Shown here one piece after another: positions 1 through 64,000 of a stretch of 64,000 nucleotides of DNA. Below the pieces are notes generated by a model, which saw only the letters and a program-made list of their open reading frames with translations, was not told where the DNA came from and did no database searches. A program made the position numbers and the translations under genes. The stretch spans positions 1,481,001-1,545,000 of the forward strand of contig CP166131.1 in the NCBI GenBank assembly GCA_041228345.1, read 5' to 3'. Each line of letters opens with the position of its first letter. Position 1 is the stretch's first letter. This stretch comes from Alphaproteobacteria bacterium LSUCC0396. Lineage in GTDB: Bacteria; Pseudomonadota; Alphaproteobacteria; Puniceispirillales; Puniceispirillaceae.

Positions 1-966
1 ATTAACGCCGTTCTGTTTCACGGTAATGATTTAGGCATGATTAGCGAACGCGCAAAGCAATTTGCCGCCTTATTTAGCGATAATTTGGACGATGTATTTT
101 CGGTAACGCGGCTAAGCGGCGATATGTTATCTGGCGAGGTAGGCTTAATTGCTGATTCGGCCGCCGCCATTCCGGCCTTTGGTGATCGCCGGCTTGTTCT
201 CGTTAAGGGTCGCGGTACCGAATTGCTAGAAGCCGCTAAACTGGCACTGGCAAAACCGTTACCCAATACCATGATCATAATCGAAGCAAGCGACACAACA
301 ACGAAACACGCGATTGTTAAATTATTCGAAACCAGCAAAACCGCTGCATCAATTGGCTGTTATGCTGATGGTGTCGGTGATATTTGTGAGTTAGCCAACA
401 AAATTTTTGCCGCCGACAACGTCACTGCAAGCCGTGATGCGTTTGATATCATCGCCGGGCGGTTGGGCAGTGACCGGGCTTCATCACGCAGTGAAATTGA
501 AAAACTGGCTTTAATGGCAGGGCCGGGCGGGCGGCTTGAGGCTGAGGATGTACAGATCGCGCTTGGCGATAGTGCGCTTCTTGCTATTGATGATATTGCC
601 GATGCGCTGGCTAGTGGCGCCGTTGCCCGGCTGCAACAGGCGCTGCAAAAAGCCTGGTATGAAGATACCAATGCCGTGATGATCATTCGCGGTTGCCAAA
701 CCTATTTTCGGCAATTGGGTCTTGCCGGCTATGCGATGACAAATGGTCAATCAGCGCAAAATGCCTTGCGCAGTCTGCGCCCACCGCCGCATTTCAAATT
801 ACAGCACCGGTTACAGGCGCATCTTCGGCGCTGGCGACCGCATCTGGCAATGGAAATGGTCAACCGGTTACAAGATATTGAATTACAACTGAAATCTGGC
901 AGAATTGACGATCAACTTTGCACCGCGCAAAGCCTTTTAGGGATTTGCCTTCGCGCGCCGCGCTAG
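1..966 (+). CDS. holA: DNA polymerase III subunit delta, 5'-truncated by the window
   Basis: This is the delta subunit of the clamp loader, which opens the beta sliding clamp for loading on primed DNA. The frame is open from base 1 and begins with residues resembling the family N-terminus (VLFHGNDLG), so the ATG at 37 is internal and the true start lies upstream of the window. About 321 residues are visible, ending at a TAG at 964-966. The C-terminal helical region is intact. It converges on parB with a 4-bp overlap of the two 3' ends. holA beside parAB is a usual alphaproteobacterial arrangement. Identification rests on overall sequence resemblance and context. Confidence 0.9.
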   Translation: MNAVLFHGNDLGMISERAKQFAALFSDNLDDVFSVTRLSGDMLSGEVGLIADSAAAIPAFGDRRLVLVKGRGTELLEAAKLALAKPLPNTMIIIEASDTTTKHAIVKLFETSKTAASIGCYADGVGDICELANKIFAADNVTASRDAFDIIAGRLGSDRASSRSEIEKLALMAGPGGRLEAEDVQIALGDSALLAIDDIADALASGAVARLQQALQKAWYEDTNAVMIIRGCQTYFRQLGLAGYAMTNGQSAQNALRSLRPPPHFKLQHRLQAHLRRWRPHLAMEMVNRLQDIELQLKSGRIDDQLCTAQSLLGICLRAPR

Positions 967-1916
967 CGTATACCCAACTTTGCCAGCAAATTGGTCATCT
1001 GCTCTAGTGACTGACAATCAATCACCAACTTGCCGCGCTCCTTGGCTTCATCCCAGTCAATCTGAAATGCCAGACCCAGCTTATCAGCTGCTTGGCGTTC
1101 CAGTGCTTTGATATCTGCCGATTTCTCTGGCTTAGCCGCTTTTTTGCCTGTCTTAACCCGATCTTGTTTGGCGAGCATTTCGGCCTGACGTGCCGACAGG
1201 CCTTTCGCAACAATCACCCTAGCAAGCGCGTCAGCATCGCCATGACCGATTAGCGGCCGCGCCTGTCCCATCGTGATTTTCCGGTCAAGAAGCAACGTCT
1301 GAACCGACGGCGGTAGTAATAAAAGCCGTAAGAGATTCGCAATGTGGCTTCTTGATTTACCAATAATTTCAGATACTTGTTCTTGTGTATAGCGGTTGGT
1401 TTCTAACAGTTTCTGATAGCCTTGCGCTTCTTCAATAACGCTAAGATCGCTTCGCTGAATATTTTCAATCAGCGCAATTTCATAACATTCAGCCTCGGTC
1501 AGGTCGCGAATAATCGCCGGAACCTGATGTATTTTCGCCAATTGCGCCGCACGCCAACGGCGTTCACCAGCAACAAGTTGATAGCGGCTTGGTTTTTCCG
1601 GGTTTGGGCGCAATAGAATTGGCTGAACAATACCTTTTTGCCGGATCGACGCCGCCAAATCATTCAGACCGTCCTTGTCAAACTGTCGACGCGGCTGCCA
1701 GGGGCCAACATTAATCCATTCGATCGGAATTTCCTGAAAGCCTGCTGATGGCGCGAGGGGCGCTGCAGCGGTTGATGCGTTACCATCACGTATAGCCGCC
1801 GCGCCTGTTGCCGCGGCAATGCCGCGATCACCTAACAGTGATGACAGCCCGCGCCCAAGCCCACGATTGGCGGTTTTCTTTGGCGATGCGGTGCCCGACG
1901 AGGTTTTTGGTGGCAT
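963..1916 (-). CDS. parB: Chromosome-partitioning protein ParB
   Basis: ParB is the centromere-binding CTPase clamp that loads at parS and spreads along DNA for origin segregation. The 317-residue protein has an N-terminal basic tail with a ParA-interaction-like stretch RGLGRGLSSLL (18-28). The ParB/Srx nucleotide-binding domain follows (about 62-155), with GERRWRA at 117-123 and ENIQR at 151-155. A helix-turn-helix lies around 178-200 and a C-terminal dimerisation domain follows. Its ATG overlaps the parA stop by one base (TAATG), implying translational coupling. Two perfect parS sites occur in the window, at 3308 and 6925. Confidence 0.97.
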   Translation of the reverse strand: MPPKTSSGTASPKKTANRGLGRGLSSLLGDRGIAAATGAAAIRDGNASTAAAPLAPSAGFQEIPIEWINVGPWQPRRQFDKDGLNDLAASIRQKGIVQPILLRPNPEKPSRYQLVAGERRWRAAQLAKIHQVPAIIRDLTEAECYEIALIENIQRSDLSVIEEAQGYQKLLETNRYTQEQVSEIIGKSRSHIANLLRLLLLPPSVQTLLLDRKITMGQARPLIGHGDADALARVIVAKGLSARQAEMLAKQDRVKTGKKAAKPEKSADIKALERQAADKLGLAFQIDWDEAKERGKLVIDCQSLEQMTNLLAKLGIR

Positions 1917-2698
1917 TAGGCGACTTCCTTTTCCTGATTTAACAACTCGGCGGCAAGCGCGATATAGGCCTGTGAGCCAGTACAGTTTAGATCATACATC
2001 AATACAGGCTGGCCGAAAGACGGCGCCTCTGAAACACGAACATTTCTAGGAATTACAGTATTATAGACAAGATTTCCTAAATGCGTTCTAACATCATTTG
2101 CAACCTGTTCAGACAGTCGATTGCGCCCATCATACATCGTCAAAACAATACCCTGCATAGTAAGATTCTGGTTTAATTCAGCCTGTACCGACCCAATGGT
2201 TCGCATCAATTGTGACAGGCCTTCAAGGGCATAGAATTCACATTGAAGCGGTACCAGAACACGATCAGCTGCACATAACGCATTCACCGTCAGCAAACCC
2301 AACGATGGCGGACAGTCGATAATCACATATTCATATACCGATATGGCCGGCTTTAGAGCATCTGAAAGGCGGAATTCACGCCGCTCAATTTCAGCAAGCT
2401 CAATTTCAGCCGCTGAGAGATCTACAATGGCCGGAATTATATCCAAACCGGGAACATTGCTTGTCTTTACTGCCGCCTTAGCCTTTACTTCGCCAGTAAT
2501 AAGCCGGTAGCTATTCACCGCGCGCTCTGGCTCATCAATGCCCAAGCCGGTACTAGCATTGCCCTGAGGGTCAAAATCGACCAATAGGACACGGCGCCCG
2601 CATGCCGCCAACGCCGTTGCCAAATTCACCGAAGTGGTGGTCTTTCCGACGCCACCCTTTTGGTTGGCAACCGCAATGATTCGGGTTTTTGAGGTCAT
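1916..2698 (-). CDS. parA: Chromosome-partitioning ATPase ParA
   Basis: ParA is a deviant-Walker ATPase that binds DNA nonspecifically and moves ParB-parS complexes. The 260-residue protein shows the Walker A motif KGGVGKTT at 14-21 with the signature Lys14. A second conserved box DFDPQGN is at 41-47 and a Walker B-like IIDCPPSLG lies near 124-132. Length and lack of an N-terminal HTH fit chromosomal Soj/ParA rather than plasmid ParA. It lies downstream of rsmG with a 57-bp gap and is coupled to parB. Confidence 0.97.
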   Translation of the reverse strand: MTSKTRIIAVANQKGGVGKTTTSVNLATALAACGRRVLLVDFDPQGNASTGLGIDEPERAVNSYRLITGEVKAKAAVKTSNVPGLDIIPAIVDLSAAEIELAEIERREFRLSDALKPAISVYEYVIIDCPPSLGLLTVNALCAADRVLVPLQCEFYALEGLSQLMRTIGSVQAELNQNLTMQGIVLTMYDGRNRLSEQVANDVRTHLGNLVYNTVIPRNVRVSEAPSFGQPVLMYDLNCTGSQAYIALAAELLNQEKEVA

Positions 2699-2755
2699 AT
2701 CAGCAAACCTTGTCCATTTGGGTCTAGTAACATAGCGACGATCACAAATCGTGAT

Positions 2756-3355
2756 TTAGCGGCTATTTTTAAGTTCTAGAACAACACCAGTTGGGCCAGA
2801 TAGGCTTGGGTGCGTTGTTGCGTCCATAGTGGAATAAGTTTGCAAATTGGTCAATTCATCTTGCACGGCAGCGCCTTTCAAAAACAGGCAGACACTTTTG
2901 GGACTAAGTTGATTTTCAATGAGTTTCAATAGTTTAGGGACAGGAGCTAAGGCTCGCGCTGTAATAACATCAGGGAAAAGCTGCGGCAGGGTTTCGATCC
3001 GCTGATTATGAACTTTGGCGGGCAAGTCCAATTCGCGGATCACCATCGACAAAAATACCGCCTTGCGCTGATCTGATTCGACAAGATCAACCGTAACGCC
3101 CCCCATAATCGCCAGAACGAGGCCGGGAAACCCAGCGCCACTGCCAACATCCATGATATTTTTGGTCTGTGGCGGGTAAAATGCCGCGAGCTGTCCAGAA
3201 TCCAGAATATGACGCTGCCAAGCCTCGGCGAGGGTGCTGTTCGCGACAAGATTGATCCGCGCTTGCCATTTTTCCAATAATGTCAGATAGGCACGAAATT
3301 TATCAATTGTTTCACGTGAAACATTCAGCAATCGGGCAACATCATCCGGCGTCAC
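2756..3355 (-). CDS. rsmG: 16S rRNA (guanine(527)-N7)-methyltransferase RsmG (GidB)
   Basis: RsmG is a SAM-dependent methyltransferase for G527 of 16S rRNA. The 199-residue protein has the glycine-rich SAM loop [10 protein letters not shown] at 69-78. Its start overlaps the mnmG stop by 4 bp (ATGA), and mnmG-rsmG-parA-parB forms one leftward run. Residues 11-16 (NVSRET) are encoded by a perfect parS palindrome (3308-3323), so this stretch is both coding and a ParB site. The protein is otherwise of ordinary length with no visible defect. Confidence 0.96.
3308..3323. promoter_or_regulatory. parS centromere site inside rsmG
   Basis: TGTTTCACGTGAAACA is a perfect 16-bp palindrome matching the widely conserved chromosomal parS consensus. 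It lies within codons 11-16 of rsmG, about 7.1 kb from the proposed oriC and 1.4 kb from parB. That parS recruits ParB is established for the family. Use of this particular copy is inferred. Confidence 0.93.
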
Positions 3356-5250
3356 GATACGGTCCTGCTGGCGGTGTGTTTCTGTTCACGTTTAATATGG
3401 CGCAAAACCGCCACAACCGCCGCCGGTGTCAGACCCGGAAGGCGGTTTGCATGGCCAATGGTTTCTGGCTGAAACCGCCGCAAGATATCTTTTGATTCTG
3501 CCGACAGCCCGCCCACCGCTGCGAAATCGGTCTCGGCCGGTATGCTTACCGCCTCATCACGGCGCAACGCATCAATATCTGCCTGCTGGCGTCCAACATA
3601 ACCAGCGTAACGGTAATCTGCCTCCAGCTGACAATGCAATATAGGTGAAATATTCACCAGATCTGGCCAAACAGGCAAAAGATCGGCGATGGTGATTCCC
3701 TCTAACGTTAACAGATCAGCCGCACTACGAGCGGCCCCATCACGCGGCGCCGGCAATCCTGCCACTGCGACTATCTTTGCGGGCTGCGGATTGGTTTCAA
3801 GTGATTTACGCGCAAGCGCCAGTGACGCTGCTTTTTCATGCCATGCTTTTTGACGAACACTGCCAACACAGCCAATCGCAAGGCCGCGATCGGTTAAGCG
3901 CTGGTCAGCATTATCGGCGCGAAGTAACAGCCGATATTCCGCGCGCGAGGTAAACATTCGATAGGGTTCGGGCGCGCCTTTCGTGATAAGATCATCAACC
4001 ATAACACCGATATACGCATCTGCACGATCCAGCACAAATGGCGCGTAATCTGGGCCATTTGCCGCCCGTAACGCGGCATTAATCCCGGCAATAAGACCCT
4101 GCGCCGCGGCCTCTTCATAACCGGTTGTGCCATTGATCTGGCCAGCCAGATAAAGCCCCGGCAGCGCTTTTAATGCCAATGACCGGCGTAATGCACGCGG
4201 ATCAACAAAATCATATTCAATCGCATAACCAAATTGCAGGATTTTCGCCGATCCAAGCCCGGGAATTGTTGCAATCATCGCCTGCTGCACATCGCGCGGC
4301 AGGCTGGTCGAAATGCCATTTGGATAGACTGTCGGATCATCAAGCCCTTCTGGCTCTAGAAAGATCTGGTGAGAGCTTTTATCGGCAAAGCGGTTCACCT
4401 TATCCTCGATCGACGGGCAATAGCGGGGGCCAGTACCCGAAATCGCGCCGCTGTAAACCGCTGATAAATGCATCGATTCGGCAATAATCCGGTGTGTTTC
4501 GGCGGTCGTGCGGGTAATACCACAGCTGATTTGCGGCACGGTAATCTTGTCAGTCAGGGTGGAAAAGGGAATTGGCGGGTCATCAGCTGGCTGCATTTCA
4601 AGGCTGGCCCAGTCAATGCTGTTACCATCGAGACGCGCCGGCGTTCCTGTTTTTAGCCGGCCAAGCGGAAGTTCAAGTGCCGCAAGCCGCGCTGCAAGCT
4701 GATTTGACGGCGCTTCACCAACACGGCCAGCCGGCGTCCGCTCATCACCAAGATGGATTAAACCGCCTAAGAATGTGCCCGTTGTCAGCACCACAGCACC
4801 GCAATGAAAGGCGCGGCCATCCTCGGTTATAATGCCGGTTACATTACGGCCATCAGCGCCCGTTTCAACCGTCAGATCGCCAACAGCCGCTTCAATGATT
4901 TGAATATTCGGCATTTCGGCTAACAGCGCCTTGATCGCCATGCGGTAAAGCTTGCGGTCGGCCTGTGCCCTTGGACCATGCACTGCCGGACCGCGTGATC
5001 TATTCAACATCCGGAACTGGATGCCGGCACGGTCAATCGCGCGGCCCATAATCCCGTCCAGCGCATCAATTTCACGGACAAGATGGCCTTTACCAAGACC
5101 ACCGATCGCCGGATTACATGACATCTCGCCAATACGGTCGGCGCGCATCGTCACCAGCGCAACATTTGCGCCCATGCGGGCTGCGGCTGCGGCTGCCTCA
5201 CAGCCAGCATGACCGCCGCCAACGACAATGACATCAAATCTATTCGTCAT
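3352..5250 (-). CDS. mnmG: tRNA uridine-5-carboxymethylaminomethyl modification enzyme MnmG (GidA)
   Basis: MnmG is an FAD- and NADH-dependent enzyme that, with MnmE, installs the carboxymethylaminomethyl group at U34 of certain tRNAs. The 632-residue protein begins with a dinucleotide-binding loop, [11 protein letters not shown] (10-20). It also carries the family stretch [20 protein letters not shown] near 44-63. Length is normal for the family (about 620-630). It overlaps rsmG by 4 bp and sits 57 bp downstream of mnmE, so the two partner subunits are encoded together. Confidence 0.97.
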
Positions 5251-5307
5251 GCTCTGCCTGTTTTTGCCAATAATCGGTTTAACGAGGGTGTTATGCCGTA
5301 TTTTAGC

Positions 5308-6654
5308 CTATTTTCCAATACAAAAGGCGGAAAAGATGCTCCCCAGCAATTCTTCAACATCAATATCGCCAGTAATCCGGCCAAGCGCACTGGCGGCAAG
5401 GCGGACCTCTTCTGCCGCTAATTCCGGCGCGTTCTGGAAATCATGCCCCAATGCACGTTCCAGTGCATCATGCGCACCCTGCATGGCGATACGGTGCCGC
5501 TGGCGGGTAATGATAACACTGCCATCCGCGCGGTTTAGCGGGACCAGCCGATTGGCCAGTATTTCACTTAAACCCTCGATATCTGACGGGTTCTTTGCTG
5601 ACATAATGATCATCTGATCATCAATTGCTGCCGGATCTCCCGCAACGCCGCAATCCGCCTTGTTAAGAATATATAATTTTGGCCGGTCGGTGAGGGCATC
5701 AATGTTCGCGCGCGTGGCTGGCCAGTCAGATTTACTGCCGTCCAGCACGATAATCACCAAATCAGCCACACCTGCCGCTTCTAGCGAGCGCCGAATCCCC
5801 TCGGCTTCAATCGTCCCGCTCGTCTCGCGCAATCCAGCCGTATCCATGATATTCGCCGGTACCCCGCCAAGATCAAGCCGTATCTGAATAATATCGCGTG
5901 TTGTGCCAGCCTCATCTGACACGATCGCCGCAGCGCGCCCAGCCAAGCAATTTAAAATTGTTGATTTGCCCGCATTTACCGGCCCAATTAACGCCGCAAC
6001 CACGCCGTCCCGTACCAATTCACCAGCACCACCATCATTTAGATGACCAGCGAGTGCCGCCTGCAAATTTTCCGTGCTGGACCGCAAAGACCGTTCGACC
6101 GACGCTGGCAAATCTTCATCGGCAAAATCAATCAACGCCTCTAATTGTGCGGCAATCTGCACGAGTTCGCCGCGCCATTGCATTACCGGTCCACGCAAAG
6201 CGCCATCAATCTGTACCCATGCCTGATGCAGCTGTGCTGGCGTTTCGGCGTCAATTAAATCAGCCAAACCTTCAACGGCTGATAAATCCATTTTCCCATT
6301 CATAAAGCCACGGCGGGTAAATTCCCCCGGATAGGCCATGCGAAACCCTTCACCTGCCGCCAGCTGGGCCACTAGGGCATCAATGACCGCCCGGCTGCCA
6401 TGACAATGGATCTCGCAAACATCCTCGCCCGTGCTAGATCGCGGCCCCTTCATAAATAGCAATAACGCCTGATCAATCACCTGCCCATCATGGTATAGCC
6501 GCGCCACCGAAAACTGCCCGGCAGGCGGACAGGCTGCGCGAAACAGCGCCGGTGCGCTTGCCGCGTTTGGCCCGCTAATCCGGATCACCGCAATTGCCGA
6601 TCGTCCGGGTGGAGTCGCGATCGCAAAAATCGTGTCACTTGCAAGATTGCTCAT
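5308..6654 (-). CDS. mnmE: tRNA modification GTPase MnmE (TrmE)
   Basis: MnmE is the GTPase partner of MnmG in wobble-uridine modification. From the chosen ATG at 6654 the protein is 448 residues. It has an N-terminal formyl-THF-binding domain, a helical region, and an inserted G domain with G1 GPVNAGKST (224-232), then DTAGLRE and NKAD. The C-terminus is the diagnostic CIGK. An upstream in-frame ATG at 6717 would add 21 residues with no family counterpart, so the inner start (MSNLASDTIFAIATPPG) is preferred. The gene diverges from ogt. Confidence 0.96.
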   Translation of the reverse strand: MSNLASDTIFAIATPPGRSAIAVIRISGPNAASAPALFRAACPPAGQFSVARLYHDGQVIDQALLLFMKGPRSSTGEDVCEIHCHGSRAVIDALVAQLAAGEGFRMAYPGEFTRRGFMNGKMDLSAVEGLADLIDAETPAQLHQAWVQIDGALRGPVMQWRGELVQIAAQLEALIDFADEDLPASVERSLRSSTENLQAALAGHLNDGGAGELVRDGVVAALIGPVNAGKSTILNCLAGRAAAIVSDEAGTTRDIIQIRLDLGGVPANIMDTAGLRETSGTIEAEGIRRSLEAAGVADLVIIVLDGSKSDWPATRANIDALTDRPKLYILNKADCGVAGDPAAIDDQMIIMSAKNPSDIEGLSEILANRLVPLNRADGSVIITRQRHRIAMQGAHDALERALGHDFQNAPELAAEEVRLAASALGRITGDIDVEELLGSIFSAFCIGK

Positions 6655-6764
6655 AAACTTTTCAATTATTCCCGTCTCTGATAGGCTTTTCCTAGTGTGA
6701 AAGATGGCCAACAACAAGTCTTCTTTTTATGATCTCTTTCATTGGTTGGCCCGTATGACCATAA

Positions 6765-6770
6765 AAGGAG
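6765..6770 (+). promoter_or_regulatory. Ribosome binding site deciding the ogt start
   Basis: AAGGAG sits 5 bases before the ATG at 6776 and supports that start over the in-frame ATG at 6704. Confidence 0.75.
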
Positions 6771-6775
6771 ATATC

Positions 6776-7309
6776 ATGCCCCAGATCAACGGCGCACTTG
6801 ACCAGTTATTTTCGTCAAAAATCCAGACCGACTTTGGCTGGCTTCGACCCATTAGCAATGGCCATAGCCTCATCCGTCTCGATTGGAATCAAACTGGCTG
6901 GGACCAGCCTTGCCATGCTGACGATGTTTCACGTGAAACAATTGCCCAGCTTGCGGCCTTTTTCGCTGGACGCCTGCAGCAGTTCACCGTGCCCTTAGAC
7001 CCCGTCGGAAAATCGAAAGCCGGACGTTATTGGCTCGATATTATGGCCAAAATCCCCTATGGGACGGTGATGAGTTATGGTGAATTTGCCAATTTTGCCG
7101 GCAAATCCGGTGCCGCCCGTGCCGCCGGGTCATCATGTGCGAGCAACCCAATACCAATTATCTATCCATGCCACCGTGTGGTGCGGGCAGATGGCTCATT
7201 GGGTAATTACGGCGGGGGTAGTGACAATCACCCGGCACATCAGGATAATCTAGCGCGCAAAGCCGCCTTATTGGCGCTCGAGACTGCCAGTAAATCGGCT
7301 GCTGCATAA
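6776..7309 (+). CDS. ogt: Methylated-DNA--[protein]-cysteine S-methyltransferase
   Basis: This protein repairs O6-alkylguanine by irreversible alkyl transfer to an active cysteine. The 177-residue form has the active-site motif PCHRVV near residues 120-125, preceded by IPYGTVMSYGEFA of the DNA-binding wing. The ATG at 6776 is chosen because AAGGAG (6765-6770) lies 5 bases upstream. An in-frame ATG at 6704 has no such site. The coding sequence contains a perfect parS site, encoding DVSRET. It is one of the few plus-strand genes left of oriC. The short N-terminal domain is typical of Ogt/MGMT. Confidence 0.92.
   Translation: MPQINGALDQLFSSKIQTDFGWLRPISNGHSLIRLDWNQTGWDQPCHADDVSRETIAQLAAFFAGRLQQFTVPLDPVGKSKAGRYWLDIMAKIPYGTVMSYGEFANFAGKSGAARAAGSSCASNPIPIIYPCHRVVRADGSLGNYGGGSDNHPAHQDNLARKAALLALETASKSAAA
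6925..6940. promoter_or_regulatory. parS centromere site inside ogt
   Basis: This is a second perfect copy of the 16-bp parS palindrome TGTTTCACGTGAAACA. It lies in the ogt reading frame (encoding VSRET) about 3.5 kb left of oriC. Both copies in the window are in coding sequence and are read as the same VSRET peptide. Confidence 0.93.
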
Positions 7310-7393
7310 ATACCTATGTGACATATTGCCAACGCTTTGAGACATCATTTTAAGACATCATTAGGGGCAGGCGGTTTTTAACGCTGTTTTTCG

Positions 7394-7473
7394 ACTGGTC
7401 ACCAGTCACTGGTCACCAGTCACTGGCCGCTTGTCACTGGCCGCTTGTCACTGGCCGCTGGCCGCTGGCCGCT
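7394..7473. repeat. 14-bp tandem repeats grading into a 7-bp repeat between ogt and rho
   Basis: Two copies of ACTGGTCACCAGTC (7394-7421) are followed by two of ACTGGCCGCTTGTC (7422-7449). Then come an ACTGGCCGCT unit and repeated TGGCCGC up to about 7473. The first unit is nearly self-complementary (ACTGGT/ACCAGT), so the block can fold into hairpins on either strand. It lies between the convergent 3' ends of ogt and rho and may serve as a bidirectional terminator. That role is inferred. Confidence 0.85.
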
Positions 7474-7491
7474 AGAATAATGCGCCACCCA

Positions 7492-7521
7492 AGCTATTCA
7501 TATCGGTCTAGCTATTCATAT
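7492..7521. repeat. 12-bp direct repeat flanking the rho stop codon
   Basis: AGCTATTCATAT occurs at 7492-7503 and again at 7510-7521. The second copy covers the last codons of rho. This looks like a local duplication of the gene end. Confidence 0.8.
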
Positions 7522-8767
7522 GATCAAAGAATTCATTATTGCTCTTTGAATTCTTTAGCTTATCCACCAGGAATTCCATTGCATCAATTGGGCCCATCTG
7601 CATCAGAATCCGGCGCAGCACCCACATTTTCGCCAGCGTTCCCTTATCGACCAGCAATTCTTCCTTACGGGTGCCCGACTTGGTGATATCAATCGCTGGG
7701 AAGGTGCGTTTATCAGATAGTTTGCGATCGAGGATCACTTCGCTGTTACCGGTGCCCTTGAACTCTTCAAAGATCACTTCATCCATCCGCGAGCCCGTTT
7801 CAATCAACGCTGTCGCAATGATTGTCAAGGAACCGCCTTCTTCGATATTCCGCGCCGCGCCAAAGAACCGTTTTGGCCGCTGCAGCGCATTCGCATCAAC
7901 ACCGCCGGTAAGCACTTTTCCAGATGATGGTACAACCGTGTTATAAGCACGGGCAAGACGCGTGATCGAATCCAGCAAAATCACGACATCACGCTTATGC
8001 TCAACAAGGCGCTTGGCTTTTTCAATAACCATTTCAGTTACTTGAACGTGACGTGACGCTGGCTCATCAAAGGTTGATGAAATGACCTCGCCGCGGACTG
8101 ACCGCTGCATATCGGTGACCTCTTCCGGCCGCTCATCAATCAATAGAACGATCAGATAAACCTCGGGGTGATTTTCTGAGATTGCATGGGCGATGCTTTG
8201 CAGCATCATTGTTTTACCGGTACGAGGCGGTGCGACGATAAGGCCCCGCTGGCCTTTCCCCATTGGGGAAATCAGGTCAATAACCCGCGGTGTATTATCT
8301 TTCTTATCCGGATTGAATGGCAATTCGAGGGTAAGTTTTTCTTCCGGATAAAGTGGTGTTAAATTATCGAAATTAATCCGGTGTCGAACCGCGTTTGGTT
8401 CTTCAAAATTGATTGTCTCGACTTTTAATAAGGCAAAATAGCGCTCGCCATCTTTTGGCGCTCTGATTTCACCCTCGACCGTATCACCGGTTCTAAGACT
8501 GAAACGGCGCACTTGGCTCGGGGAGACGTAGATATCATCAGGGCCGGGCAGATAATTCGATTCAGGCGCACGAAGAAAACCGAAACCATCAGATAAAACT
8601 TCAAGAACACCACTACCATAAATCGCCACTTCATTATCGGCGAGCTGCTTCAAGATCGCAAACATCATATCCTGTTTGCGTAATGTGCTGGCATTTTCGA
8701 TCTCCAATTCCTCGGCATATGCCAAAAGATCGGCTGGAGACTTTGCTTTGAGTTCCTGAAGGTGCAT
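7508..8767 (-). CDS. rho: Transcription termination factor Rho
   Basis: Rho is the hexameric RNA-dependent ATPase/helicase that ends transcription at C-rich unstructured RNA. The 419-residue protein has an N-terminal Rho_N helical domain ([15 protein letters not shown]), a cold-shock-like RNA-binding domain around 50-120, and a RecA-like core with Walker A PPRTGKT. The Q-loop and R-loop regions appear intact. Length matches the short alphaproteobacterial/E. coli type. It is the last gene of the leftward hemE-hemJ-rho series, with a 149-bp gap to hemJ that may hold its own promoter. Confidence 0.97.
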
Positions 8768-8916
8768 AATTTTACTCTGGTGGGGAAAAAGCTAGCAGGG
8801 GATAGCCTCTGGCTGATAACCAGATCGTCTCATCCTGCTTGTGTTAACCAGAAAAGTCAATTGCTCTGAATTTCTGTAACTCTTACTGGTATTGAATTAC
8901 CCGTCTTCTGTCACAT

Positions 8917-9345
8917 TCAAAGCGGTTTGGCAACAGCCATAACAACAATGATAATCATCAATATTGTCGGTACTTCATTCCAAATGCGATAGGCCTTTGA
9001 TGATAATGGTTTTTCATCATTTTCTAATAAACGCCGCATTTTCGAAAATTTACCATGAACCCCCGCCATTAATAGCACAGCCGCCAGTTTTACATGGAAC
9101 CAAGGCTCACTAAAAAGACTTGGATACAGCGCGAGCATCCATAGGCCAAAAATAAAGCTAGCAATCATTGCCGGCGTCATGATCGCTTTTAACAGCCGCC
9201 GTTCCATCACCTTGAAGGTTTCCGCCTGCACAGATCCGGTTTGGGCATCAGCATGGTAAACAAACAGCCGCGGCAGATATAAAAGCCCAACCATCCATGA
9301 AATTACCGAGATAATATGGAGAGATTTGATAATTTCATAGCTCAT
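8917..9345 (-). CDS. hemJ: Protoporphyrinogen IX oxidase HemJ
   Basis: HemJ is the small membrane oxidase converting protoporphyrinogen IX to protoporphyrin IX, a late heme step, in bacteria lacking HemG/HemY. The 142-residue protein has about four hydrophobic segments (near 5-25, 58-75, 82-100 and 120-140). It carries the family features SLHIIS with His10, YHADA, and the C-terminal WNEVPTILMI. Its start is 9 bp from the hemE stop, so it is probably in an operon with hemE, and pathway context supports the call. Confidence 0.92.
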   Translation of the reverse strand: MSYEIIKSLHIISVISWMVGLLYLPRLFVYHADAQTGSVQAETFKVMERRLLKAIMTPAMIASFIFGLWMLALYPSLFSEPWFHVKLAAVLLMAGVHGKFSKMRRLLENDEKPLSSKAYRIWNEVPTILMIIIVVMAVAKPL

Positions 9346-9354
9346 TGCTCTGTC

Positions 9355-10383
9355 CTAACGATTCCGGATGTGATCAATCATTTTTTGCACATTTTCCACC
9401 GGTGTTGGTGGGGTAATTCCATGGCCGAGATTAAAGATATGTGGACGATCATGGAAAGCGTCAAGGATATGGTCAATATCGCGGAACATTTCCGGCCCTG
9501 CATTTAATAGGCTTAAGGGGTCAAGGTTGCCTTGTACTGGCATATTGGCTGGCAGATTTTTTGCCGCCCACAATGGATCAACCCCATGATCCAGCCCAAC
9601 AGCATCAACCCCGCTTTCCGCCGCATACCGAAGTAACCCTTCACCAATGCCCTTTGGAAAGCCGATTATGGGCTGGTTATGACCATGTGCCCGCACGCCT
9701 TCGACAATTGCGCGCGCCGGTCTTATCACCAACCAGTCGCGTTGTGCAGCTGGTACCGCGCTTGCCCAGCTGTCAAACAGCATAAGAGCCTCAGCCCCGG
9801 CTTTTGCCTGTAATGACAGGAACGATATTGTGCCATCGACCAATATAGATATGAGGCCGTCTAATGATTTCGCCTCTTGCCATGCCCATTGCCGCGCCTT
9901 TGGGAAATCACGAGAACTAACCCCTTCGGCCATATAGGTGATTAATGTCCAAGGGGCGCCAGCAAACCCAATAAGCGCCGTCTCATCCGGCAGGGCCGCT
10001 TTAGTCAGATTAAGGGCTTTACCAACGGGCGCTAGCTTATCATCCAACCCCTCTAGACACGACGCATTGACATCATCAGGCTTATCCATTGCATCAAGCA
10101 AAGGTCCAACGCCGGTTTTAAACCTTACATTGCGCTGCATCGCCCACGGGATCATCAGAATATCTGAAAATATAATCGCCGCATCGAACCCATAACGAGC
10201 AATAGGCTGCAAGGTGACAGCTGATGCTTGTTCAGGATTTAAACAAAACGAAATAAAGTCCTTTTGGCTGGCACGGACATTCCGATATTCTTCAAGATAG
10301 CGTCCAGCTTGACGCATCATCCAGATCGGAGTCTTGGCTGATTTAGCGCCATGTAATGTGGAAAGGAATAGCTTATCGGTCAT
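9355..10383 (-). CDS. hemE: Uroporphyrinogen decarboxylase HemE
   Basis: HemE decarboxylates the four acetate side chains of uroporphyrinogen III to give coproporphyrinogen III. The chosen start (ATG at 10383) gives 342 residues opening with MTDKLFLSTL. The substrate-binding stretch MRQAGRYLEEYR follows. An in-frame ATG 15 bases upstream lacks a ribosome site, whereas AGAG precedes the chosen one. hemE marks one side of oriC in Caulobacter and Rickettsia, and here too the next 400 bp carry DnaA boxes. Confidence 0.96.
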   Translation of the reverse strand: MTDKLFLSTLHGAKSAKTPIWMMRQAGRYLEEYRNVRASQKDFISFCLNPEQASAVTLQPIARYGFDAAIIFSDILMIPWAMQRNVRFKTGVGPLLDAMDKPDDVNASCLEGLDDKLAPVGKALNLTKAALPDETALIGFAGAPWTLITYMAEGVSSRDFPKARQWAWQEAKSLDGLISILVDGTISFLSLQAKAGAEALMLFDSWASAVPAAQRDWLVIRPARAIVEGVRAHGHNQPIIGFPKGIGEGLLRYAAESGVDAVGLDHGVDPLWAAKNLPANMPVQGNLDPLSLLNAGPEMFRDIDHILDAFHDRPHIFNLGHGITPPTPVENVQKMIDHIRNR

Positions 10384-10438
10384 TCTGTTCTCTAACATTA
10401 TATATATATTAAAAAAAGGTAGTTGTTTTCGTAGTGCC

Positions 10439-10447
10439 TGTGGATAA
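10439..10447 (-). promoter_or_regulatory. DnaA box (perfect)
   Basis: TGTGGATAA on the plus strand is the exact reverse complement of the consensus TTATCCACA. Confidence 0.85.
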
Positions 10448-10472
10448 CCACAAATATGATGTTATTCAAATA

Positions 10473-10481
10473 TTATCCACA
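10473..10481 (+). promoter_or_regulatory. DnaA box (perfect)
   Basis: TTATCCACA matches the consensus exactly. It faces the box at 10439 in inverted orientation. Confidence 0.85.
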
Positions 10482-10495
10482 AATTTTTCCCGATA

Positions 10496-10504
10496 TGTGG
10501 ATAG
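10496..10504 (-). promoter_or_regulatory. DnaA box (one mismatch)
   Basis: TGTGGATAG is the reverse complement of CTATCCACA, one base from consensus, 14 bp beyond the preceding box. Confidence 0.7.
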
Positions 10505-10517
10505 ATTTTTGGGTATC

Positions 10518-10588
10518 TTTTCAACAGCTTTCACTCTTATCCCAGAACATCCCACTTTGAGATGGATAAATAATCCACCTGTTGAAAA
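10518..10588. repeat. Interrupted dyad symmetry within oriC
   Basis: The outer arms are TTTTCAACAG (10518-10527) and CTGTTGAAAA (10579-10588), perfect inverted repeats. Each is separated by exactly 9 bp from inner arms TTATCC (10537-10542) and GGATAA (10564-10569). The whole is symmetric about position 10553. The inner arms are DnaA-box cores. What the outer arms bind is unknown. Confidence 0.8.
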
Positions 10589-10698
10589 ATACCGCGTGAT
10601 TGTGCGTAACTAGCGTTCTTGCGCTGTCAGTTAAAAATAATCCCCAGTGACCGATATCTTGCGCACAGTCTTATCCATTATGATTAGCTGTGAAAATG

Positions 10699-10726
10699 GC
10701 CCCAATATCGTCGCCCCAATATCGTC
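10699..10726. repeat. 14-bp perfect tandem duplication at the right edge of oriC
   Basis: GCCCCAATATCGTC occurs twice in direct tandem (10699-10712 and 10713-10726), about 75 bp before ppsR. Confidence 0.9.
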
Positions 10727-10799
10727 AATAATCGACAAGCGCCAGCATTGATGAAACGAGATGACAAAACGGCGTTTTCTAGCTACATCTTGTCAGACG

Positions 10800-11657
10800 A
10801 TGCCAAACCAAACGCTACATATCCACCTTGTCTCAGACTCGACCGGTGAAACCGTGCATCAGGTGGCGCGCGCGTGTCTTGCGCAGTTTGCCGGCGTTAA
10901 AACGGTTGAGCATGTCTGGACGCTGGTGCGGACAACGGCGCATCTTCAGGCGCTATTTGACGGGCTTGATCGTTACCCGGGCATTTTGCTGATGAGCATC
11001 ATTGATCAGGAGCTGCGCGCCAAGATTGATAAAACTTGCCACGATAAAGGCGTTCCGGCCGTTTCAGTGCTTGATCCGGTGGTTAATCTTTTAACGACAG
11101 TGCTTGGTCAGTCCATGACAAATTTGCCCGGTGGACAGCGCCGGCTTGATACAGCTTATTTTGCACGTATGGCAGCGGTTGATTTTGCTGTTAGTCATGA
11201 TGACGGCATGAATATGAGCAATCTGAAAACCGCTGATATGTTGATCGTCGGCATATCGCGTACCTCAAAAACGCCAACGTCAATGTATCTGGCGCATCGT
11301 GGCTATAAAGTTGCAAATTATGCGTTGGTTCCGCAGGTGCCATTTCCACAGCATTATCTAGATGGGCTGAATATCTTTGTCGTTGGCTTAACGAATGATC
11401 CAAAACGGCTTAGCCAAATTCGCCGTACCCGACAGGTGGCGATGCAGGACACAAAGAATGAAGATTATGCAAATATCGATCAGATCACTGAAGAAGTGCG
11501 CAATGCGCGGCGGCTTTTTGCCAGTAATAAATGGCCGGTAATTGATGTAACCCGCCGATCAGTCGAGGAAACAGCTGCGGCAATTTTGCAATATTATACG
11601 CAATGGCAAGAAACCCAATCACCCGAGCCTCAATCACCCGAGTCTGGTCATGAGTAA
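10800..11657 (+). CDS. ppsR: Pyruvate,phosphate dikinase / PEP synthase regulatory protein (DUF299, PpsR family)
   Basis: This is a bifunctional ADP-dependent kinase / Pi-dependent phosphorylase that switches PEP synthase or PPDK off and on. From ATG 10800 it has 285 residues, opening with the family stretch HIHLVSDSTGET. The P-loop GISRTSKTPTS lies in the second half. An in-frame ATG at 10761 would add 13 residues without family support, and neither start has a strong ribosome site. The C-terminus ends in a duplicated QSPE peptide from a 15-bp DNA duplication and overlaps maf by 8 bp. This family (RP001) flanks oriC in other alphaproteobacteria. Confidence 0.92.
   Translation: MPNQTLHIHLVSDSTGETVHQVARACLAQFAGVKTVEHVWTLVRTTAHLQALFDGLDRYPGILLMSIIDQELRAKIDKTCHDKGVPAVSVLDPVVNLLTTVLGQSMTNLPGGQRRLDTAYFARMAAVDFAVSHDDGMNMSNLKTADMLIVGISRTSKTPTSMYLAHRGYKVANYALVPQVPFPQHYLDGLNIFVVGLTNDPKRLSQIRRTRQVAMQDTKNEDYANIDQITEEVRNARRLFASNKWPVIDVTRRSVEETAAAILQYYTQWQETQSPEPQSPESGHE
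11616..11645. repeat. 15-bp tandem duplication at the ppsR 3' end
   Basis: CAATCACCCGAGCCT is followed directly by CAATCACCCGAGTCT (one difference). It keeps frame and encodes a repeated QSPE tail. Confidence 0.85.
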
Positions 11658-12318
11658 AGCGCCCTTTGTAACGCTGGCGGGCGGCGATCTTGTTCTGGCA
11701 TCGGCAAGCGCAATACGCGCCAAAATTCTAGCCGATGCCGGCATTGGCTTTCGCACCTATCCAGTGGCAATTGATGAAGAGGCGGTGCGCGCTGCTGGCA
11801 TGGCCGAGGATGTGCCAGCGGGTGATATCGCCGTAATGCTGGCCGAAATAAAAGCCGCCGCCGCGGTTCAGCGTCTGGCAATAGAGAACGACCTACCAAA
11901 ATCTTATATTCTTGGCTGTGATCAAATCTTATCCTGCGAGGGGTCGATTTATGGAAAACCCGAAAACCGCGCTTTGGCAAAGGCACAGCTTAGCGCCTTA
12001 TCGGGTAAAACCCATCATTTGTTAAGTGCGGCAGTTTTATTTCACCGGGGGGCGCGTATTTGGCATCATCTATCTGTCGCGAAAATTACCATGCGCACTC
12101 TCGATGAATCCTTTATTGACGCGTATCTCGACCAGCTTGGGCCAGCGGCGTTTACATCACCTGCAAGTTATCAGATCGAGGGACTCGGTGCGCAGCTTTT
12201 GGCGCGGATCGAGGGTTGTCATTATGCGATTTTAGGGCTGCCGCTACTCGAATTACTGGGTATTTTGCGGCAACATGGACTGAAACCCCAAACGCAAAGT
12301 GAAGCCGTCAGCAGATGA
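11650..12318 (+). CDS. maf: Maf family nucleotide pyrophosphatase
   Basis: Maf proteins hydrolyse noncanonical or bulk nucleoside triphosphates to monophosphates and are linked to septum inhibition. The 222-residue protein has the N-terminal LVLASASA motif (residues about 16-23) and GCDQILSCEG with the catalytic-region aspartate. The usual Pro-Arg-Arg after ASAS reads Ala-Ile-Arg here, retaining one arginine. It overlaps ppsR by 8 bp and coaE by 4 bp. In many alphaproteobacteria aroE lies between maf and coaE, but it does not here. The exact substrate cannot be told from sequence. Confidence 0.9.
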   Translation: MSKAPFVTLAGGDLVLASASAIRAKILADAGIGFRTYPVAIDEEAVRAAGMAEDVPAGDIAVMLAEIKAAAAVQRLAIENDLPKSYILGCDQILSCEGSIYGKPENRALAKAQLSALSGKTHHLLSAAVLFHRGARIWHHLSVAKITMRTLDESFIDAYLDQLGPAAFTSPASYQIEGLGAQLLARIEGCHYAILGLPLLELLGILRQHGLKPQTQSEAVSR

Positions 12319-12932
12319 AAATCATCGGGCTAACAGGATCAATTGCGGCTGGGAAATCAACGGTCGCTGGATGGGTTCGCGACCTTGGCATTGCCATTCA
12401 TGACGCTGATGCGGCAGTGCATGAATTGCTGGGGCCGGATGGTGCTGCGGTGGCTGATATCATTGGTGTTTTTGGGGCTGATACTGGCAGTATTGCAATG
12501 GGGATAGACCGGCAGGCGCTGGGTAATTTGGTGTTTGCCAACCCGCCGCGGCGCAAACAGCTTGAGGCGATTCTTCACCCTATGGTGCGCCAGCACCGTG
12601 ACGCATTTATCCATCGGCATAGGGCAGCGGGCGCACCAGCTATTCTGTTGGATGTGCCGCTATTGTTTGAGACCGGCGGTGAGGCGATCTGTGATTATGT
12701 TATTGTGGTGTATGCAAGCACCGCAACCATCACCCAACGCGCATTGAGCCGCACCGGCATGACCGCGGCCAAGCTAGAGGCCATTCTGGCCTCGCAAATG
12801 CCGGTTGCCGAGAAAAAACAGCGCGCTGATCTATTGCTTGATACAGACCTTGATCAAGATGCCACAAGACAAGATTTAATCAGGTGGCTTTCGGCCATTG
12901 ATGTGCCTATGGTTGAGGCGGGCAAATCGTGA
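12315..12932 (+). CDS. coaE: Dephospho-CoA kinase
   Basis: CoaE phosphorylates the 3'-hydroxyl of dephospho-CoA in the last step of coenzyme A synthesis. The 205-residue protein has the P-loop GLTGSIAAGKST (5-16). A lid/substrate region DVPLLFETGG follows near 113-122. Length is normal. It starts with an ATGA overlap with maf and precedes dnaQ by 26 bp. It ends on TGA, showing that TGA is an ordinary stop codon in this genome. Confidence 0.96.
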   Translation: MKIIGLTGSIAAGKSTVAGWVRDLGIAIHDADAAVHELLGPDGAAVADIIGVFGADTGSIAMGIDRQALGNLVFANPPRRKQLEAILHPMVRQHRDAFIHRHRAAGAPAILLDVPLLFETGGEAICDYVIVVYASTATITQRALSRTGMTAAKLEAILASQMPVAEKKQRADLLLDTDLDQDATRQDLIRWLSAIDVPMVEAGKS

Positions 12933-12958
12933 TTATAACTGCCGGGATATAATAAATT

Positions 12959-13672
12959 ATGCGTGAAATTGCTCTTGATACAGAAACCACCGGCATCAGC
13001 CCGCGTGACGGGCACCGTATTATCGAGATCGGCGCGCTGGAATTAATGCATCACCTGCCCACCGGGCGCAAATTGCATCTTTATATCAATCCAGAGCGCG
13101 CTATTGACGATGGTGCAGTTGCGGTTCATGGCATCACCAGTGAATTTCTGGCGGACAAGCCTGTCTTTGCCGATATTGTCGATGAATTTCTGACCTTTAT
13201 CGGAGATGATCCGCTGGTCATTCACAATGCCAGCTTTGATATGGGCTTTATTAACGCCGAGTTAAAACGGCTGAACAGGCCGGTGCTGCCGATGAGCCAA
13301 TCGGTCGATACATTGATGATGGCGCGAAAGAAATTTCCCGGCGCACAGGCCAATCTAGATGCCCTATGTCGCCGCTTTGAAATTGATAATACGCATCGTG
13401 ATTTACACGGCGCGCTGATTGATGCCGATCTTTTGGCCGGGGTTTATATCGAACTGCTAGGGGGGCGGCAGCCGGGTCTATTATTAGATACGGCCAGCCA
13501 AAATCAAACCGATGAAAAGACCACGCCAATCCATGCCGATCTGCGCCCAAAATTTGAAATTGATGGCACGAATATCCGTCCTATTCGGGCACATGCGCCA
13601 ACCGCTGATGAGCTAGAGGCGCATGCTAATTTTATTGCCAGTATAAAAGACCCGATTTGGCAGCGTGATTAA
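12959..13672 (+). CDS. dnaQ: DNA polymerase III subunit epsilon
   Basis: DnaQ is the 3'-5' proofreading exonuclease of the replicative polymerase. The 237-residue protein has ExoI DTETTG (7-12), ExoII HNASFDMGFIN around 89-99, and the ExoIII-epsilon region HRDLHGALIDADLLA near 147-161. A C-terminal tail that would bind the alpha subunit follows. Convergent secB begins its 3' end 11 bp away. Confidence 0.96.
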   Translation: MREIALDTETTGISPRDGHRIIEIGALELMHHLPTGRKLHLYINPERAIDDGAVAVHGITSEFLADKPVFADIVDEFLTFIGDDPLVIHNASFDMGFINAELKRLNRPVLPMSQSVDTLMMARKKFPGAQANLDALCRRFEIDNTHRDLHGALIDADLLAGVYIELLGGRQPGLLLDTASQNQTDEKTTPIHADLRPKFEIDGTNIRPIRAHAPTADELEAHANFIASIKDPIWQRD

Positions 13673-13682
13673 TCTACAGTGA

Positions 13683-14204
13683 TTAATTACTAGTCTTTGC
13701 GGCGGCCTGTTGTGCCAGATTATGCTGATAAACGGCAACAAAATCGACGGGCTGAATATTAAGTGGCATAAAGCCGCCATCGCGGGTGGCGTCTGAAATG
13801 ATTGCGCGGGCAAACGGGAATAACAGCCGCGGTGCTTCAATCATAATCAATGGATTAATCTCGTCGGCTGGTGTGCCTTCAGGTGAAACCAGGCCTGCAT
13901 AGGTCAGGTCTACGAGAAATAATACGCTGTCTTTCGCGGTTGCCTTGGCAGCAAGATTCAGCGTGACTTCATATTGATTCTCGCCAATAAGCTGGGCGCC
14001 AACATTCACCGTGATTTCAACGTCAGGCTGGCCAGCGCCTTCGATCAGAACACGTGGAGCGTTTGGATTTTCAAACGAAAGATCCTTGACATATTGTGCG
14101 TGGACAATGATCTGGCGGGCGACATTCGCGGTGTCATCAGTTGACGAAGATTTTCCATTATCTTTGGCAGCTGGTGTTTTTGTTGCTTTTGAATTTTTGG
14201 CCAT
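13683..14204 (-). CDS. secB: Protein-export chaperone SecB
   Basis: SecB is a tetrameric cytosolic chaperone that keeps preproteins unfolded and hands them to SecA. The 173-residue protein has a low-complexity Lys/Thr/Ser N-terminus (about 30 residues), then the conserved core. Core landmarks include QYVKDLSFENPNAP and the C-terminal APRLLFPFARAIISDATRDGGF. It lies between dnaQ and fxsA, the common alphaproteobacterial position. Confidence 0.96.
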   Translation of the reverse strand: MAKNSKATKTPAAKDNGKSSSTDDTANVARQIIVHAQYVKDLSFENPNAPRVLIEGAGQPDVEITVNVGAQLIGENQYEVTLNLAAKATAKDSVLFLVDLTYAGLVSPEGTPADEINPLIMIEAPRLLFPFARAIISDATRDGGFMPLNIQPVDFVAVYQHNLAQQAAAKTSN

Positions 14205-14367
14205 ATTTGTCTCCAGAGTGGCGTTGATCGCGAAATAGTAAACGATGCAAAATAGAATGAATACCTAACTGACTGCTGCTAGTAGCATAAATAACCGTTG
14301 GCGAACAACCATGTCAAAAATAACCATGTCCAAAATATGGGCCAGCTGAAAACACTGATAAAATTTC

Positions 14368-14943
14368 TTAATGCCGCTTGCCGTTTTTATTGCCAAGCTG
14401 ATGATCATCACCGGGTTTTTCTTCAAACTCACCTTCGATAATATCATCATCAGGATTTGTGTAACGGCGCTGTTTGGCGAACGAGCCATGCGGTTCATCA
14501 CCGCTGCCGCCATGCGTGCTTCTGGTGTTGCCAAACCCGCTATTGCCAAACCCGCCCCCAACATTCGTAAAACCACGAAACCGCTGACTGCTCGCCAGCC
14601 ATTGCAGCAGATAGACACCGGCCAGCGTCCGGATACCCGGTAAAAACAGCAACAGACCAATCGCATCGGTTACATAGCCGGGTATCAGCATCAAGGCACC
14701 GCCAGAAAGCAGCGAAATACTATCAGCAATTGATGTGACCGGCGCACGGCCTTGGGCAATATCACTCTGGATACGGCTTAAAACTGACATCCCCTGACGT
14801 TTTAGCAACGCAATTCCAAAAACTGCCGTCACAAAAACGCCAAGAAGGGTTAACAAGCCGCCAATTTCACCGCCAATGAAAATGAAGGCCGACATCTCGG
14901 CCCAGCCCCATAACAGCAGGCCAAGAATAATCATTAGTCCCAT
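14368..14943 (-). CDS. fxsA: FxsA family membrane protein
   Basis: FxsA is a cytoplasmic-membrane protein whose E. coli homologue affects exclusion of phage T7 by F. Its biochemical role is not known. The 191-residue protein has hydrophobic segments near 1-25, 28-47, 77-95 and 100-118, with the family loop GGALMLIPGYVTDAIGLLLF. A Gly/Asn-rich and then acidic tail follows. It is divergent from the Tim44-like gene and upstream of secB. A 163-bp gap separates it from secB. Confidence 0.9.
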   Translation of the reverse strand: MGLMIILGLLLWGWAEMSAFIFIGGEIGGLLTLLGVFVTAVFGIALLKRQGMSVLSRIQSDIAQGRAPVTSIADSISLLSGGALMLIPGYVTDAIGLLLFLPGIRTLAGVYLLQWLASSQRFRGFTNVGGGFGNSGFGNTRSTHGGSGDEPHGSFAKQRRYTNPDDDIIEGEFEEKPGDDHQLGNKNGKRH

Positions 14944-15090
14944 ATGACCGATCCCATAAGCGGTTTTTAGTAATTTTTGCCGACATTTTCGGGCAGCATC
15001 TGGATTTAATCCCCTACATATGCCATCTATATTATGACGCCATTGGCAAAAGACTCAATGATGTTAAATAACGCCAATTTAAAACCTTAG

Positions 15091-15744
15091 ATGGGGGCCG
15101 AGTTGCAATTCATAGATATTATCATTTTTGCGGTTATTGCCGTTCTTTTGGTGCTTCGGCTTCGGTCGGTTCTGGGCCAACGCACGGGCTATGAGCAACC
15201 GCAGGATGAAATCCGCGCAAACCGGTTTGATCAAACCGAGAATGATAATGAACCGGTCCAGCTCTATCCAAAGGCGGCTGGTGTTGCGGCGCATGGTCTT
15301 GATGCGCTGCGCCAGATTGACCGTAGCTTTAATGAAAAACAGTTCACCGATGGCGCCACCGCTGCATTCGAGATGATTTTAACGGCCTATGCCGAGGGTG
15401 ATCTTGCCCAATTAAAGCGGTTATTGGGCTATGATCTCTTGCAAAGCTTTACCGCCTCGATACAGGCGCGAACAGCGGCCAAAGAAAGCCTTGTTATTAC
15501 CGTGGATGATATTCGCGAGGTCAGCATCCTCAATATCTCGGTGATTGATCAGCTTGCCAGCATTACGGTGCATTTCCATTCGGTCCAAACCCGTATCGCC
15601 AAAGACGAAAATGGTGAAATTATCGAATCAGACGATGCCGAGGCACGCGAATTTAGCGATATCTGGACATTTGAGCGTGATTTGACGCTGTCTGATCCTA
15701 ATTGGAAATTGGTTGAAACCGAGTCCGAGACTGCTGAAGACTAA
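15091..15744 (+). CDS. Tim44-like domain protein (TimA family)
   Basis: This is a membrane-anchored protein with a Tim44-like domain, related to the mitochondrial import-motor subunit. The bacterial role is uncertain. The 217-residue protein has an N-terminal membrane segment (about 6-24, FIDIIIFAVIAVLLVLRL), a charged linker, and a Tim44 domain from about 75 to 215. That domain includes the ITVHFHSVQTRI strand and FSDIWTFERD. It is divergent from fxsA. In relatives a murein transglycosylase (mltA) often lies between this gene and the Smr gene, but here they are 38 bp apart with no gene between. Confidence 0.88.
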   Translation: MGAELQFIDIIIFAVIAVLLVLRLRSVLGQRTGYEQPQDEIRANRFDQTENDNEPVQLYPKAAGVAAHGLDALRQIDRSFNEKQFTDGATAAFEMILTAYAEGDLAQLKRLLGYDLLQSFTASIQARTAAKESLVITVDDIREVSILNISVIDQLASITVHFHSVQTRIAKDENGEIIESDDAEAREFSDIWTFERDLTLSDPNWKLVETESETAED

Positions 15745-15752
15745 TTGATTCT

Positions 15753-15778
15753 GGTAATTGGGGCTGGTAATTGGGGCT
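15753..15778. repeat. 13-bp perfect tandem duplication in the Smr gene leader
   Basis: GGTAATTGGGGCT occurs twice in tandem (15753-15765 and 15766-15778), just before the ATG at 15783. It supplies the G-rich stretch that would act as ribosome site. Confidence 0.9.
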
Positions 15779-15782
15779 GGAT

Positions 15783-16379
15783 ATGCCAAAAAAGCGCATT
15801 ATCAAATCAGACGATGATACGGTTTTATGGCAACGGGTGATCACCGAGATTACGCCGTTAAAATCGACCATTGAATCAGCTGAATTTGTCGCGCTTTTTG
15901 CCCAGCCAGCGGTAAAGATGTCATCGCCATCCAAACTGCCAACAAGACCAAGCAAAAAAACCAGCGCAACCGTCGCGCAGTCACCGCGCAGTTCCGTGGT
16001 AATTCCGCCAGCATCAGGGTCAAGGCTAAACCCGGTTGATTTGCGTCAGGGGGATCGCGCCGGAATTGACGGGCGAACCCAGCGCCGGCTGTTTCGCGGC
16101 GATGTGCCGGTCGACAGGCGCCTTGATCTGCATGGCTTGAGCGCGGCGCGGGCTGAAAGCCGGTTGACGAAATTTATTGAAACCGCAGCAAATGAGGGTG
16201 CGCGCTGTGTGCTGGTAATTACTGGCAAGGGCGCTGGTATTCTTCGTGGCTATGTTCCGGAATGGTTAAAACGCCCGCCCTTATCAGGACTGGTACTAGC
16301 CTTGGCTGAAGCTCGCCCGATAGATGGCGGCGGCGGTGCGCTTTATGTTTTGTTGCGCCGCAAGCGCGGCGGCCAATAA
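15783..16379 (+). CDS. Smr domain protein
   Basis: The protein has a C-terminal Smr (MutS2-related) domain. Such domains are nucleases or nucleic-acid-binding modules, and standalone copies have been tied to rescue of stalled ribosomes. Of 198 residues, the first ~105 are variable and basic. The Smr domain follows with LDLHGLSAARAESRL and the ITGKG loop, both family hallmarks. The ATG at 15783 is chosen over a TTG at 15771 that lies inside a short tandem duplication. Its stop overlaps the XRE gene start by one base. The substrate cannot be inferred. Confidence 0.9.
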   Translation: MPKKRIIKSDDDTVLWQRVITEITPLKSTIESAEFVALFAQPAVKMSSPSKLPTRPSKKTSATVAQSPRSSVVIPPASGSRLNPVDLRQGDRAGIDGRTQRRLFRGDVPVDRRLDLHGLSAARAESRLTKFIETAANEGARCVLVITGKGAGILRGYVPEWLKRPPLSGLVLALAEARPIDGGGGALYVLLRRKRGGQ

Positions 16380-16741
16380 TGACCCCATTTGGCGTAAAAA
16401 TGCGTGAATGGCGCCGGGAAAAAAATCTAACCCAACAGCAACAGGCCGAATTTCTGGGCGTCTCCAAGGCCTATATCTCAGCACTTGAGACAGGATCTCG
16501 CGGCCAGCCTTCGGCGGTGCTTGTCGATCAGATTTGTGTTTGGCTCGGCCTTATTTGGGATGATGCCGAAGAGTTAAAGCGGCTGGCAAGCCTATCGCAT
16601 CCAAAACCCTCCATTGATGTCCGCAATCATAGTGCCGAAGCGGTTTATCTAGCCAATCTTCTGGCACAAAATATCAACCGGCTGTCGGCGAATGACTGCC
16701 AGGAATTTAGTGATGAAATTGAACGACGCGCCAAATCTTAA
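16379..16741 (+). CDS. XRE family helix-turn-helix regulator
   Basis: This is a small DNA-binding regulator of 120 residues. An N-terminal Cro/C1-type HTH spans about residues 6-62, including NLTQQQQAEFLGVSKAYISA and the following ETG turn. A short C-terminal helical region follows. It is coupled to the Smr gene by a TAATG overlap. A similar XRE gene follows Smr in other alphaproteobacteria. Its target is unknown. Confidence 0.9.
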   Translation: MTPFGVKMREWRREKNLTQQQQAEFLGVSKAYISALETGSRGQPSAVLVDQICVWLGLIWDDAEELKRLASLSHPKPSIDVRNHSAEAVYLANLLAQNINRLSANDCQEFSDEIERRAKS

Positions 16742-16853
16742 GTGAATCTTTTTAATAATAATCCGAGATTTCGGGATTTCATAAACTTGTCATAATCATT
16801 TCTTATGCTATTAAGGTGAGAGACTAGCGACATTAGATGCGATGAATAACAGG

Positions 16854-16881
16854 TTGACGTCGAAAATTTAGCATCTATTTT
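16854..16881 (+). promoter_or_regulatory. Candidate sigma-70 promoter upstream of the acetyltransferase gene
   Basis: TTGACG (16854-16859), a 16-bp spacer and TATTTT (16876-16881) precede the gene by about 90 bp. The -35 is one base from consensus and the -10 matches at four of six. Confidence 0.4.
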
Positions 16882-16969
16882 TCTTTATTAGCTAACGGTT
16901 AAACCCATTATGAAAGTGGGCGCTAGGCGGCGCGCTGTTGACCGACATATAAGCCAAAAGGATAGAGAT

Positions 16970-17512
16970 ATGACCCCTGAACTGCTTCGTGATCGCGCTG
17001 CGAAACTGTCGGTTGAAACAATTGAACAGCTAACCGAGCGCGACATTCACGAATTGAGTGATGCAGCAGAGGCGGCAATCCTATCGGGTGGCGGTTTTGG
17101 CTGGCTGTCACCGCCGCCAAAGTCGGTGATGGAAGATTATTGGCGCGGGGTACAGATGATTCCTGACCGGCATTTGATTCTGGCGCGCCTCGATAAGGTG
17201 ATTGCCGGCAGTTGCCAGATTGTACGGCCTCCGAAAAATAACGAAGCCCAGAATTTTGCCTGTCAATTGACGACATTCTTTGTTGCGCCATGGGCGCGTG
17301 GTCATGGATTGGCGCAGATGATTGTTGCCGAGGCTGAAGCACTGGCTAAATCTGAGGGGTTTGCGATGATCAACCTTGATGTGCGGGCAACGCAGGATCG
17401 TGCGATCCAATCATTCGAGGCGCGCAACTTCAAACGTTATGCGACTAATGAATATTACGCGAAGGTCGATGGCGACTATGTTCCGGGATATTATTATCAC
17501 AAAGAGCTGTAA
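16970..17512 (+). CDS. GNAT family N-acetyltransferase
   Basis: This is a predicted acetyl-CoA-dependent acetyltransferase of 180 residues. The acetyl-CoA loop region reads FFVAPWARGHGLAQMIVAEAE near the middle, a GNAT motif A with an altered glycine loop. Strand/helix motif B follows (INLDVRATQDRAIQSFEARNFKRY). The ATG at 16970 is preferred because AAGGATAGAG precedes it. An in-frame ATG at 16910 lacks one. It lies 2 bp before the HIT gene, so the two are probably co-transcribed. The substrate is unknown. Confidence 0.87.
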   Translation: MTPELLRDRAAKLSVETIEQLTERDIHELSDAAEAAILSGGGFGWLSPPPKSVMEDYWRGVQMIPDRHLILARLDKVIAGSCQIVRPPKNNEAQNFACQLTTFFVAPWARGHGLAQMIVAEAEALAKSEGFAMINLDVRATQDRAIQSFEARNFKRYATNEYYAKVDGDYVPGYYYHKEL

Positions 17513-17514
17513 CC

Positions 17515-17880
17515 ATGACCTATGATCCAAATAATGTTTTTGCCAAGATCTTGCGGGGGGAAATTCCCTGTCAGAAAATCGACGAAGATGACCATACGCT
17601 CAGCTTTGCCGATATTAACCCGCAGGCACCGGTTCATATTTTGGTGATCCCGAAAGGTGCCTATATTGATTGGGCTGATTTTGCCGCCAATGCCAGCGCT
17701 GTTGAAATTCATGCCTTTACTAACGCCATCAGCCGCGTTGCCGAATTAAGTGGGATCAGCGAAACGGGTTATAGGGTAATTTCAAATATTGGTGTGGATA
17801 GCCATCAAGAAGTACCGCATCTTCATATGCATGTGCTTGGCGGTGCGCCCGTTGGCCCGCTGGTGATGACCAAGGCATAA
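17515..17880 (+). CDS. HIT family protein (HinT-like)
   Basis: This is a histidine-triad nucleotide hydrolase/transferase of 121 residues. The catalytic signature HLHMH lies near 102-106 and the N-terminal FAKILRGEIPCQKI is typical of HinT. HinT enzymes hydrolyse aminoacyl- and phosphoramidate-adenylates. The stop codon falls within a short AGGCATAACG repeat. It is likely co-transcribed with the upstream acetyltransferase gene. Confidence 0.93.
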   Translation: MTYDPNNVFAKILRGEIPCQKIDEDDHTLSFADINPQAPVHILVIPKGAYIDWADFAANASAVEIHAFTNAISRVAELSGISETGYRVISNIGVDSHQEVPHLHMHVLGGAPVGPLVMTKA

Positions 17881-17900
17881 CGAGGCATAACGAGGCATAA
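17873..17900. repeat. 10-bp tandem repeat over the HIT stop codon
   Basis: AGGCATAACG occurs twice (17873-17892), followed by AGGCATAA (17893-17900). The first copy contains the TAA stop of the HIT gene. Confidence 0.9.
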
Positions 17901-18117
17901 AAGATATAAATCGGTCACTTTTTCTGCCAGCTAAACAACTGAATTTAGCAGATGCCACCGGCCCGATATCACAATCGACATTATGCCTATAGATGATGGT
18001 GAGTGATGATACTGAGTCCCGGTAAATTATTGTTTTTTCTAATATACTTGTACTAAAGGTTGTTTGCCGACACACTCGCTAGCCCATCCTTTTGGATAGG
18101 CTATTGGGCAGATTTGG

Positions 18118-19620
18118 ATGCACGCACAAATTCATACCATCGCGTTTCGGGGCATCGAGACGATTGATGTGACGGTTCAGATCCACATTGCCAATGGCTT
18201 GCCGGCGATGGCGATTGTTGGTCTTGCGGATAAGGCGGTGGCGGAATCGCGTGAACGGGTACGTGCGGCCTTGTCGTCAATTGGGCTCGTTTTGCCGCCA
18301 AAACGTATCGCGGTTAATTTGGCACCTGCAGATGTGTTAAAAGAAGGCGCACATTTTGATTTGCCGATCGCGCTCGGCCTGATGGTGGCGATGGGGGTTG
18401 TGCCGCGTGATGCTGTTGAGGGCGCGCTGGTACTTGGCGAATTGTCGCTTGATGGTGCTATCCAGCCAGTATCGGGGGTGTTGCCTGCGGCAATTGCGGC
18501 GCTGGCTGCTGGGCGCGAGTTGATTTGTCCCAGTGCGTGCGGCAGTGAAGCGGCATGGGCCGATGGATTATCAATTATCGCCCCACCAAGCCTGACCGGT
18601 CTGTTAAATCATATACATGGCCGCCAAGTGTTAACCCCGCCGATACCCCAAATCCAGTCATTGCGAACCGATTTACCCGACCTTGTCGATTTAAAGGGTC
18701 AGGATACGGCGCGCCGTGTTCTCGAAATTGCGGCGGCCGGTGGCCATCATTTGTTGATGGTTGGTCCGCCCGGTTCGGGTAAATCAATGTTGGCGGCGCG
18801 GCTTGCTGGCCTATTGCCGCCCCTAACACCGGCCGAGGCACTCGAGGTGACGATGATGCATTCGGTTGCGGGGCATCTTGGTGATGGCGGCCTGATCCAG
18901 AACCGGCCGTTTCGCGAGCCGCATCATTCGGCGTCAATGGCAGCACTTGTTGGCGGTGGCCTGCGCGCGAGGCCGGGTGAAATTTCGCTGTCGCATCATG
19001 GTGTTCTATTCCTTGATGAACTGGCTGAATTTTCACGTGTTGCACTAGACTCGCTCCGCCAGCCACTTGAAACTGGGTCGGTAGTGGTTGCGCACGCGAA
19101 CCATCATGTAACCTATCCAGCACGCTTTCAGCTGATTGCGGCGATGAACCCATGCCGATGCGGCTATCTTGGTGATCCTGGCCGTGCCTGTAGCCGTGCC
19201 CCGACTTGTGGACAAAACTATCAGGCAAAAATTTCGGGCCCGATGATGGATCGTTTTGATCTGATTATTGAAGTCCCTGAAATTAGCGCTGTTGTTCTGC
19301 TTGATCAGGGCAAGGGTGAGCCAAGCCAAATTGTTGCTGCACGAGTTGCCGCTGCGCGCCAGTTCGGATCGGTGCGCAGAAAAGATAAAATGGCGAATGC
19401 AATGATCAGTATTGATCAGTTGGACAAGCAGATCATAATGGAAAAACCGGCAGAGGAATTATTACGGGCGGCGATGGATAAGGCGCATTTATCAGCCCGC
19501 GCCTATCATAAGATTATGCGGGTATCGCGAACGATTGCTGTTCTTGCTGGTGAGGATAGGGTCAGCCGCGCCGCCTTGGCCGAAGCATTGGCCTATCGGG
19601 CGATGCTATTATTAGCGTGA
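18118..19620 (+). CDS. comM: ComM/YifB family magnesium-chelatase-like AAA+ ATPase
   Basis: ComM is a hexameric helicase that promotes branch migration during natural transformation. The family is widespread even in bacteria not known to be competent. The 500-residue protein has an N-terminal Lon-like ChlI domain ([19 protein letters not shown]), an AAA+ core with Walker [10 protein letters not shown], and Walker [10 protein letters not shown] cysteine cluster ([10 protein letters not shown]...CSRAPTC) and a C-terminal Mg-chelatase domain complete it. Its last 28 bp overlap the 3' end of gshB on the opposite strand. Confidence 0.93.
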
Positions 19621-20561
19621 GACGGATGTTTGCGTTCAATCGCATCCCATGTAAGGGCGGCGATATCAATCCCTGATAATCGTTGAATTTCACGGATGCC
19701 CGTTGGCGAGGTAACATTGATCTCTGTCATGTAATCACCGATAATATCAATGCCAACAAATAATAGCCCACGGCGACGTAATTCAGGCCCAATCGCGGCA
19801 CAAATTTCGAGATCTCGATCGGTTAAACCGGCCTTGGCGGCACTACCCCCAACATGGAAATTAGACCTTGCCTCACCCTCATTAGGGATTCGGTTCACCG
19901 CACCAACCGCTTCACCATCAACCAGAATGACCCGCTTATCGCCATTACGCACTGCCGGAAGATAGGCCTGCACCATAACCGGCTCGCGGCTATTGCCAAA
20001 AAACATCTCAAGAAGTGAGCTTAGGTTTTGATCATCGGGTTGCAGCCGGAAGACGCCAGCACCACCGTTACCAAATAATGGCTTTATGATGATGTCTTTA
20101 TGTTTTTGCCGAAACGCCATGATCGTTTCAGGGTCGCGGCTGATCAGGGTTGCGGGCATTAAATCGGGATAGAGTGTGACAAGCAGTTTTTCTGGCGCGT
20201 TCCGAACCTCGGCCGGATTATTCACAACCATCGTTTGCGGGCCAAGCATTTCCAGCAAATGCGTTGCGGTAATATATGCCATATCAAACGGCGGATCTTG
20301 GCGCATTAGAATGACGTCAAATTCCTGCAATGGCCTAGTTTCACGATCGCCGGTTTTAAAATGCGCACCAGCCTTATCATAAAAAGTTAAATCCTGACCA
20401 ACTGCGGTAATAACACCGTCATTCAGGCTTAGCCGGTCGGGCGTGTAATACCACAGGCTATGGCCGCGCTTCTGTGCCTCAAGACCAAGCGCAAAAGTCG
20501 TATCACCGGCGATCTGCAGCGTTTCGACCGGATCCATCTGGATGGCAATTGAAAGGCCCAT
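19593..20561 (-). CDS. gshB: Glutathione synthetase
   Basis: GshB is an ATP-grasp ligase joining gamma-glutamylcysteine and glycine. The 322-residue protein opens with the family stretch [20 protein letters not shown]. It carries [13 protein letters not shown] of the ATP-grasp fold and a C-terminal [13 protein letters not shown]. Length is standard. It overlaps comM tail-to-tail by 28 bp. It sits 8 bp downstream of the BON lipoprotein gene in the leftward rsmI-yraN-BON-gshB group. Confidence 0.96.
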
Positions 20562-20569
20562 TGGATGAA

Positions 20570-21175
20570 TTACAGCCGCTTGTCAGATTGCAGGGTAATG
20601 TAATTTACAACCTGTTGGGTAAACCGAATATCGCGTGCATGAGCAACCACCCGGTTCATTTCTTCGGCATTCGCCGCAACGCCCGACAGGTAAACCGTAC
20701 CATTCACAACGTCGATGCTGAAGTTCAGTGACGAGATATTGCTATCGGTAATCAGCTTTGTCCGCAATGTGGCACTGGCGGCAAGATCCTTGGCAATGTC
20801 CTTGATAGATGATGTATCGGTTACCTGTAATTCATTAACCACTTCACGAACCCCAAAGATTTCCCAAGCTAGCCGTGTTGCCAAGATCTTTTCTTCGGGT
20901 GTTTTTACCTTGCCGGTCATCAGCACCGCACCATCATTGACGGTGATATCAACCGCGGTTACCAACGAGAAATCGGTATTAACAAACCTGTCGGTCAGCT
21001 TGGCGTGGATTTGGGTATCGGCAACCGATGTTGACAGGCCTTTTTCAGTGGTCGAGGCCGCAACGGCGGCAGTGCCAACGCCAATGACGGCACTGGCGCA
21101 ACCAGACAGACCAATGCTGGCAAGCAGAAGAACAATCGCAGTCGGCGCGAAACGCGCCTTACGGACAACGGGCAT
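20570..21175 (-). CDS. BON domain lipoprotein (DolP/YraP/OsmY-like)
   Basis: This is a predicted outer-membrane lipoprotein with two BON domains, a phospholipid-interacting module. From the ATG at 21175 it has 201 residues, with a signal peptide and lipobox LSGC (cysteine near residue 26). BON domains span about 55-120 and 128-195. An in-frame GTG at 21193 is possible, but AGGAT is placed for the inner ATG. Context beside yraN, rsmI and an LpoA-like gene matches the E. coli yraM-yraN-yraP neighbourhood, so DolP is the nearest functional guess. Confidence 0.9.
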
Positions 21176-21255
21176 ATTTGCAATCCTAATCACTAGGTTT
21201 TGAAGCCCTTAATGTGACGCTTTGCGATGAATCGGTCAAGGTCATTTGCAGTAAA

Positions 21256-21672
21256 TTACCACGCATTATGGATATGCGTAATCTTGCCAAAGCCAAAGCG
21301 TGAACCCGGCTCAATGGCAATGAAGTCAAATCGGCAATCAAAGGTTGTGAACCGTTGGTTCTTCGCCAGAAAGAATGCTGCTGCCTTTCAGATGCGCTGT
21401 TGCTGATGCGGCGTGATAATCCTGTCAGTGATTCCATGCTGGCGATATTTCACCTCGGCAAAGACCAGCAGATTGCGGCGTCGTAAAATCAGATCAATTT
21501 CGCCAGCAACGCAGCGCCACCGCCGGTGAATTAGCCGATATCCTTTGCACCAGAGAAGCCAACGGATTTTCCACTCGGCTAGCCGGCCAGCCTGTTCGTC
21601 ACGCTGGCGTTTTCGTTTGCGCATCTTTGCCGATACCGGAGGGCGCGGCTGATTTGCCGTTTGATTTGGCAT
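21256..21672 (-). pseudogene. yraN: YraN family (UPF0102) endonuclease-like protein, broken by an in-frame TGA
   Basis: YraN proteins are small PD-(D/E)XK-fold putative nucleases of unknown role. Reading leftward from 21672, 94 codons include GEIDLILRRR and LVFAEVKYR, the conserved D...E-x-K core. A TGA at 21388-21390 follows QQQRI. Continuing in the same frame gives another 43 codons (KAAAFFLAKNQRFTTFDCRF, then DFIAIEP, ending IHNAW) that match the family C-terminus, to a TAA at 21256. No frameshift is needed. One base change restores an ordinary ~138-residue protein. TGA is a normal stop here, so this is a nonsense mutation, a sequence error or readthrough. Confidence 0.85.
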
Positions 21673-21693
21673 GATAGCGCATTTGACAAGGGA

Positions 21694-22545
21694 TCAATTT
21701 TTTTTGTCAAGATCGATGGCAAGTGAATAGATCATTTTACGTGGCTGGCCAGAAATTTGGGTGACGGTTTGCACCGCATCGCGAAGGCTCGTCGCTTGCA
21801 TTTCTGCACGCAACATAGCGGTTAGCGTCGCCGCATCAAATTCTTCTTCATCCTTGATAATGCCGCTGACCAAAATGACTGTTTCGCCTTTTGGTGGCAA
21901 TGCCTGGGCATAGAATTCAGCCAACGATGCCAGCGTGTCCCGGTGAAAATTTTCATGTAATTTGGTTAATTCGCGTGCCACAACCGCCATCCGGTCGCCA
22001 AATATCTCGATCATGATTTGCAATGTTGCGCCAAGCCGTCGCGGTGATTCAAACCAGATGCTAGTCACATTCAGATCGGCAAATTCAGTGAAGGCGGTCC
22101 GCGCCGCCTTTTGTCCATGCGGCACAAATCCGGCAAATAGGAACCGGTCACTTGGCAGGCCTGCGGCCGCAAGACTGGCTAGAACGGCGCTTGGGCCGGG
22201 GATCGCTGTCACGGGAATATCTGCGTCATGACAAGCGGCGACCAGTTTATAGCCCGGATCCGATACCAGCGGCGTGCCAGCGTCACTGACAAGCGCTACC
22301 AGCTTGCCGCTAGCCATTGCGTCAATCAGCTTTGGCCGCATAGTTTTGCCATTGTGATCGTGATAGGGCATGAATTTAGCCGACGTGCGCAATCCCGTTA
22401 AGGTCAGCAACTTCCGCGTCATTCTAGTATCTTCACACGCAAGTATATCAGCCTTTTGCAACCATTCGGCGGCACGAGGCGACAGATCTCCAAGATTGCC
22501 AATCGGTGTTGCGATGACCGCTAATTGCCCTCGGCTTTGTATCAT
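21694..22545 (-). CDS. rsmI: 16S rRNA (cytidine(1402)-2'-O)-methyltransferase RsmI
   Basis: RsmI 2'-O-methylates C1402 in the ribosomal decoding centre. The chosen ATG at 22545 gives 283 residues starting MIQSRGQLAVIATPIGNLGD. A ribosome site GGAG lies 6 bases upstream. An in-frame ATG at 22611 would add an unconserved extension. Family motifs include CEDTRMTRKLL, VSDAGTPLVSDPG and AIPGPSAVLASL. It is divergent from the LpoA-like lipoprotein gene and upstream of the broken yraN. Confidence 0.95.
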   Translation of the reverse strand: MIQSRGQLAVIATPIGNLGDLSPRAAEWLQKADILACEDTRMTRKLLTLTGLRTSAKFMPYHDHNGKTMRPKLIDAMASGKLVALVSDAGTPLVSDPGYKLVAACHDADIPVTAIPGPSAVLASLAAAGLPSDRFLFAGFVPHGQKAARTAFTEFADLNVTSIWFESPRRLGATLQIMIEIFGDRMAVVARELTKLHENFHRDTLASLAEFYAQALPPKGETVILVSGIIKDEEEFDAATLTAMLRAEMQATSLRDAVQTVTQISGQPRKMIYSLAIDLDKKN

Positions 22546-22730
22546 AATGACTCCGTTGCTGACGCTATGCTGATTTGGGGGCAGTATGGGCGATGGCACA
22601 GGGCCTAACAAGCGGATAATGCGCGTTGATCATATTCGAAATAATGATAAAGCCGGAAAAAGGCGGCATGATAAATCACGCGCAAAAATGCTGCCCAAAA
22701 ATTGTCAAAATTTGATAGGATTATCGGGGC

Positions 22731-24347
22731 ATGAAAAATCTGTTTGACCGAATATGTGATCATCACTGCGTAAAGTTTTTGCCGCAATGCCGGATCAATG
22801 TCAGCCGGTCATATCGAGAGGCAGTAAACCTAGCCGCAACCCTAGCAAACTTAATTGCCGCCGGCATGGTCGTGATTGGGCTGGTGGCGTGTCAACCGGC
22901 AACATTACCCTCTAATAAGCCACTTTTGGCCAATGTGGCCGCGCCAGCGCCGTCATCAAAAATCGGCAAAAATACGGCCGGCTCCTCATCTTTGGAACAG
23001 CCAGCGCCGCTATCAGAAACGACCCAAACCCAGCCGGATAACCTGTCAGAAATGCCAAAACAGGATGATGCAACTGAGATGGCCGCCGCATGGGCTTTGA
23101 TGGATACGATTATCTGGGAATTTCAGGGAAAAAATGAAAAAGCGCCGGTCATTGAAACCCCCATACCGGTTGGCAAGGATCCGTCACTGGGTGATGATGC
23201 GCTAGAGGCAGCTTTTGCATTGCTGTCAAGCCGGGTGAAACCGTTGACATATGAGCCAGTTTTTGAGATGCCGCCAAAGGCTGATGGGGTCATTCGGGTT
23301 GGGCTTTTGGTGCCGCTTAGCGGAGAATATACGGCTCTTGGTGCCGAAATTCGTCAAAGCGTCGAGATGGCATTATTCAAGATCAATAATCCTAAAATTG
23401 AGGTTTTGTTCCTTGATACGAAAGCTGGTGAAGCGGCTGGCAATGCGGCGATGACCGGCATCGAAAATGATGTGGATATTTTCATCGGCCCATTATTTAC
23501 CGAAGCCGTTAAACAGGCCCGTGTGGTAATCGATCAGGTCAATGATGCGGCCAGTCGACCGCCAATGCTGTTGCTTTCAAACAATGTCGATGTGGCGGGC
23601 AAGGATCGTTGGTTGCTTGGCTATCTTCCCGAGCAACAGCTTGATGGGCTGCTTGGGCACGCGGTCAGTGCGGGTAAACGGCGGTTTGCTTTGATTGGTC
23701 AAAACTCACTTTTTGGCCAGCGTCTGCTTAACCATGCCAGCCAGCGTCTTGCTGACTTTGGATTAAAGCCTGAAGCGGTGCGTGTATTAAGTGATGGTGA
23801 GCTTGCCGATGAAACAAACCTTAAAAATGCGATCAGGGATTTTACCCGCTATGTGCGGCCGGTTGATGATGCGCCCCTGCCGGATAGCCCGTTTGATGCG
23901 GTGATTTTTGCCGGTGATCCGGCGTTTGCATTACGTACAGCGCCGGTTTTGGCCTATTATGATGTTGGGCCGGATCGGGCGCTTTATCTTGGAAATGCGC
24001 TGTGGAACCAGCAACAGCTTTTGGGCGAGCCGTCATTACAGGGTGCGCTATTTTCGACGCGGCCAAGCAATCTTGATCTTCGTTTTGATGCTGATTGGAA
24101 AGAGATCTGGCCTGAACCTGCGGGTCAGCTCGCCCGTGTCGGTTTCGATGCAATGGCGTTGGTTGCGGCACTGGCTAAATCAGCGGATCGTGATTGGGCG
24201 AAACAGCTTGTTACCAATAGTGGCTTTCAAGGCTATAGCGGTGCGTTTCGGCTGCTTCCCAATGGTCGTAATGTCCGTAGTTTTGAATTGCGGAAAATCG
24301 ACAAGGGTCAATCCAAGATTATTCGCCCGGCACCAAACCGGATTTAA
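22731..24347 (+). CDS. Penicillin-binding protein activator (LpoA-like) lipoprotein
   Basis: This is a predicted lipoprotein with a periplasmic-binding-protein fold, related to LpoA/YraM, which activates peptidoglycan synthase PBP1A in enterobacteria. Of 538 residues, a long N-terminal leader ends in lipobox LVAC (Cys near 54). A Pro/Ser-rich linker leads to a Peripla_BP_6-like domain from about 185 (RVGLLVPLSGEYTALG) to the C-terminus. The TPR-like N-domain of enteric LpoA is not apparent. The true start may be further in, as the leader before the hydrophobic stretch is long. Position beside rsmI matches yraM-rsmI. Confidence 0.85.
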   Translation: MKNLFDRICDHHCVKFLPQCRINVSRSYREAVNLAATLANLIAAGMVVIGLVACQPATLPSNKPLLANVAAPAPSSKIGKNTAGSSSLEQPAPLSETTQTQPDNLSEMPKQDDATEMAAAWALMDTIIWEFQGKNEKAPVIETPIPVGKDPSLGDDALEAAFALLSSRVKPLTYEPVFEMPPKADGVIRVGLLVPLSGEYTALGAEIRQSVEMALFKINNPKIEVLFLDTKAGEAAGNAAMTGIENDVDIFIGPLFTEAVKQARVVIDQVNDAASRPPMLLLSNNVDVAGKDRWLLGYLPEQQLDGLLGHAVSAGKRRFALIGQNSLFGQRLLNHASQRLADFGLKPEAVRVLSDGELADETNLKNAIRDFTRYVRPVDDAPLPDSPFDAVIFAGDPAFALRTAPVLAYYDVGPDRALYLGNALWNQQQLLGEPSLQGALFSTRPSNLDLRFDADWKEIWPEPAGQLARVGFDAMALVAALAKSADRDWAKQLVTNSGFQGYSGAFRLLPNGRNVRSFELRKIDKGQSKIIRPAPNRI

Positions 24348-24436
24348 AAACCTGCCGCGTTTTTATGAACCAGATTTTTCCCAGATTTTCCTCCCAGATT
24401 TCCCTCCGGTTCTGCATTGGTGTTTTATCAGGGCGT

Positions 24437-25648
24437 TTAGCAAAGAATCGTCGATAGAATATTATTTAGTCGTAACCGCCCCTCATCGGTTGCGATAAGC
24501 TGTGATCCGTCTGGTGATCGGTACAGCCACCCGGCTGCAACTGCCTGTGTTACCCCATCAGCATCAATCCATTCATTCGAGGGCCCACAAAGATTTTCGA
24601 TCACGCCAAGGTTAATACCGCTGGTCAGGCGGAGCCCCATCATCACCATTTCGCTTGCCCAATCCGCTGGCGTTTCTGCCTGCAGGCTTTCGATGCCATG
24701 GCGGTTTTTGGCGACTGCATCTAGCCAGCCTGCCGGACTGCGCCGCGTCATGGTGGCGGTGCGGATGTTGTGGACTTTGGCGGCGTCAAAAAGCGCAAAC
24801 CGGCCATGCGCGCCTGGCCCAATGCCAAGCCAATCACCAGCTTGCCAATAGGTCAGATTATGCTGGCATTCCTCGCCAGCGGCGGCATGATTGGAAATTT
24901 CATAGGCGGGCAATCCGGCAGCTGCGGTCATTTGCTGGGTCATCTCATAAAGATCAGCCGCCCTATCATCGTCAAGCACCATGACTTCGCCGCGCCGCTC
25001 TCTTGTGTGAAAGACTGTGCCAGCCTCGATGGTCAGCTGGTAAAGCGACAAATGCCCAAGCTCAAGCCCCAGCGCCCGTGACAGCATTTCTTGCCACTGT
25101 TTGGCATTATGATCGGGTAGTGCATAAATCAAATCAATCGAGACCCGGTCAAAGGCGCTGCGAACCTTCTCCAGCGCATAAAGCGCATCTACAGCTGAAT
25201 GTTCACGACCAAGAAATTGCAGACTGGCATCATCAAGTGATTGAACACCCATTGAAACGCGGTTTACGCCGGCATTTCGGAACCCAAGCATGGCTTCGGC
25301 CTCAACCGATGTTGGGTTGGCTTCGGCAGTAATTTCAACATCAGCGGTAAATCCAAAAAGATGATCGGCATGACGGATCAGTCGTTCAACCAGCGTCGGT
25401 GGCATTAATGAGGGTGTGCCGCCCCCAAAAAAAAGGCTGGAAAGTGCTGGCCGTATGGGCATCAATGACGCCATATAATCCATTTCGGTACAAAGCGCGT
25501 CACCGAAAACCGTGGCGTCCACATGATCGCTGACATGCGAATTGAAATCGCAATATGGACATTTTGCGCGGCAGAAAGGCCAATGAATATAGAGGGCAAA
25601 AGGCCGGTTAGCAGGGTTGCTAGCGGGTAATTTTGGCTTAAATTCCAT
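24437..25648 (-). CDS. hemW: Radical SAM heme chaperone HemW
   Basis: HemW is a radical-SAM protein related to HemN. It was long annotated as oxygen-independent coproporphyrinogen oxidase but acts as a heme chaperone. The 403-residue protein has the cluster motif CRAKCPYC (CxxxCxxC) in the first 50 residues, then FGGGTPSL and the C-terminal HemN domain. It lacks the extra N-terminal cysteine-containing extension of true HemN. The chosen ATG at 25648 overlaps the rdgB end by 11 bp. A further upstream ATG (25690) lies deep in rdgB and is less likely. Confidence 0.92.
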
Positions 25649-26258
25649 CGGCTTTGCCAAAACAACGGGCCAGCAATTGGGCAAAGGCATCGGCCCGGTG
25701 ACTCATGGCGTGCTTGGCGTCTGGGTCCATTTCACCAAAACTGATCTGATGGCCGTCAGGCTGGAAAATCGGATCATAACCAAAGCCATGTATGCCGCGT
25801 GGCGGAAAGGTAATCTGGCCTTTAACCCTACCCTCGACACAGACCTCATCTCCGTCCGGCCAGACCAGTGCCAGTGCACAGACAAATTCAGCGCCCTGAT
25901 CACTATTGCCGGTGTTGGTAAGCGCTGTTTCGACGGCGGTCATTGCCAGCGAAAAGTCACGATCTGGCCCGGCCCAACGCGCTGAATAAATCCCCGGCGC
26001 CCCGTCAAGCGCGTTGACACAAAGACCGGAATCATCCGCCAGCGCCGGTTGTCCCGCCCGCATGGCTGCAGTGCGTGCCTTTAACAGCGCATTGCCGGTA
26101 AAGCTGGTCTCAGTTTCATCCGGCTCGTCAAGGCCAAGGTCAGCCGCCGATAGGATATTGATGCCAAAACCTGCAAACAGCGCCTTAATCTCGCGCATCT
26201 TGCCAGCATTATGGGTGGCAATGATAAGCGTGTCTTCAGTGAAAAGGCGATCAGTCAT
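25638..26258 (-). CDS. rdgB: XTP/dITP diphosphatase (RdgB/HAM1 family)
   Basis: RdgB removes noncanonical purine triphosphates (ITP, dITP, XTP) from the nucleotide pool. The 206-residue protein has the N-terminal [10 protein letters not shown]. Central [20 protein letters not shown] carries the metal-binding aspartates. The C-terminal [11 protein letters not shown] is also typical. It is translationally overlapped by hemW and lies 41 bp downstream of rph. rph-rdgB-hemW is a common proteobacterial cluster. Confidence 0.96.
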
Positions 26259-26299
26259 GCGCGGTACTTTCTTCTATCGGCGCCTTTATGGCTTGGTTC

Positions 26300-27028
26300 C
26301 TATAGTCCGGCATCCTGAACCGCGCGGCGTTGCAGTTCAAACAGGCTGTTGCATCCAGATTCCGCCAGATCGAGCATTTCATTCAGGCTTGCGCGTGAGA
26401 ATGGGTGCTCTTCGCCGGTAGCTTGAATCTCAACCAGTTCACCATCGGCGGTTAAAATGAAATTGGCATCAATTTCGGCGGCGCTATCCTCGTCATAATC
26501 GAGATCAAGGACGGCTTGGCCTTTATAGATACCGCATGAAATAGCGGCTACCTGACCGGTTAAGGGCATCGTTGTAATGGCACCGGCGAGCAGTAATCGC
26601 TCGCAGGCGATCCGCAGCGCAACCCATGCACCGGTGATTGACGCAGTGCGGGTGCCACCATCTGCCTGTATGACATCACAATCGATTTTGATCTGGCGCT
26701 CACCAAGTGCGCTAAGATTGGTTACAGCGCGCAGTGACCGGCCGATTAAACGCTGAATTTCAAGGGTGCGGCCGCCCTGTTTTCCGCGTGCCGCCTCGCG
26801 GTCAATGCGGCTATGGGTCGAGCGCGGCAGCATACCGTATTCAGCCGTTACCCAGCCCTTGCCACTATTCCGCAGAAACGGCGGAACACGTTCGTCAATC
26901 GACGCAGTGCAAAGCACATGCGTATTGCCAAATTTGGCATAGCATGAGCCTTCCGCATGAAGCGATATGGAAGGTTCCAGAGTAACAGAGCGAAGCGCGT
27001 CGATCGCGCGGCCAGAAGGGCGTGACAT
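26300..27028 (-). CDS. rph: Ribonuclease PH
   Basis: RNase PH is a phosphorolytic exonuclease trimming the 3' ends of tRNA precursors. The 242-residue protein begins [13 protein letters not shown]. It has [17 protein letters not shown] and [19 protein letters not shown], the phosphate- and metal-binding core. Length is standard. It is divergent from hrcA across 131 bp and leads the rph-rdgB-hemW group. Confidence 0.97.
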
Positions 27029-27159
27029 GATAAAATTCCTATATTGCAGTTCTCAAGCTGGTTAAAGCGATATACCGGTGAAGTAAAGGGATAAGGTAAT
27101 TTACCAGCCCCCTGTTTCTTCGATTGACCAAATGGCTTGGCCTATCATAAATTTCTACT

Positions 27160-28218
27160 ATGACAGAAGCTAGTATAAAGGGCCTTAAACCGCGCAGCTT
27201 GGAAATTTTCCATGAGCTGGTCTCGGCTTATCTGGAAGATGGCTTGCCCGTTGGATCTAGCCGACTGGCAAGATCGGGCAAGTTTGATTTTTCGCCAGCG
27301 TCAATCCGCAGCAAGATGAGCGACCTTGAAGATGCCGGTTTGCTATATGCACCGCACACGTCGGCGGGGCGCGTGCCAACCGAAACTGGCCTGCGACTTT
27401 TCGTTGACGGGTTGATGGAATTCAATCGTGACATCCCGCCCGAACAGCGCCAGTCAATTGACAGCGAATGTGCAGCGCGCGGTATCAGCCTCAATCAGCT
27501 TTTGGATAAAACCAGCAAAACTCTGTCGGGGCTCTCCAATTGTGCCAGCCTCGTGCTTTCGCCCAGTAGCGAGGCTGAATTACAGCATTTTGAATTTGTC
27601 CCGATTGGCGTCGATCGCGCGCTTGCGGTTCTGGTTCGCTCTGACGGGCAGGTAGAAAACCGGCTCATTGATTTGCCGGTTGGCCTGCCATCATCGGCAA
27701 TGACCCGGGCGGCCAATTACATGAATGCAAAGCTGATTAATAACAGCATGGTCCATGCGGCAACATTGATCCGAAGCGAGATCGCCCAGCATAAGGCCGA
27801 GCTTGACGAATTAACTACTGCGCTGGTCGAACAGGGGCTTGGGATTTGGTCGGATGGCATTGGCGGTGATGGTGCGGCGCTAATTTTGCGCGGCCAGGCC
27901 AATCTTCTTGAAGATATCCAAGCCGTCGATGGGCTTGCCGAGGTTCGGGGGCTATTTGATGCGTTAGAGGCGCGTGAAAATGCGCTTCGTCTGCTTGATG
28001 CGACGCGCGATGGTGATGGTGTAAAAATATTTATCGGTGCTGAAAATAATCTATTTGCCAGTACTGGCTGTTCACTGGTGATTGCGCCCTACCGCAACAA
28101 TGATCGCTCAATTATCGGGGCAATTGGTGTGTTGGGGCCGCGCCACATGAATTATGCGCGGATCATCCCGATGGTTGATTATACCAGCAAAGCGATTGAT
28201 CGGGTTCTTGGCAGATAG
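27160..28218 (+). CDS. hrcA: Heat-inducible transcription repressor HrcA
   Basis: HrcA represses chaperone genes by binding CIRCE, with activity tuned by GroEL. The 352-residue protein has an N-terminal winged helix (PVGSSRLARSGKFDFSPASI, about 32-51) followed by LEDAGLLYAPHTSAGRVPTE. The GAF-like HrcA core follows. I see no CIRCE inverted repeat (TTAGCACTC/GAGTGCTAA) upstream of hrcA, grpE or dnaK in this window, so its target is probably groESL elsewhere. It is divergent from rph. grpE, usually next, is 1.8 kb away beyond two minus-strand genes. Confidence 0.95.
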   Translation: MTEASIKGLKPRSLEIFHELVSAYLEDGLPVGSSRLARSGKFDFSPASIRSKMSDLEDAGLLYAPHTSAGRVPTETGLRLFVDGLMEFNRDIPPEQRQSIDSECAARGISLNQLLDKTSKTLSGLSNCASLVLSPSSEAELQHFEFVPIGVDRALAVLVRSDGQVENRLIDLPVGLPSSAMTRAANYMNAKLINNSMVHAATLIRSEIAQHKAELDELTTALVEQGLGIWSDGIGGDGAALILRGQANLLEDIQAVDGLAEVRGLFDALEARENALRLLDATRDGDGVKIFIGAENNLFASTGCSLVIAPYRNNDRSIIGAIGVLGPRHMNYARIIPMVDYTSKAIDRVLGR

Positions 28219-28275
28219 GGATTGGCGCCGATAAAGTTTGGTGTCCTATGGGATCGCGTGTCGCAGGGCGGCTAT

Positions 28276-28734
28276 CTATGATGCGCCACCCAATGTGCCC
28301 ACCCAGATTTTGATCGTGGTAACATAGGTGATCGCCATACCATAATGCGTTTTTTTATGGCCCTTGGCGATGTCAAAAGAGGTGGGCGCAAGCTTAAATC
28401 CAATTGCGCCAATGGCAATGCCGCTCGCGCCTGCCACCATAATGCCGCGCCAGCTTGATAAAAAACTGGGTCGATGAAATGATAAGGGCACGGCGCAATT
28501 CGGGCAGAAAAACCGCAAGGATAAATTGCTATGGGCCAGTTTTGGCAGATAAACCGATAATTTGCAGGATTTGCAGCGCCGTTTCACAACCGCGCCACTG
28601 ATTTTATCCACCGCCTCATCTGGCAGAAAAAATGCCGTCTCGCAACTGTGACATCGGATTGGCATATTCCGATAATTTCGGATCAGTTCCGGCAACACCA
28701 CAAGTTTATGGCAATGCGGGCAGGTTTGGTCCAT
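28276..28734 (-). CDS. Zinc-ribbon membrane protein of unknown function
   Basis: I do not recognise a characterised family. The 152-residue protein has four CxxC knuckles (CPHC, CHSC, CKSC, CPNC) in its first ~85 residues. They would form two zinc ribbons, the first resembling the MJ0042-type zinc-finger. One hydrophobic segment (about 96-115) and a short soluble or membrane-associated tail follow. It sits between hrcA and the lysine-rich gene, on the opposite strand to the chaperone genes. Function is unknown. A membrane-tethered nucleic-acid or protein-binding role is only a guess. Confidence 0.75.
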   Translation of the reverse strand: MDQTCPHCHKLVVLPELIRNYRNMPIRCHSCETAFFLPDEAVDKISGAVVKRRCKSCKLSVYLPKLAHSNLSLRFFCPNCAVPLSFHRPSFLSSWRGIMVAGASGIAIGAIGFKLAPTSFDIAKGHKKTHYGMAITYVTTIKIWVGTLGGAS

Positions 28735-28987
28735 TTATTTAATCTCCATCAATGCCAAGGCAACGGCGATTATCGTCCCGATGAAATCATAGGGTGATAA
28801 TGACTAATAAATCGTTAGCGATAAATTAATCGTCAAAAAGAAAGGGTTTTTCGTAGGTTGCCCGCCATGTCTGATCGCGCCATTTCCAAAAAGGTGATGC
28901 TGGCTGGCTTTATTATACGGGAAAGATCGGGGGTACATAGATAGATCGGCTGAGGTGATTAAAGGCGTTCTAAGGCCGCCGTTCCGG

Positions 28988-29671
28988 TTATTCTTTCTGG
29001 GTCGTTTTCTGGGCGGTTTTTTTTGCCGCTGCCTTCTTGGCTGCTGCCTTTTTGGTCGCCGCTTTTTTGGCTGTTGCTCTTTTTTTCACAGGTTTTTTGT
29101 TGGCTGGTCGGCTCTCCAGTGCCGCCTGTCGTATATCGTCCGATTTCCCCCCCACGTCCGGCGATGACACGGTTAGCAGACTATAAAGCGAGTCAGATAC
29201 GGCATGGCGCACCATATGCGGCAGTTCCTTTGCCAAAACAGCCCGCACAGCATCACTGACCTCGGCCATCAAATCCCGACGGAGTTGATCGCTAATCGGT
29301 TGTGGATCTGGATCCATGATCTGGCCTTGGGATGATTTGCTAGCCCGATCAATTGCTGCGGCAATCTCGGCCATGGTTGAATTTGATAGAGATGTATCCT
29401 CAGCCGATATGCTGCTGCTCTTGCCAATAACAGTGACCCTAGGCGGTGCGGGCTCGCTTGGCAAAATGGCAATAGTGGTACTGGTATCAGGTTTGGTATC
29501 AGGTTTGGTGAAGGCGCCGCCTCTTACCTGCTGTTTGGCCATCGCAGGTGGTGCGGTTGATTTAACCACAGCCATCATTGGGTTGCCGTCTTTTATGACC
29601 GCTTCGGCTTCGTCACACAGCGCCTCAATTGATTTCCAGATTTGCGCATTTTGCATAATAGGCTTATCCAA
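28988..29671 (-). CDS. Protein with a PopZ-like helical segment and a histone-H1-like Lys/Ala tail
   Basis: No characterised orthologue is recognised. Of 227 residues, the N-terminus (about 8-28) is a short predicted helix. Residues 30-115 are Pro/Thr/Ser-rich and low-complexity, including a duplicated TKPD. Residues about 128-165 (RRDLMAEVSDAVRAVLAKEL, then PHMVRHAV) resemble the C-terminal helical region of PopZ/DUF2497 polar organisers. The last ~40 residues are Lys/Ala-rich with repeated AAKK, like bacterial histone-H1-like tails. PopZ resemblance is by eye only. It lies about 18 kb from oriC and 26 kb from parB. The GC- and repeat-rich tail is a likely site of length variation. Confidence 0.7.
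   Translation of the reverse strand: MDKPIMQNAQIWKSIEALCDEAEAVIKDGNPMMAVVKSTAPPAMAKQQVRGGAFTKPDTKPDTSTTIAILPSEPAPPRVTVIGKSSSISAEDTSLSNSTMAEIAAAIDRASKSSQGQIMDPDPQPISDQLRRDLMAEVSDAVRAVLAKELPHMVRHAVSDSLYSLLTVSSPDVGGKSDDIRQAALESRPANKKPVKKRATAKKAATKKAAAKKAAAKKTAQKTTQKE
29483..29506. repeat. 12-bp in-frame tandem duplication in the lysine-rich protein gene
   Basis: GGTATCAGGTTT occurs twice in tandem and encodes a repeated TKPD on the minus strand. Confidence 0.88.
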
Positions 29672-29996
29672 CCATTCATTGGTCTATTCGGGCTCATCAT
29701 GATTTCACGCCGTAACGCACCACATACCATACTAAAGACCTAGCATGAACCTAATCTTGAACCTGATCCTGAAGACAGTAATTAATGTCTCATAAGTCAG
29801 CAAAAGAAACAACAACTTGTCCGCTAGTGTGAGATTACATGATCAATGAGTGATGGCAGAGGAAAAAGCTGGCACAGGCTTTGGGTAAAGGCGCGCGGCA
29901 AAATAACAATTTTTTGACGTTTTACTCTTGGCGAAGCCGTTTTGGATCACTAGATAAGGCTAGCAATCCGCAGATGGATGCAAAAAGGACTTAAAA
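29672..29996. other. 325-bp intergenic region between the lysine-rich protein gene and grpE
   Basis: No gene is visible. It should contain divergent promoters for the two flanking genes, but I could not find a convincing match to the RpoH consensus near grpE. It carries an imperfect 12-bp tandem repeat (TGAACCTAATCT/TGAACCTGATCC, 29746-29769). The grpE ribosome site is AAAAGGAC, just before 29997. Confidence 0.6.
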
Positions 29997-30761
29997 ATGA
30001 TAGACCAAAAGAATAGCACGGACGGACCCGACAGCGATCCTGACAGCGATCAGACAGCCGGTTCTGGCACCGACGCACCGGCGGCGGCAGATGATCACGG
30101 TGCGCAGGCCAGCAACCACTCTGGAAATGCTGCGAGTGATACACCCAGCAGCGATACACCCAGCAACGAAGCGCTGGATGATTTGATTGCTGCCACCGGT
30201 GGGCGACCAAACGCTGCCTCGTCGATTGATGAAGATGCTGGTTCACACGACCCGCTATCGGCACTAATGGCTGAACGCGATCAGCTGAAAGACCAGCTGT
30301 TACGCGCCTTGGCAGATACTGAAAATATGCGCCGCCGTAGCGAGCGTGAAGCGGCGAATGTCCGCAAATATGGCCATACGCCGTTTGCGCGTGACCTCGT
30401 AGGTGCGATTGATAATCTGGCGCGGGTGATTGACTCGGCACCAGATGATCTTGGTCAGGCCGACGAGACGATGAAATCGCTCATCACCGGGATTCAGCTT
30501 AGCTGGACTGAATTGCAGTCCGTCATTGAAAAGCATGGGATCAAGCGGGTTGAGCCGCTGAACGAGAAGTTTGACTATAATCTGCATCAGGCAATGTTTG
30601 AAGTGCCAACAAATGATCAGCCAAGTGGTGTTGTCCTCGAGGTTGTCCAGCATGGGTATGTTTTACATGACCGGCTGCTACGTCCAGCGATGGTTGGCGT
30701 CTCAAAGGCCGGTGATACAGCCGCGCCCAGCGACGGTGAGCCGCAAAAAACAGATGAATAG
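29997..30761 (+). CDS. grpE: Nucleotide exchange factor GrpE
   Basis: GrpE releases ADP from DnaK. The 254-residue protein is longer than the usual ~200 because of an acidic, low-complexity N-terminus of about 85 residues (Asp/Ser/Thr-rich, with duplicated SDTPS). The coiled coil (LMAERDQLKDQLLRALADTE) and the conserved beta domain (EKFDYNLHQAMFE, VVQHGYVLHDRLLRPAMV) follow. dnaK is 328 bp downstream with its own heat-shock promoter. Confidence 0.95.
   Translation: MIDQKNSTDGPDSDPDSDQTAGSGTDAPAAADDHGAQASNHSGNAASDTPSSDTPSNEALDDLIAATGGRPNAASSIDEDAGSHDPLSALMAERDQLKDQLLRALADTENMRRRSEREAANVRKYGHTPFARDLVGAIDNLARVIDSAPDDLGQADETMKSLITGIQLSWTELQSVIEKHGIKRVEPLNEKFDYNLHQAMFEVPTNDQPSGVVLEVVQHGYVLHDRLLRPAMVGVSKAGDTAAPSDGEPQKTDE
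30136..30165. repeat. 15-bp in-frame tandem duplication in grpE
   Basis: GTGATACACCCAGCA is followed by GCGATACACCCAGCA, giving the repeated SDTPS in the acidic N-terminus. Confidence 0.88.
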
Positions 30762-30902
30762 GGATGGGAAATTTGCCGGATCATCACTTGATCTCAGCAT
30801 AGGGAATACCGCGTAAATATGACTAAATGGGGGTGGAAACGGTATAGCTGCAACCGCGGTAATACCTAGGTTTGGCAGTTTCTCTTGTCAAACTTACTCC
30901 CT

Positions 30903-30930
30903 CTTGTAACCGAAATAATAAGTCCTATAT
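30903..30930 (+). promoter_or_regulatory. RpoH (sigma-32) heat-shock promoter of dnaK
   Basis: CTTG (30903-30906), a 17-bp spacer and CCTATAT (30924-30930) match the alphaproteobacterial RpoH consensus (CTTG-N17-CYTATNT). Transcription would start near 30937, giving a leader of about 150 bases before dnaK. Confidence 0.82.
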
Positions 30931-30956
30931 GGACGATAGTTGAACGGTAGTGACAG

Positions 30957-30991
30957 AACCGGTGCGTTAAACGCCGGTTACGCCCCCGTAA
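30957..30991 (+). promoter_or_regulatory. Possible stem-loops in the dnaK 5' leader
   Basis: AACCG...GCGT pairs with ACGC...CGGTT (30957-30979). Adjacent TTACG/CGTAA closes a CCCC loop (30978-30991). The two share two bases, so they are alternative or strained structures. They do not cover the ribosome site, so a classic RNA thermometer is not indicated. Confidence 0.35.
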
Positions 30992-31089
30992 GGTCTGCTT
31001 ATGGGAACGAAATGTCTTAAAGGGCCACTCTATCAGCGTCACCTTGAAACAGGTTTGGCAATGAGTGGTCAGGGAAAGGAGCTTTGGAT

Positions 31090-33000
31090 ATGGCGAGAGT
31101 TATTGGTATTGATTTGGGAACCACAAATTCCTGTGTTGCTGTTATGGACGGATCCGAGCCACGGGTGATCGAAAATGCCGAAGGCGCGAGAACAACGCCG
31201 TCAATGGTAGCATTTGCAAATGGTGAACGTCTGGTTGGCCAAGCGGCCAAGCGTCAGGCGGTTACAAATTCTGAAAACACACTTTTTGCGATCAAGCGTC
31301 TGATTGGTCGCCGCTTCAAGGACAAATCCACCAAGGCATTTGCCGATCTGGTGCCATTCGAACTGGTTGGCGCCAAAAATGGTGATGCGTGGGTAAAGGT
31401 TGAGGGTGAAGAATATTCACCCAGCCAAATCTCCAGCTTTGTTCTTCGCAAACTAAAAGAAGATGCCGAGGCCTATCTTGGTGAAACCGTGACGCAGGCG
31501 GTGATCACCGTTCCAGCCTATTTCAATGATGCCCAGCGTCAGGCGACAAAGGATGCTGGCAAAATTGCCGGTCTTGAGGTGTTGCGGATCATCAACGAGC
31601 CAACAGCGGCCGCGCTGGCCTATGGCCTTGATCGCAAGGAATCAGGCATTGTTGCCGTTTATGACCTTGGTGGCGGAACCTTTGATGTTTCCATCCTCGA
31701 GGTTGGCGATGGCGTGTTCGAGGTCAAATCTACCAATGGTGATACATTCCTTGGTGGTGAAGATTTTGACCATGCGATCATTGAATTTCTGGCTGATTCT
31801 TTCAAATCAAGCGACGGTATTGATCTTCGCGGCGACAAGCTGGCTTTGCAGCGGCTTAAAGAAGCAGCTGAAAAAGCCAAGATTGAATTGTCATCTTCAG
31901 TACAGACTGATGTAAATCTGCCGTTCATCACCGCTGATGCGACCGGGCCGAAACATCTTAATGTCAAACTGACACGGGCCAAGTTGGAACAGCTGGTTGG
32001 CGATCTGATTGCCCGCACGATGGAGCCTTGTAAAGCGGCATTGAAAGATGCTGGCATCAAGGCGTCAGAAATTGATGAAGTGATCATGGTCGGCGGTATG
32101 ACCCGTATGCCGAAAATCATCGAAAAGGTGAAAGAATTTTTTGGCACCGAACCGCATCGTGGGGTGAACCCTGATGAAGTTGTTGCCTCAGGTGCAGCGA
32201 TTCAGGCCGGTGTTCTAACCGGTGACGTCAAGGATGTGCTTCTTCTCGACGTGACGCCATTGTCACTTGGTATCGAAACGCTTGGCGGTGTCTTTACCCG
32301 GTTGATTGATCGCAACACAACGATCCCGACCAAGAAAAGCCAAGTCTTTTCAACGGCTGATGATAATCAATCTGCGGTTACCATCTCGGTTTGTCAGGGT
32401 GAACGCGAAATGGCTGCAGATAACAAGGCGCTTGGCCAGTTCAATCTGGAAGGCATTTCACCTGCCCCGCGCGGTGTGCCGCAAATCGAGGTAACCTTTG
32501 ATATTGATGCCAATGGTATCGTCAAGGTCAGTGCCAAGGATAAAGCCACTGGCAAAGAGCAGGAAATCCGTATTCAAGCCTCTGGTGGATTGGATGACAG
32601 CGAGATCGACCGCATGGTTGCCGAGGCTGAAGCCAATGCCGAAACTGACAAGCAGCGCCGTGCCGAAGTTGAAACCCGCAATCAGGGCGAGGCTTTGGTT
32701 CATGGTGCAGAAAAAGCCATTGATGATCTTGGTGACAAGGCGGATCCTCAGGCCAAAGCCGATGTTGAAGCCGGTATCGAGGCGCTTCGCGAAGCCCTTG
32801 ATGGTGACGATATTGAGGCGATTTCGTCAAAATCGGCTGAATTGTCCAAGGTGATGATGAAGATGGGTGAAGCCGCCTATCAGGCCGAAGCTGAAACCGC
32901 AGGCAAAGACGGTGCAAACAACGATGATGGTTCCGTTGTTGATGCCGAATTTGAAGAGGTGGACGCCGATTCAGACGATGGCAAAAAACAAAGCAAATAA
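31090..33000 (+). CDS. dnaK: Molecular chaperone DnaK (Hsp70)
   Basis: DnaK is an ATP-dependent Hsp70 that binds unfolded peptides with DnaJ and GrpE. The 636-residue protein starts [20 protein letters not shown] and has the phosphate-binding [12 protein letters not shown]. The substrate-binding domain is at about 390-505 and a helical lid and acidic tail ([10 protein letters not shown]) follow. The ATG at 31090 is preceded by AGGAG (31077-31081), 8 bases away. A TTG two codons upstream is not needed. A perfect RpoH-type promoter lies about 160 bp upstream and a terminator hairpin follows the stop. Confidence 0.98.
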
Positions 33001-33015
33001 GCCAAAATAAATATG

Positions 33016-33045
33016 AAACCGGAGCTAGATCAGGCTCCGGTTTTT
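33016..33045 (+). terminator. Rho-independent terminator or attenuator between dnaK and dnaJ
   Basis: The arms AAACCGGAGC (33016-33025) and GCTCCGGTTT (33034-33043) form a perfect 10-bp stem with an 8-base loop. A run of five T begins at 33041. It would end dnaK transcripts or reduce read-through into dnaJ. Confidence 0.85.
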
Positions 33046-33071
33046 GAATTTTCACGGCAAAAGTGGCAGGC

Positions 33072-34172
33072 ATGAGCAAGCGCGATTACTACGACGTATT
33101 AGGTGTTGAAAAAAACGCCGACGATAAGGCAATTAAATCGGCATTTCGTAAACTTGCGATGGCAAACCACCCTGATCGAAATCAGGGTGACGAGGCAGCC
33201 GAACAGCGATTCCGCGAAGCCAATGAAGCCTATGATGTTTTAAAAGACCCGCAAAAACGTGCAGCCTATGACCGGATGGGCCATGCAGCCTTTGATCAGG
33301 CAGCTGGCGGCGGCGGTTTTGGCGGTGGCGGCTTTTCCGATATTTTTGACCAGATGTTCTCTGAATTTTCTGGCGGCGGTGGGCGGCAACGTGATCAGAG
33401 CGGTAATGATTTGCGCTATGATATGTCAATCTCGCTGGAAGATGCCTTTACCGGATTACAGCAAGATATTTCGATTACGATACCGTCTGAATGTGATAGC
33501 TGTACCGGCAGTGGTGCAGCAGATGGTAGCAGGCCCAGCACTTGTGGTACTTGTGGTGGTGCGGGGCGCGTTCGGGCGCAACAAGGGTTTTTTGCGGTTG
33601 AGAGAACTTGTCCTGCCTGTCAGGGTATGGGTCAGGTAATCTCTGATCCGTGTCGTTCATGTGGCGGCGAAGGCCGTGTCCAGCGGGCCAAAACCTTGGC
33701 GGTTTCGATCCCTGCAGGTGTTGATACCGGCACCCGTATCCGCCTATCTGGCAAGGGCGAAGCCGGTCTTAGGGGCGGGCCAGCGGGGGATCTTTATATT
33801 TTTGTCAATGTTGATCCACATCCTATTTTTACCCGCGACGGCAGTAACCTGCACGCCCGTATTCCGCTGCCAATGACGACGGCGGCACTTGGCGGCAGTA
33901 TTGATGTGCCAACGCTCGAAGGGAAAATGGCGCGCCTGACAATCGAGGCTGGAACGCAATCAGGACGGAAATTCCGGATGCGCGGCAAAGGGATGCCTGC
34001 TTTGCGCCGCGGTAATCCGGGCGATCAGATCGTCGAGGTTCAGGTCGAAACGCCGACCAACTTGAACAAAAAGCAGAAAGAGCTTCTTGAAGCATTTTCG
34101 AATTCGGGCAATACCAGCCCTGAATCCGCCAGCTTTCTTGAGCGGGTAAAACGCATCTGGGCTGATGATTGA
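33072..34172 (+). CDS. dnaJ: Chaperone protein DnaJ (Hsp40)
   Basis: DnaJ stimulates DnaK ATPase and delivers clients. The 366-residue protein has a J domain with the HPD motif (NHPDR, about residue 32-36) and a Gly/Phe-rich linker. Four CxxCxGxG zinc repeats ([32 protein letters not shown]) and the C-terminal substrate domains follow. The ATG at 33072 ([12 protein letters not shown]) aligns with the family, and a GTG three codons earlier is not needed. It lies 71 bp after dnaK, beyond a terminator-like hairpin. Confidence 0.97.
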
Positions 34173-34318
34173 CGCATCTGAATTCGATTCTGGCGAAACT
34201 GAATTGGGGGCTTGCCCAAACGGGGCAGCTATTTATATGCTGGCTGCCAGCGGATGAAGCCGGTTATGATTGGTAACGGCGCAGGCTGCGCGACCATCAG
34301 GTATATAAAGGCAGATTA

Positions 34319-35119
34319 ATGATAAGAATTGCAATTCCAGGCGGGGCTGGCCGTATGGGCTCGATGTTAATCCGGGCAATCGCAGCGGCACCAGACCTTG
34401 AGCTTGTGGCCGCAAACGACCGGCCTGATAGCCCGTTCATTGGACATGATGCCGGCGAAGTGGCGCAAATTGGGGCTAATGGGGTGATCATTGGCAGTGA
34501 TCCTGAAACACTGTTTACAACAGCTGATGTGGTGATTGATTTTACCAGCCCTGCTGCCAGCCTGCATCATGCTACGCTTGCCGCGGCGCATGGCTGTGCG
34601 ATGGTGATCGGTACGACCGGCCTTAGCGCGGATGAAGAGGCCGAATTAAAAGCGACGGCAAAAAACAGCACCATTGTCTATTGTGCCAACACTTCGGTTG
34701 GGGTGACGTTGCTGACCCAGCTTGTTGAAGAGGTTGCAGCGAAATTAACCGATGGCTGGGATATCGAAATTTTGGAAACGCACCACCATCACAAAGTGGA
34801 TGCGCCATCTGGAACGGCGCTGGCGCTTGGCAAGGCGGCGGCAAAGGGACGCGGTGTCGCGCTTGATGATGTTGCTGATATGGTGCGCAAAGGCCAAACC
34901 GGTGCGCGCAAACAGGGTGATATTGGTTTTGCCGTATTGCGCGGCGGTGATGTTGCTGGCGAACATTCGGTGATTTTTTATGGCGAGTCTGAGCGTGTAG
35001 AGATTTCGCATCGGGCGACCGACCGGGCAATTTTCGCGCGTGGTGCCGTGCGGGCGGCGCGCTTTGCGGTGGCAGCTGCTAATGGATTTTATGATATGAC
35101 GGATGTGCTGAAAGGCTAA
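34319..35119 (+). CDS. dapB: 4-hydroxy-tetrahydrodipicolinate reductase
   Basis: DapB reduces the dihydrodipicolinate intermediate in lysine and diaminopimelate synthesis. The 266-residue protein has the N-terminal nucleotide-binding loop IPGGAGRMGSM (7-17). The substrate motif ETHHHHKVDAPSGTAL follows near 156-171. Length is standard. It precedes nth by 2 bp, forming a dapB-nth pair. Confidence 0.96.
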   Translation: MIRIAIPGGAGRMGSMLIRAIAAAPDLELVAANDRPDSPFIGHDAGEVAQIGANGVIIGSDPETLFTTADVVIDFTSPAASLHHATLAAAHGCAMVIGTTGLSADEEAELKATAKNSTIVYCANTSVGVTLLTQLVEEVAAKLTDGWDIEILETHHHHKVDAPSGTALALGKAAAKGRGVALDDVADMVRKGQTGARKQGDIGFAVLRGGDVAGEHSVIFYGESERVEISHRATDRAIFARGAVRAARFAVAAANGFYDMTDVLKG

Positions 35120-35121
35120 TC

Positions 35122-35766
35122 ATGCCGGCAAAGATGAAACTTGATGCCATTGATGCCTGTTTTGAGCGTTTGTCACAGCGTCAGCCAGACCCGCAAACCG
35201 AACTTGAATTTACCAATCCCTTTACCCTTCTTGTTGCGGTTGTCCTGTCGGCGCAGGCGACTGATGTTGGGGTGAACAAAGCCACAAAGGGGCTGTTTGC
35301 TGCTGCCAGCACACCGGCGGCAATGGTGGCGCTTGGCAGTGATGCTATTCGTCATCATATCCGCACGATTGGCCTGTTTAACACCAAGGCCAAAAATGTT
35401 TTTAAACTATCGCAAATTCTGCTCGATCAGCATGATGGTCAGGTGCCGCAAGATCGCGACGCGCTTGAGGCGCTGCCCGGCGTTGGCCGAAAAACCGCAA
35501 ATGTTGTTCTGAACGAGGCCTTTGGTGAGCCGACAATTGCTGTTGATACGCATATTTTCCGTTTCGGAAATCGCACTGGAATGGCGCCGGGCAAAACGCC
35601 TGACGCGGTTGAAAAGGAATTGCTGCGCCGGGTACCAGATCGGTGGAAAAAGGGTGCACATCACTGGATGATTTTGCATGGGCGCTATGTCTGCAAGGCC
35701 CGAAAGCCTGATTGTGCCGATTGTGTGATTGCTGATTTATGCCTGTTTAAGCCCAAGACAAAATAG
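35122..35766 (+). CDS. nth: Endonuclease III
   Basis: Nth is a DNA glycosylase / AP lyase for oxidised pyrimidines. The 214-residue protein has the helix-hairpin-helix EALPGVGRKTANVVL with the catalytic lysine. The conserved aspartate is in AVDTHIFR. The 4Fe-4S ligands are C-x6-C-x2-C-x5-C near the C-terminus (CKARKPDCADCVIADLC). It follows dapB closely and converges on the lipoprotein gene, with 10 bp between stops. Confidence 0.96.
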   Translation: MPAKMKLDAIDACFERLSQRQPDPQTELEFTNPFTLLVAVVLSAQATDVGVNKATKGLFAAASTPAAMVALGSDAIRHHIRTIGLFNTKAKNVFKLSQILLDQHDGQVPQDRDALEALPGVGRKTANVVLNEAFGEPTIAVDTHIFRFGNRTGMAPGKTPDAVEKELLRRVPDRWKKGAHHWMILHGRYVCKARKPDCADCVIADLCLFKPKTK

Positions 35767-35776
35767 CGTGGCTAAT

Positions 35777-36400
35777 TTACGATCTGGCAGCAAGCCTCTG
35801 ATGCAAACGGTCAATCGCGGTCAGGCATTTAGGTTCATTTAACCGATCACCGATAACGGCACCGCGCATATCCCAGTCTTTGATAATCTTTTGCTGGGTG
35901 TCACCGCTGGTTGGATAGAAAAAGAAATCAACGACACATGAGGTAAAGCGATATTGCCAGATTTCAATCGAGCCTTCTTGCCGAATCATCGCCGCATCGC
36001 CGAGACCCTCTAGCAGGTTTGGCGCGGCTAACCCGATCATATTTTCCGGCTGAAAAGCTGGTTTGATGGGGGCGGCCTCTGCCGGGGCGGCAGTAATGTT
36101 GTTAACTGCGAGATCAATCGCGTTTTGGGCACCCGTTATTTCACCCCCTGCTGTATCATTGCCAGCTGTATCATTTCGGGTCATCGCACTAGACGTCTGC
36201 TCAGCAGTTGCAGATGGCGCGGTTGCCGGTGAAGTAATGGTGATTGTTGGTTTTTTAATGCTGGGCGTATCTGTTCCCTGCTTGGCTACAGCATTATCTT
36301 CAGCCTGCGGGGATGATGGTGTTACCACTGACGGGGCGATCGGTTGGCAGGCCGCAATAAACGCGGCAAATCCGACAAGATAAAGATGTGATCGACGCAT
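35777..36400 (-). CDS. Conserved alphaproteobacterial lipoprotein of unknown function
   Basis: The 207-residue protein has a signal peptide and lipobox IAAC (Cys near 18), then a Thr/Ser/Ala-rich spacer to about residue 115. The conserved C-terminal domain has MIGLAAPNLLEGLGDAAMIR, EGSIEIWQYRF and a Cys followed by VVDFFFYP. A second cysteine (KCL) near the end could pair with it. I recognise the pattern as one found in alphaproteobacterial lipoproteins but know no function. It diverges from the PfkB kinase gene. Confidence 0.8.
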   Translation of the reverse strand: MRRSHLYLVGFAAFIAACQPIAPSVVTPSSPQAEDNAVAKQGTDTPSIKKPTITITSPATAPSATAEQTSSAMTRNDTAGNDTAGGEITGAQNAIDLAVNNITAAPAEAAPIKPAFQPENMIGLAAPNLLEGLGDAAMIRQEGSIEIWQYRFTSCVVDFFFYPTSGDTQQKIIKDWDMRGAVIGDRLNEPKCLTAIDRLHQRLAARS

Positions 36401-36570
36401 TTATCCGCACCCGCGTTGCAACGTTATTGGCTTTCGGTCTAACGGAAAACGCGCATCATTGCACTAACTCTTTTCGGTTTCGCGTGCCATTGGCCTTGTC
36501 CTTTAGGGGCGTCCGGCCTAATGTCTGCCCGTTAGAATTTCCGTTCAGAAATTGCCATAATGAGGTTGTG

Positions 36571-37563
36571 ATGGCCCCAAAAACCCTTGATGTTTTAGCT
36601 GTTGGCAATGCGATTGTTGATATATTCGGACAATGTGACGATGATTTTCTAAGCGCCAATGGTATTGAAAAAGGCGTGATGACCCTGCTTGACGAGGCCG
36701 GATCTGCACAGCTTTATGCGGCACTTGGTGCGATCGGAAACCCACAATTAATCTCGGGTGGTTCAGCGGCTAATACCGCCGTTGGGGTTGCTGCTTTTGG
36801 CGGATCGGCAAATTTTGTCGGACGGGTGCATGACGATGCGCTTGGCACAGCCTTTAGGCGTGATATTCAGGCGGCCGGGGTTGGTTTTGATCATCCGGCG
36901 GCAACGAGCGGGTCGGCAACAGCCTCATCAATCATTCTGGTAACGCCCGATGCGGCGCGGTCAATGAATACTTTTCTTGGGGCAAGCATTGAATTTGAGG
37001 CGGCTGATCTGGCGCTTGCCGATGCGGCGGCGGCAAAGATTATCTATCTCGAAGGCTATCTTTTTGATGCGCCTAACGGCCCGGCTATTTTTGCTGAGGC
37101 AGCGCGACTTGCCAGTCTTTATGACGTCAAATTGGCCTTGTCGCTATCTGATCCATGGTGTGCCGAGCGGCATCGTGCAGCCTTGACCGATTTTATTGAT
37201 GAGCATATTTCGATTTTATTCGGTAATGAAGACGAGGTCGCTAGCTTGTGTCAATCGGGCAGTGACGAGGCGATTGCTGCCTTGGTGGGCAGGCTTGATG
37301 AACTGGTTGTTACCCGCGGTCCAGCCGGCGCATTTATCGGTGCCGGCACCGCGCATCATGAAATTCCGGCAATGCCACAAGGCCCAGTGATTGATACAAC
37401 CGGTGCTGGTGATTTGTTTGCCGCGGGCTATCTGTTCGGCCGGACAAATGGATTTGACGTTAAATCGGCGGGGCGGCTCGCCAGTCTTGCCGCTGGTGAG
37501 GTCATTTCGCATATTGGCGCGCGGCCACAAGCTGACCTAAAGCAGCTTGCGGCGATATTATAG
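36571..37563 (+). CDS. PfkB family carbohydrate/nucleoside kinase (adenosine kinase-like)
   Basis: This is a ribokinase-superfamily kinase of 330 residues. The N-terminal AVGNAIVDIF, the substrate-region SGGSAANTAVG and the C-terminal signature DTTGAGDLFAAGYL with the catalytic Asp are all present. The N-terminal sequence resembles the adenosine-kinase-like branch common in alphaproteobacteria. The ATG at 36571 is preferred, with GAGG at 36562. An upstream ATG at 36388 overlaps the divergent lipoprotein gene. The substrate is inferred only. Confidence 0.88.
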   Translation: MAPKTLDVLAVGNAIVDIFGQCDDDFLSANGIEKGVMTLLDEAGSAQLYAALGAIGNPQLISGGSAANTAVGVAAFGGSANFVGRVHDDALGTAFRRDIQAAGVGFDHPAATSGSATASSIILVTPDAARSMNTFLGASIEFEAADLALADAAAAKIIYLEGYLFDAPNGPAIFAEAARLASLYDVKLALSLSDPWCAERHRAALTDFIDEHISILFGNEDEVASLCQSGSDEAIAALVGRLDELVVTRGPAGAFIGAGTAHHEIPAMPQGPVIDTTGAGDLFAAGYLFGRTNGFDVKSAGRLASLAAGEVISHIGARPQADLKQLAAIL

Positions 37564-37599
37564 AGCGGGCCAAGGGCATAGTATCTCTGAATTTACCGA

Positions 37600-37623
37600 C
37601 AGATTCACCGCCAGATTCACCGC
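37600..37623. repeat. 12-bp tandem duplication downstream of the PfkB kinase gene
   Basis: CAGATTCACCGC occurs twice in tandem (37600-37611 and 37612-37623), followed by the start of a third copy (CAGAT). Confidence 0.88.
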
Positions 37624-37659
37624 CAGATGGCGCGTCATCTCCGGCGGTCAGCTTTTTTT
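37620..37659 (+). terminator. Rho-independent terminator of the PfkB kinase gene
   Basis: CCGCC-AGATG pairs with CATCT-(CC bulge)-GGCGG around a 6-base loop. A run of seven T follows at 37653-37659. It lies between the convergent PfkB gene and maeB. Confidence 0.7.
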
Positions 37660-37664
37660 GATGG

Positions 37665-39929
37665 CTAGCGAAAGGCATCATGCGCGGCAAGCACCGCGGT
37701 CTGCACAATATCACTAACCGATGCGCCCATCTGTACAATCTGGAACGGATAGGCACCGCCAATCATCATTGGGCCAACGACTGAAACACTACCCAACTGA
37801 TGCAGCAGCTTGAACGAAATATTTGCCGAATGGAGTCCGGGCATTACCAGAATATTGGCGGGTCCGCTAAGGTTACAGAACGGGTAGCGCGCCTTCATCA
37901 AATCATAATCAAGCGCGATATCTGCAGTCATTTCGCCGTCAAATTCGAAACCGACATCGCGGCTTTGAAGAATTTCAACCGCCCGGCGTGCTTCAACGCT
38001 TGTGCGTGACTCAGGATTACCAAAATTAGTGAATGACAGGATTGCCACCCGCGGCGTATGTCCCATTTGGCGGGCTTTGGCTGCCATTGCAACGGCGATA
38101 TCGGCCATTTCTTCGGCGTTTGGCCGTTCGGTGACGGCGACATCACCAACAAACACTGTGCGGCCCCGTGATATGATCATCGAGGTGGTGAGGAATTTGC
38201 TGCCTTCGGCGACATCAATGACCCGCCGGATATGCTGCAATGTCGGTTGGAATGCGCGGGTGACGCCGGTGACAAGCGCGTTGGCATGCCCACAGCTGAC
38301 CATACAAGCGGCAAAAATGTTACGATCGAGATTCACCATGCGCTGGCAATCACGATAAAGTGATCCACGGCGTTGTAATTTGGAATAGAGCAAATCGGTA
38401 TATTCGGTCAGATGCTCGGAAACTTTTGCATTGGTGATCGGCAAATCTTCTGCCCCGTCAAGGCCAAGACGCTGGATCGTTTCCTTGACCCGATGTTCGC
38501 GGCCAAGCAGGATCGGCTGGCCATACCCTGCATTGCGGAACGCCAGCGCTGCACGGATTACGCGCTCTTCTTCACCCTCGGCAAAGACAATTCGCTTTTT
38601 ATTTGCGCTGACTCTCTCAAAAATTGATTGCAGCGCGCCAGCGGTCGGATCGAGGCGGGCTGATAATAACCGGCGATATTCGTCAAGATCGTCAATCGGG
38701 CGCCGTGCCACGCCATCGCTCATCGCGGCCTCGGCCACGGCCGATGACACAGCAACGATCAGGCGCGGATCAAACGGTGTCGGGATGATATAATCCTCGC
38801 CATAGGTCAGTGCTTGCCCGCCATAAGCATCTGCCACTGAATCGGGCACATCCTCACGGGCCAGCATGGCCAAAGCATTGGCTGCGGCAATTTTCATATT
38901 TTCGGTGATCTTACTGGCACGAACGTCAAGTGCCCCCCGGAAAATATACGGAAAGCCAAGAACGTTATTCACCTGATTGGGGAAATCTGATCGTCCGGTC
39001 GCGATGATCGCATCAGGACGCACTTCTTTAGCTTCGGCCGGCCAGATTTCTGGCACCGGATTGGCCATGGCGAAAATGATTGGGCGGGCGGCCATTTTTT
39101 CGACCATGCTTTTGGTCAGGGCACCGCCTGATGACAGACCAAGGAAAACATCAGCCCCGACAAGTGCCTCTTCAAGGCTGCGGGCATCGGTTTCGGCGGC
39201 GTGCGCCGATTTCCACTGGTTCATTGATTCGGTGCGGCCTTTGTAAATGGGGCCAGTGCGGTCACAGATGATAATGTTATCAGCTGGAACCCCCATGATT
39301 TTGAGCAATTCAACACAAGCGATTGACGCCGCCCCAGCCCCATTGCCAACAATCTTGACCGTTTTCATGTCGCGGCCAGTCAGATGAAATGCGTTGATCA
39401 GGCCAGCCGCGGTAATAATCGCGGTGCCATGCTGGTCGTCATGAAATACCGGGATATCCAGTTTGTCGCGGAGCTGCTGTTCGATCACAAAACATTCAGG
39501 CGCCTTGATATCTTCAAGATTGATCCCGCCAAAGGTCGGCGTCATCAGCGCAACTGCATTAACAAAGGCTTCCGGATCTGATGTGTTTAACTCAAGATCA
39601 ATACCGTCAATATCGGCAAATTTTTTGAATAGAACGGCTTTGCCTTCCATCACTGGCTTGGCCGCGGCGGCACCAATATCGCCAAGGCCAAGGACCGCTG
39701 TACCGTTTGAAATGACCGCAATCTGATTGCCTTTGTTGGTGTAATCATAGGCTTTATTGATGTCTGACGCGATCTCGAGACACGGCGCGGCAACACCTGG
39801 TGAATAGGCCAGCGATAAATCATGCTGGCTTGTCAGCGGCTTGGTTGCGGCAATCTGGAATTTCCCCGGGCGTCCATTGGCGTGGAATGCAAGGGCTTCA
39901 GCGTCGAGGAGTTTATCTTTATCTGTCAT
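37665..39929 (-). CDS. maeB: NADP-dependent malic enzyme with C-terminal phosphotransacetylase-like domain
   Basis: MaeB decarboxylates malate to pyruvate with NADP. The 754-residue protein has a malic-enzyme half (to about 430) with [33 protein letters not shown] and the nucleotide-binding [10 protein letters not shown]. The second half is phosphotransacetylase-like (about 440-754, [14 protein letters not shown]). In this family the PTA domain is regulatory, responding to acetyl-CoA, rather than catalytic. Length matches the MaeB fusion family. It stands alone, divergent from mutS. Confidence 0.95.
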
Positions 39930-40082
39930 GTCTCAATTACTTTATTATCTGACCTAAAGCGGTCGTTTGGGTTAAAAATTGATTTTGGTGCAAACGGTCG
40001 ATGCGAATAATACGTCATATCGCTCTGCTAGACCCGGTTCGATCTTGTTCTAGAGATCAAGTTGGGGCAATGTCAAAACATT

Positions 40083-42830
40083 ATGACATCTCAACCTTCT
40101 ACAGCAAATGCGCCAAAAGTAAAAGCGCCCACCCCAATGATGGCGCAATATTTGCGCGTCAAGGATTCGCATCGCAATGCGCTGCTTTTCTATCGCATGG
40201 GTGATTTCTATGAGATGTTCTTTGAAGATGCAGAAATTGCCGCAAAACAGCTGGGGATTACGCTTACAAAACGGGGCAGCAAAGACGGTCTTGATGTGCC
40301 GATGTGCGGGGTGCCGGTTCATGCGGTCGATGGTTATCTGGCGCGGTTGATCCGGGCTGGTCACAGGGTCGCAATTTGCGAGCAGGTTGAAGATCCGCAG
40401 GAACAAAAAAAACGTGGCGGCAAAGGCCCATTGAAACGCGATGTGGTGCGGGTGCTGACGCCGGGTACATTGACTGAAGACGAATTATTGCCAGCACAGG
40501 CGCATAATTATCTGGTTGCGCTTGGCCGCGCTGAATCGCAGCTGGCACTTGCCTGGGCTGATATGTCCACTGGTGATTTTTTCGTGCAGGAAATGGCCGA
40601 TGATGGATTGGAAACCCTATTGGCCCGGCTGGATCCGGCAGAACTGATTTACCCGCAAGGCTTTGATCTTCCCAGCTGGTTTCACGATAGCCAGATTTGT
40701 CCAACCGAGCAGGCAGCGTCGCTGTTCGACTCGACCCGCGCCAGACAGGCGCTGGAAAGGTTTTATCAGGTTGCAAGTCTTGACGGTATGGGGCATTTCA
40801 GCCGCGCGATGCTGTCGGCTGGCGGGGCGCTTCTTGGCTATTTAGAGGCAACCCAAGTCGGGAATATGCCGCGCCTATTGCCGCTTACCGCGGTTAGTGA
40901 TGCCGGCTTTATGGAAATTGATCCGGCAACGCGGCGGTCATTGGAATTATCGCGCACCCTCACCGGTGAACGCCGTGGCAGTTTGTTGCATGCGGTCGAT
41001 CGTACCCTGACGGCAGCTGGTGGGCGTCTGCTTGGTGAACGGCTGGCAGCACCATTGTTTGATGTCACGGCGATTAATGCGCGGCTTGATCTGGTTGGCT
41101 GGTTTATTGCCGAGGCGGTTTGTGCTGATCTGGTGCGCGCCCAGCTCCGTATCCAGCCCGATATCGAACGCGCGCTGTCGCGCTTGTCTTTGGGGCATGG
41201 CGGCCCGCGTGATCTGGCAAATATTGCTGGTGGCCTTGATAGCGCCGGCCAAATTGTTGCACAGATTCGCGCCGTTGCCGCCAATGGAGAAAATGGTGCC
41301 GCCAGAATTAGCGAAGGAATTAGCGGAGGGATTAACGAAAAAAGTGGGCTTGGCGGGCTTATGCTACCCGACGCATTACCTGCTTGTCTTGACGCGATGC
41401 TGGGTCCGCGGGGGCTGATCAATGTGCTGGTTCCCGCCCTTGGTGATGATCTGCCGTTATTGGCGCGTGATGGCGGCTTTGTCCGGCAGGGATATGATCT
41501 GGCACTTGATGATTTACGCGGTCTGCGGGATGAAAGCCGCCGTTTGATCGCCGCTTTACAAAGTCGCTATGCTGATGAAACCGGCATTGCTTCGTTAAAG
41601 ATCAAACATAATAATGTGCTTGGCTATCATATTGATGTGCGCAGTAATCATGCTGCCAAATTGATGGATCATGAGATTTTTATCCATCGCCAGACCACTG
41701 CACAGGCGGTGCGGTTTACCACGACCGAGCTAGCGGAAATGGAACGTGATATGGCCAGTGCGGCTGATCGTGCATTAGCGCTTGAGCTGGAAATATTCGA
41801 CCGGTTGCGAAACGAGGTTCTGACGGTGGCGGCTGATCTGGGTGATGCGGCGCGTGCGCTTGCTAAAATTGATGTCGCAACGGCGTCGGCTCAGCTTGCG
41901 ATTAGCCAGCATTACTGCCGCCCAAAAATTGTCGATGAACCCCTGTTTGACATTTCCAAAGGACGGCATCCTGTCATTGAACCGATGCTGGATTCGCAAA
42001 CGCCGTTTATCGCGAATGACTGTAATCTTGATGATGGACGTCTCTGGTTGTTAACCGGCCCCAATATGGCGGGTAAATCGACATTTCTGCGGCAGAATGC
42101 GCATATTGCCGTCATGGCGCAGGCGGGACTTTTTGTGCCGGCAGAACGCGCTGTTATCGGCCTTGTTGACCGGTTGTTCAGCCGGGTTGGTGCAGCTGAT
42201 GATCTGGCGCGTGGACGATCAACCTTTATGGTGGAAATGGTCGAGACAGCGGCTATTTTGAACCGTGCAACCAGTCGATCTTTGGTAATTCTAGATGAAA
42301 TTGGTCGGGGCACTGCAACTTATGATGGTTTGGCAATTGCCTGGTCAACGCTGGAATATCTGCATGATGCCAGTATGTGCCGAACCTTGTTTGCCACCCA
42401 TTATCATGAATTGACGCATCTCCAAAAATCGCTGGAAAATCTGCGCTGCCACGCAATGCAGGTTCGTGAATGGCAGGGGTCGATTGTGTTTTTGCATCAG
42501 GTGGTCACGGGCGCCGCTGATCGCTCATATGGGGTTCATGTGGCGCGACTTGCCGGCTTGCCAGCTGTGGTTCTGGGTCGGGCCGAGCAGATTCTTGGTG
42601 AGTTGGAAACCGGCCAGCACGGCGCCGTAGATGCTGGGATGATGGCCGATAATCTGCCGCTTTTTGACTTTCAGAATACGCATCATGATGTCGATATGCC
42701 CAGCGATGAAATTGCCGAAATGATTGACGCGTTGCAGCCTGATAATCTTGCCCCGCGTGAGGCGCTGGATATTTTGTACCGGCTAAAGGCGCTGCGGGCT
42801 GGTGCGGCTAAATCTGGTGATAAAACATGA
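40083..42830 (+). CDS. mutS: DNA mismatch repair protein MutS
   Basis: MutS recognises mismatches and starts repair with MutL. The 915-residue protein has the mismatch-binding N-domain with the Phe-x-Glu wedge in YRMGDFYEMFFEDA. Connector and core domains follow. The ATPase has Walker A GPNMAGKSTF and Walker B SLVILDEIGRGTATYDG. A short in-frame triplication (ISEGISGGINEK) in the core comes from a 12-bp DNA repeat near 41309. The ATG at 40083 is chosen over a TTG at 40062. It overlaps glnD by 4 bp. Confidence 0.97.
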   Translation: MTSQPSTANAPKVKAPTPMMAQYLRVKDSHRNALLFYRMGDFYEMFFEDAEIAAKQLGITLTKRGSKDGLDVPMCGVPVHAVDGYLARLIRAGHRVAICEQVEDPQEQKKRGGKGPLKRDVVRVLTPGTLTEDELLPAQAHNYLVALGRAESQLALAWADMSTGDFFVQEMADDGLETLLARLDPAELIYPQGFDLPSWFHDSQICPTEQAASLFDSTRARQALERFYQVASLDGMGHFSRAMLSAGGALLGYLEATQVGNMPRLLPLTAVSDAGFMEIDPATRRSLELSRTLTGERRGSLLHAVDRTLTAAGGRLLGERLAAPLFDVTAINARLDLVGWFIAEAVCADLVRAQLRIQPDIERALSRLSLGHGGPRDLANIAGGLDSAGQIVAQIRAVAANGENGAARISEGISGGINEKSGLGGLMLPDALPACLDAMLGPRGLINVLVPALGDDLPLLARDGGFVRQGYDLALDDLRGLRDESRRLIAALQSRYADETGIASLKIKHNNVLGYHIDVRSNHAAKLMDHEIFIHRQTTAQAVRFTTTELAEMERDMASAADRALALELEIFDRLRNEVLTVAADLGDAARALAKIDVATASAQLAISQHYCRPKIVDEPLFDISKGRHPVIEPMLDSQTPFIANDCNLDDGRLWLLTGPNMAGKSTFLRQNAHIAVMAQAGLFVPAERAVIGLVDRLFSRVGAADDLARGRSTFMVEMVETAAILNRATSRSLVILDEIGRGTATYDGLAIAWSTLEYLHDASMCRTLFATHYHELTHLQKSLENLRCHAMQVREWQGSIVFLHQVVTGAADRSYGVHVARLAGLPAVVLGRAEQILGELETGQHGAVDAGMMADNLPLFDFQNTHHDVDMPSDEIAEMIDALQPDNLAPREALDILYRLKALRAGAAKSGDKT

Positions 42831-45658
42831 GTCCGAATGATATATTAGCATCTGGTGAAGGGCGCTTGGGCAAATCAAGGCTTGGCAAAAATGCGGCGCT
42901 GGACGGCATCGCATGGCATCGCTGGCTATTGCCGTTACAAGGCGCGATGGATCGCTTTCAAGCACCGCTTGATCGTGCCGCAATCGAGGCTGAGCTGGCG
43001 ACCCATGAAAGTGGCAAAACGCCTTTGCCGCGGCCTGAATTGCTGGGCTGCCTTCGGCGTTACCTTGACCAGGCCAAAGCCAATCTTCGCACGGCGTTTT
43101 ACGACAGTAATGATGGCGCAATCTATGTCGGGATGCATGCTTGGACAATTGATATCTTATTGCAAAGCCTCTATGCGCAAGCACAGCGATATTGCGCCGG
43201 CGGTGATGAAGTGGCGCTGATCGCGGTTGGCGGCTATGGCCGCGGCGAAATGGCGCCATTCTCGGATGTTGATATCATGTTTTTGATGCCGAAAAAGCCA
43301 ACGGCCAAACACACGAAATTCATCGAATTTGTACTTTATATTCTGTGGGATCTTGGGCTGAAAATCGGCCATTCCACCCGCAGTATCGACGAATCAATCG
43401 AGGCGGCAAGCGAAGACCAGACAGTTCTAACCAGCTTTCTGGAAATGCGTCATGTGGCTGGTGATGACTCGCTCTGGGTTAAACTAAGCCGCGCCGTTCA
43501 ACGCAAGATAGCCAAGCAGAAACCATTGGCTTATGTCGAGGAAAAGCTGGAGGAGCGAGACATACGCCACAAGCGGTTTGGTGATACACGCTATGTTGTT
43601 GAACCGAATATCAAAGATGGTAAGGGCGGGCTGCGTGATTTGCACAGTCTGTTCTGGATTGCGAAATATGCCTATCGTGTTAACAGCATTATCGACATCG
43701 TAAAACAAGGGGTTCTTCGTGACGGTGAGGCGCGGAAATTTGCGCTTGCCCAGCGGTTTTTATGGACGGTTCGCTGTCATCTTCATTTCCATGCAGACCG
43801 ACCCGAAGAGCGGCTTGATTTTGAGGCTCAAATGGTCATTGCACCACGCCTTGGTTTTGCCGATCGGGGCGGGCTTCGCGGGGTTGAGCGTTTTATGAAA
43901 CGCTATTATCTGGCGGCGCGGAATGTTGGCAATCTGACGCGGATTTTCTGTGCGGCGATGGAAACGGATTTCCGCAAAAGCCTGACATTCTGGCGCCCGG
44001 ATTTTCTGCGAACACATGAGCTTGATCCGTTTCGGATTGAGAGTGGCCGCGTGCGGCTTATTGACGATGTATTGTTTCGCGAGTCGCCGGTTCGTCTGAT
44101 CGAATTATTCGCCATCGCCCAAACGCATGATGCTGATGTGCATCCAAATACCTTGCAACGGGTTACGCGCGCGCTTCCGGCGCTTGATGCAAAAACCCGC
44201 AAGGACGAGCAGGCGAACAAGCTGTTTCTGGATATTCTGACATCGCGAAAAAATCCGGAACGGGTGTTACGCCTGATGAATGAAAGTGGGGTATTTGGAC
44301 GGTTCTTGCCTGATTTTGGCCGGATCGTTGCGATGATGCAATTCGACATGTATCACAGCTATACCGTTGATGAGCACACGTTAAAGGCCATTGGTATTCT
44401 GCATGGTATTGAAACAGGTGAATTGCAGGCGGCAGCCCCGGTAGCCACCGAGGTTATGCCCGAGATTGGGTCGCGGCGGGCGCTTTATGTTGCGATGCTT
44501 TTACATGACATTGCCAAGGGTCGCGGCGGTGATCACTCGGTTCTGGGCGCCGAGGTTGCGCTGGCGGTTTGTCCGCGCCTTGGCCTTATTGCCGAGGAAA
44601 CCGAAACGGTAAGCTGGCTGATCCTGCATCATTTGCTGATGAGCAAGATTGCCTTTCGCTATGATCTGAATGATCCGCAGACGATCGAGGATTTTGCAAA
44701 AATTGTGCAGTCACCTGAACGGTTGAAACTGCTTTTGGTGTTAACTGTTGCCGATATCAGGGCGGTGGGACCGAACATCTGGAATGGCTGGAAAGCGGCT
44801 TTGATGCGCGATCTATATTACCGCTGTGATGCCGTGTTGCGGGGCGCTGATCCGGCGGTTATTGCGCTTGGGAATGCCAATGAGGCGCGCCAAGATGCGG
44901 CGGCTAAATTAACCGATTGGGATGATGCGCGTTTTGCCAATCATGCGTCAAACATGCCGCAAACCTATTGGACAGGTTTTGATTGTGACAGCCATGTTCG
45001 CCATGCGCGGCTTTGTGATGAATTTGCCAAGCTGGATGTCCCGCTGCTGATTGATTTCAGGCCGGACCCTGCGCGCCGGATGACTGAATTGACCATTTTG
45101 ACGGTCGATGATCCGGGTCTGTTCTCGCGCATTGCCGGTGCGGTTGCAGCTGCTGGGGCAAATATTGTCGGCGCGCGCATTACGACCTGTCATGATGGAA
45201 CGGTGCTGGATGTTTTCTTTTTGCAGGATATGAATAATCAGGCGATTGAGGATGCGGCCGAATTAACCCGTATTCGCACAACACTTGAACGCTCGTTAAC
45301 CGGTGCGATGACCCTTGAAAAGGCGCTTCAGGCACGCTGGAAACAGACCCCGCTTCGGGTCCGGCAAATGCCTGTTGCCTCGCGTGTGTTTCTATCCAAC
45401 AAGATCAGCAATACACATAGCGTTATCGAGGTGAATGGCCGCGATTTCCCCGGCTTGCTGCATAAAATCACGCATTGCTTGGCCGATCTTGGCCTGCAAA
45501 TCCAAACAGCAACCGTTTCCACCTATGGCGAGCGTGTCGTTGATGTCTTCTATGTCAAAGATATTTTCGGATTACAAATCCAGAGCGAAACACGGCAACA
45601 GACTATTCGTAACCGGTTGCTGGCTATTTTTGACGATGCTGCTGGGGATCTGGCATGA
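42827..45658 (+). CDS. glnD: Bifunctional [protein-PII] uridylyltransferase / uridylyl-removing enzyme
   Basis: GlnD senses glutamine and uridylylates or deuridylylates PII proteins in nitrogen control. The 943-residue protein has a nucleotidyltransferase domain with GGYGRGEMAPFSDVDIMFL. An HD domain (LLHDIAKGRGGDHS) catalyses removal. Two C-terminal ACT domains follow (TILTVDDPGLFSRIAGAVAA and EVNGRDFPGLLHKITHCLAD). It is translationally coupled to mutS and murJ (ATGA overlaps on both sides), the usual alphaproteobacterial order. Confidence 0.97.
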   Translation: MSPNDILASGEGRLGKSRLGKNAALDGIAWHRWLLPLQGAMDRFQAPLDRAAIEAELATHESGKTPLPRPELLGCLRRYLDQAKANLRTAFYDSNDGAIYVGMHAWTIDILLQSLYAQAQRYCAGGDEVALIAVGGYGRGEMAPFSDVDIMFLMPKKPTAKHTKFIEFVLYILWDLGLKIGHSTRSIDESIEAASEDQTVLTSFLEMRHVAGDDSLWVKLSRAVQRKIAKQKPLAYVEEKLEERDIRHKRFGDTRYVVEPNIKDGKGGLRDLHSLFWIAKYAYRVNSIIDIVKQGVLRDGEARKFALAQRFLWTVRCHLHFHADRPEERLDFEAQMVIAPRLGFADRGGLRGVERFMKRYYLAARNVGNLTRIFCAAMETDFRKSLTFWRPDFLRTHELDPFRIESGRVRLIDDVLFRESPVRLIELFAIAQTHDADVHPNTLQRVTRALPALDAKTRKDEQANKLFLDILTSRKNPERVLRLMNESGVFGRFLPDFGRIVAMMQFDMYHSYTVDEHTLKAIGILHGIETGELQAAAPVATEVMPEIGSRRALYVAMLLHDIAKGRGGDHSVLGAEVALAVCPRLGLIAEETETVSWLILHHLLMSKIAFRYDLNDPQTIEDFAKIVQSPERLKLLLVLTVADIRAVGPNIWNGWKAALMRDLYYRCDAVLRGADPAVIALGNANEARQDAAAKLTDWDDARFANHASNMPQTYWTGFDCDSHVRHARLCDEFAKLDVPLLIDFRPDPARRMTELTILTVDDPGLFSRIAGAVAAAGANIVGARITTCHDGTVLDVFFLQDMNNQAIEDAAELTRIRTTLERSLTGAMTLEKALQARWKQTPLRVRQMPVASRVFLSNKISNTHSVIEVNGRDFPGLLHKITHCLADLGLQIQTATVSTYGERVVDVFYVKDIFGLQIQSETRQQTIRNRLLAIFDDAAGDLA

Positions 45659-47241
45659 CGCGCGCGCCGGATCCGGATAAGGCGGAAAAGCCGGCCTCAC
45701 TTGGCCGCGCCTTTGGGCAGATTGGCGGCCTGACCGCAATCAGCCGTATTGTTGGCTTTTTGCGGGATATTGCCTTTGCCAGCTTTTTGGGGGCAGGACC
45801 AGCGGCTGATGCGTTTCTGGTGGCGCTGAAAATATCGAATATGTTTCGCCGGTTAAGTGCTGAAGGGGCGATGACCAATGCCTTTCTGCCGAGCTTTGCT
45901 AAAATACGACAAAGTGAGGGGCGCGACGCTGCGTTGCGGCTGGCGTCTGAGGCGCAGATTTTTTTGATCATTATGCTGTTTATTCTGGTGGTGATTGCCG
46001 AGATTTTTATGCCGCAATTTATTGCCCTATTGGCGCCCGGTTTTACCAAAACGCCGGACCGGATGGCGGCGGCGGTCGATCTGGCACGCGTGACGATGCC
46101 GTATCTACCAATGATTTCGATTGTTGCTTTATGGAGTGCGATTTCGAATGCGCATGACCGGTTTTTTGGTGGGGCTGCTGCGCCAATTCTGGCTAATCTC
46201 TGTTTTATCGGCGGCGCGGTGGCGATCCCGCTTGTTGCTGCCGATCTTGGTATGTTTCGCGCCTTGCCAATTGCGATTGGCTTGCTGATTGCGGGGCTTT
46301 GCCAACTCATCTTCATGTTTGTCATTCTGCGGCGTCTTTCGGCGGTGCCGCGGCTGCAATGGCCGCGCCTATCCAAAGCCGGAAAAACCATGTGGGTTAA
46401 ATTTTTACCAGCGGCACTTGGGGCTGGCGGGATGCAGCTCAATCTATTGGTTGATTTGATCTTGGCATCTACGCTGCCGGTTGGGGCGATCTCTTGGCTC
46501 TATTATGCTGACCGGGTGGCGCAATTGCCACTTGGCATTGTCGGCATCGCGCTTGGCACCGCTTTGCTGCCCCGATTATCAGCCTTGGAGGCAGTTAACG
46601 ACAAGGATCAGATCACCAAAACCCTTGATGAGGCCATTATCTTTGGTGGTTTTTTTGTGGTGCCGGCAGTGCTCGCTTTGATCGTTTTATCCGGCCCGAT
46701 TATTGAGGGATTATTTGTCTATGGTGCATTCGGCATTGATGATGCGGTGATGGCGGCAATGGCGCTGTCGGCCTATGCGCTCGGCCTTCCCGGGTTTGTC
46801 ATGGTAAAGGTTTTACAACCGGCCTTTTATGCGGCGGGTCAGCCTGGCACTGTTCTGAAAATCTCGATTATGACAGTGGCGGTGAATATCACTGGGTCGC
46901 TTTTGCTGATGCCGCTGCTGGGGCATATTGGGCTGGCTCTAGCAACGTCATTGTCAGGCGTCGCTGCGGCGGTTGTTATGGCTATATTATTACGTCGTCG
47001 GCGCCGCCTTGCTGGTGGCTGGATCGGTATGACCGGCCGGATTTTTGCTGCGAGTGTAATTATGGCGATCTTGCTTTTGGCGCTACTCACCTTTGCCAGT
47101 GGGCTTCGCCAGTTTTTGCCAGCCGCAGGTTGGCTTGTCTTGCTAGTCATGGTTGGTGGGGGCGGTTTTCTGGTCTCGGCGTGGTCATTGCGGGCAATTC
47201 CAGACGAGTTTCTTCGCCGGTTACGGTACCGAAAGACTTGA
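45655..47241 (+). CDS. murJ: Lipid II flippase MurJ (MviN)
   Basis: MurJ flips lipid-linked peptidoglycan precursor across the inner membrane. The 528-residue protein is strongly hydrophobic with about 14 membrane segments. It opens with GQIGGLTAISRIVGFLRDI, the conserved first helix with functional arginines. FRRLSAEGAMTNAFLP also matches the family signature. It overlaps glnD by 4 bp and precedes trpS by 106 bp. Confidence 0.96.
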   Translation: MTRAPDPDKAEKPASLGRAFGQIGGLTAISRIVGFLRDIAFASFLGAGPAADAFLVALKISNMFRRLSAEGAMTNAFLPSFAKIRQSEGRDAALRLASEAQIFLIIMLFILVVIAEIFMPQFIALLAPGFTKTPDRMAAAVDLARVTMPYLPMISIVALWSAISNAHDRFFGGAAAPILANLCFIGGAVAIPLVAADLGMFRALPIAIGLLIAGLCQLIFMFVILRRLSAVPRLQWPRLSKAGKTMWVKFLPAALGAGGMQLNLLVDLILASTLPVGAISWLYYADRVAQLPLGIVGIALGTALLPRLSALEAVNDKDQITKTLDEAIIFGGFFVVPAVLALIVLSGPIIEGLFVYGAFGIDDAVMAAMALSAYALGLPGFVMVKVLQPAFYAAGQPGTVLKISIMTVAVNITGSLLLMPLLGHIGLALATSLSGVAAAVVMAILLRRRRRLAGGWIGMTGRIFAASVIMAILLLALLTFASGLRQFLPAAGWLVLLVMVGGGGFLVSAWSLRAIPDEFLRRLRYRKT

Positions 47242-47347
47242 CCGCGGCGGCGCAAGCGGGGATAACGCTGGCATGATTATCAATTGTTTCAAGGGCAATC
47301 CGGCAGCGGTTTCCCCTTGTTCTGATTAGGCGTGATGGATAGATCAA

Positions 47348-48391
47348 ATGACCGACTCAACCGTGCAAAAATCTGCAGAGAAAAGCCGTATTTTTTCGGG
47401 TATTCAGCCGACTGGCAATCTGCATCTTGGCAATTATCTTGGCGCCATCCGCAATTGGGTTTCGTTGCAGCATGAATTTGAGTCGATCTATTGCGTGGTT
47501 GACCTTCACGCCATCACGGTTCATCAGAATCCGGCAGATTTACGTAAAAGCACCCGCGAGGTCGCGGCGAGCCTAATCGCTGCAGGTATTTCAACTGATC
47601 GCTCGATCCTATTTAATCAATCTTGTGTGCCGCAACATGCCGAGCTGGCGTGGATTTTCAATTGCGTGGCGCGGCTTGGCTGGCTGAACCGGATGACACA
47701 GTTCAAGGAAAAGGCCGGTAAAAACCGCGAGAATGCCTCGGTTGGACTCTATGCCTATCCGACATTGATGGCAGCGGATATTCTGACTTACCGTGCCACC
47801 CATGTGCCGGTTGGTGAGGATCAGAAACAGCATCTTGAACTGACCCGTGATATTGCGCAGGCATTTAATTCGACTTTTGAGCGTGATGTATTTCCGTTGC
47901 CGGAGCCACAGATTTTTGGCAGCGCAACGCGTGTGATGAGCCTTCGCGATGGCAGTGCAAAAATGAGCAAATCCGATCTATCGGACAATTCGCGGATTAA
48001 TATGACTGACAATGCCGATTTGATTATGCAGAAAATTCGCAAAGCAAAAACTGACCCGGATGCCTTGCCATCTGAAGTGGCAGGCCTTGCTGGTCGCCCT
48101 GAGGCTAGCAATCTGGTTGGCATCTATGCAGCGCTTGCCGATTGCCGGACCGAAGATGTTCTTGCCGAATTTGGTGGGCGCGGCTTTGGTGATTTCAAAC
48201 CGGCTCTTGGCGATCTGGCTGTTGCCAAACTATCCCCGATCGGCGATGAGATGCGGCGGCTTTTGGAAAACCCTGCCGATATTGACGCTATTTTGGCCGA
48301 TGGCGCCGAACGTGCGGCGGCGATTGCGCGGCCAATTCTGGCCGAAGTGCGTGATGTGGTTGGTTTTTTGGGTGCAAGCACCGACCGTTAA
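47348..48391 (+). CDS. trpS: Tryptophan--tRNA ligase
   Basis: TrpS charges tRNA-Trp. The 347-residue class I synthetase has the HIGH-equivalent in [16 protein letters not shown] and the KMSKS loop as KMSKSD. Length is standard for bacterial TrpS. It closes the mutS-glnD-murJ-trpS series. In many alphaproteobacteria a universal-stress-protein gene separates trpS from nfuA, but here there is a 362-bp gap instead. Confidence 0.97.
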
Positions 48392-48753
48392 CCGCGCTTA
48401 AGCAGCTGTTATATCATTGTCAGACGGGGATTGACTGGTCGGTTTTGCAGATCGCTAGCCAGATTGGCTGGAATATGCGATATTGCAGTGGCTGGGGTTG
48501 CAGTTTTTGCTGAAATTCCCATATGAATTTGAGGGTGCGTTAGATCGGTTGGGGTGATTTAATGCTGGCGGTAACAGGCTATTAGCTTGGTATCATCATA
48601 AAATAGCCCTTTTGAGCTGGACTCCGATTTTGCGTTTCAGCCCCGAAAGTAAGAGATTAGCAAAAGTAATAGATTAAAGAAAATTTACGGGTTTCTGTCT
48701 AAATTAGGGCCCTTGTTGATAGAAGTACGATCGTACCAAGAAGGATTGATCAG
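48392..48753. other. 362-bp intergenic region between trpS and nfuA
   Basis: No coding region or RNA gene is recognisable. It contains the nfuA ribosome site (AAGGATT, from 48741) and a 12-bp perfect palindrome (48725-48736). The rest has no structure I can interpret. Confidence 0.6.
48725..48736. promoter_or_regulatory. 12-bp palindrome upstream of nfuA, candidate operator
   Basis: GTACGATCGTAC is a perfect palindrome ending 17 bp before the nfuA ATG. An operator role, for example for an iron or Fe-S regulator, is a guess from position. Confidence 0.4.
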
Positions 48754-49311
48754 ATGTTTATTCAAACTCAGGATACGCCGAACCCGGCTACTTTGAAATT
48801 CATCCCCGGTGTTCCGGTTATGGAACAGGGAACGGCTGATTTTGCCGATCCTGATAGCACAAAAACATCACCATTGGCGCGCCGCCTTTTTCAGATTGAT
48901 GGTGTAACAGCGGTTTTCCTTGGGGCTGATTTTGTCGCGGTGACCAAGGCCGAAGGTCTGGATTGGTTTGCCCTTAAGCCGGGTATTCTTGCCGGCATTA
49001 TGGAGCATTACGCCTCAGGTTTGCCGGTGATCGAGAAAGACGCTGATCTGGCTGATCCGCATGCTGAAGACGGCGATAGTGATACGGTGCAACAGATCAA
49101 ACAGCTGTTGGATTCGCGCGTGCGGCCAGCGGTTGCAATGGATGGTGGCGATATTGTTTTTCAGGGGTTTGACGATGGTGTTGTGACCCTGCAAATGCGC
49201 GGTGCCTGTCAGGGCTGTCCAAGCTCGACAGCGACATTGAAAATGGGCATTGAGAATATGCTTCGTCACTATATTCCCGAGGTTCGTGAGGTTCGCGCGG
49301 CCGAGATGTAA
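48754..49311 (+). CDS. nfuA: NifU family Fe-S cluster carrier protein (NfuA-like)
   Basis: This protein delivers Fe-S clusters to apoproteins. The 185-residue protein has an N-terminal Nfu_N domain (MFIQTQDTPNPATLKFIPG). A C-terminal NifU domain carries the cluster-binding CQGC within RGACQGCPSSTATLK. That two-domain layout matches mitochondrial NFU1 and alphaproteobacterial homologues. It may be co-transcribed with the downstream glucosaminidase gene. Confidence 0.95.
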   Translation: MFIQTQDTPNPATLKFIPGVPVMEQGTADFADPDSTKTSPLARRLFQIDGVTAVFLGADFVAVTKAEGLDWFALKPGILAGIMEHYASGLPVIEKDADLADPHAEDGDSDTVQQIKQLLDSRVRPAVAMDGGDIVFQGFDDGVVTLQMRGACQGCPSSTATLKMGIENMLRHYIPEVREVRAAEM

Positions 49312-49363
49312 GCTGGAATAGCGACTAATCGTATTGTTAGTGTCCACGCTTAGGGTTCAGTTC

Positions 49364-50314
49364 GTGATAGCGTCGATTTCCAATTTTTTTACCAACCGGC
49401 GGATCGTTTTGATCGCAGGGTTATTGATGGTTATTGGATTTACTGGCCCCGGTATATTTGGATTATCGCCGCCGCAGTTTCTTAGTTTACCCGCCTCGCT
49501 TGTTACCAGTGAAAAGACGCATTCATCCGACCAGACGGGTGCCGATCAAAGTGACAGGTCAAACTCTGCCGCCCCCAATTTGGACCAGCCCTATTCGGAT
49601 CAGGCCGATTTGGATCAGGCAAAATCTGGCGTTGATGCCCCGTTGCAGGTTGCGCGCGAATTCATCAATCATATCCCCGAATCACATCTAGGCCTTGCCG
49701 GTTCCGCGCAAAAGGACTCATTCATTAGAATTGTTCTACCGCTGATTCTGGCCAGTAATGAGGAAATCATCAAGCGTCGCGAGGCCATTCAGCGCGCGTT
49801 TGAGAATAATGATCGGGCGGCGCTGGAAAAATGGGCGCATCTTTATAAACTTGGTGGTAGCAAGTTAGATAATGACGCGTTAACCGCGCGGTTGTTGCAC
49901 CGTGCCGATACGGTGCCGGTGGCCCTAGCATTGGCACAGGCGGCAGTTGAGTCCGGGTGGGGAACGTCACGCTTTGCGCTACAAGGTAACGCTCTTTTTG
50001 GCCAGTGGGCGTGGCGAGAGCATGCTGGCATCCGGCCATTGGAGGCGACGAATAGCCGGGCGGTGGTGCGCAGCTTTGGTACCCTGCTTGGGTCAGTCCG
50101 CGCCTATATGCATAATCTGAATACGCATTATCACTATAAAGAATTTCGGACATCCCGTGCCGCTTTACGCGACCGCCCAATCATTGGTGAGTCAAAAATT
50201 TTAGCCAAACATCTTGATCGCTATGCCGAAATTGGTGACGCCTATGTCAAGAAACTCGAGACGCTTATCCGGGTTAATGATTTCAGCCGGTTTGCGCTTG
50301 CGTCTCTGAATTAA
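49364..50314 (+). CDS. Bax-like glucosaminidase domain protein
   Basis: This is a predicted membrane-anchored or exported peptidoglycan hydrolase of the Bax/FlgJ N-acetylglucosaminidase type. The 316-residue form has a hydrophobic N-terminal segment (about 13-30). A low-complexity Asp/Gln/Ser region (about 50-95) with repeated DQ follows. The glucosaminidase domain (about 160-300) has ALAQAAVESGWGTSRFA with its catalytic glutamate and NALFGQW. The start is uncertain: GTG at 49364 has AGGG 8 bases upstream, but TTG at 49334 or GTG at 49340 are alternatives. Confidence 0.85.
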   Translation: MIASISNFFTNRRIVLIAGLLMVIGFTGPGIFGLSPPQFLSLPASLVTSEKTHSSDQTGADQSDRSNSAAPNLDQPYSDQADLDQAKSGVDAPLQVAREFINHIPESHLGLAGSAQKDSFIRIVLPLILASNEEIIKRREAIQRAFENNDRAALEKWAHLYKLGGSKLDNDALTARLLHRADTVPVALALAQAAVESGWGTSRFALQGNALFGQWAWREHAGIRPLEATNSRAVVRSFGTLLGSVRAYMHNLNTHYHYKEFRTSRAALRDRPIIGESKILAKHLDRYAEIGDAYVKKLETLIRVNDFSRFALASLN

Positions 50315-50368
50315 CATCTATCCAAACTAGAGTTTCACATTAGCCGGCTTGTCTCACGTGACGGCGGT

Positions 50369-51415
50369 TTAGGGAACGAGAAATTGTTTGCCAAACCAAC
50401 GCCAGCGTCCGTCTGGGCCGGGCATGGTGCAATTTACCCGCGCACGCCCAGACGGCAATGGCCCGGGAAATCGTACTTCGGCGCGCGGCCCTAAGCGGGT
50501 GACATCCAGCGCATTATAGGTGCTGTTGAAACATTGGAGATTATTTTGATCGGCTATTTCTGGAGCAAGGGTAAAACCGAAAGCCGGTGGATTTTTTGTA
50601 ATCACAACATCAGCTGGTAGAACCTGATTAGCCTTCAGCGGTAAACCGTTGATCGCAAGTGACAGCCGATCCATTTCGCCATAGCGTTCATTCATCGCAA
50701 AACGCGGCAACTCAAAAAACCCGTTAAACCCATGAGCAATCCCGGAATTTTGACCAAAGCCTGCAATAAATCCGGCGGTCTTAACTCTGTCGATCACGGC
50801 AAGATTATATTCACCATAAGGATAAGCAAATAGATCCGGCCGCATACCAAGTTCGGCTAGAAAACGCTTATTGGCATTACCAAGCTCGGTATCAATGGCT
50901 TCGATACTGATCTTATGCATATGGGGGTGACTTGCTGTTTGGCTGCCAATGCCAACGCCGTCAGCCTGCAAACGCCGCAGCTGGTCCCAGCTCATATAAT
51001 TGCGATGTTTTTGATCGACCGGATCAGTGGCAACAAAAACCGTAAAGGGAAAGCCCTTTGCTTTTAGACGCGGCCAAGCCTCGGTAAAAACTGATAGATA
51101 GGCATCATCAATGGTGATGGCGACTGTTCGGTCAGGCAGCGGTTTGCCAGTTTGCAAACGGTCGATGATTTTCGCCAAAGGCAGCACCGTATAATTGCCA
51201 TCGGATAATTTCTCAAGATGCGCGTCAAATTGTTCAAGTCGGATATTTGTGCTTGGATATTTGTCTTCACCAAACCGGTGATACATCAAAATCACAGCAT
51301 GATCGGCAGCAAACGCCGTTCCAAAAAATGACAGGCCAAGGATCATGGCAGCGAAAAGGCGGCTGCTAAACTTCATCAGCCTATGTCGGATATTTTGACA
51401 AAGATTTTTGTCCAT
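50369..51415 (-). CDS. Polysaccharide deacetylase family protein, exported
   Basis: This is a NodB-homology carbohydrate esterase of 348 residues with a signal peptide ending near TAFA-ADHAV. The metal-binding Asp pair is in AITIDDAYLS and the histidine motif is SHPHMH. Pro-rich C-terminal residues (after ~250) form an extra domain of unknown role. The ATG at 51415 or a later one at 51376 (MKFSSRLFAAM, a cleaner signal peptide) is likely. The frame is open further upstream, but that would overlap the divergent tsaB. The substrate is unknown. Confidence 0.87.
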   Translation of the reverse strand: MDKNLCQNIRHRLMKFSSRLFAAMILGLSFFGTAFAADHAVILMYHRFGEDKYPSTNIRLEQFDAHLEKLSDGNYTVLPLAKIIDRLQTGKPLPDRTVAITIDDAYLSVFTEAWPRLKAKGFPFTVFVATDPVDQKHRNYMSWDQLRRLQADGVGIGSQTASHPHMHKISIEAIDTELGNANKRFLAELGMRPDLFAYPYGEYNLAVIDRVKTAGFIAGFGQNSGIAHGFNGFFELPRFAMNERYGEMDRLSLAINGLPLKANQVLPADVVITKNPPAFGFTLAPEIADQNNLQCFNSTYNALDVTRLGPRAEVRFPGPLPSGRARVNCTMPGPDGRWRWFGKQFLVP

Positions 51416-51578
51416 AGCAGATTTTCCACTCAAATAATGATACAAGCGAGACTTTACCGGCGCTGCTGCTAATGATAGAGCGACTTCAGTTAACGCGTCT
51501 TGGCAAAATGATGCAACTGCACAACCGAACATATACGACTCAGATAAAAAGCCAGATAAAGAAATAGGCTGTTTGAAA

Positions 51579-52304
51579 ATGTCCACGCACCCAAGCAAAT
51601 CGCCGGTCATACTAGCCTTTGAGGCGAGCAGTAGCCACTTATCCGCTGCGTTATATGCCGACGGACAGATCCGGGCAATGAAAACATCCGAGGCTGGTTT
51701 TGGTCAGGCTGCATCATTAGTGCCATTGGCGGTTTCGGCATTGGCTGAAGCAGGGGTTGATTTCAGCGCGCTTAGCCATGTTGCAGCTGGACGGGGGCCG
51801 GGATCATTCACTGGATTGCGGGTCTCGTTGGCAGCGGCAAAAGGGGTCTGTCTGGCGCATGATCTTCCCGGACTTGGTATCTCTGGTCTCGAAGCACTGG
51901 CCTTTGAATCTGCTGCGCCTGACCATGGCCAGCCGATCCTATGCCTTGCCGATACCCGGCGCGGCAATGTCTATGCCCAGTTTTTTGCTGCCGATGCGAC
52001 CCCGCATGGCGATATTTTTGAAGCGCAGATTGCGCAACTGCCATTATTGGTACCGTCTGATATGGCACTAAAAGATGGCTTGTTGCTGACTGGTTTCGGA
52101 ACAGAAGAGGCCCTAAATGCCTTTCAGGCGGCAAATATTGTCACTTCGGTGGCAGGGGTAAATGGCACTGGTGAGGCCGTTGATGCGGCGATGATCGCAC
52201 AGCTTGCCGCACATAATCTAAAAGCCGGTATTCTCGCCCCTTTAACTCCGCTTTATCTTGCCGATCCGCGCCTTGGGCCAAAAAAGCAAGTGCCCGTTTT
52301 ATGA
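51579..52304 (+). CDS. tsaB: tRNA threonylcarbamoyladenosine biosynthesis protein TsaB
   Basis: TsaB is the partner that, with TsaD and TsaE, makes t6A at position 37 of ANN-decoding tRNAs. The 241-residue protein has the ASKHA-fold N-terminus ILAFEASSSHLSAAL and the conserved GRGPGSFTGLRVSLAAAKG. The ATG at 51579 follows a TTG that could also be read. It overlaps rimI by 4 bp. The tsaB-rimI pair is common. Confidence 0.94.
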   Translation: MSTHPSKSPVILAFEASSSHLSAALYADGQIRAMKTSEAGFGQAASLVPLAVSALAEAGVDFSALSHVAAGRGPGSFTGLRVSLAAAKGVCLAHDLPGLGISGLEALAFESAAPDHGQPILCLADTRRGNVYAQFFAADATPHGDIFEAQIAQLPLLVPSDMALKDGLLLTGFGTEEALNAFQAANIVTSVAGVNGTGEAVDAAMIAQLAAHNLKAGILAPLTPLYLADPRLGPKKQVPVL

Positions 52305-52849
52305 CCCGCCGCATGACCGGTAGGTACATAAGACGACTTATCAAGGCTGATTGCGATGTTATCGCTGATCTTGAGGCCAGCCTGTTTGCAACTGCGCTTG
52401 ATCAGCCGCGTCTCCATGCGTTGCTGAAAAATCCAGTTTTCTACGGCCTTGTTACGGTCGCACCCAAAGATGACACGCCCAAAGATAAAACGCCCAACTT
52501 TGCAAATGCGGCATTAGCTGACAAGCATCGCACCCGTTCCCATCTTACCGGTTATATTCTGGCCACGATCATCGCGGATGAAGCCGAGATCATATCAATT
52601 GCGGTTGATCCATATCATCAGGGGCGCGGTATTGCCGGCGATTTGTTACTGCAGTTTATGACGCATTGCCGGACTTTTGATGTGGCTGTGATTACACTTG
52701 AGGTAGCAGCCGATAATCTGCCCGCACTTGGGCTTTATCGCCAGCATGGTTTCGCCGAATTTGGCCTTCGCAAGGACTATTATCGGCATGGCAATCAGAA
52801 AACCGACGCCATTATGATGAAGTGTCGCATAACCGAGGCTTTTTCTTGA
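52301..52849 (+). CDS. rimI: GNAT acetyltransferase, RimI-like
   Basis: RimI-type enzymes acetylate the N-terminus of ribosomal protein S18. The 182-residue protein has motif A IISIAVDPYHQGRGIAGDLL and motif B ITLEVAADNLPALGLYRQHGF with FGLRKDYY, typical of RimI. An insertion of about 25 Lys/Asp/Pro residues (about 52-75, with repeated PKD) precedes motif A. It is coupled to tsaB, supporting the RimI label over a generic GNAT. Confidence 0.87.
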   Translation: MTRRMTGRYIRRLIKADCDVIADLEASLFATALDQPRLHALLKNPVFYGLVTVAPKDDTPKDKTPNFANAALADKHRTRSHLTGYILATIIADEAEIISIAVDPYHQGRGIAGDLLLQFMTHCRTFDVAVITLEVAADNLPALGLYRQHGFAEFGLRKDYYRHGNQKTDAIMMKCRITEAFS

Positions 52850-52915
52850 CCATCTTTGCTTCCAGGCGGTACAAGGGGAATTGGATTCGCACTGCTGAAA
52901 TGTGACAACGCGCTC

Positions 52916-54271
52916 TTGACCAAAAAACTCTTTATCAAAACCTACGGCTGTCAGATGAATGTTTATGATTCTGACCGTATGGCTGATGTTCTCGCACCGC
53001 TTGGTTATGCGCCAACCGATATGGTTGATGGCGCTGATATGGTGATTCTCAACACCTGCCACATTCGTGAAAAAGCATCGGAAAAAGTATTTTCCGAACT
53101 TGGCCGGTTGCGCCATTTAAAGGAACGTATGGCTGATCAGCAAGGCCGAAAAATGACAATTGCTGTTGCCGGATGCGTGGCTCAGGCCGAAGGCGAAGAG
53201 ATTACCCGCCGCGCCCCATGGGTTGATATTGTTGTCGGGCCGCAAACCTATCACCGCTTGCCTGAATTGGTTGGTCAGCTTGATCCATCTAGCCGCAATC
53301 GGATTATTGATACTGATTTCCCCGAGGAAGTAAAATTCGACTTTTTGCCCGGTGAGCATGCGCCGCGCGGCCCTGCAGCTTTCCTTAGTGTTCAGGAAGG
53401 CTGTAATAAGTTTTGCGCTTTTTGTGTTGTGCCTTACACGCGCGGTGCCGAGTTTTCGCGTCCGGTTAAAACCGTTCTTGAAGAAGCCAAACGGCTGGTT
53501 GCCAGCGGGACGCGTGAGCTGACGCTTCTTGGGCAAAATGTGAACGCCTATCATGGCGCGCATGACAATGGTAAAGACTGGAGTCTTGGCCGATTGATCC
53601 GGGCACTGGCCGAGGTCGATGGGCTTGAGCGGATTCGCTATACAACCTCGCATCCGCTGGATATGGATGACGAATTGATCGCGGCGCATGGCGATGTACC
53701 ACAATTGATGCCGTATCTGCATTTACCAATTCAGTCAGGATCAAATCATATTCTGCAGGAAATGAACCGTCGGCACACCAGCGATGTGTATTTGGCAGTG
53801 ATCGACAAGCTGCGCAACGTTCGGCCTGATATTGCCATGTCGGGTGACTTTATCGTTGGTTTTCCGGGTGAAAGTGACGCTGATTTTGCCGAAACATTGG
53901 CGCTTGTCAGCAAGGTTGGCTATGCGTCTGCCTATTCGTTTAAATATAGCCCGCGCCCGGGAACACCGGCGGCTAATGCCGATGTTCAGGTCGAAGAAGC
54001 GGTAAAGTCGGAACGGCTTGAGAGCCTGCAGCAATTGCTAAATGCGCAACAATTTGCCTTCAATAAATCGACTGAAGGCCGTGTTGTTGATGTGCTTGTC
54101 GAGCGCGCTGGCGGCCGTGATGGCCAAATGGCCGGCCGCAGCCCCTATATGCAGGCGGTGAATTTCATCGGGACTGCTGATCAGATTGGCCAGATTGTTC
54201 CCTGCCGCCTGTCGGCAGCGCGCCAGAACAGCATGACTGGCCAGATCGTCAATTTGAAGGGGGCGGCGTGA
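52916..54271 (+). CDS. miaB: tRNA-2-methylthio-N6-dimethylallyladenosine synthase MiaB
   Basis: MiaB is a radical-SAM methylthiotransferase acting on i6A37 of tRNA. From the TTG at 52916 the protein has 451 residues and starts [14 protein letters not shown], aligning with the family. The first cluster ligands are in YGCQMN, NTCHIRE and AGCVAQ. The radical-SAM motif is CNKFCAFC and a C-terminal TRAM domain follows. The frame is open to a TTG at 52856, with unconserved sequence between. No clear ribosome site marks either. It is overlapped by phoH (GTGA). Confidence 0.94.
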
Positions 54272-55248
54272 ACGCGGCAAAGGCCAATAGCATCCGTATG
54301 GAATTCGAGGATAATAGCGTTCTGGCGCTTTTGTCAGGTGAACATAACCAGCATCTGGCACATATCGAAAAAACATTGGATGTCACGCTCGATTCCTTTG
54401 GTAATAGCATCAAAATCTCGGGTAGCGGCAAAGCGAGCAAAACCGCCCGCGCGGTGATCGAGGGTCTGTATCGCCGGATCGCCGGGGGTAAACATGTCGA
54501 CATTGATAAATCCATGGTTGATGATGCGCTGCGTTGGGCAGTGAACGGGCATCAGGCCGAGGCGGTGACGGCCGGTGAGTCGTTTGAAACCTGGAAAAAG
54601 AAGATCGTTGCCAAGACAAAAGGCCAGAACGATTACCTGAAATTATTGCGCAGTAATGAAGTGGTGTTTGGCCTTGGCCCGGCTGGAACCGGCAAAACTT
54701 ATATGGCGGTGGCGCGGGCTGTAGAGGCGCTGAAAAAGCGTGAGGTTGAACGTATTATTCTGTCGCGGCCGGCTGTTGAGGCTGGTGAACGTCTTGGCTT
54801 TTTGCCCGGTGACATGAAGGAAAAGGTCGATCCCTATTTGCGGCCGCTTTATGACGCGCTTTATGACATGATGCCAGCCGATAAGGTTGATCGGATGCTG
54901 GCAAGCGGCGAAATTGAAATTGCCCCGCTGGCCTTTATGCGCGGGCGGACACTGACCGCCGCCCACGTGATTATTGACGAGGCGCAAAATACCACGCCGG
55001 TACAAATGAAAATGGTTTTGACTCGCCTTGGACAAGATTCGCATATGGTGATTACCGGCGATCTAAGCCAGATTGACCTGCCGGCGGGCCAGCCTTCTGG
55101 TCTTGGCGAGGCAGTGTCACTTCTTGATAATATCAAGGGTGTTGGCATTATCCACCTATCTGGCGAAGACGTTGTTCGCCATCCGGTGGTCGCGCGTATC
55201 TTGCAGGCTTATGAGGCTGGACAAAAGCGGCAGAATACGTCCAAATAG
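54268..55248 (+). CDS. phoH: PhoH family protein (PhoH-like ATPase)
   Basis: This is a cytosolic ATPase of unclear role, often linked to RNA metabolism beside ybeY. The 326-residue protein has a short KH-like N-domain (to about 100) and the ATPase core with Walker [34 protein letters not shown] and Walker B-type [10 protein letters not shown] follow. It starts on GTG overlapping the miaB stop. miaB-phoH-ybeY-corC-lnt is a conserved operon. Confidence 0.95.
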
Positions 55249-55305
55249 AGAGCCAACATTCACGCCAAAACTGGCGGGATGTTTATTAAGGAATGAAAAT
55301 AGCTC

Positions 55306-55914
55306 ATGACGAGTGAAATGAATAAAGACGACAGCGCTCTGGAACCTGACAGTCCGGAGGGTGATCAATTTTTGAGTGACGAATGGGAATCTGATGATGG
55401 CGCGCTGATTGAGGTGAGCATCGATCCCTCTAGCTGGCACAGTCCCCTTATTAACGATTTGAAACATCGCGGACCGGTGATGCTTGATCATATCGCATCA
55501 CATCTATCGCTTGATCCGCCATTGGTCAGCCTCTTGCTGTGCAGTGATGATGATATGCGGTCGATGAATTATCAGCATCGCGGCTTTGACAGGACCACCA
55601 ATGTGCTGTCTTTTCCGGCTGGCGATGATTTTGTTGCACCAGATGATGCGCCGGATATGGAAAGCGGCCTTGGCGATATTGCGATTGCTGGTGAGACAGT
55701 AATGCGTGAGGCCGCCGAGGCGGGTATTCCGGCAGGTGATCATTTGCTGCATCTATTCACCCATGGTGTTCTGCATTTGCTTGGATATGATCATATTGAA
55801 ACGGCAATGGCTGATGAAATGGAAGGGCTGGAAATCGTCCTGCTTGGTCAGATGAAAGTCGCCAATCCCTATCCTGAAGATGGGTTGCTTCTTGGCACGC
55901 GGGAGGCTGGATAA
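55306..55914 (+). CDS. ybeY: Endoribonuclease YbeY
   Basis: YbeY is a metal-dependent RNase involved in 16S rRNA 3'-end maturation and ribosome quality control. The 202-residue protein has an acidic N-terminal extension of about 30 residues. The core has NYQHRGFDRTTNVLSFPAGD and the zinc-binding HGVLHLLGYDH. It is coupled to corC by TAATG and lies 57 bp after phoH. Confidence 0.95.
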   Translation: MTSEMNKDDSALEPDSPEGDQFLSDEWESDDGALIEVSIDPSSWHSPLINDLKHRGPVMLDHIASHLSLDPPLVSLLLCSDDDMRSMNYQHRGFDRTTNVLSFPAGDDFVAPDDAPDMESGLGDIAIAGETVMREAAEAGIPAGDHLLHLFTHGVLHLLGYDHIETAMADEMEGLEIVLLGQMKVANPYPEDGLLLGTREAG

Positions 55915-56762
55915 TGGCACCATTTCTTGGCAAGTTTTTTCCAGCCTTTGCACGGACGTCATCCCGCCGCGAAGAATTAACCGAACTGCTGCAAGAATCG
56001 CTTGATGATAAGACCAGCTTTGATAGCCATGAAGGCACGCTGCTGAAAAATTTTCTGGGGCTTCGTGACATTACTGCGGCTGATGTGATGATCCCGCGTG
56101 CCGATATTGTTTCGGTGGCATTGGCTGACGGGTTTGATGATATCATCCGGCAAATGAGTGACGCCAACCACAGCCGTGTACCGGTTTACCGTGACACATT
56201 GGACGATGTTGCTGGTATTATCCATATCAAGGATTTGTTTGCGCATCTTCGCAACGGCCATACGCCCGCTGTTGAAAGCCTGTTGCGGCCAGCCTTGTTT
56301 ATCTCACCAACAATTCGGCTGCTTGATCTGCTGCATGAAATGCGTCTTCGCCGCCGTCATCTGGCATTGGTTGTTGATGAATTTGGCGGGGTTGACGGCC
56401 TGATCACGATCGAGGATCTGGTTGAAGAAATTGTCGGTGAAATCGAAGATGAACATGACGAAACGACGCAATTGCGGTTTGACCAAAAGGGTGATGGTAC
56501 TGCCATTGCGGATGCGCGTTTAGAGGTTGAAATACTAGAAGCGATTACCGGTCCCTTGCTGGATGATGATGAGCGTGATGAAATAGATACGCTTGGCGGT
56601 TTGGTATGTGCGCATGCGGGCCGTGTCCCGGGTCGGGGCGAGGTTGTCCGGCATCGTGGTGGGTTGCAGTTTGAAATCTTAGAGGGCGATCCGCGCCGTA
56701 TAACATTGTTGAAACTTCGTGGATTACCGCGTGTCAAAGCCAGCATCGCAAAACAAGAATAG
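55914..56762 (+). CDS. corC: CorC/HlyC family CBS-domain protein
   Basis: This is a small soluble member of the transporter-associated family linked to Mg/Co homeostasis. The 282-residue protein has two CBS domains (about 60-190; ITAADVMIPRADIVSV and VVDEFGGVDGLITIEDLVEE). A C-terminal CorC_HlyC domain includes DTLGGLV and LQFEILEGDPRRI. It lacks the membrane DUF21 domain of larger paralogues. Its end overlaps the start of lnt. Confidence 0.93.
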   Translation: MAPFLGKFFPAFARTSSRREELTELLQESLDDKTSFDSHEGTLLKNFLGLRDITAADVMIPRADIVSVALADGFDDIIRQMSDANHSRVPVYRDTLDDVAGIIHIKDLFAHLRNGHTPAVESLLRPALFISPTIRLLDLLHEMRLRRRHLALVVDEFGGVDGLITIEDLVEEIVGEIEDEHDETTQLRFDQKGDGTAIADARLEVEILEAITGPLLDDDERDEIDTLGGLVCAHAGRVPGRGEVVRHRGGLQFEILEGDPRRITLLKLRGLPRVKASIAKQE

Positions 56763-58287
56763 GCGCCAACGCCGTCTGTTTTTTGGGCAGTTTCTTGCCG
56801 GTGCATTTGCCAGCCTTTCCCTGCCGCCGTTATTTTTAATACCAGCAATCTTTGCCCTATCAATCCCGCTGCGTGCCTATTTGAAGGCGGAAAGCCGCCG
56901 TGAGGCGATGATGATTTTCGGCGCGGCTGGCTTGGGCTGGTTTTTGGCATCAACCTATTGGGTTGCGCATTCGCTTATTGTCGAGACAGCGTCGCTATGG
57001 TTTGTCGCGCCGTTCATGGCATTGGCATTGGCGCTGATTTTGGCATCATTCTGGGCCGTTGCCGCAGCTGTTGCATGGTCGTTTGGTAGTTTGCCGGTGG
57101 CGCGTTTGTTTTGGTTTGTCGCGATGTTTGGTCTCGCTGAATGGAGCCGCGGATTTATCGCAACTGGGTTTCCGTGGAACCTGACCGGAGGTGTGTTTGC
57201 ATTTGACCCTGCCGGCCTGCAAGCTGCCAGTGTCATTGGCATTTATGGGCTATCTGTCATTGCCCTGCTTTTTGCGCTGGTGCCGGCTTTTTGGGTGCTG
57301 GGCAGCCGGCGCCTTGCGGCAATATTTCTGATTTTGCCATTGATTATGACGGCGCTTGGTGTGGCGCGCCTTGCCACTGCGCCGATAAATAATCAGCCCT
57401 CAATGCCCATCGTGAGGCTTGTTCAGCCAGCAATTGCACAAGCCGATAAATGGAACCCGGCTATGCGGCAGGCGCATCTGGATCGGTTGGTCACTCTGTC
57501 ACGCGAGGGGCAGTCGGTTCCACAACTGGTAATCTGGCCCGAGACAGCGTTTGTCGGGCTGGCAGATCGCAATGAGGCATTGCTGAAAACGACCATCGCC
57601 GGCGCGATTGACAAGGGTGCAACGCTCATCACCGGCATCCCCCGATTCGGGCGCAATGGCCGTTTGTTAAATTCGGTAATGATGTTTGATCATGATGCGG
57701 CAATAAAGGGCATTTATGACAAGCGCCATCTGGTTCCGTTTGGTGAATATATGCCGTTCCGGAAATGGTTGAGCTTTTTAAACCCGATTGTTGGCCCCGT
57801 CGATTTTGCCCCGGGCACGTCAAATACCCTGATGCGTCTTGACGGCTTTGGTGCCATGCAGATGTTGATTTGTTATGAGGTCATTTTTGCTGGCGCGGTG
57901 GTTTCGGCGGAAATGCGCCCGGATCTGTTGATCAATATTACTAACGACGCCTGGTTCGGCGTTAGCGCTGGGCCATGGCAGCATCTTGCGCAAGCACAGA
58001 TGCGTGCGGTGGAAGAAGGATTACCACTTATGCGGGTTGCCAATACCGGCATGAGTGCTGGCTTTGATGCTTATGGCCGGTCTCTTGGCAGGCTAGAGCT
58101 GGGGGCATCGGGTGTTCTTGATGTATCGCTGCCTGCCGCCTTGGCGCCGACTATATTTGCGCGATTTGGTAATATGGGGTTTTTTAGCCTCATTTTTCTG
58201 ATGATTGCAGCGGCTTCATGGCTTGACCTCAATCGCGCCATCAGGCAATGGGTAATCTCGACCAAAAGCAAGGAAACTAACACATGA
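56731..58287 (+). CDS. lnt: Apolipoprotein N-acyltransferase
   Basis: Lnt adds the third acyl chain to lipoproteins in the inner membrane. The 518-residue protein has about six N-terminal membrane segments. The nitrilase-like domain carries Glu in WPETAF, Lys in [16 protein letters not shown] and Cys in LICYEVIF, the catalytic triad. A last membrane helix ends the protein. The start is a GTG, most likely 56731 (alternative 56719), within the end of corC. It overlaps metK by 4 bp. Confidence 0.95.
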
Positions 58288-59462
58288 GCTATATCTTCAC
58301 ATCTGAATCTGTTTCAGAAGGCCATCCTGACAAATTATGCGACCGTGTATCAGATACGGTTCTTGATCTTTTTCTGAAATATGAGCCAGAGGCGCGTGTT
58401 GCTTGTGAAACCTTGGCAACAACAAACCGGGTTGTTCTTGCTGGCGAGGTGCGCGCTAGCGAGACAAAGCTGGAACAGATTATGACAGAGATCGAGCCAG
58501 CTGTTCGGGCTGCGGTGAAAGATATTGGCTATGAGCAGGGTGCGTTTCATCACGCACATTTTGAGTTCCAGAATTATCTGCATGAACAATCTAGCGATAT
58601 CGCGATGGGTGTTGATTCTGGTGACAATAAGGATGAAGGCGCCGGCGATCAGGGGCTGATGTTTGGGTATGCTTGTGATGAGACTGATGTGCTGATGCCT
58701 GCGGCAATTCATTATTCGCATGAGATTCTAAAAAATCTCGCAACTGTCCGCAAACAAGACGCAAACTCAATTCTTGGCCCGGATTCAAAAAGCCAAATCA
58801 GCCTCGTTTATGATGATCAGGGGCGGCCAACTGGTGTGCATAAGGTTGTGCTGTCGACCCAGCATCATGAAAGGGCAACAAAGGCCGATATCCTTGCGCT
58901 GGTGACGCCGGTGATCGCCGATGTTTTGCCCGATGGCTGGATGGTTACAGGTGATGATTTGTTGGTTAACCCAACCGGGCAATTTATCATTGGTGGGCCG
59001 GATGGCGATACTGGCCTTACGGGCCGGAAAATTATTGTTGATACTTATGGCGGTGCGGCGCCGCATGGCGGTGGGGCGTTCTCTGGCAAGGACCCAACAA
59101 AGGTTGACCGGTCGGCAGCCTATGCCAGCCGCTATTTGGCAAAGAATGTTGTCGCGGCCGGTCTGGCGTCACGTTGCACGATCCAGATTGCCTATGCGAT
59201 CGGCGTTGCCGAGCCGGTTTCACTTTATGCAAACACGCATGGAACAGGCAAAATTGATGACCAAAAGCTGCAAGATGCGTTGCGTGACTGTATGGATCTA
59301 ACGCCGCGCGGTATTCGTCAGCATCTGGGGATGAACGCGCCGATTTATGCGCCAACTGCGGCCTATGGGCATTTCGGCCGTACTGCAGGCGAGGCTGGTC
59401 CGGGCAGCTTTAGCTGGGAAGCCACCGATCTTGTTGACGCATTAAACAGCGCGGTTCGCTAG
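58284..59462 (+). CDS. metK: S-adenosylmethionine synthetase
   Basis: MetK makes SAM from methionine and ATP. The 392-residue protein has the N-terminal [12 protein letters not shown] and the phosphate-binding [19 protein letters not shown]. Length is normal. It overlaps lnt by 4 bp. I see no SAM riboswitch in front of it. In some relatives an XRE gene lies between lnt and metK, but there is none here. It supplies the cofactor used by neighbouring trmB and miaB. Confidence 0.97.
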
Positions 59463-59492
59463 GCATCCGCTGGACATAGGGCAGATATTTCA

Positions 59493-60191
59493 ATGGCCAA
59501 ACATGACGCGCTTTCAACGGACGGGGCTCGGTCTGGCTTGCGCTTTTATGGCCGGCGCAAAGGCCGTCCTTTACGGGCGTCGATGAAGCGGCTTCTTGAC
59601 GAGAAGCTGCCACAATGTGCCTTTGATCTTGCGCGCCCGCTTGAAGACCAGTTTGGCCGGCAGGCGGATCGTTATCTCGAGATCGGTTTTGGCGGCGGCG
59701 AGCATCTCGCCGGCCTTGCGACCGCGATGCCTGACTGTGATTTTATCGGTGCTGAACCCTTTATTAATGGGGTTGCTAGCTTGCTTCGCCACCTTGACGA
59801 GGGGCAGCTTAGCAATGTCCGTATCTGGCCGGATGATGTGCGGTTGATTCTACCGGCAATGGGGCGGGCTAGCCTTGCTGGTGCGTTTGTCATGTTTCCT
59901 GATCCATGGCCAAAAAAGCGCCATGCTGACCGCCGGATTCTGCAACCGGCGCTGCTTGACCAGCTGGCAATGATGATCCGGCCCGGTGGGCGGTTGGTTT
60001 TGGCAAGCGATGATCCGACGGCGAAAAGCTGGCTATTGCAGGCGGCGATGGCGCATGATGATTTCATCTGGACGGCGCGGCGTCCGCATGACTGGCGGCA
60101 CCGCCCACCTGAGCTGCCTGAAACACGCTACATGCGAAAGGCCGATCATGCCGGGCGCAAATCAGCATGGTTCTTGTTCCAGCGGCGTTAG
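59493..60191 (+). CDS. trmB: tRNA (guanine-N(7)-)-methyltransferase
   Basis: TrmB methylates G46 of tRNA. The 232-residue protein has a basic N-terminus (FYGRRKGRPLRASMKR) and the SAM loop EIGFGGGEHLAG. The catalytic-region FPDPWPKKRHADRR near 145-158 is diagnostic. It follows metK by 30 bp. Confidence 0.95.
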   Translation: MAKHDALSTDGARSGLRFYGRRKGRPLRASMKRLLDEKLPQCAFDLARPLEDQFGRQADRYLEIGFGGGEHLAGLATAMPDCDFIGAEPFINGVASLLRHLDEGQLSNVRIWPDDVRLILPAMGRASLAGAFVMFPDPWPKKRHADRRILQPALLDQLAMMIRPGGRLVLASDDPTAKSWLLQAAMAHDDFIWTARRPHDWRHRPPELPETRYMRKADHAGRKSAWFLFQRR

Positions 60192-60209
60192 CGCAGCGCG
60201 GCTTATCGC

Positions 60210-60238
60210 TTGCTTTTTTAACACGCTCCCCCTATATT
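60210..60238 (+). promoter_or_regulatory. Candidate sigma-70 promoter of the rimP-nusA-infB operon
   Basis: TTGCTT (60210-60215), a 17-bp spacer and TATATT (60233-60238) lie just after trmB. Transcription would start near 60245, upstream of the terminator hairpin at 60269. Confidence 0.6.
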
Positions 60239-60268
60239 AGGTAGAAATAAAGCTGTCGCAGTCAGACG

Positions 60269-60291
60269 GTGGGCCACTGGCCCACTTTTTT
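60269..60291 (+). terminator. Intrinsic terminator in the rimP leader, candidate attenuator
   Basis: GTGGGCC (60269-60275) pairs perfectly with GGCCCAC (60279-60285) around a 3-base loop, followed by six T. It lies downstream of a promoter match and 31 bp before the rimP start, so it can either end trmB transcripts or attenuate the rimP operon. Confidence 0.88.
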
Positions 60292-60312
60292 ATTGCCTTT
60301 TTTTGGGGGTTT

Positions 60313-60318
60313 AGGAGG
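60313..60318 (+). promoter_or_regulatory. Strong ribosome binding site for rimP (TTG start)
   Basis: AGGAGG is 4 bases before the TTG at 60323. The strong site with a weak start codon suggests tuned translation. Confidence 0.75.
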
Positions 60319-60322
60319 CGTT

Positions 60323-60808
60323 TTGGTCGAAACCAAGATAAGCCAGATTATAGAAGATGCGGTTACCGAGCTGGGCTTTGGTCTGGTGCGGGTGCAGTTT
60401 TCAGGTGGGCAGGCCGGCCGCAATCAATTGCAGATTATGGCTGAACCAAAAGAAGACCGCGAAATGACGGTTGAAGATTGCCAGATGTTAAGCCGCCATA
60501 TCTCGGCGTTGCTTGATGTGGATGATCCGATTGGCAGTGCCTATGTGTTAGAAGTCAGCTCGCCCGGTATCGACCGGCCGCTGACACGACTTGAAGATTA
60601 TGACCGGTTCAATGGTGAGCTGGCGAAAATTACCTTGCGGATGATGCTTGATGGGCGTCGCCGTTTTCAGGGGCGGCTTACCGGTTTGTCAGAAGACGGA
60701 AAAATCGGGATTGAAACCAGTTTTGGTAGATTTGAATTTGCCTTTGACGAAATTGAAGCGGCGCGCATTGACCCAAGTGAGATTTTTGCGCGACGAAGCC
60801 AAGCCTGA
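60323..60808 (+). CDS. rimP: Ribosome maturation factor RimP
   Basis: RimP assists 30S subunit assembly. From the TTG at 60323 it has 161 residues, with VLEVSSPGIDRPLT as the family signature and a C-terminal Sm-like domain. The frame is open further upstream, but it would run through the terminator hairpin. AGGAGG (60313-60318) lies 4 bases before the TTG, which decides the start. It leads the rimP-nusA-ylxR-infB operon. Confidence 0.92.
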   Translation: MVETKISQIIEDAVTELGFGLVRVQFSGGQAGRNQLQIMAEPKEDREMTVEDCQMLSRHISALLDVDDPIGSAYVLEVSSPGIDRPLTRLEDYDRFNGELAKITLRMMLDGRRRFQGRLTGLSEDGKIGIETSFGRFEFAFDEIEAARIDPSEIFARRSQA

Positions 60809-60941
60809 AAGCCCCAAAATAACTAGATAAGAAATAGCCAGACGACAATTAGTCAGACGAATATCTGATCTTTAGAACTATATTGCTTCGTGAACACGCC
60901 AGTTAAAGATGGCGAAAAGACAAACCAAAGGTGAGACGACT

Positions 60942-62498
60942 ATGAATACATCATCAATCCCCGGCCTCGAGCTTATTCAAGTTGCCGATGTTGTGGCGCG
61001 TGAAAAGTCAATTGAACGCGAAGAAGTCATGCTGGCGATGGAAGAAGCCATCCAAAAGGCTGGCCGCGCAAAATACGGGCTGGATCGTGATATCCGGGCG
61101 ATGATTGATCGCAAAACTGGCGCCATTCTTCTGGAACGCTGGATTGAGGTTGTCGAAGATGTTGAAGATGAATTAACCCAGATGAACGCCGCCGAAGGTG
61201 CCAAGCAGAACCCGCCCCTGGCGGTTGGTGAATTCTGGCGGCAGGCGTTGCCGCCAATCGAATTTGGCCGGATTGCAGCACAAACAGCAAAGCAGGTCAT
61301 TTCGCAAAAAGTGCGTGACGCCGAGCGCGCCCGCCAGTTCGAGGAATATAAAGACCGGATTGGTGAAATTGTCGTTGGTACGGTCAAGCGCGCCGAAAGC
61401 TATTCGATCACGGTTGATCTTGGCCGCGCCGAAGCGGTAATCCGCCGCGAAGAGATGATTCCCCGTGAAAACCTGCGTCAGGGCGATCGTGTTCGCGCCT
61501 ATATCATTGATGTTCGTGAAGAGCCACGCGGCCCGCAGATTTTCCTATCACGCGCTTGTAATGAATTTATGGCGAAACTGTTCACCCAAGAAGTGCCGGA
61601 AATCTATGACGGCATTATCGAAATCAAGGGTGTTGCCCGCGAGCCGGGAAGCCGTGCCAAAATTGCGGTTCTGTCGAATGATCCGGGCATTGATCCGGTT
61701 GGCGCTTGTGTTGGTATGCGCGGTAGCCGCGTGCAGGCTGTCGTTGGCGAATTGCAGGGCGAAAAAGTTGAGATTATCCCCTATATTGAAGAGCCAGCCT
61801 CTTTTGTAGTTAATGCGCTTGCTCCTGCTGAAGTTGCCAAGGTGGTGATGGATGAGGTTGCTGGCCGGATGGAAGTTGTGGTTCCGGATGATCAGTTGAG
61901 CCTTGCCATTGGCCGCCGTGGTCAGAATGTGCGTCTGGCCTCGCAATTGTCTGGTTGGTATATCGACGTGCTGACCGAAGCTGAAGAATCAGAACGCCGT
62001 CAAGAAGAGTTTAAAACCCGCTCGACACGGTTCATTGATGCGCTGAATATTGATGATGTGATTGCGCATCTGCTGGTTGCAGAGGGATTTGTCTTTCCCG
62101 AAGAAATCGCCGAAAGCACGTTGGAAGAGCTTGGTGCCATTCAGGGCTTTGACGAAGATATCGCCGCAGAATTGCAGAATCGTGCCGTCGAATATGTCGA
62201 GCGCGAGTCAAACCGTATCAATGTGGCACTTGATGAATTGAAGGTCGCCGATGATCTGCGCGCTTTTGAATATATCAGCCTTGCGATGTTGCTTACCCTT
62301 GCTGAAAACGACATTCGCACCCTTGATGATTTGGCCGGTCTCGATAATGAAGAATTGGTTGAGCTTCTTGGTCAGCACGGCCTTAGCGATGATGGCGAAG
62401 CCGGTGATATCATCATGGCGGCACGGGCGCATTGGTTTGATGATGAAACCGCCGATAGCACAGACACCGACGATATGTCGGCACCGTCTGACAGCTAG
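60942..62498 (+). CDS. nusA: Transcription termination/antitermination factor NusA
   Basis: NusA binds RNA polymerase and modulates pausing and intrinsic termination. The 518-residue protein has the N-terminal polymerase-binding domain, an S1 domain (GEIVVGTVKRAE, near 130-200), and two KH domains (RGSRVQAVVGEL; LAIGRRGQNVRLAS). Two C-terminal acidic HhH repeats follow. The ATG at 60942 has AAAGGTGAG upstream, and an in-frame ATG 33 bases earlier is less likely. As a termination factor encoded behind a leader terminator, it could regulate its own operon. Confidence 0.96.
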   Translation: MNTSSIPGLELIQVADVVAREKSIEREEVMLAMEEAIQKAGRAKYGLDRDIRAMIDRKTGAILLERWIEVVEDVEDELTQMNAAEGAKQNPPLAVGEFWRQALPPIEFGRIAAQTAKQVISQKVRDAERARQFEEYKDRIGEIVVGTVKRAESYSITVDLGRAEAVIRREEMIPRENLRQGDRVRAYIIDVREEPRGPQIFLSRACNEFMAKLFTQEVPEIYDGIIEIKGVAREPGSRAKIAVLSNDPGIDPVGACVGMRGSRVQAVVGELQGEKVEIIPYIEEPASFVVNALAPAEVAKVVMDEVAGRMEVVVPDDQLSLAIGRRGQNVRLASQLSGWYIDVLTEAEESERRQEEFKTRSTRFIDALNIDDVIAHLLVAEGFVFPEEIAESTLEELGAIQGFDEDIAAELQNRAVEYVERESNRINVALDELKVADDLRAFEYISLAMLLTLAENDIRTLDDLAGLDNEELVELLGQHGLSDDGEAGDIIMAARAHWFDDETADSTDTDDMSAPSDS

Positions 62499-62518
62499 GC
62501 CATGAGGGGCTTTCTGTC

Positions 62519-63124
62519 ATGGCTGAGCGCACCTGTATCGCAACTGGGCAAACGCTTCCCCCGCAAAAGCTAATTCGCTTTGTCGCGGCACCGGATGGCT
62601 ATGCTGTTGCTGATCTTGCGGGGCGTTTGCCTGGCCGTGGTGCTTGGGTGACAGCCGAAGAGGCGGTCATACGGAAAGCTGATAAAAAAGGTCATTTTAA
62701 ACGTGTTTTGGGTGTGGGGTTGAAATCGGTGGATGCCGATATTAACGTCATTGCACATGGGTTAAGGGCGCGGATTATCGCCACCGCATCAATGGCGCGC
62801 CGTGCTGGTGCGCTTCTTGGTGGCGGCGGTAAACTGCTATCGGAAGGCCATTTTGAGGGCTTGCTCGCGGCCATTGATGCGTCTCCGCGTGAGCTTGCCA
62901 AAATGAAATCCAAGCTTGAGGTGGACTGGGTCAGCCAATCATTTAGCGCTACCGAGCTGGGTCAGATTTGTGGGCGCGACAGCCTGGCTTTTGTCGGATT
63001 GCGCGTAGTGGGCAGCGGTGGTGCCGGAACATTAGTGCGTAAGGTTCATCAAGATATTTTGCGTTTAGAGGGATTTTACACAACAGCGGGTTGTAATGAC
63101 CTGCCTGACCGGTGTATCACCTAG
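62519..63124 (+). CDS. YlxR-L7Ae fusion RNA-binding protein
   Basis: This is an RNA-binding protein of unknown precise role encoded between nusA and infB. Of 201 residues, the N-terminal YlxR (DUF448) domain (about 1-75) has RTCIATGQTLPPQKLIRFV and GRLPGRGAWV. The C-terminal half (about 80-185) looks like an L7Ae/L30e fold (MARRAGALLGGGGKL). Gram-positive genomes carry YlxR and YlxQ (L7Ae) as separate genes in the same operon. The fused form is common in alphaproteobacteria. Confidence 0.88.
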   Translation: MAERTCIATGQTLPPQKLIRFVAAPDGYAVADLAGRLPGRGAWVTAEEAVIRKADKKGHFKRVLGVGLKSVDADINVIAHGLRARIIATASMARRAGALLGGGGKLLSEGHFEGLLAAIDASPRELAKMKSKLEVDWVSQSFSATELGQICGRDSLAFVGLRVVGSGGAGTLVRKVHQDILRLEGFYTTAGCNDLPDRCIT

Positions 63125-63184
63125 GCGGAACGGGTTGATCACAGCGTATAAACGCGGCGTGGTCGATGCCAAGAAAGGTTCAAA

Positions 63185-64000
63185 ATGACTGACGATAGCA
63201 GTAAACCAAAAAAACTGAGTCTCTCAGGTAGCAAGCTGACGCTTGGCAATATTGATGCCAGCAAGCTACGTGCAGGGTCGACAATTGGTGGTGCGCGCAA
63301 AACGGTACAGGTTGAGGTTCGGCGGAAACGTGCCCCGGCAGCCCCACAACGTGGCGGCGCCCCTGTCGTTGAACCAGCGGCGGTTGAACCGGTAAAAACT
63401 GAGGCAACGCCGCCAGCAACCCCAGCACCAGCGGCCGATGACCGGTTAACTGCACAAGAGCGTGCTGCCCGCGTTCGCGCCTTGCAAGAAGGGCTGGCAA
63501 AGGCCGAAGCCCCAACCAGTGCCCTAGTTGACAGTGCCGCCGATCCCGTTGATGCCCCTGATGAAGCCGCGAATGAGGCGGTTGAAACACCAACTGAAAT
63601 CGCGCCGCCAGCACCTGTTGCAGAAATTGCCGTGCCGCTTGATCCGATTGCGGCTCGTCGTGCTGCCGAGCTGGCTGAATTGCAGGAAACCGAAGCCGCT
63701 GAAGAGCGCCGTCGCAGCGAAGAAAACAAAAAGCATACCGATGCACACGCCGCCCGCCGGCAAAGTGCTGATGACACATCAAAAGATACGGCAGCGGCTA
63801 ATAAATTTGGGCCGACCCCAACCGAGCTGCAAACGCGTCGCCGCCGCGAAGCCGAAGAAATGGCCCCGCGCCGTCCGGCCCCGCGCCGTGATGCGTCAGG
63901 TCGCCGCCAATCTGGTAAAATGACCATCACCCAGGCATTATCGGGTGATGACAGCCGCCGCCAGCGTTCGCTGGCCTCGGTCAAACGCCAGCGTGAGCGT
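63185..64000 (+). CDS. infB: Translation initiation factor IF-2, 3'-truncated by the window
   Basis: IF-2 is a GTPase that places initiator tRNA on the 30S subunit. Only the first 272 codons are present and the frame is open to the window end. The start ATG at 63185 follows AAAGG. Visible sequence is the N-terminal region: KLTLGNIDASKLRAG and VQVEVRRKR, then a long Ala/Pro/Glu-rich charged linker, then KMTITQALSGDD preceding the G domain. The GTPase domain lies beyond the window. Position after nusA and ylxR is standard. Confidence 0.95.
   Translation, partial: MTDDSSKPKKLSLSGSKLTLGNIDASKLRAGSTIGGARKTVQVEVRRKRAPAAPQRGGAPVVEPAAVEPVKTEATPPATPAPAADDRLTAQERAARVRALQEGLAKAEAPTSALVDSAADPVDAPDEAANEAVETPTEIAPPAPVAEIAVPLDPIAARRAAELAELQETEAAEERRRSEENKKHTDAHAARRQSADDTSKDTAAANKFGPTPTELQTRRRREAEEMAPRRPAPRRDASGRRQSGKMTITQALSGDDSRRQRSLASVKRQRER

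Follow-up and report, generated by a model that had tools for sequence, protein, structure and literature searches.

The window analysed here, by which we mean the whole stretch of 64,000 nucleotides, covers positions 1,481,001 to 1,545,000 of a complete chromosome of 2,592,803 bp, and the named relatives among the matches are Candidatus Puniceispirillum and SAR116. From the left, Pfam matches and open reading frames give the gene order parB, a ParA-like gene, gidB/mnmG/mnmE-like genes, rho, hemJ, hemE, an intergenic spacer, ppsR, maf, coaE, and a dnaQ-like exonuclease gene. The ParA-like and gidB/mnmG/mnmE-like names were assigned by eye from the translations of the open reading frames, and the UPF0093 gene to the left of hemE is presumably hemJ. 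The switch in gene orientation that the first-pass annotation had described at the spacer is confirmed by open reading frames and Pfam, with hemE on the minus strand and ppsR diverging from it on the plus strand. With a ppsR start at 10761, the right end of the spacer is 10760; with the alternative start, an in-frame ATG at 10800, it is 10799, and that ATG is close to where most homologues outside the genus start aligning with ppsR. No RNA family reached its gathering threshold in 9000–12500, and dnaA lies at 1,566,734, 75 kb from the spacer. The features of the locus are as follows:

963..1916, minus strand: parB (PF02195, PF17762, PF23552)
3308..3323: parS, perfect palindrome (whole-genome search, up to 2 mismatches)
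6925..6940: parS, perfect palindrome (same search)
9355..10383, minus strand: hemE, left flank (PF01208, E 7e-100)
10384..10760: spacer between hemE (minus) and ppsR (plus), very probably oriC (divergent pair, skew change)
10393..10419: AT-rich tract, candidate DNA-unwinding element (A+T; AT-rich place in the 20-spacer alignment)
10420..10434, plus strand: TAG-TTG-TTT-TCG-TAG, candidate trio-like single-stranded DnaA-binding element (G..G periodicity)
10439..10447, minus strand: DnaA box p1, TTATCCACA, the anchor box beside the TNG tract (position identity 0.84)
10473..10481, plus strand: DnaA box p2, TTATCCACA (position identity 0.84)
10496..10504, minus strand: near-perfect DnaA box, CTATCCACA (one mismatch; mean identity 0.43)
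10571..10579, plus strand: weak DnaA-box-like site at a conserved position, TAATCCACC (mean identity 0.82)
10601..10609, minus strand: weak DnaA-box-like site, TGTGCGTAA on the plus strand (2 mismatches)
10640..10646, plus strand: ATCCCCA, a Caulobacter-type W-box (TCCCCA) (alignment conservation, hemE spacing)
10761..11657, plus strand: ppsR (kinase/pyrophosphorylase), right flank (PF03618, E 2e-88; NF003742)

The first-pass annotation had placed oriC between hemE and ppsR, and had proposed GC skew as a check, with a minimum clearly elsewhere counting against the placement. Within the window, skew in 2-kb steps is negative in the five steps up to 10 kb, and about zero at 10–12 kb; beyond 12 kb, 23 of 26 steps are positive. 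Twenty 10-kb samples spread around the chromosome gave negative values in nine of ten on the left arm (259–1,436 kb; the one departure, at 1,167 kb, is +0.006) and positive values in all ten on the right arm, which were taken from 1,556 kb onwards, past the contig ends, as far as 140 kb. The turn is not sharp, since skew stays close to zero over ~55 kb to the left of the window in five samples at 1,426–1,481 kb, of which the final one (8 kb) stands at +0.02. The sign nevertheless changes inside the window, which favours oriC here. At 150–218 kb, the values of five samples range from −0.04 to +0.03, and skew becomes clearly negative (−0.12) at 228,100, where a palindromic dif-like 28-mer starts. 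This site is almost opposite the spacer (arms of 1.26 and 1.33 Mb); it is a candidate, because the palindromic pattern was searched in seven stretches around the expected terminus only. An alphaproteobacterial dif consensus had no match at 3 mismatches, and a shortened form gave scattered matches only. The two parS sites are the only ones found genome-wide at up to 2 mismatches, and they lie 3.5 and 7 kb from the spacer.

Gene order is widely kept, with hemE divergent from ppsR around the spacer in 123 of 137 loci (47 from the SAR116 order and 90 from the rest of the class); the exceptions are 13 loci without hemE in the fetched stretch and one with a partial hemE. The median spacer length in the 123 loci is 403 bp, with quartiles of 364 and 463. 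The skew change with a terminus opposite, the cluster of DnaA boxes beside AT-rich DNA, and the divergent hemE/ppsR (RP001) flanks are what would be looked for in a bacterial oriC and, in the case of the flanks, in an alphaproteobacterial origin of the hemE type. Skew, the dif-like site, parS, and synteny together support the first-pass placement, and we put the probability that the hemE/ppsR spacer is the chromosomal oriC at roughly 93%. The location, skew, synteny, and parS sites, as well as the site positions, W-site conservation, and TNG periodicity described below, are properties of the sequence itself. The location is ordinary, as expected for alphaproteobacteria, in which oriC between hemE and ppsR is the expected arrangement.

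The comparative counts draw on two samples. In the class, ppsR was matched in 134 of 192 genomes, of which 90 were examined (the best 30 loci and the next 60 by score); no hemE was found in 10 of the 90, leaving 80 counted spacers. In the order, 47 of 61 genomes had ppsR, and 30 loci, 16 of the 17 others, and strain L057 were used; four were dropped and L057 was omitted from the counts, which gives 42 spacers. Loci L058–L064 were left out of the counts, most of them looking like genomes already represented. A 20-row alignment covers the nearest genera, with L029, L031, and L040 omitted for want of a usable hemE start.

Two perfect DnaA boxes and one near-perfect box had been reported, and all three are present: TTATCCACA at 10439–10447 (minus) and 10473–10481 (plus), and a one-mismatch box at 10496–10504 (minus). 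Several TTATCC cores had been reported with them, and TTATCC/GGATAA cores start at 10537, 10564, and 10671. The weight placed on perfect boxes did not hold up, as strain L057, although 99% identical, already departs from the perfect word at the 10439 box, where its plus strand reads TGTGTGTAA. Among the 20 alignment rows, a perfect box occupies the p1 place in two and the p2 place in five. The proposed inverted pair at 10439/10473 therefore survives as two kept positions (mean identity 0.84 each) that are rarely perfect boxes. Overall identity is 0.60 in the 19 rows without L057, compared with 0.84 at p1, 0.84 at p2, and 0.43 at the 10496 box; this last box is identical in L057, is represented in L028 by a different one-mismatch box one base off, and is absent from the other rows. 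Among the weaker sites of the 20-spacer alignment, the 10571 place reads TTATCCAC[TA] in several relatives, and the 10601 place holds a perfect box in L038 and L044. Box positions thus persist in the SAR116 alignment while their sequences drift, and this fast turnover singles out no strong box as essential.

Genome-wide, the perfect word TTATCCACA is not enriched, since it occurs at 13 places and the backward-read control at 17. The Poisson P of at least two perfect boxes falling in one given 377-bp stretch is ~2e-6, a value that applies to that single stretch and carries no correction for how many stretches there are. A perfect box is present in 22 of 42 SAR116-order spacers and 29 of 80 other class spacers, and in none (0/42 and 0/80) of the adjacent hemE-coding stretches of equal length. 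DnaA-box words head the list of words enriched in the spacers; TCCACA, for example, is found in 28 of 42 order spacers (expected 3.6) and 53 of 80 class spacers (expected 6.2).

Elsewhere in the genome, a second close pair of perfect TTATCCACA boxes lies at 2,200,290 and 2,200,357, 67 bp apart on one strand, within 2,200,290–2,200,755 (L021:3291-3756); the pair is directly upstream of an open reading frame of 118 amino acids. The N-terminus of its product, QLSLDL, closely resembles QLSLPL, the hexapeptide by which E. coli Hda binds the clamp (PMC3836487). The gene occurs in 11 of 15 genomes of the genus, some of which are incomplete, and the upstream pair accompanies it in 11 of 11: the first box is perfect in all, and the second, 66–67 bp on, is perfect in eight and has one mismatch in three, a degree of conservation above that of the oriC boxes. 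The pair is absent at the more distant homologues L106–L108, and nothing in Pfam (E up to 0.001), in NCBIfam, or in PDB (E up to 1) matches the protein. It may act as a regulator of replication that binds the clamp and is itself under DnaA control. An Hda-like gene is present separately from dnaA at 2,567,286–2,567,924 (L201), with the N-terminal KQLPLEL; an earlier reading of the genome as lacking Hda, taken from a single PF00308 match, was wrong. No DnaA box with up to one mismatch was found at 1,565,500–1,566,900 (L202), upstream of and into dnaA, and simple autoregulation through such a box is therefore not apparent.

The most conserved stretch of the spacer is not a strong box. The Caulobacter W-box word TCCCCA lies at 10641–10646 (one scan lists the site at 10638), and ATCCCC at 10640–10645 is the longest invariant run in the SAR116 alignment, with six columns identical in 20 of 20 spacers. 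Among the 19 rows, 16 of 263 ungapped columns are invariant, and a six-column invariant run was reached in none of 20,000 column permutations, a procedure that ignores relatedness. When the three unaligned spacers of the genus are added, ATCCCC is present in 22 of 23 (L031 and L040 have it and L029 reads ACCCCC), and we therefore call the site near-invariant rather than invariant; the fixed spacing is unaffected. This spacing is to hemE, with 253–266 nt to its start (sd 3.0; 257 nt in the window) compared with 43–129 nt to the start of ppsR (sd 23.4; 20 rows each), which places the W-site with the elements of the hemE side and not with a ppsR promoter. High conservation at 10694–10703 proved to be a gap artefact, the block being absent from most rows. 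Strain L057 lacks 45 bp to the right of the W-site (~10678–10722), including a tandem CCCCAATATCGTC repeat, and this part of the spacer thus seems dispensable.

Across the order, ATCCCCA is found in 28 of 42 spacers and ATCCCC anywhere in 31 of 42. In nine loci (L055, L056, L171, L172, and L176–L180), a canonical-type box takes the place of the W-site at 263–285 nt from hemE, and several spacers have neither there, including the four with the highest A+T content and the least length (L182–L185). Elsewhere in the class, 72 of 80 spacers contain ATCCCC on one strand or the other, compared with 14 of 80 hemE-coding controls, and the place of the word is variable. According to PMC4285127, TCCCCA W-boxes are weak DnaA sites of Caulobacter that bind DnaA very weakly, and such weak binding leaves room for ATCCCC being the site of a regulator other than DnaA. 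We consider this unlikely, as the word is identical to the Caulobacter W-box and the canonical-type box at a similar place in nine loci looks as if strong and weak sites swap. Binding that is cooperative as well as very weak is what marks a W-box of the Caulobacter kind.

The conserved elements could also be read as promoter and leader signals of hemE and ppsR, with the DnaA boxes regulating these genes and no origin present. Divergent promoters must indeed be in the spacer, and the AT tract is immediately upstream of hemE. On the other hand, skew, the dif-like site, and parS all indicate the spacer as the origin, the W-site keeps its distance from hemE ~257 nt away and not from ppsR, and a promoter scan returned one site compared with 1.3 in shuffles; taken as a whole, a purely regulatory spacer is most improbable. 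Within an origin, the AT tract at 10393–10419 may also hold the hemE promoter or leader. The AT-rich tract reported in the first-pass annotation is evident, with 81% A+T in 10384–10420 compared with 60% in the rest of the spacer.

Between this AT-rich DNA and p1 lies a trinucleotide-periodic tract, in the place expected of DnaA-trios. In the window, four of its five triplets are 5'-TNG-3', so that the pattern is imperfect, and it is followed by TGCC and then p1. Most anchored spacers of the class have the order AT-rich DNA, an AAAGG-like word, a C-poor and G/T-rich tract, CC, and the box. The published rule (PMC8287927) asks for a minimum of three 3'-NAN-5' triplets no further than 16 bp from a box, and beside p1, the box tested in the window, the longest such run is 1. 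A count of TAG/TAA-only trios gave nothing clear (1.11 compared with 1.26 shuffled in nine SAR116 loci, and 1.09 compared with 0.80 in 23 class loci), and for this reason a test of periodicity was tried. The anchor was the first C[CT]TGTG near hemE, found in 34 of 80 class spacers (33 distinct) and 19 of 42 SAR116 spacers; some class anchors are probably false, and the lag test uses 17 distinct SAR116 22-mers. G..G pairs at lag 3 number 128 compared with 84.6 shuffled in the class (z 7.2; 33 distinct tracts) and 50 compared with 27.0 in SAR116 (z 6.1; 17 tracts). An excess also appears at distance 6 and none at distances 1, 2, 4, and 5, and the anchor word elsewhere in the same class spacers gave z −1.2 (71 tracts). 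Pooled phase tests were inflated by relatedness in SAR116, and we prefer the lag, control-anchor, and anchor-free tests.

Counts made free of the anchor agree on the strand. In the class, 39 of 80 spacers have a run of at least three TNG on the plus strand (36 of them within the first 170 nt), compared with 3 of 80 on the minus strand and a shuffled mean of 7.7; for at least four TNG, the numbers are 18, 0, and 0.3. In SAR116, runs of at least three are found in 12 of 42 spacers on the plus strand and in none on the minus strand (shuffled 3.0). Beside the anchored box, three-3'-NAN-5' runs are at chance (6/33 compared with 5.7 shuffled in the class; 6/19 compared with 4.9 in SAR116), three-3'-GNT-5' runs are in excess (13/33 compared with 0.4; 3/19 compared with 0.4), and three-3'-GN[TGA]-5' runs are more frequent still (24/33 compared with 9.1; 15/19 compared with 4.0). 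At the middle position of these last runs, the class counts are 34 T, 39 G, and 35 A, and the SAR116 counts are 29 T, 12 G, and 11 A. Anchor-free three-[TA]A[GA] runs occur in 21 of 80 class spacers (shuffled mean 10.9, max 15) and 22 of 42 SAR116 spacers (shuffled 14.7, max 23), with no clear excess of runs of four in the class (3 compared with 1.5). The twofold class excess of [TA]A[GA] implies that adenine-centred triplets are part of the mix.

It is possible that the TNG tract is not read by DnaA at all, and is instead a hemE leader element, the site of another protein, or a period-3 feature of duplex stability, a reading that we hold at somewhat less than even odds. The central adenine is mostly missing, as seen in the chance level of three-3'-NAN-5' runs (6/33 compared with 5.7 shuffled), and the tract is just 37–51 nt from the hemE start codon. 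A TNG run lies within the first 200 nt in 37 class spacers, and in 18 of these the next 40 nt lack a box word (TGTG[GA]/TGTCGA); in the other 19, by contrast, the box word follows at 3–12 nt in 18, which is the place and strand of a DnaA-trio, and the TNG loci are drawn from many families. The DnaA protein itself is relevant here. Asn187 of PDB 8btg, which we take from its numbering to be a B. subtilis DnaA structure, aligns with Tyr254 of the host DnaA. The aligned residue is Tyr in 33, Phe in three, and Asn in two of 38 alphaproteobacterial DnaAs (the best 30 of 189 matching class genomes and eight others), and is Asn in PDB 2z4r and Gln in 1l8q. In B. subtilis, according to PMC10721633, Asn187 contacts the central adenine, and G, T, or U in place of that adenine slowed strand separation while C did not. 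Both genomes with an Asn DnaA (G002 and G011, of the window's genus) keep a TNG tract with a middle T (L038 and L039), which speaks for a tract unrelated to DnaA, and because of these two genomes we treat a link between residue and tract as hypothesis only.

A different unwinding code in alphaproteobacteria may nevertheless be proposed, although tentatively and as the less probable case: DnaA would read 3'-GNT-5' by gripping the G, with any base allowed in the middle because the residue that contacts the central adenine, Asn in Bacillus, is Tyr or Phe in this class; and in the SAR116 origin the tightest constraint on double-stranded DNA would fall on a weak W-type site at fixed distance rather than on the strong boxes.

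Comparison with studied origins places the spacer among several of them. In Caulobacter crescentus, Cori has the hemE-RP001 neighbourhood, as does the host spacer. The two are also alike in combining a few strong boxes with TCCCCA W-boxes (PMC4285127 and PMC4468827). They differ in that the host spacer carries E. coli-type TTATCCACA boxes and, among its sites within one mismatch of TTATCCACA, no G-box TGATCCACA. CtrA sites of the form TTAA-N7-TTAA number zero in the window's spacer, and we therefore rejected Caulobacter-type CtrA control at this origin; the pattern is present in 4 of 42 SAR116-order and 8 of 80 class spacers, and its absence is usual outside Caulobacter (PMC4468827). The IHF consensus was not found in the spacer, and neither GANTC nor GATC occurs in 10384–10760, so that no methylation site of the CcrM or Dam type falls within the origin. 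E. coli oriC likewise has graded TTATCCACA-type boxes beside its unwinding element, in a gene neighbourhood that differs from the host's; the absence of GATC sets the host spacer apart from it. With the basal unwinding system of the Bacillus subtilis type, the spacer shares an AT tract, a trinucleotide tract, a short C-containing spacer, and a box facing the tract, on the same strand, and it is unlike that system in its triplets, which in the host's class are 5'-TNG-3' and take A, T, or G as the central base instead of following 3'-NAN-5', and in having Tyr254 where B. subtilis has Asn187.

By analogy with these systems, initiation at the spacer as oriC would most likely proceed as follows. 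DnaA would occupy a graded array at fixed places, with p1 (minus) and p2 (plus) near hemE and weaker sites in the middle of the spacer, and the near-invariant W-type site ATCCCCA, 257 nt from hemE, would complete the array. From p1, a DnaA filament would extend leftwards over the TNG strand, with the tract as its presumed single-stranded target, after which the AT tract beside hemE would melt and the helicase would be loaded there. The forks would then travel to a terminus near 228 kb. Binding at each site, the direction of the filament, and unwinding at the AT tract are in each case suggested by likeness to better-known origins.

Weak DnaA sites of the W-box type had not been identified outside Caulobacter, according to a 2024 mini-review (PMC10797057), and we found no report of W-boxes outside Caulobacter or of an alphaproteobacterial trio variant in the open-licence literature searched, which consisted mostly of titles and abstract openings. 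Here, the W-box word is the most conserved stretch of the SAR116 alignment and is enriched in origins across the class. PMC8287927 and PMC10721633 propose one unwinding code, with a central adenine in each triplet, as common to most bacteria, and five proteobacterial classes are marked on the tree drawn in the 2021 survey. If the reading of 3'-GNT-5' by DnaA is true, a class that keeps period 3, mostly without adenine and with an altered DnaA contact residue, would be a test of how universal that code is.
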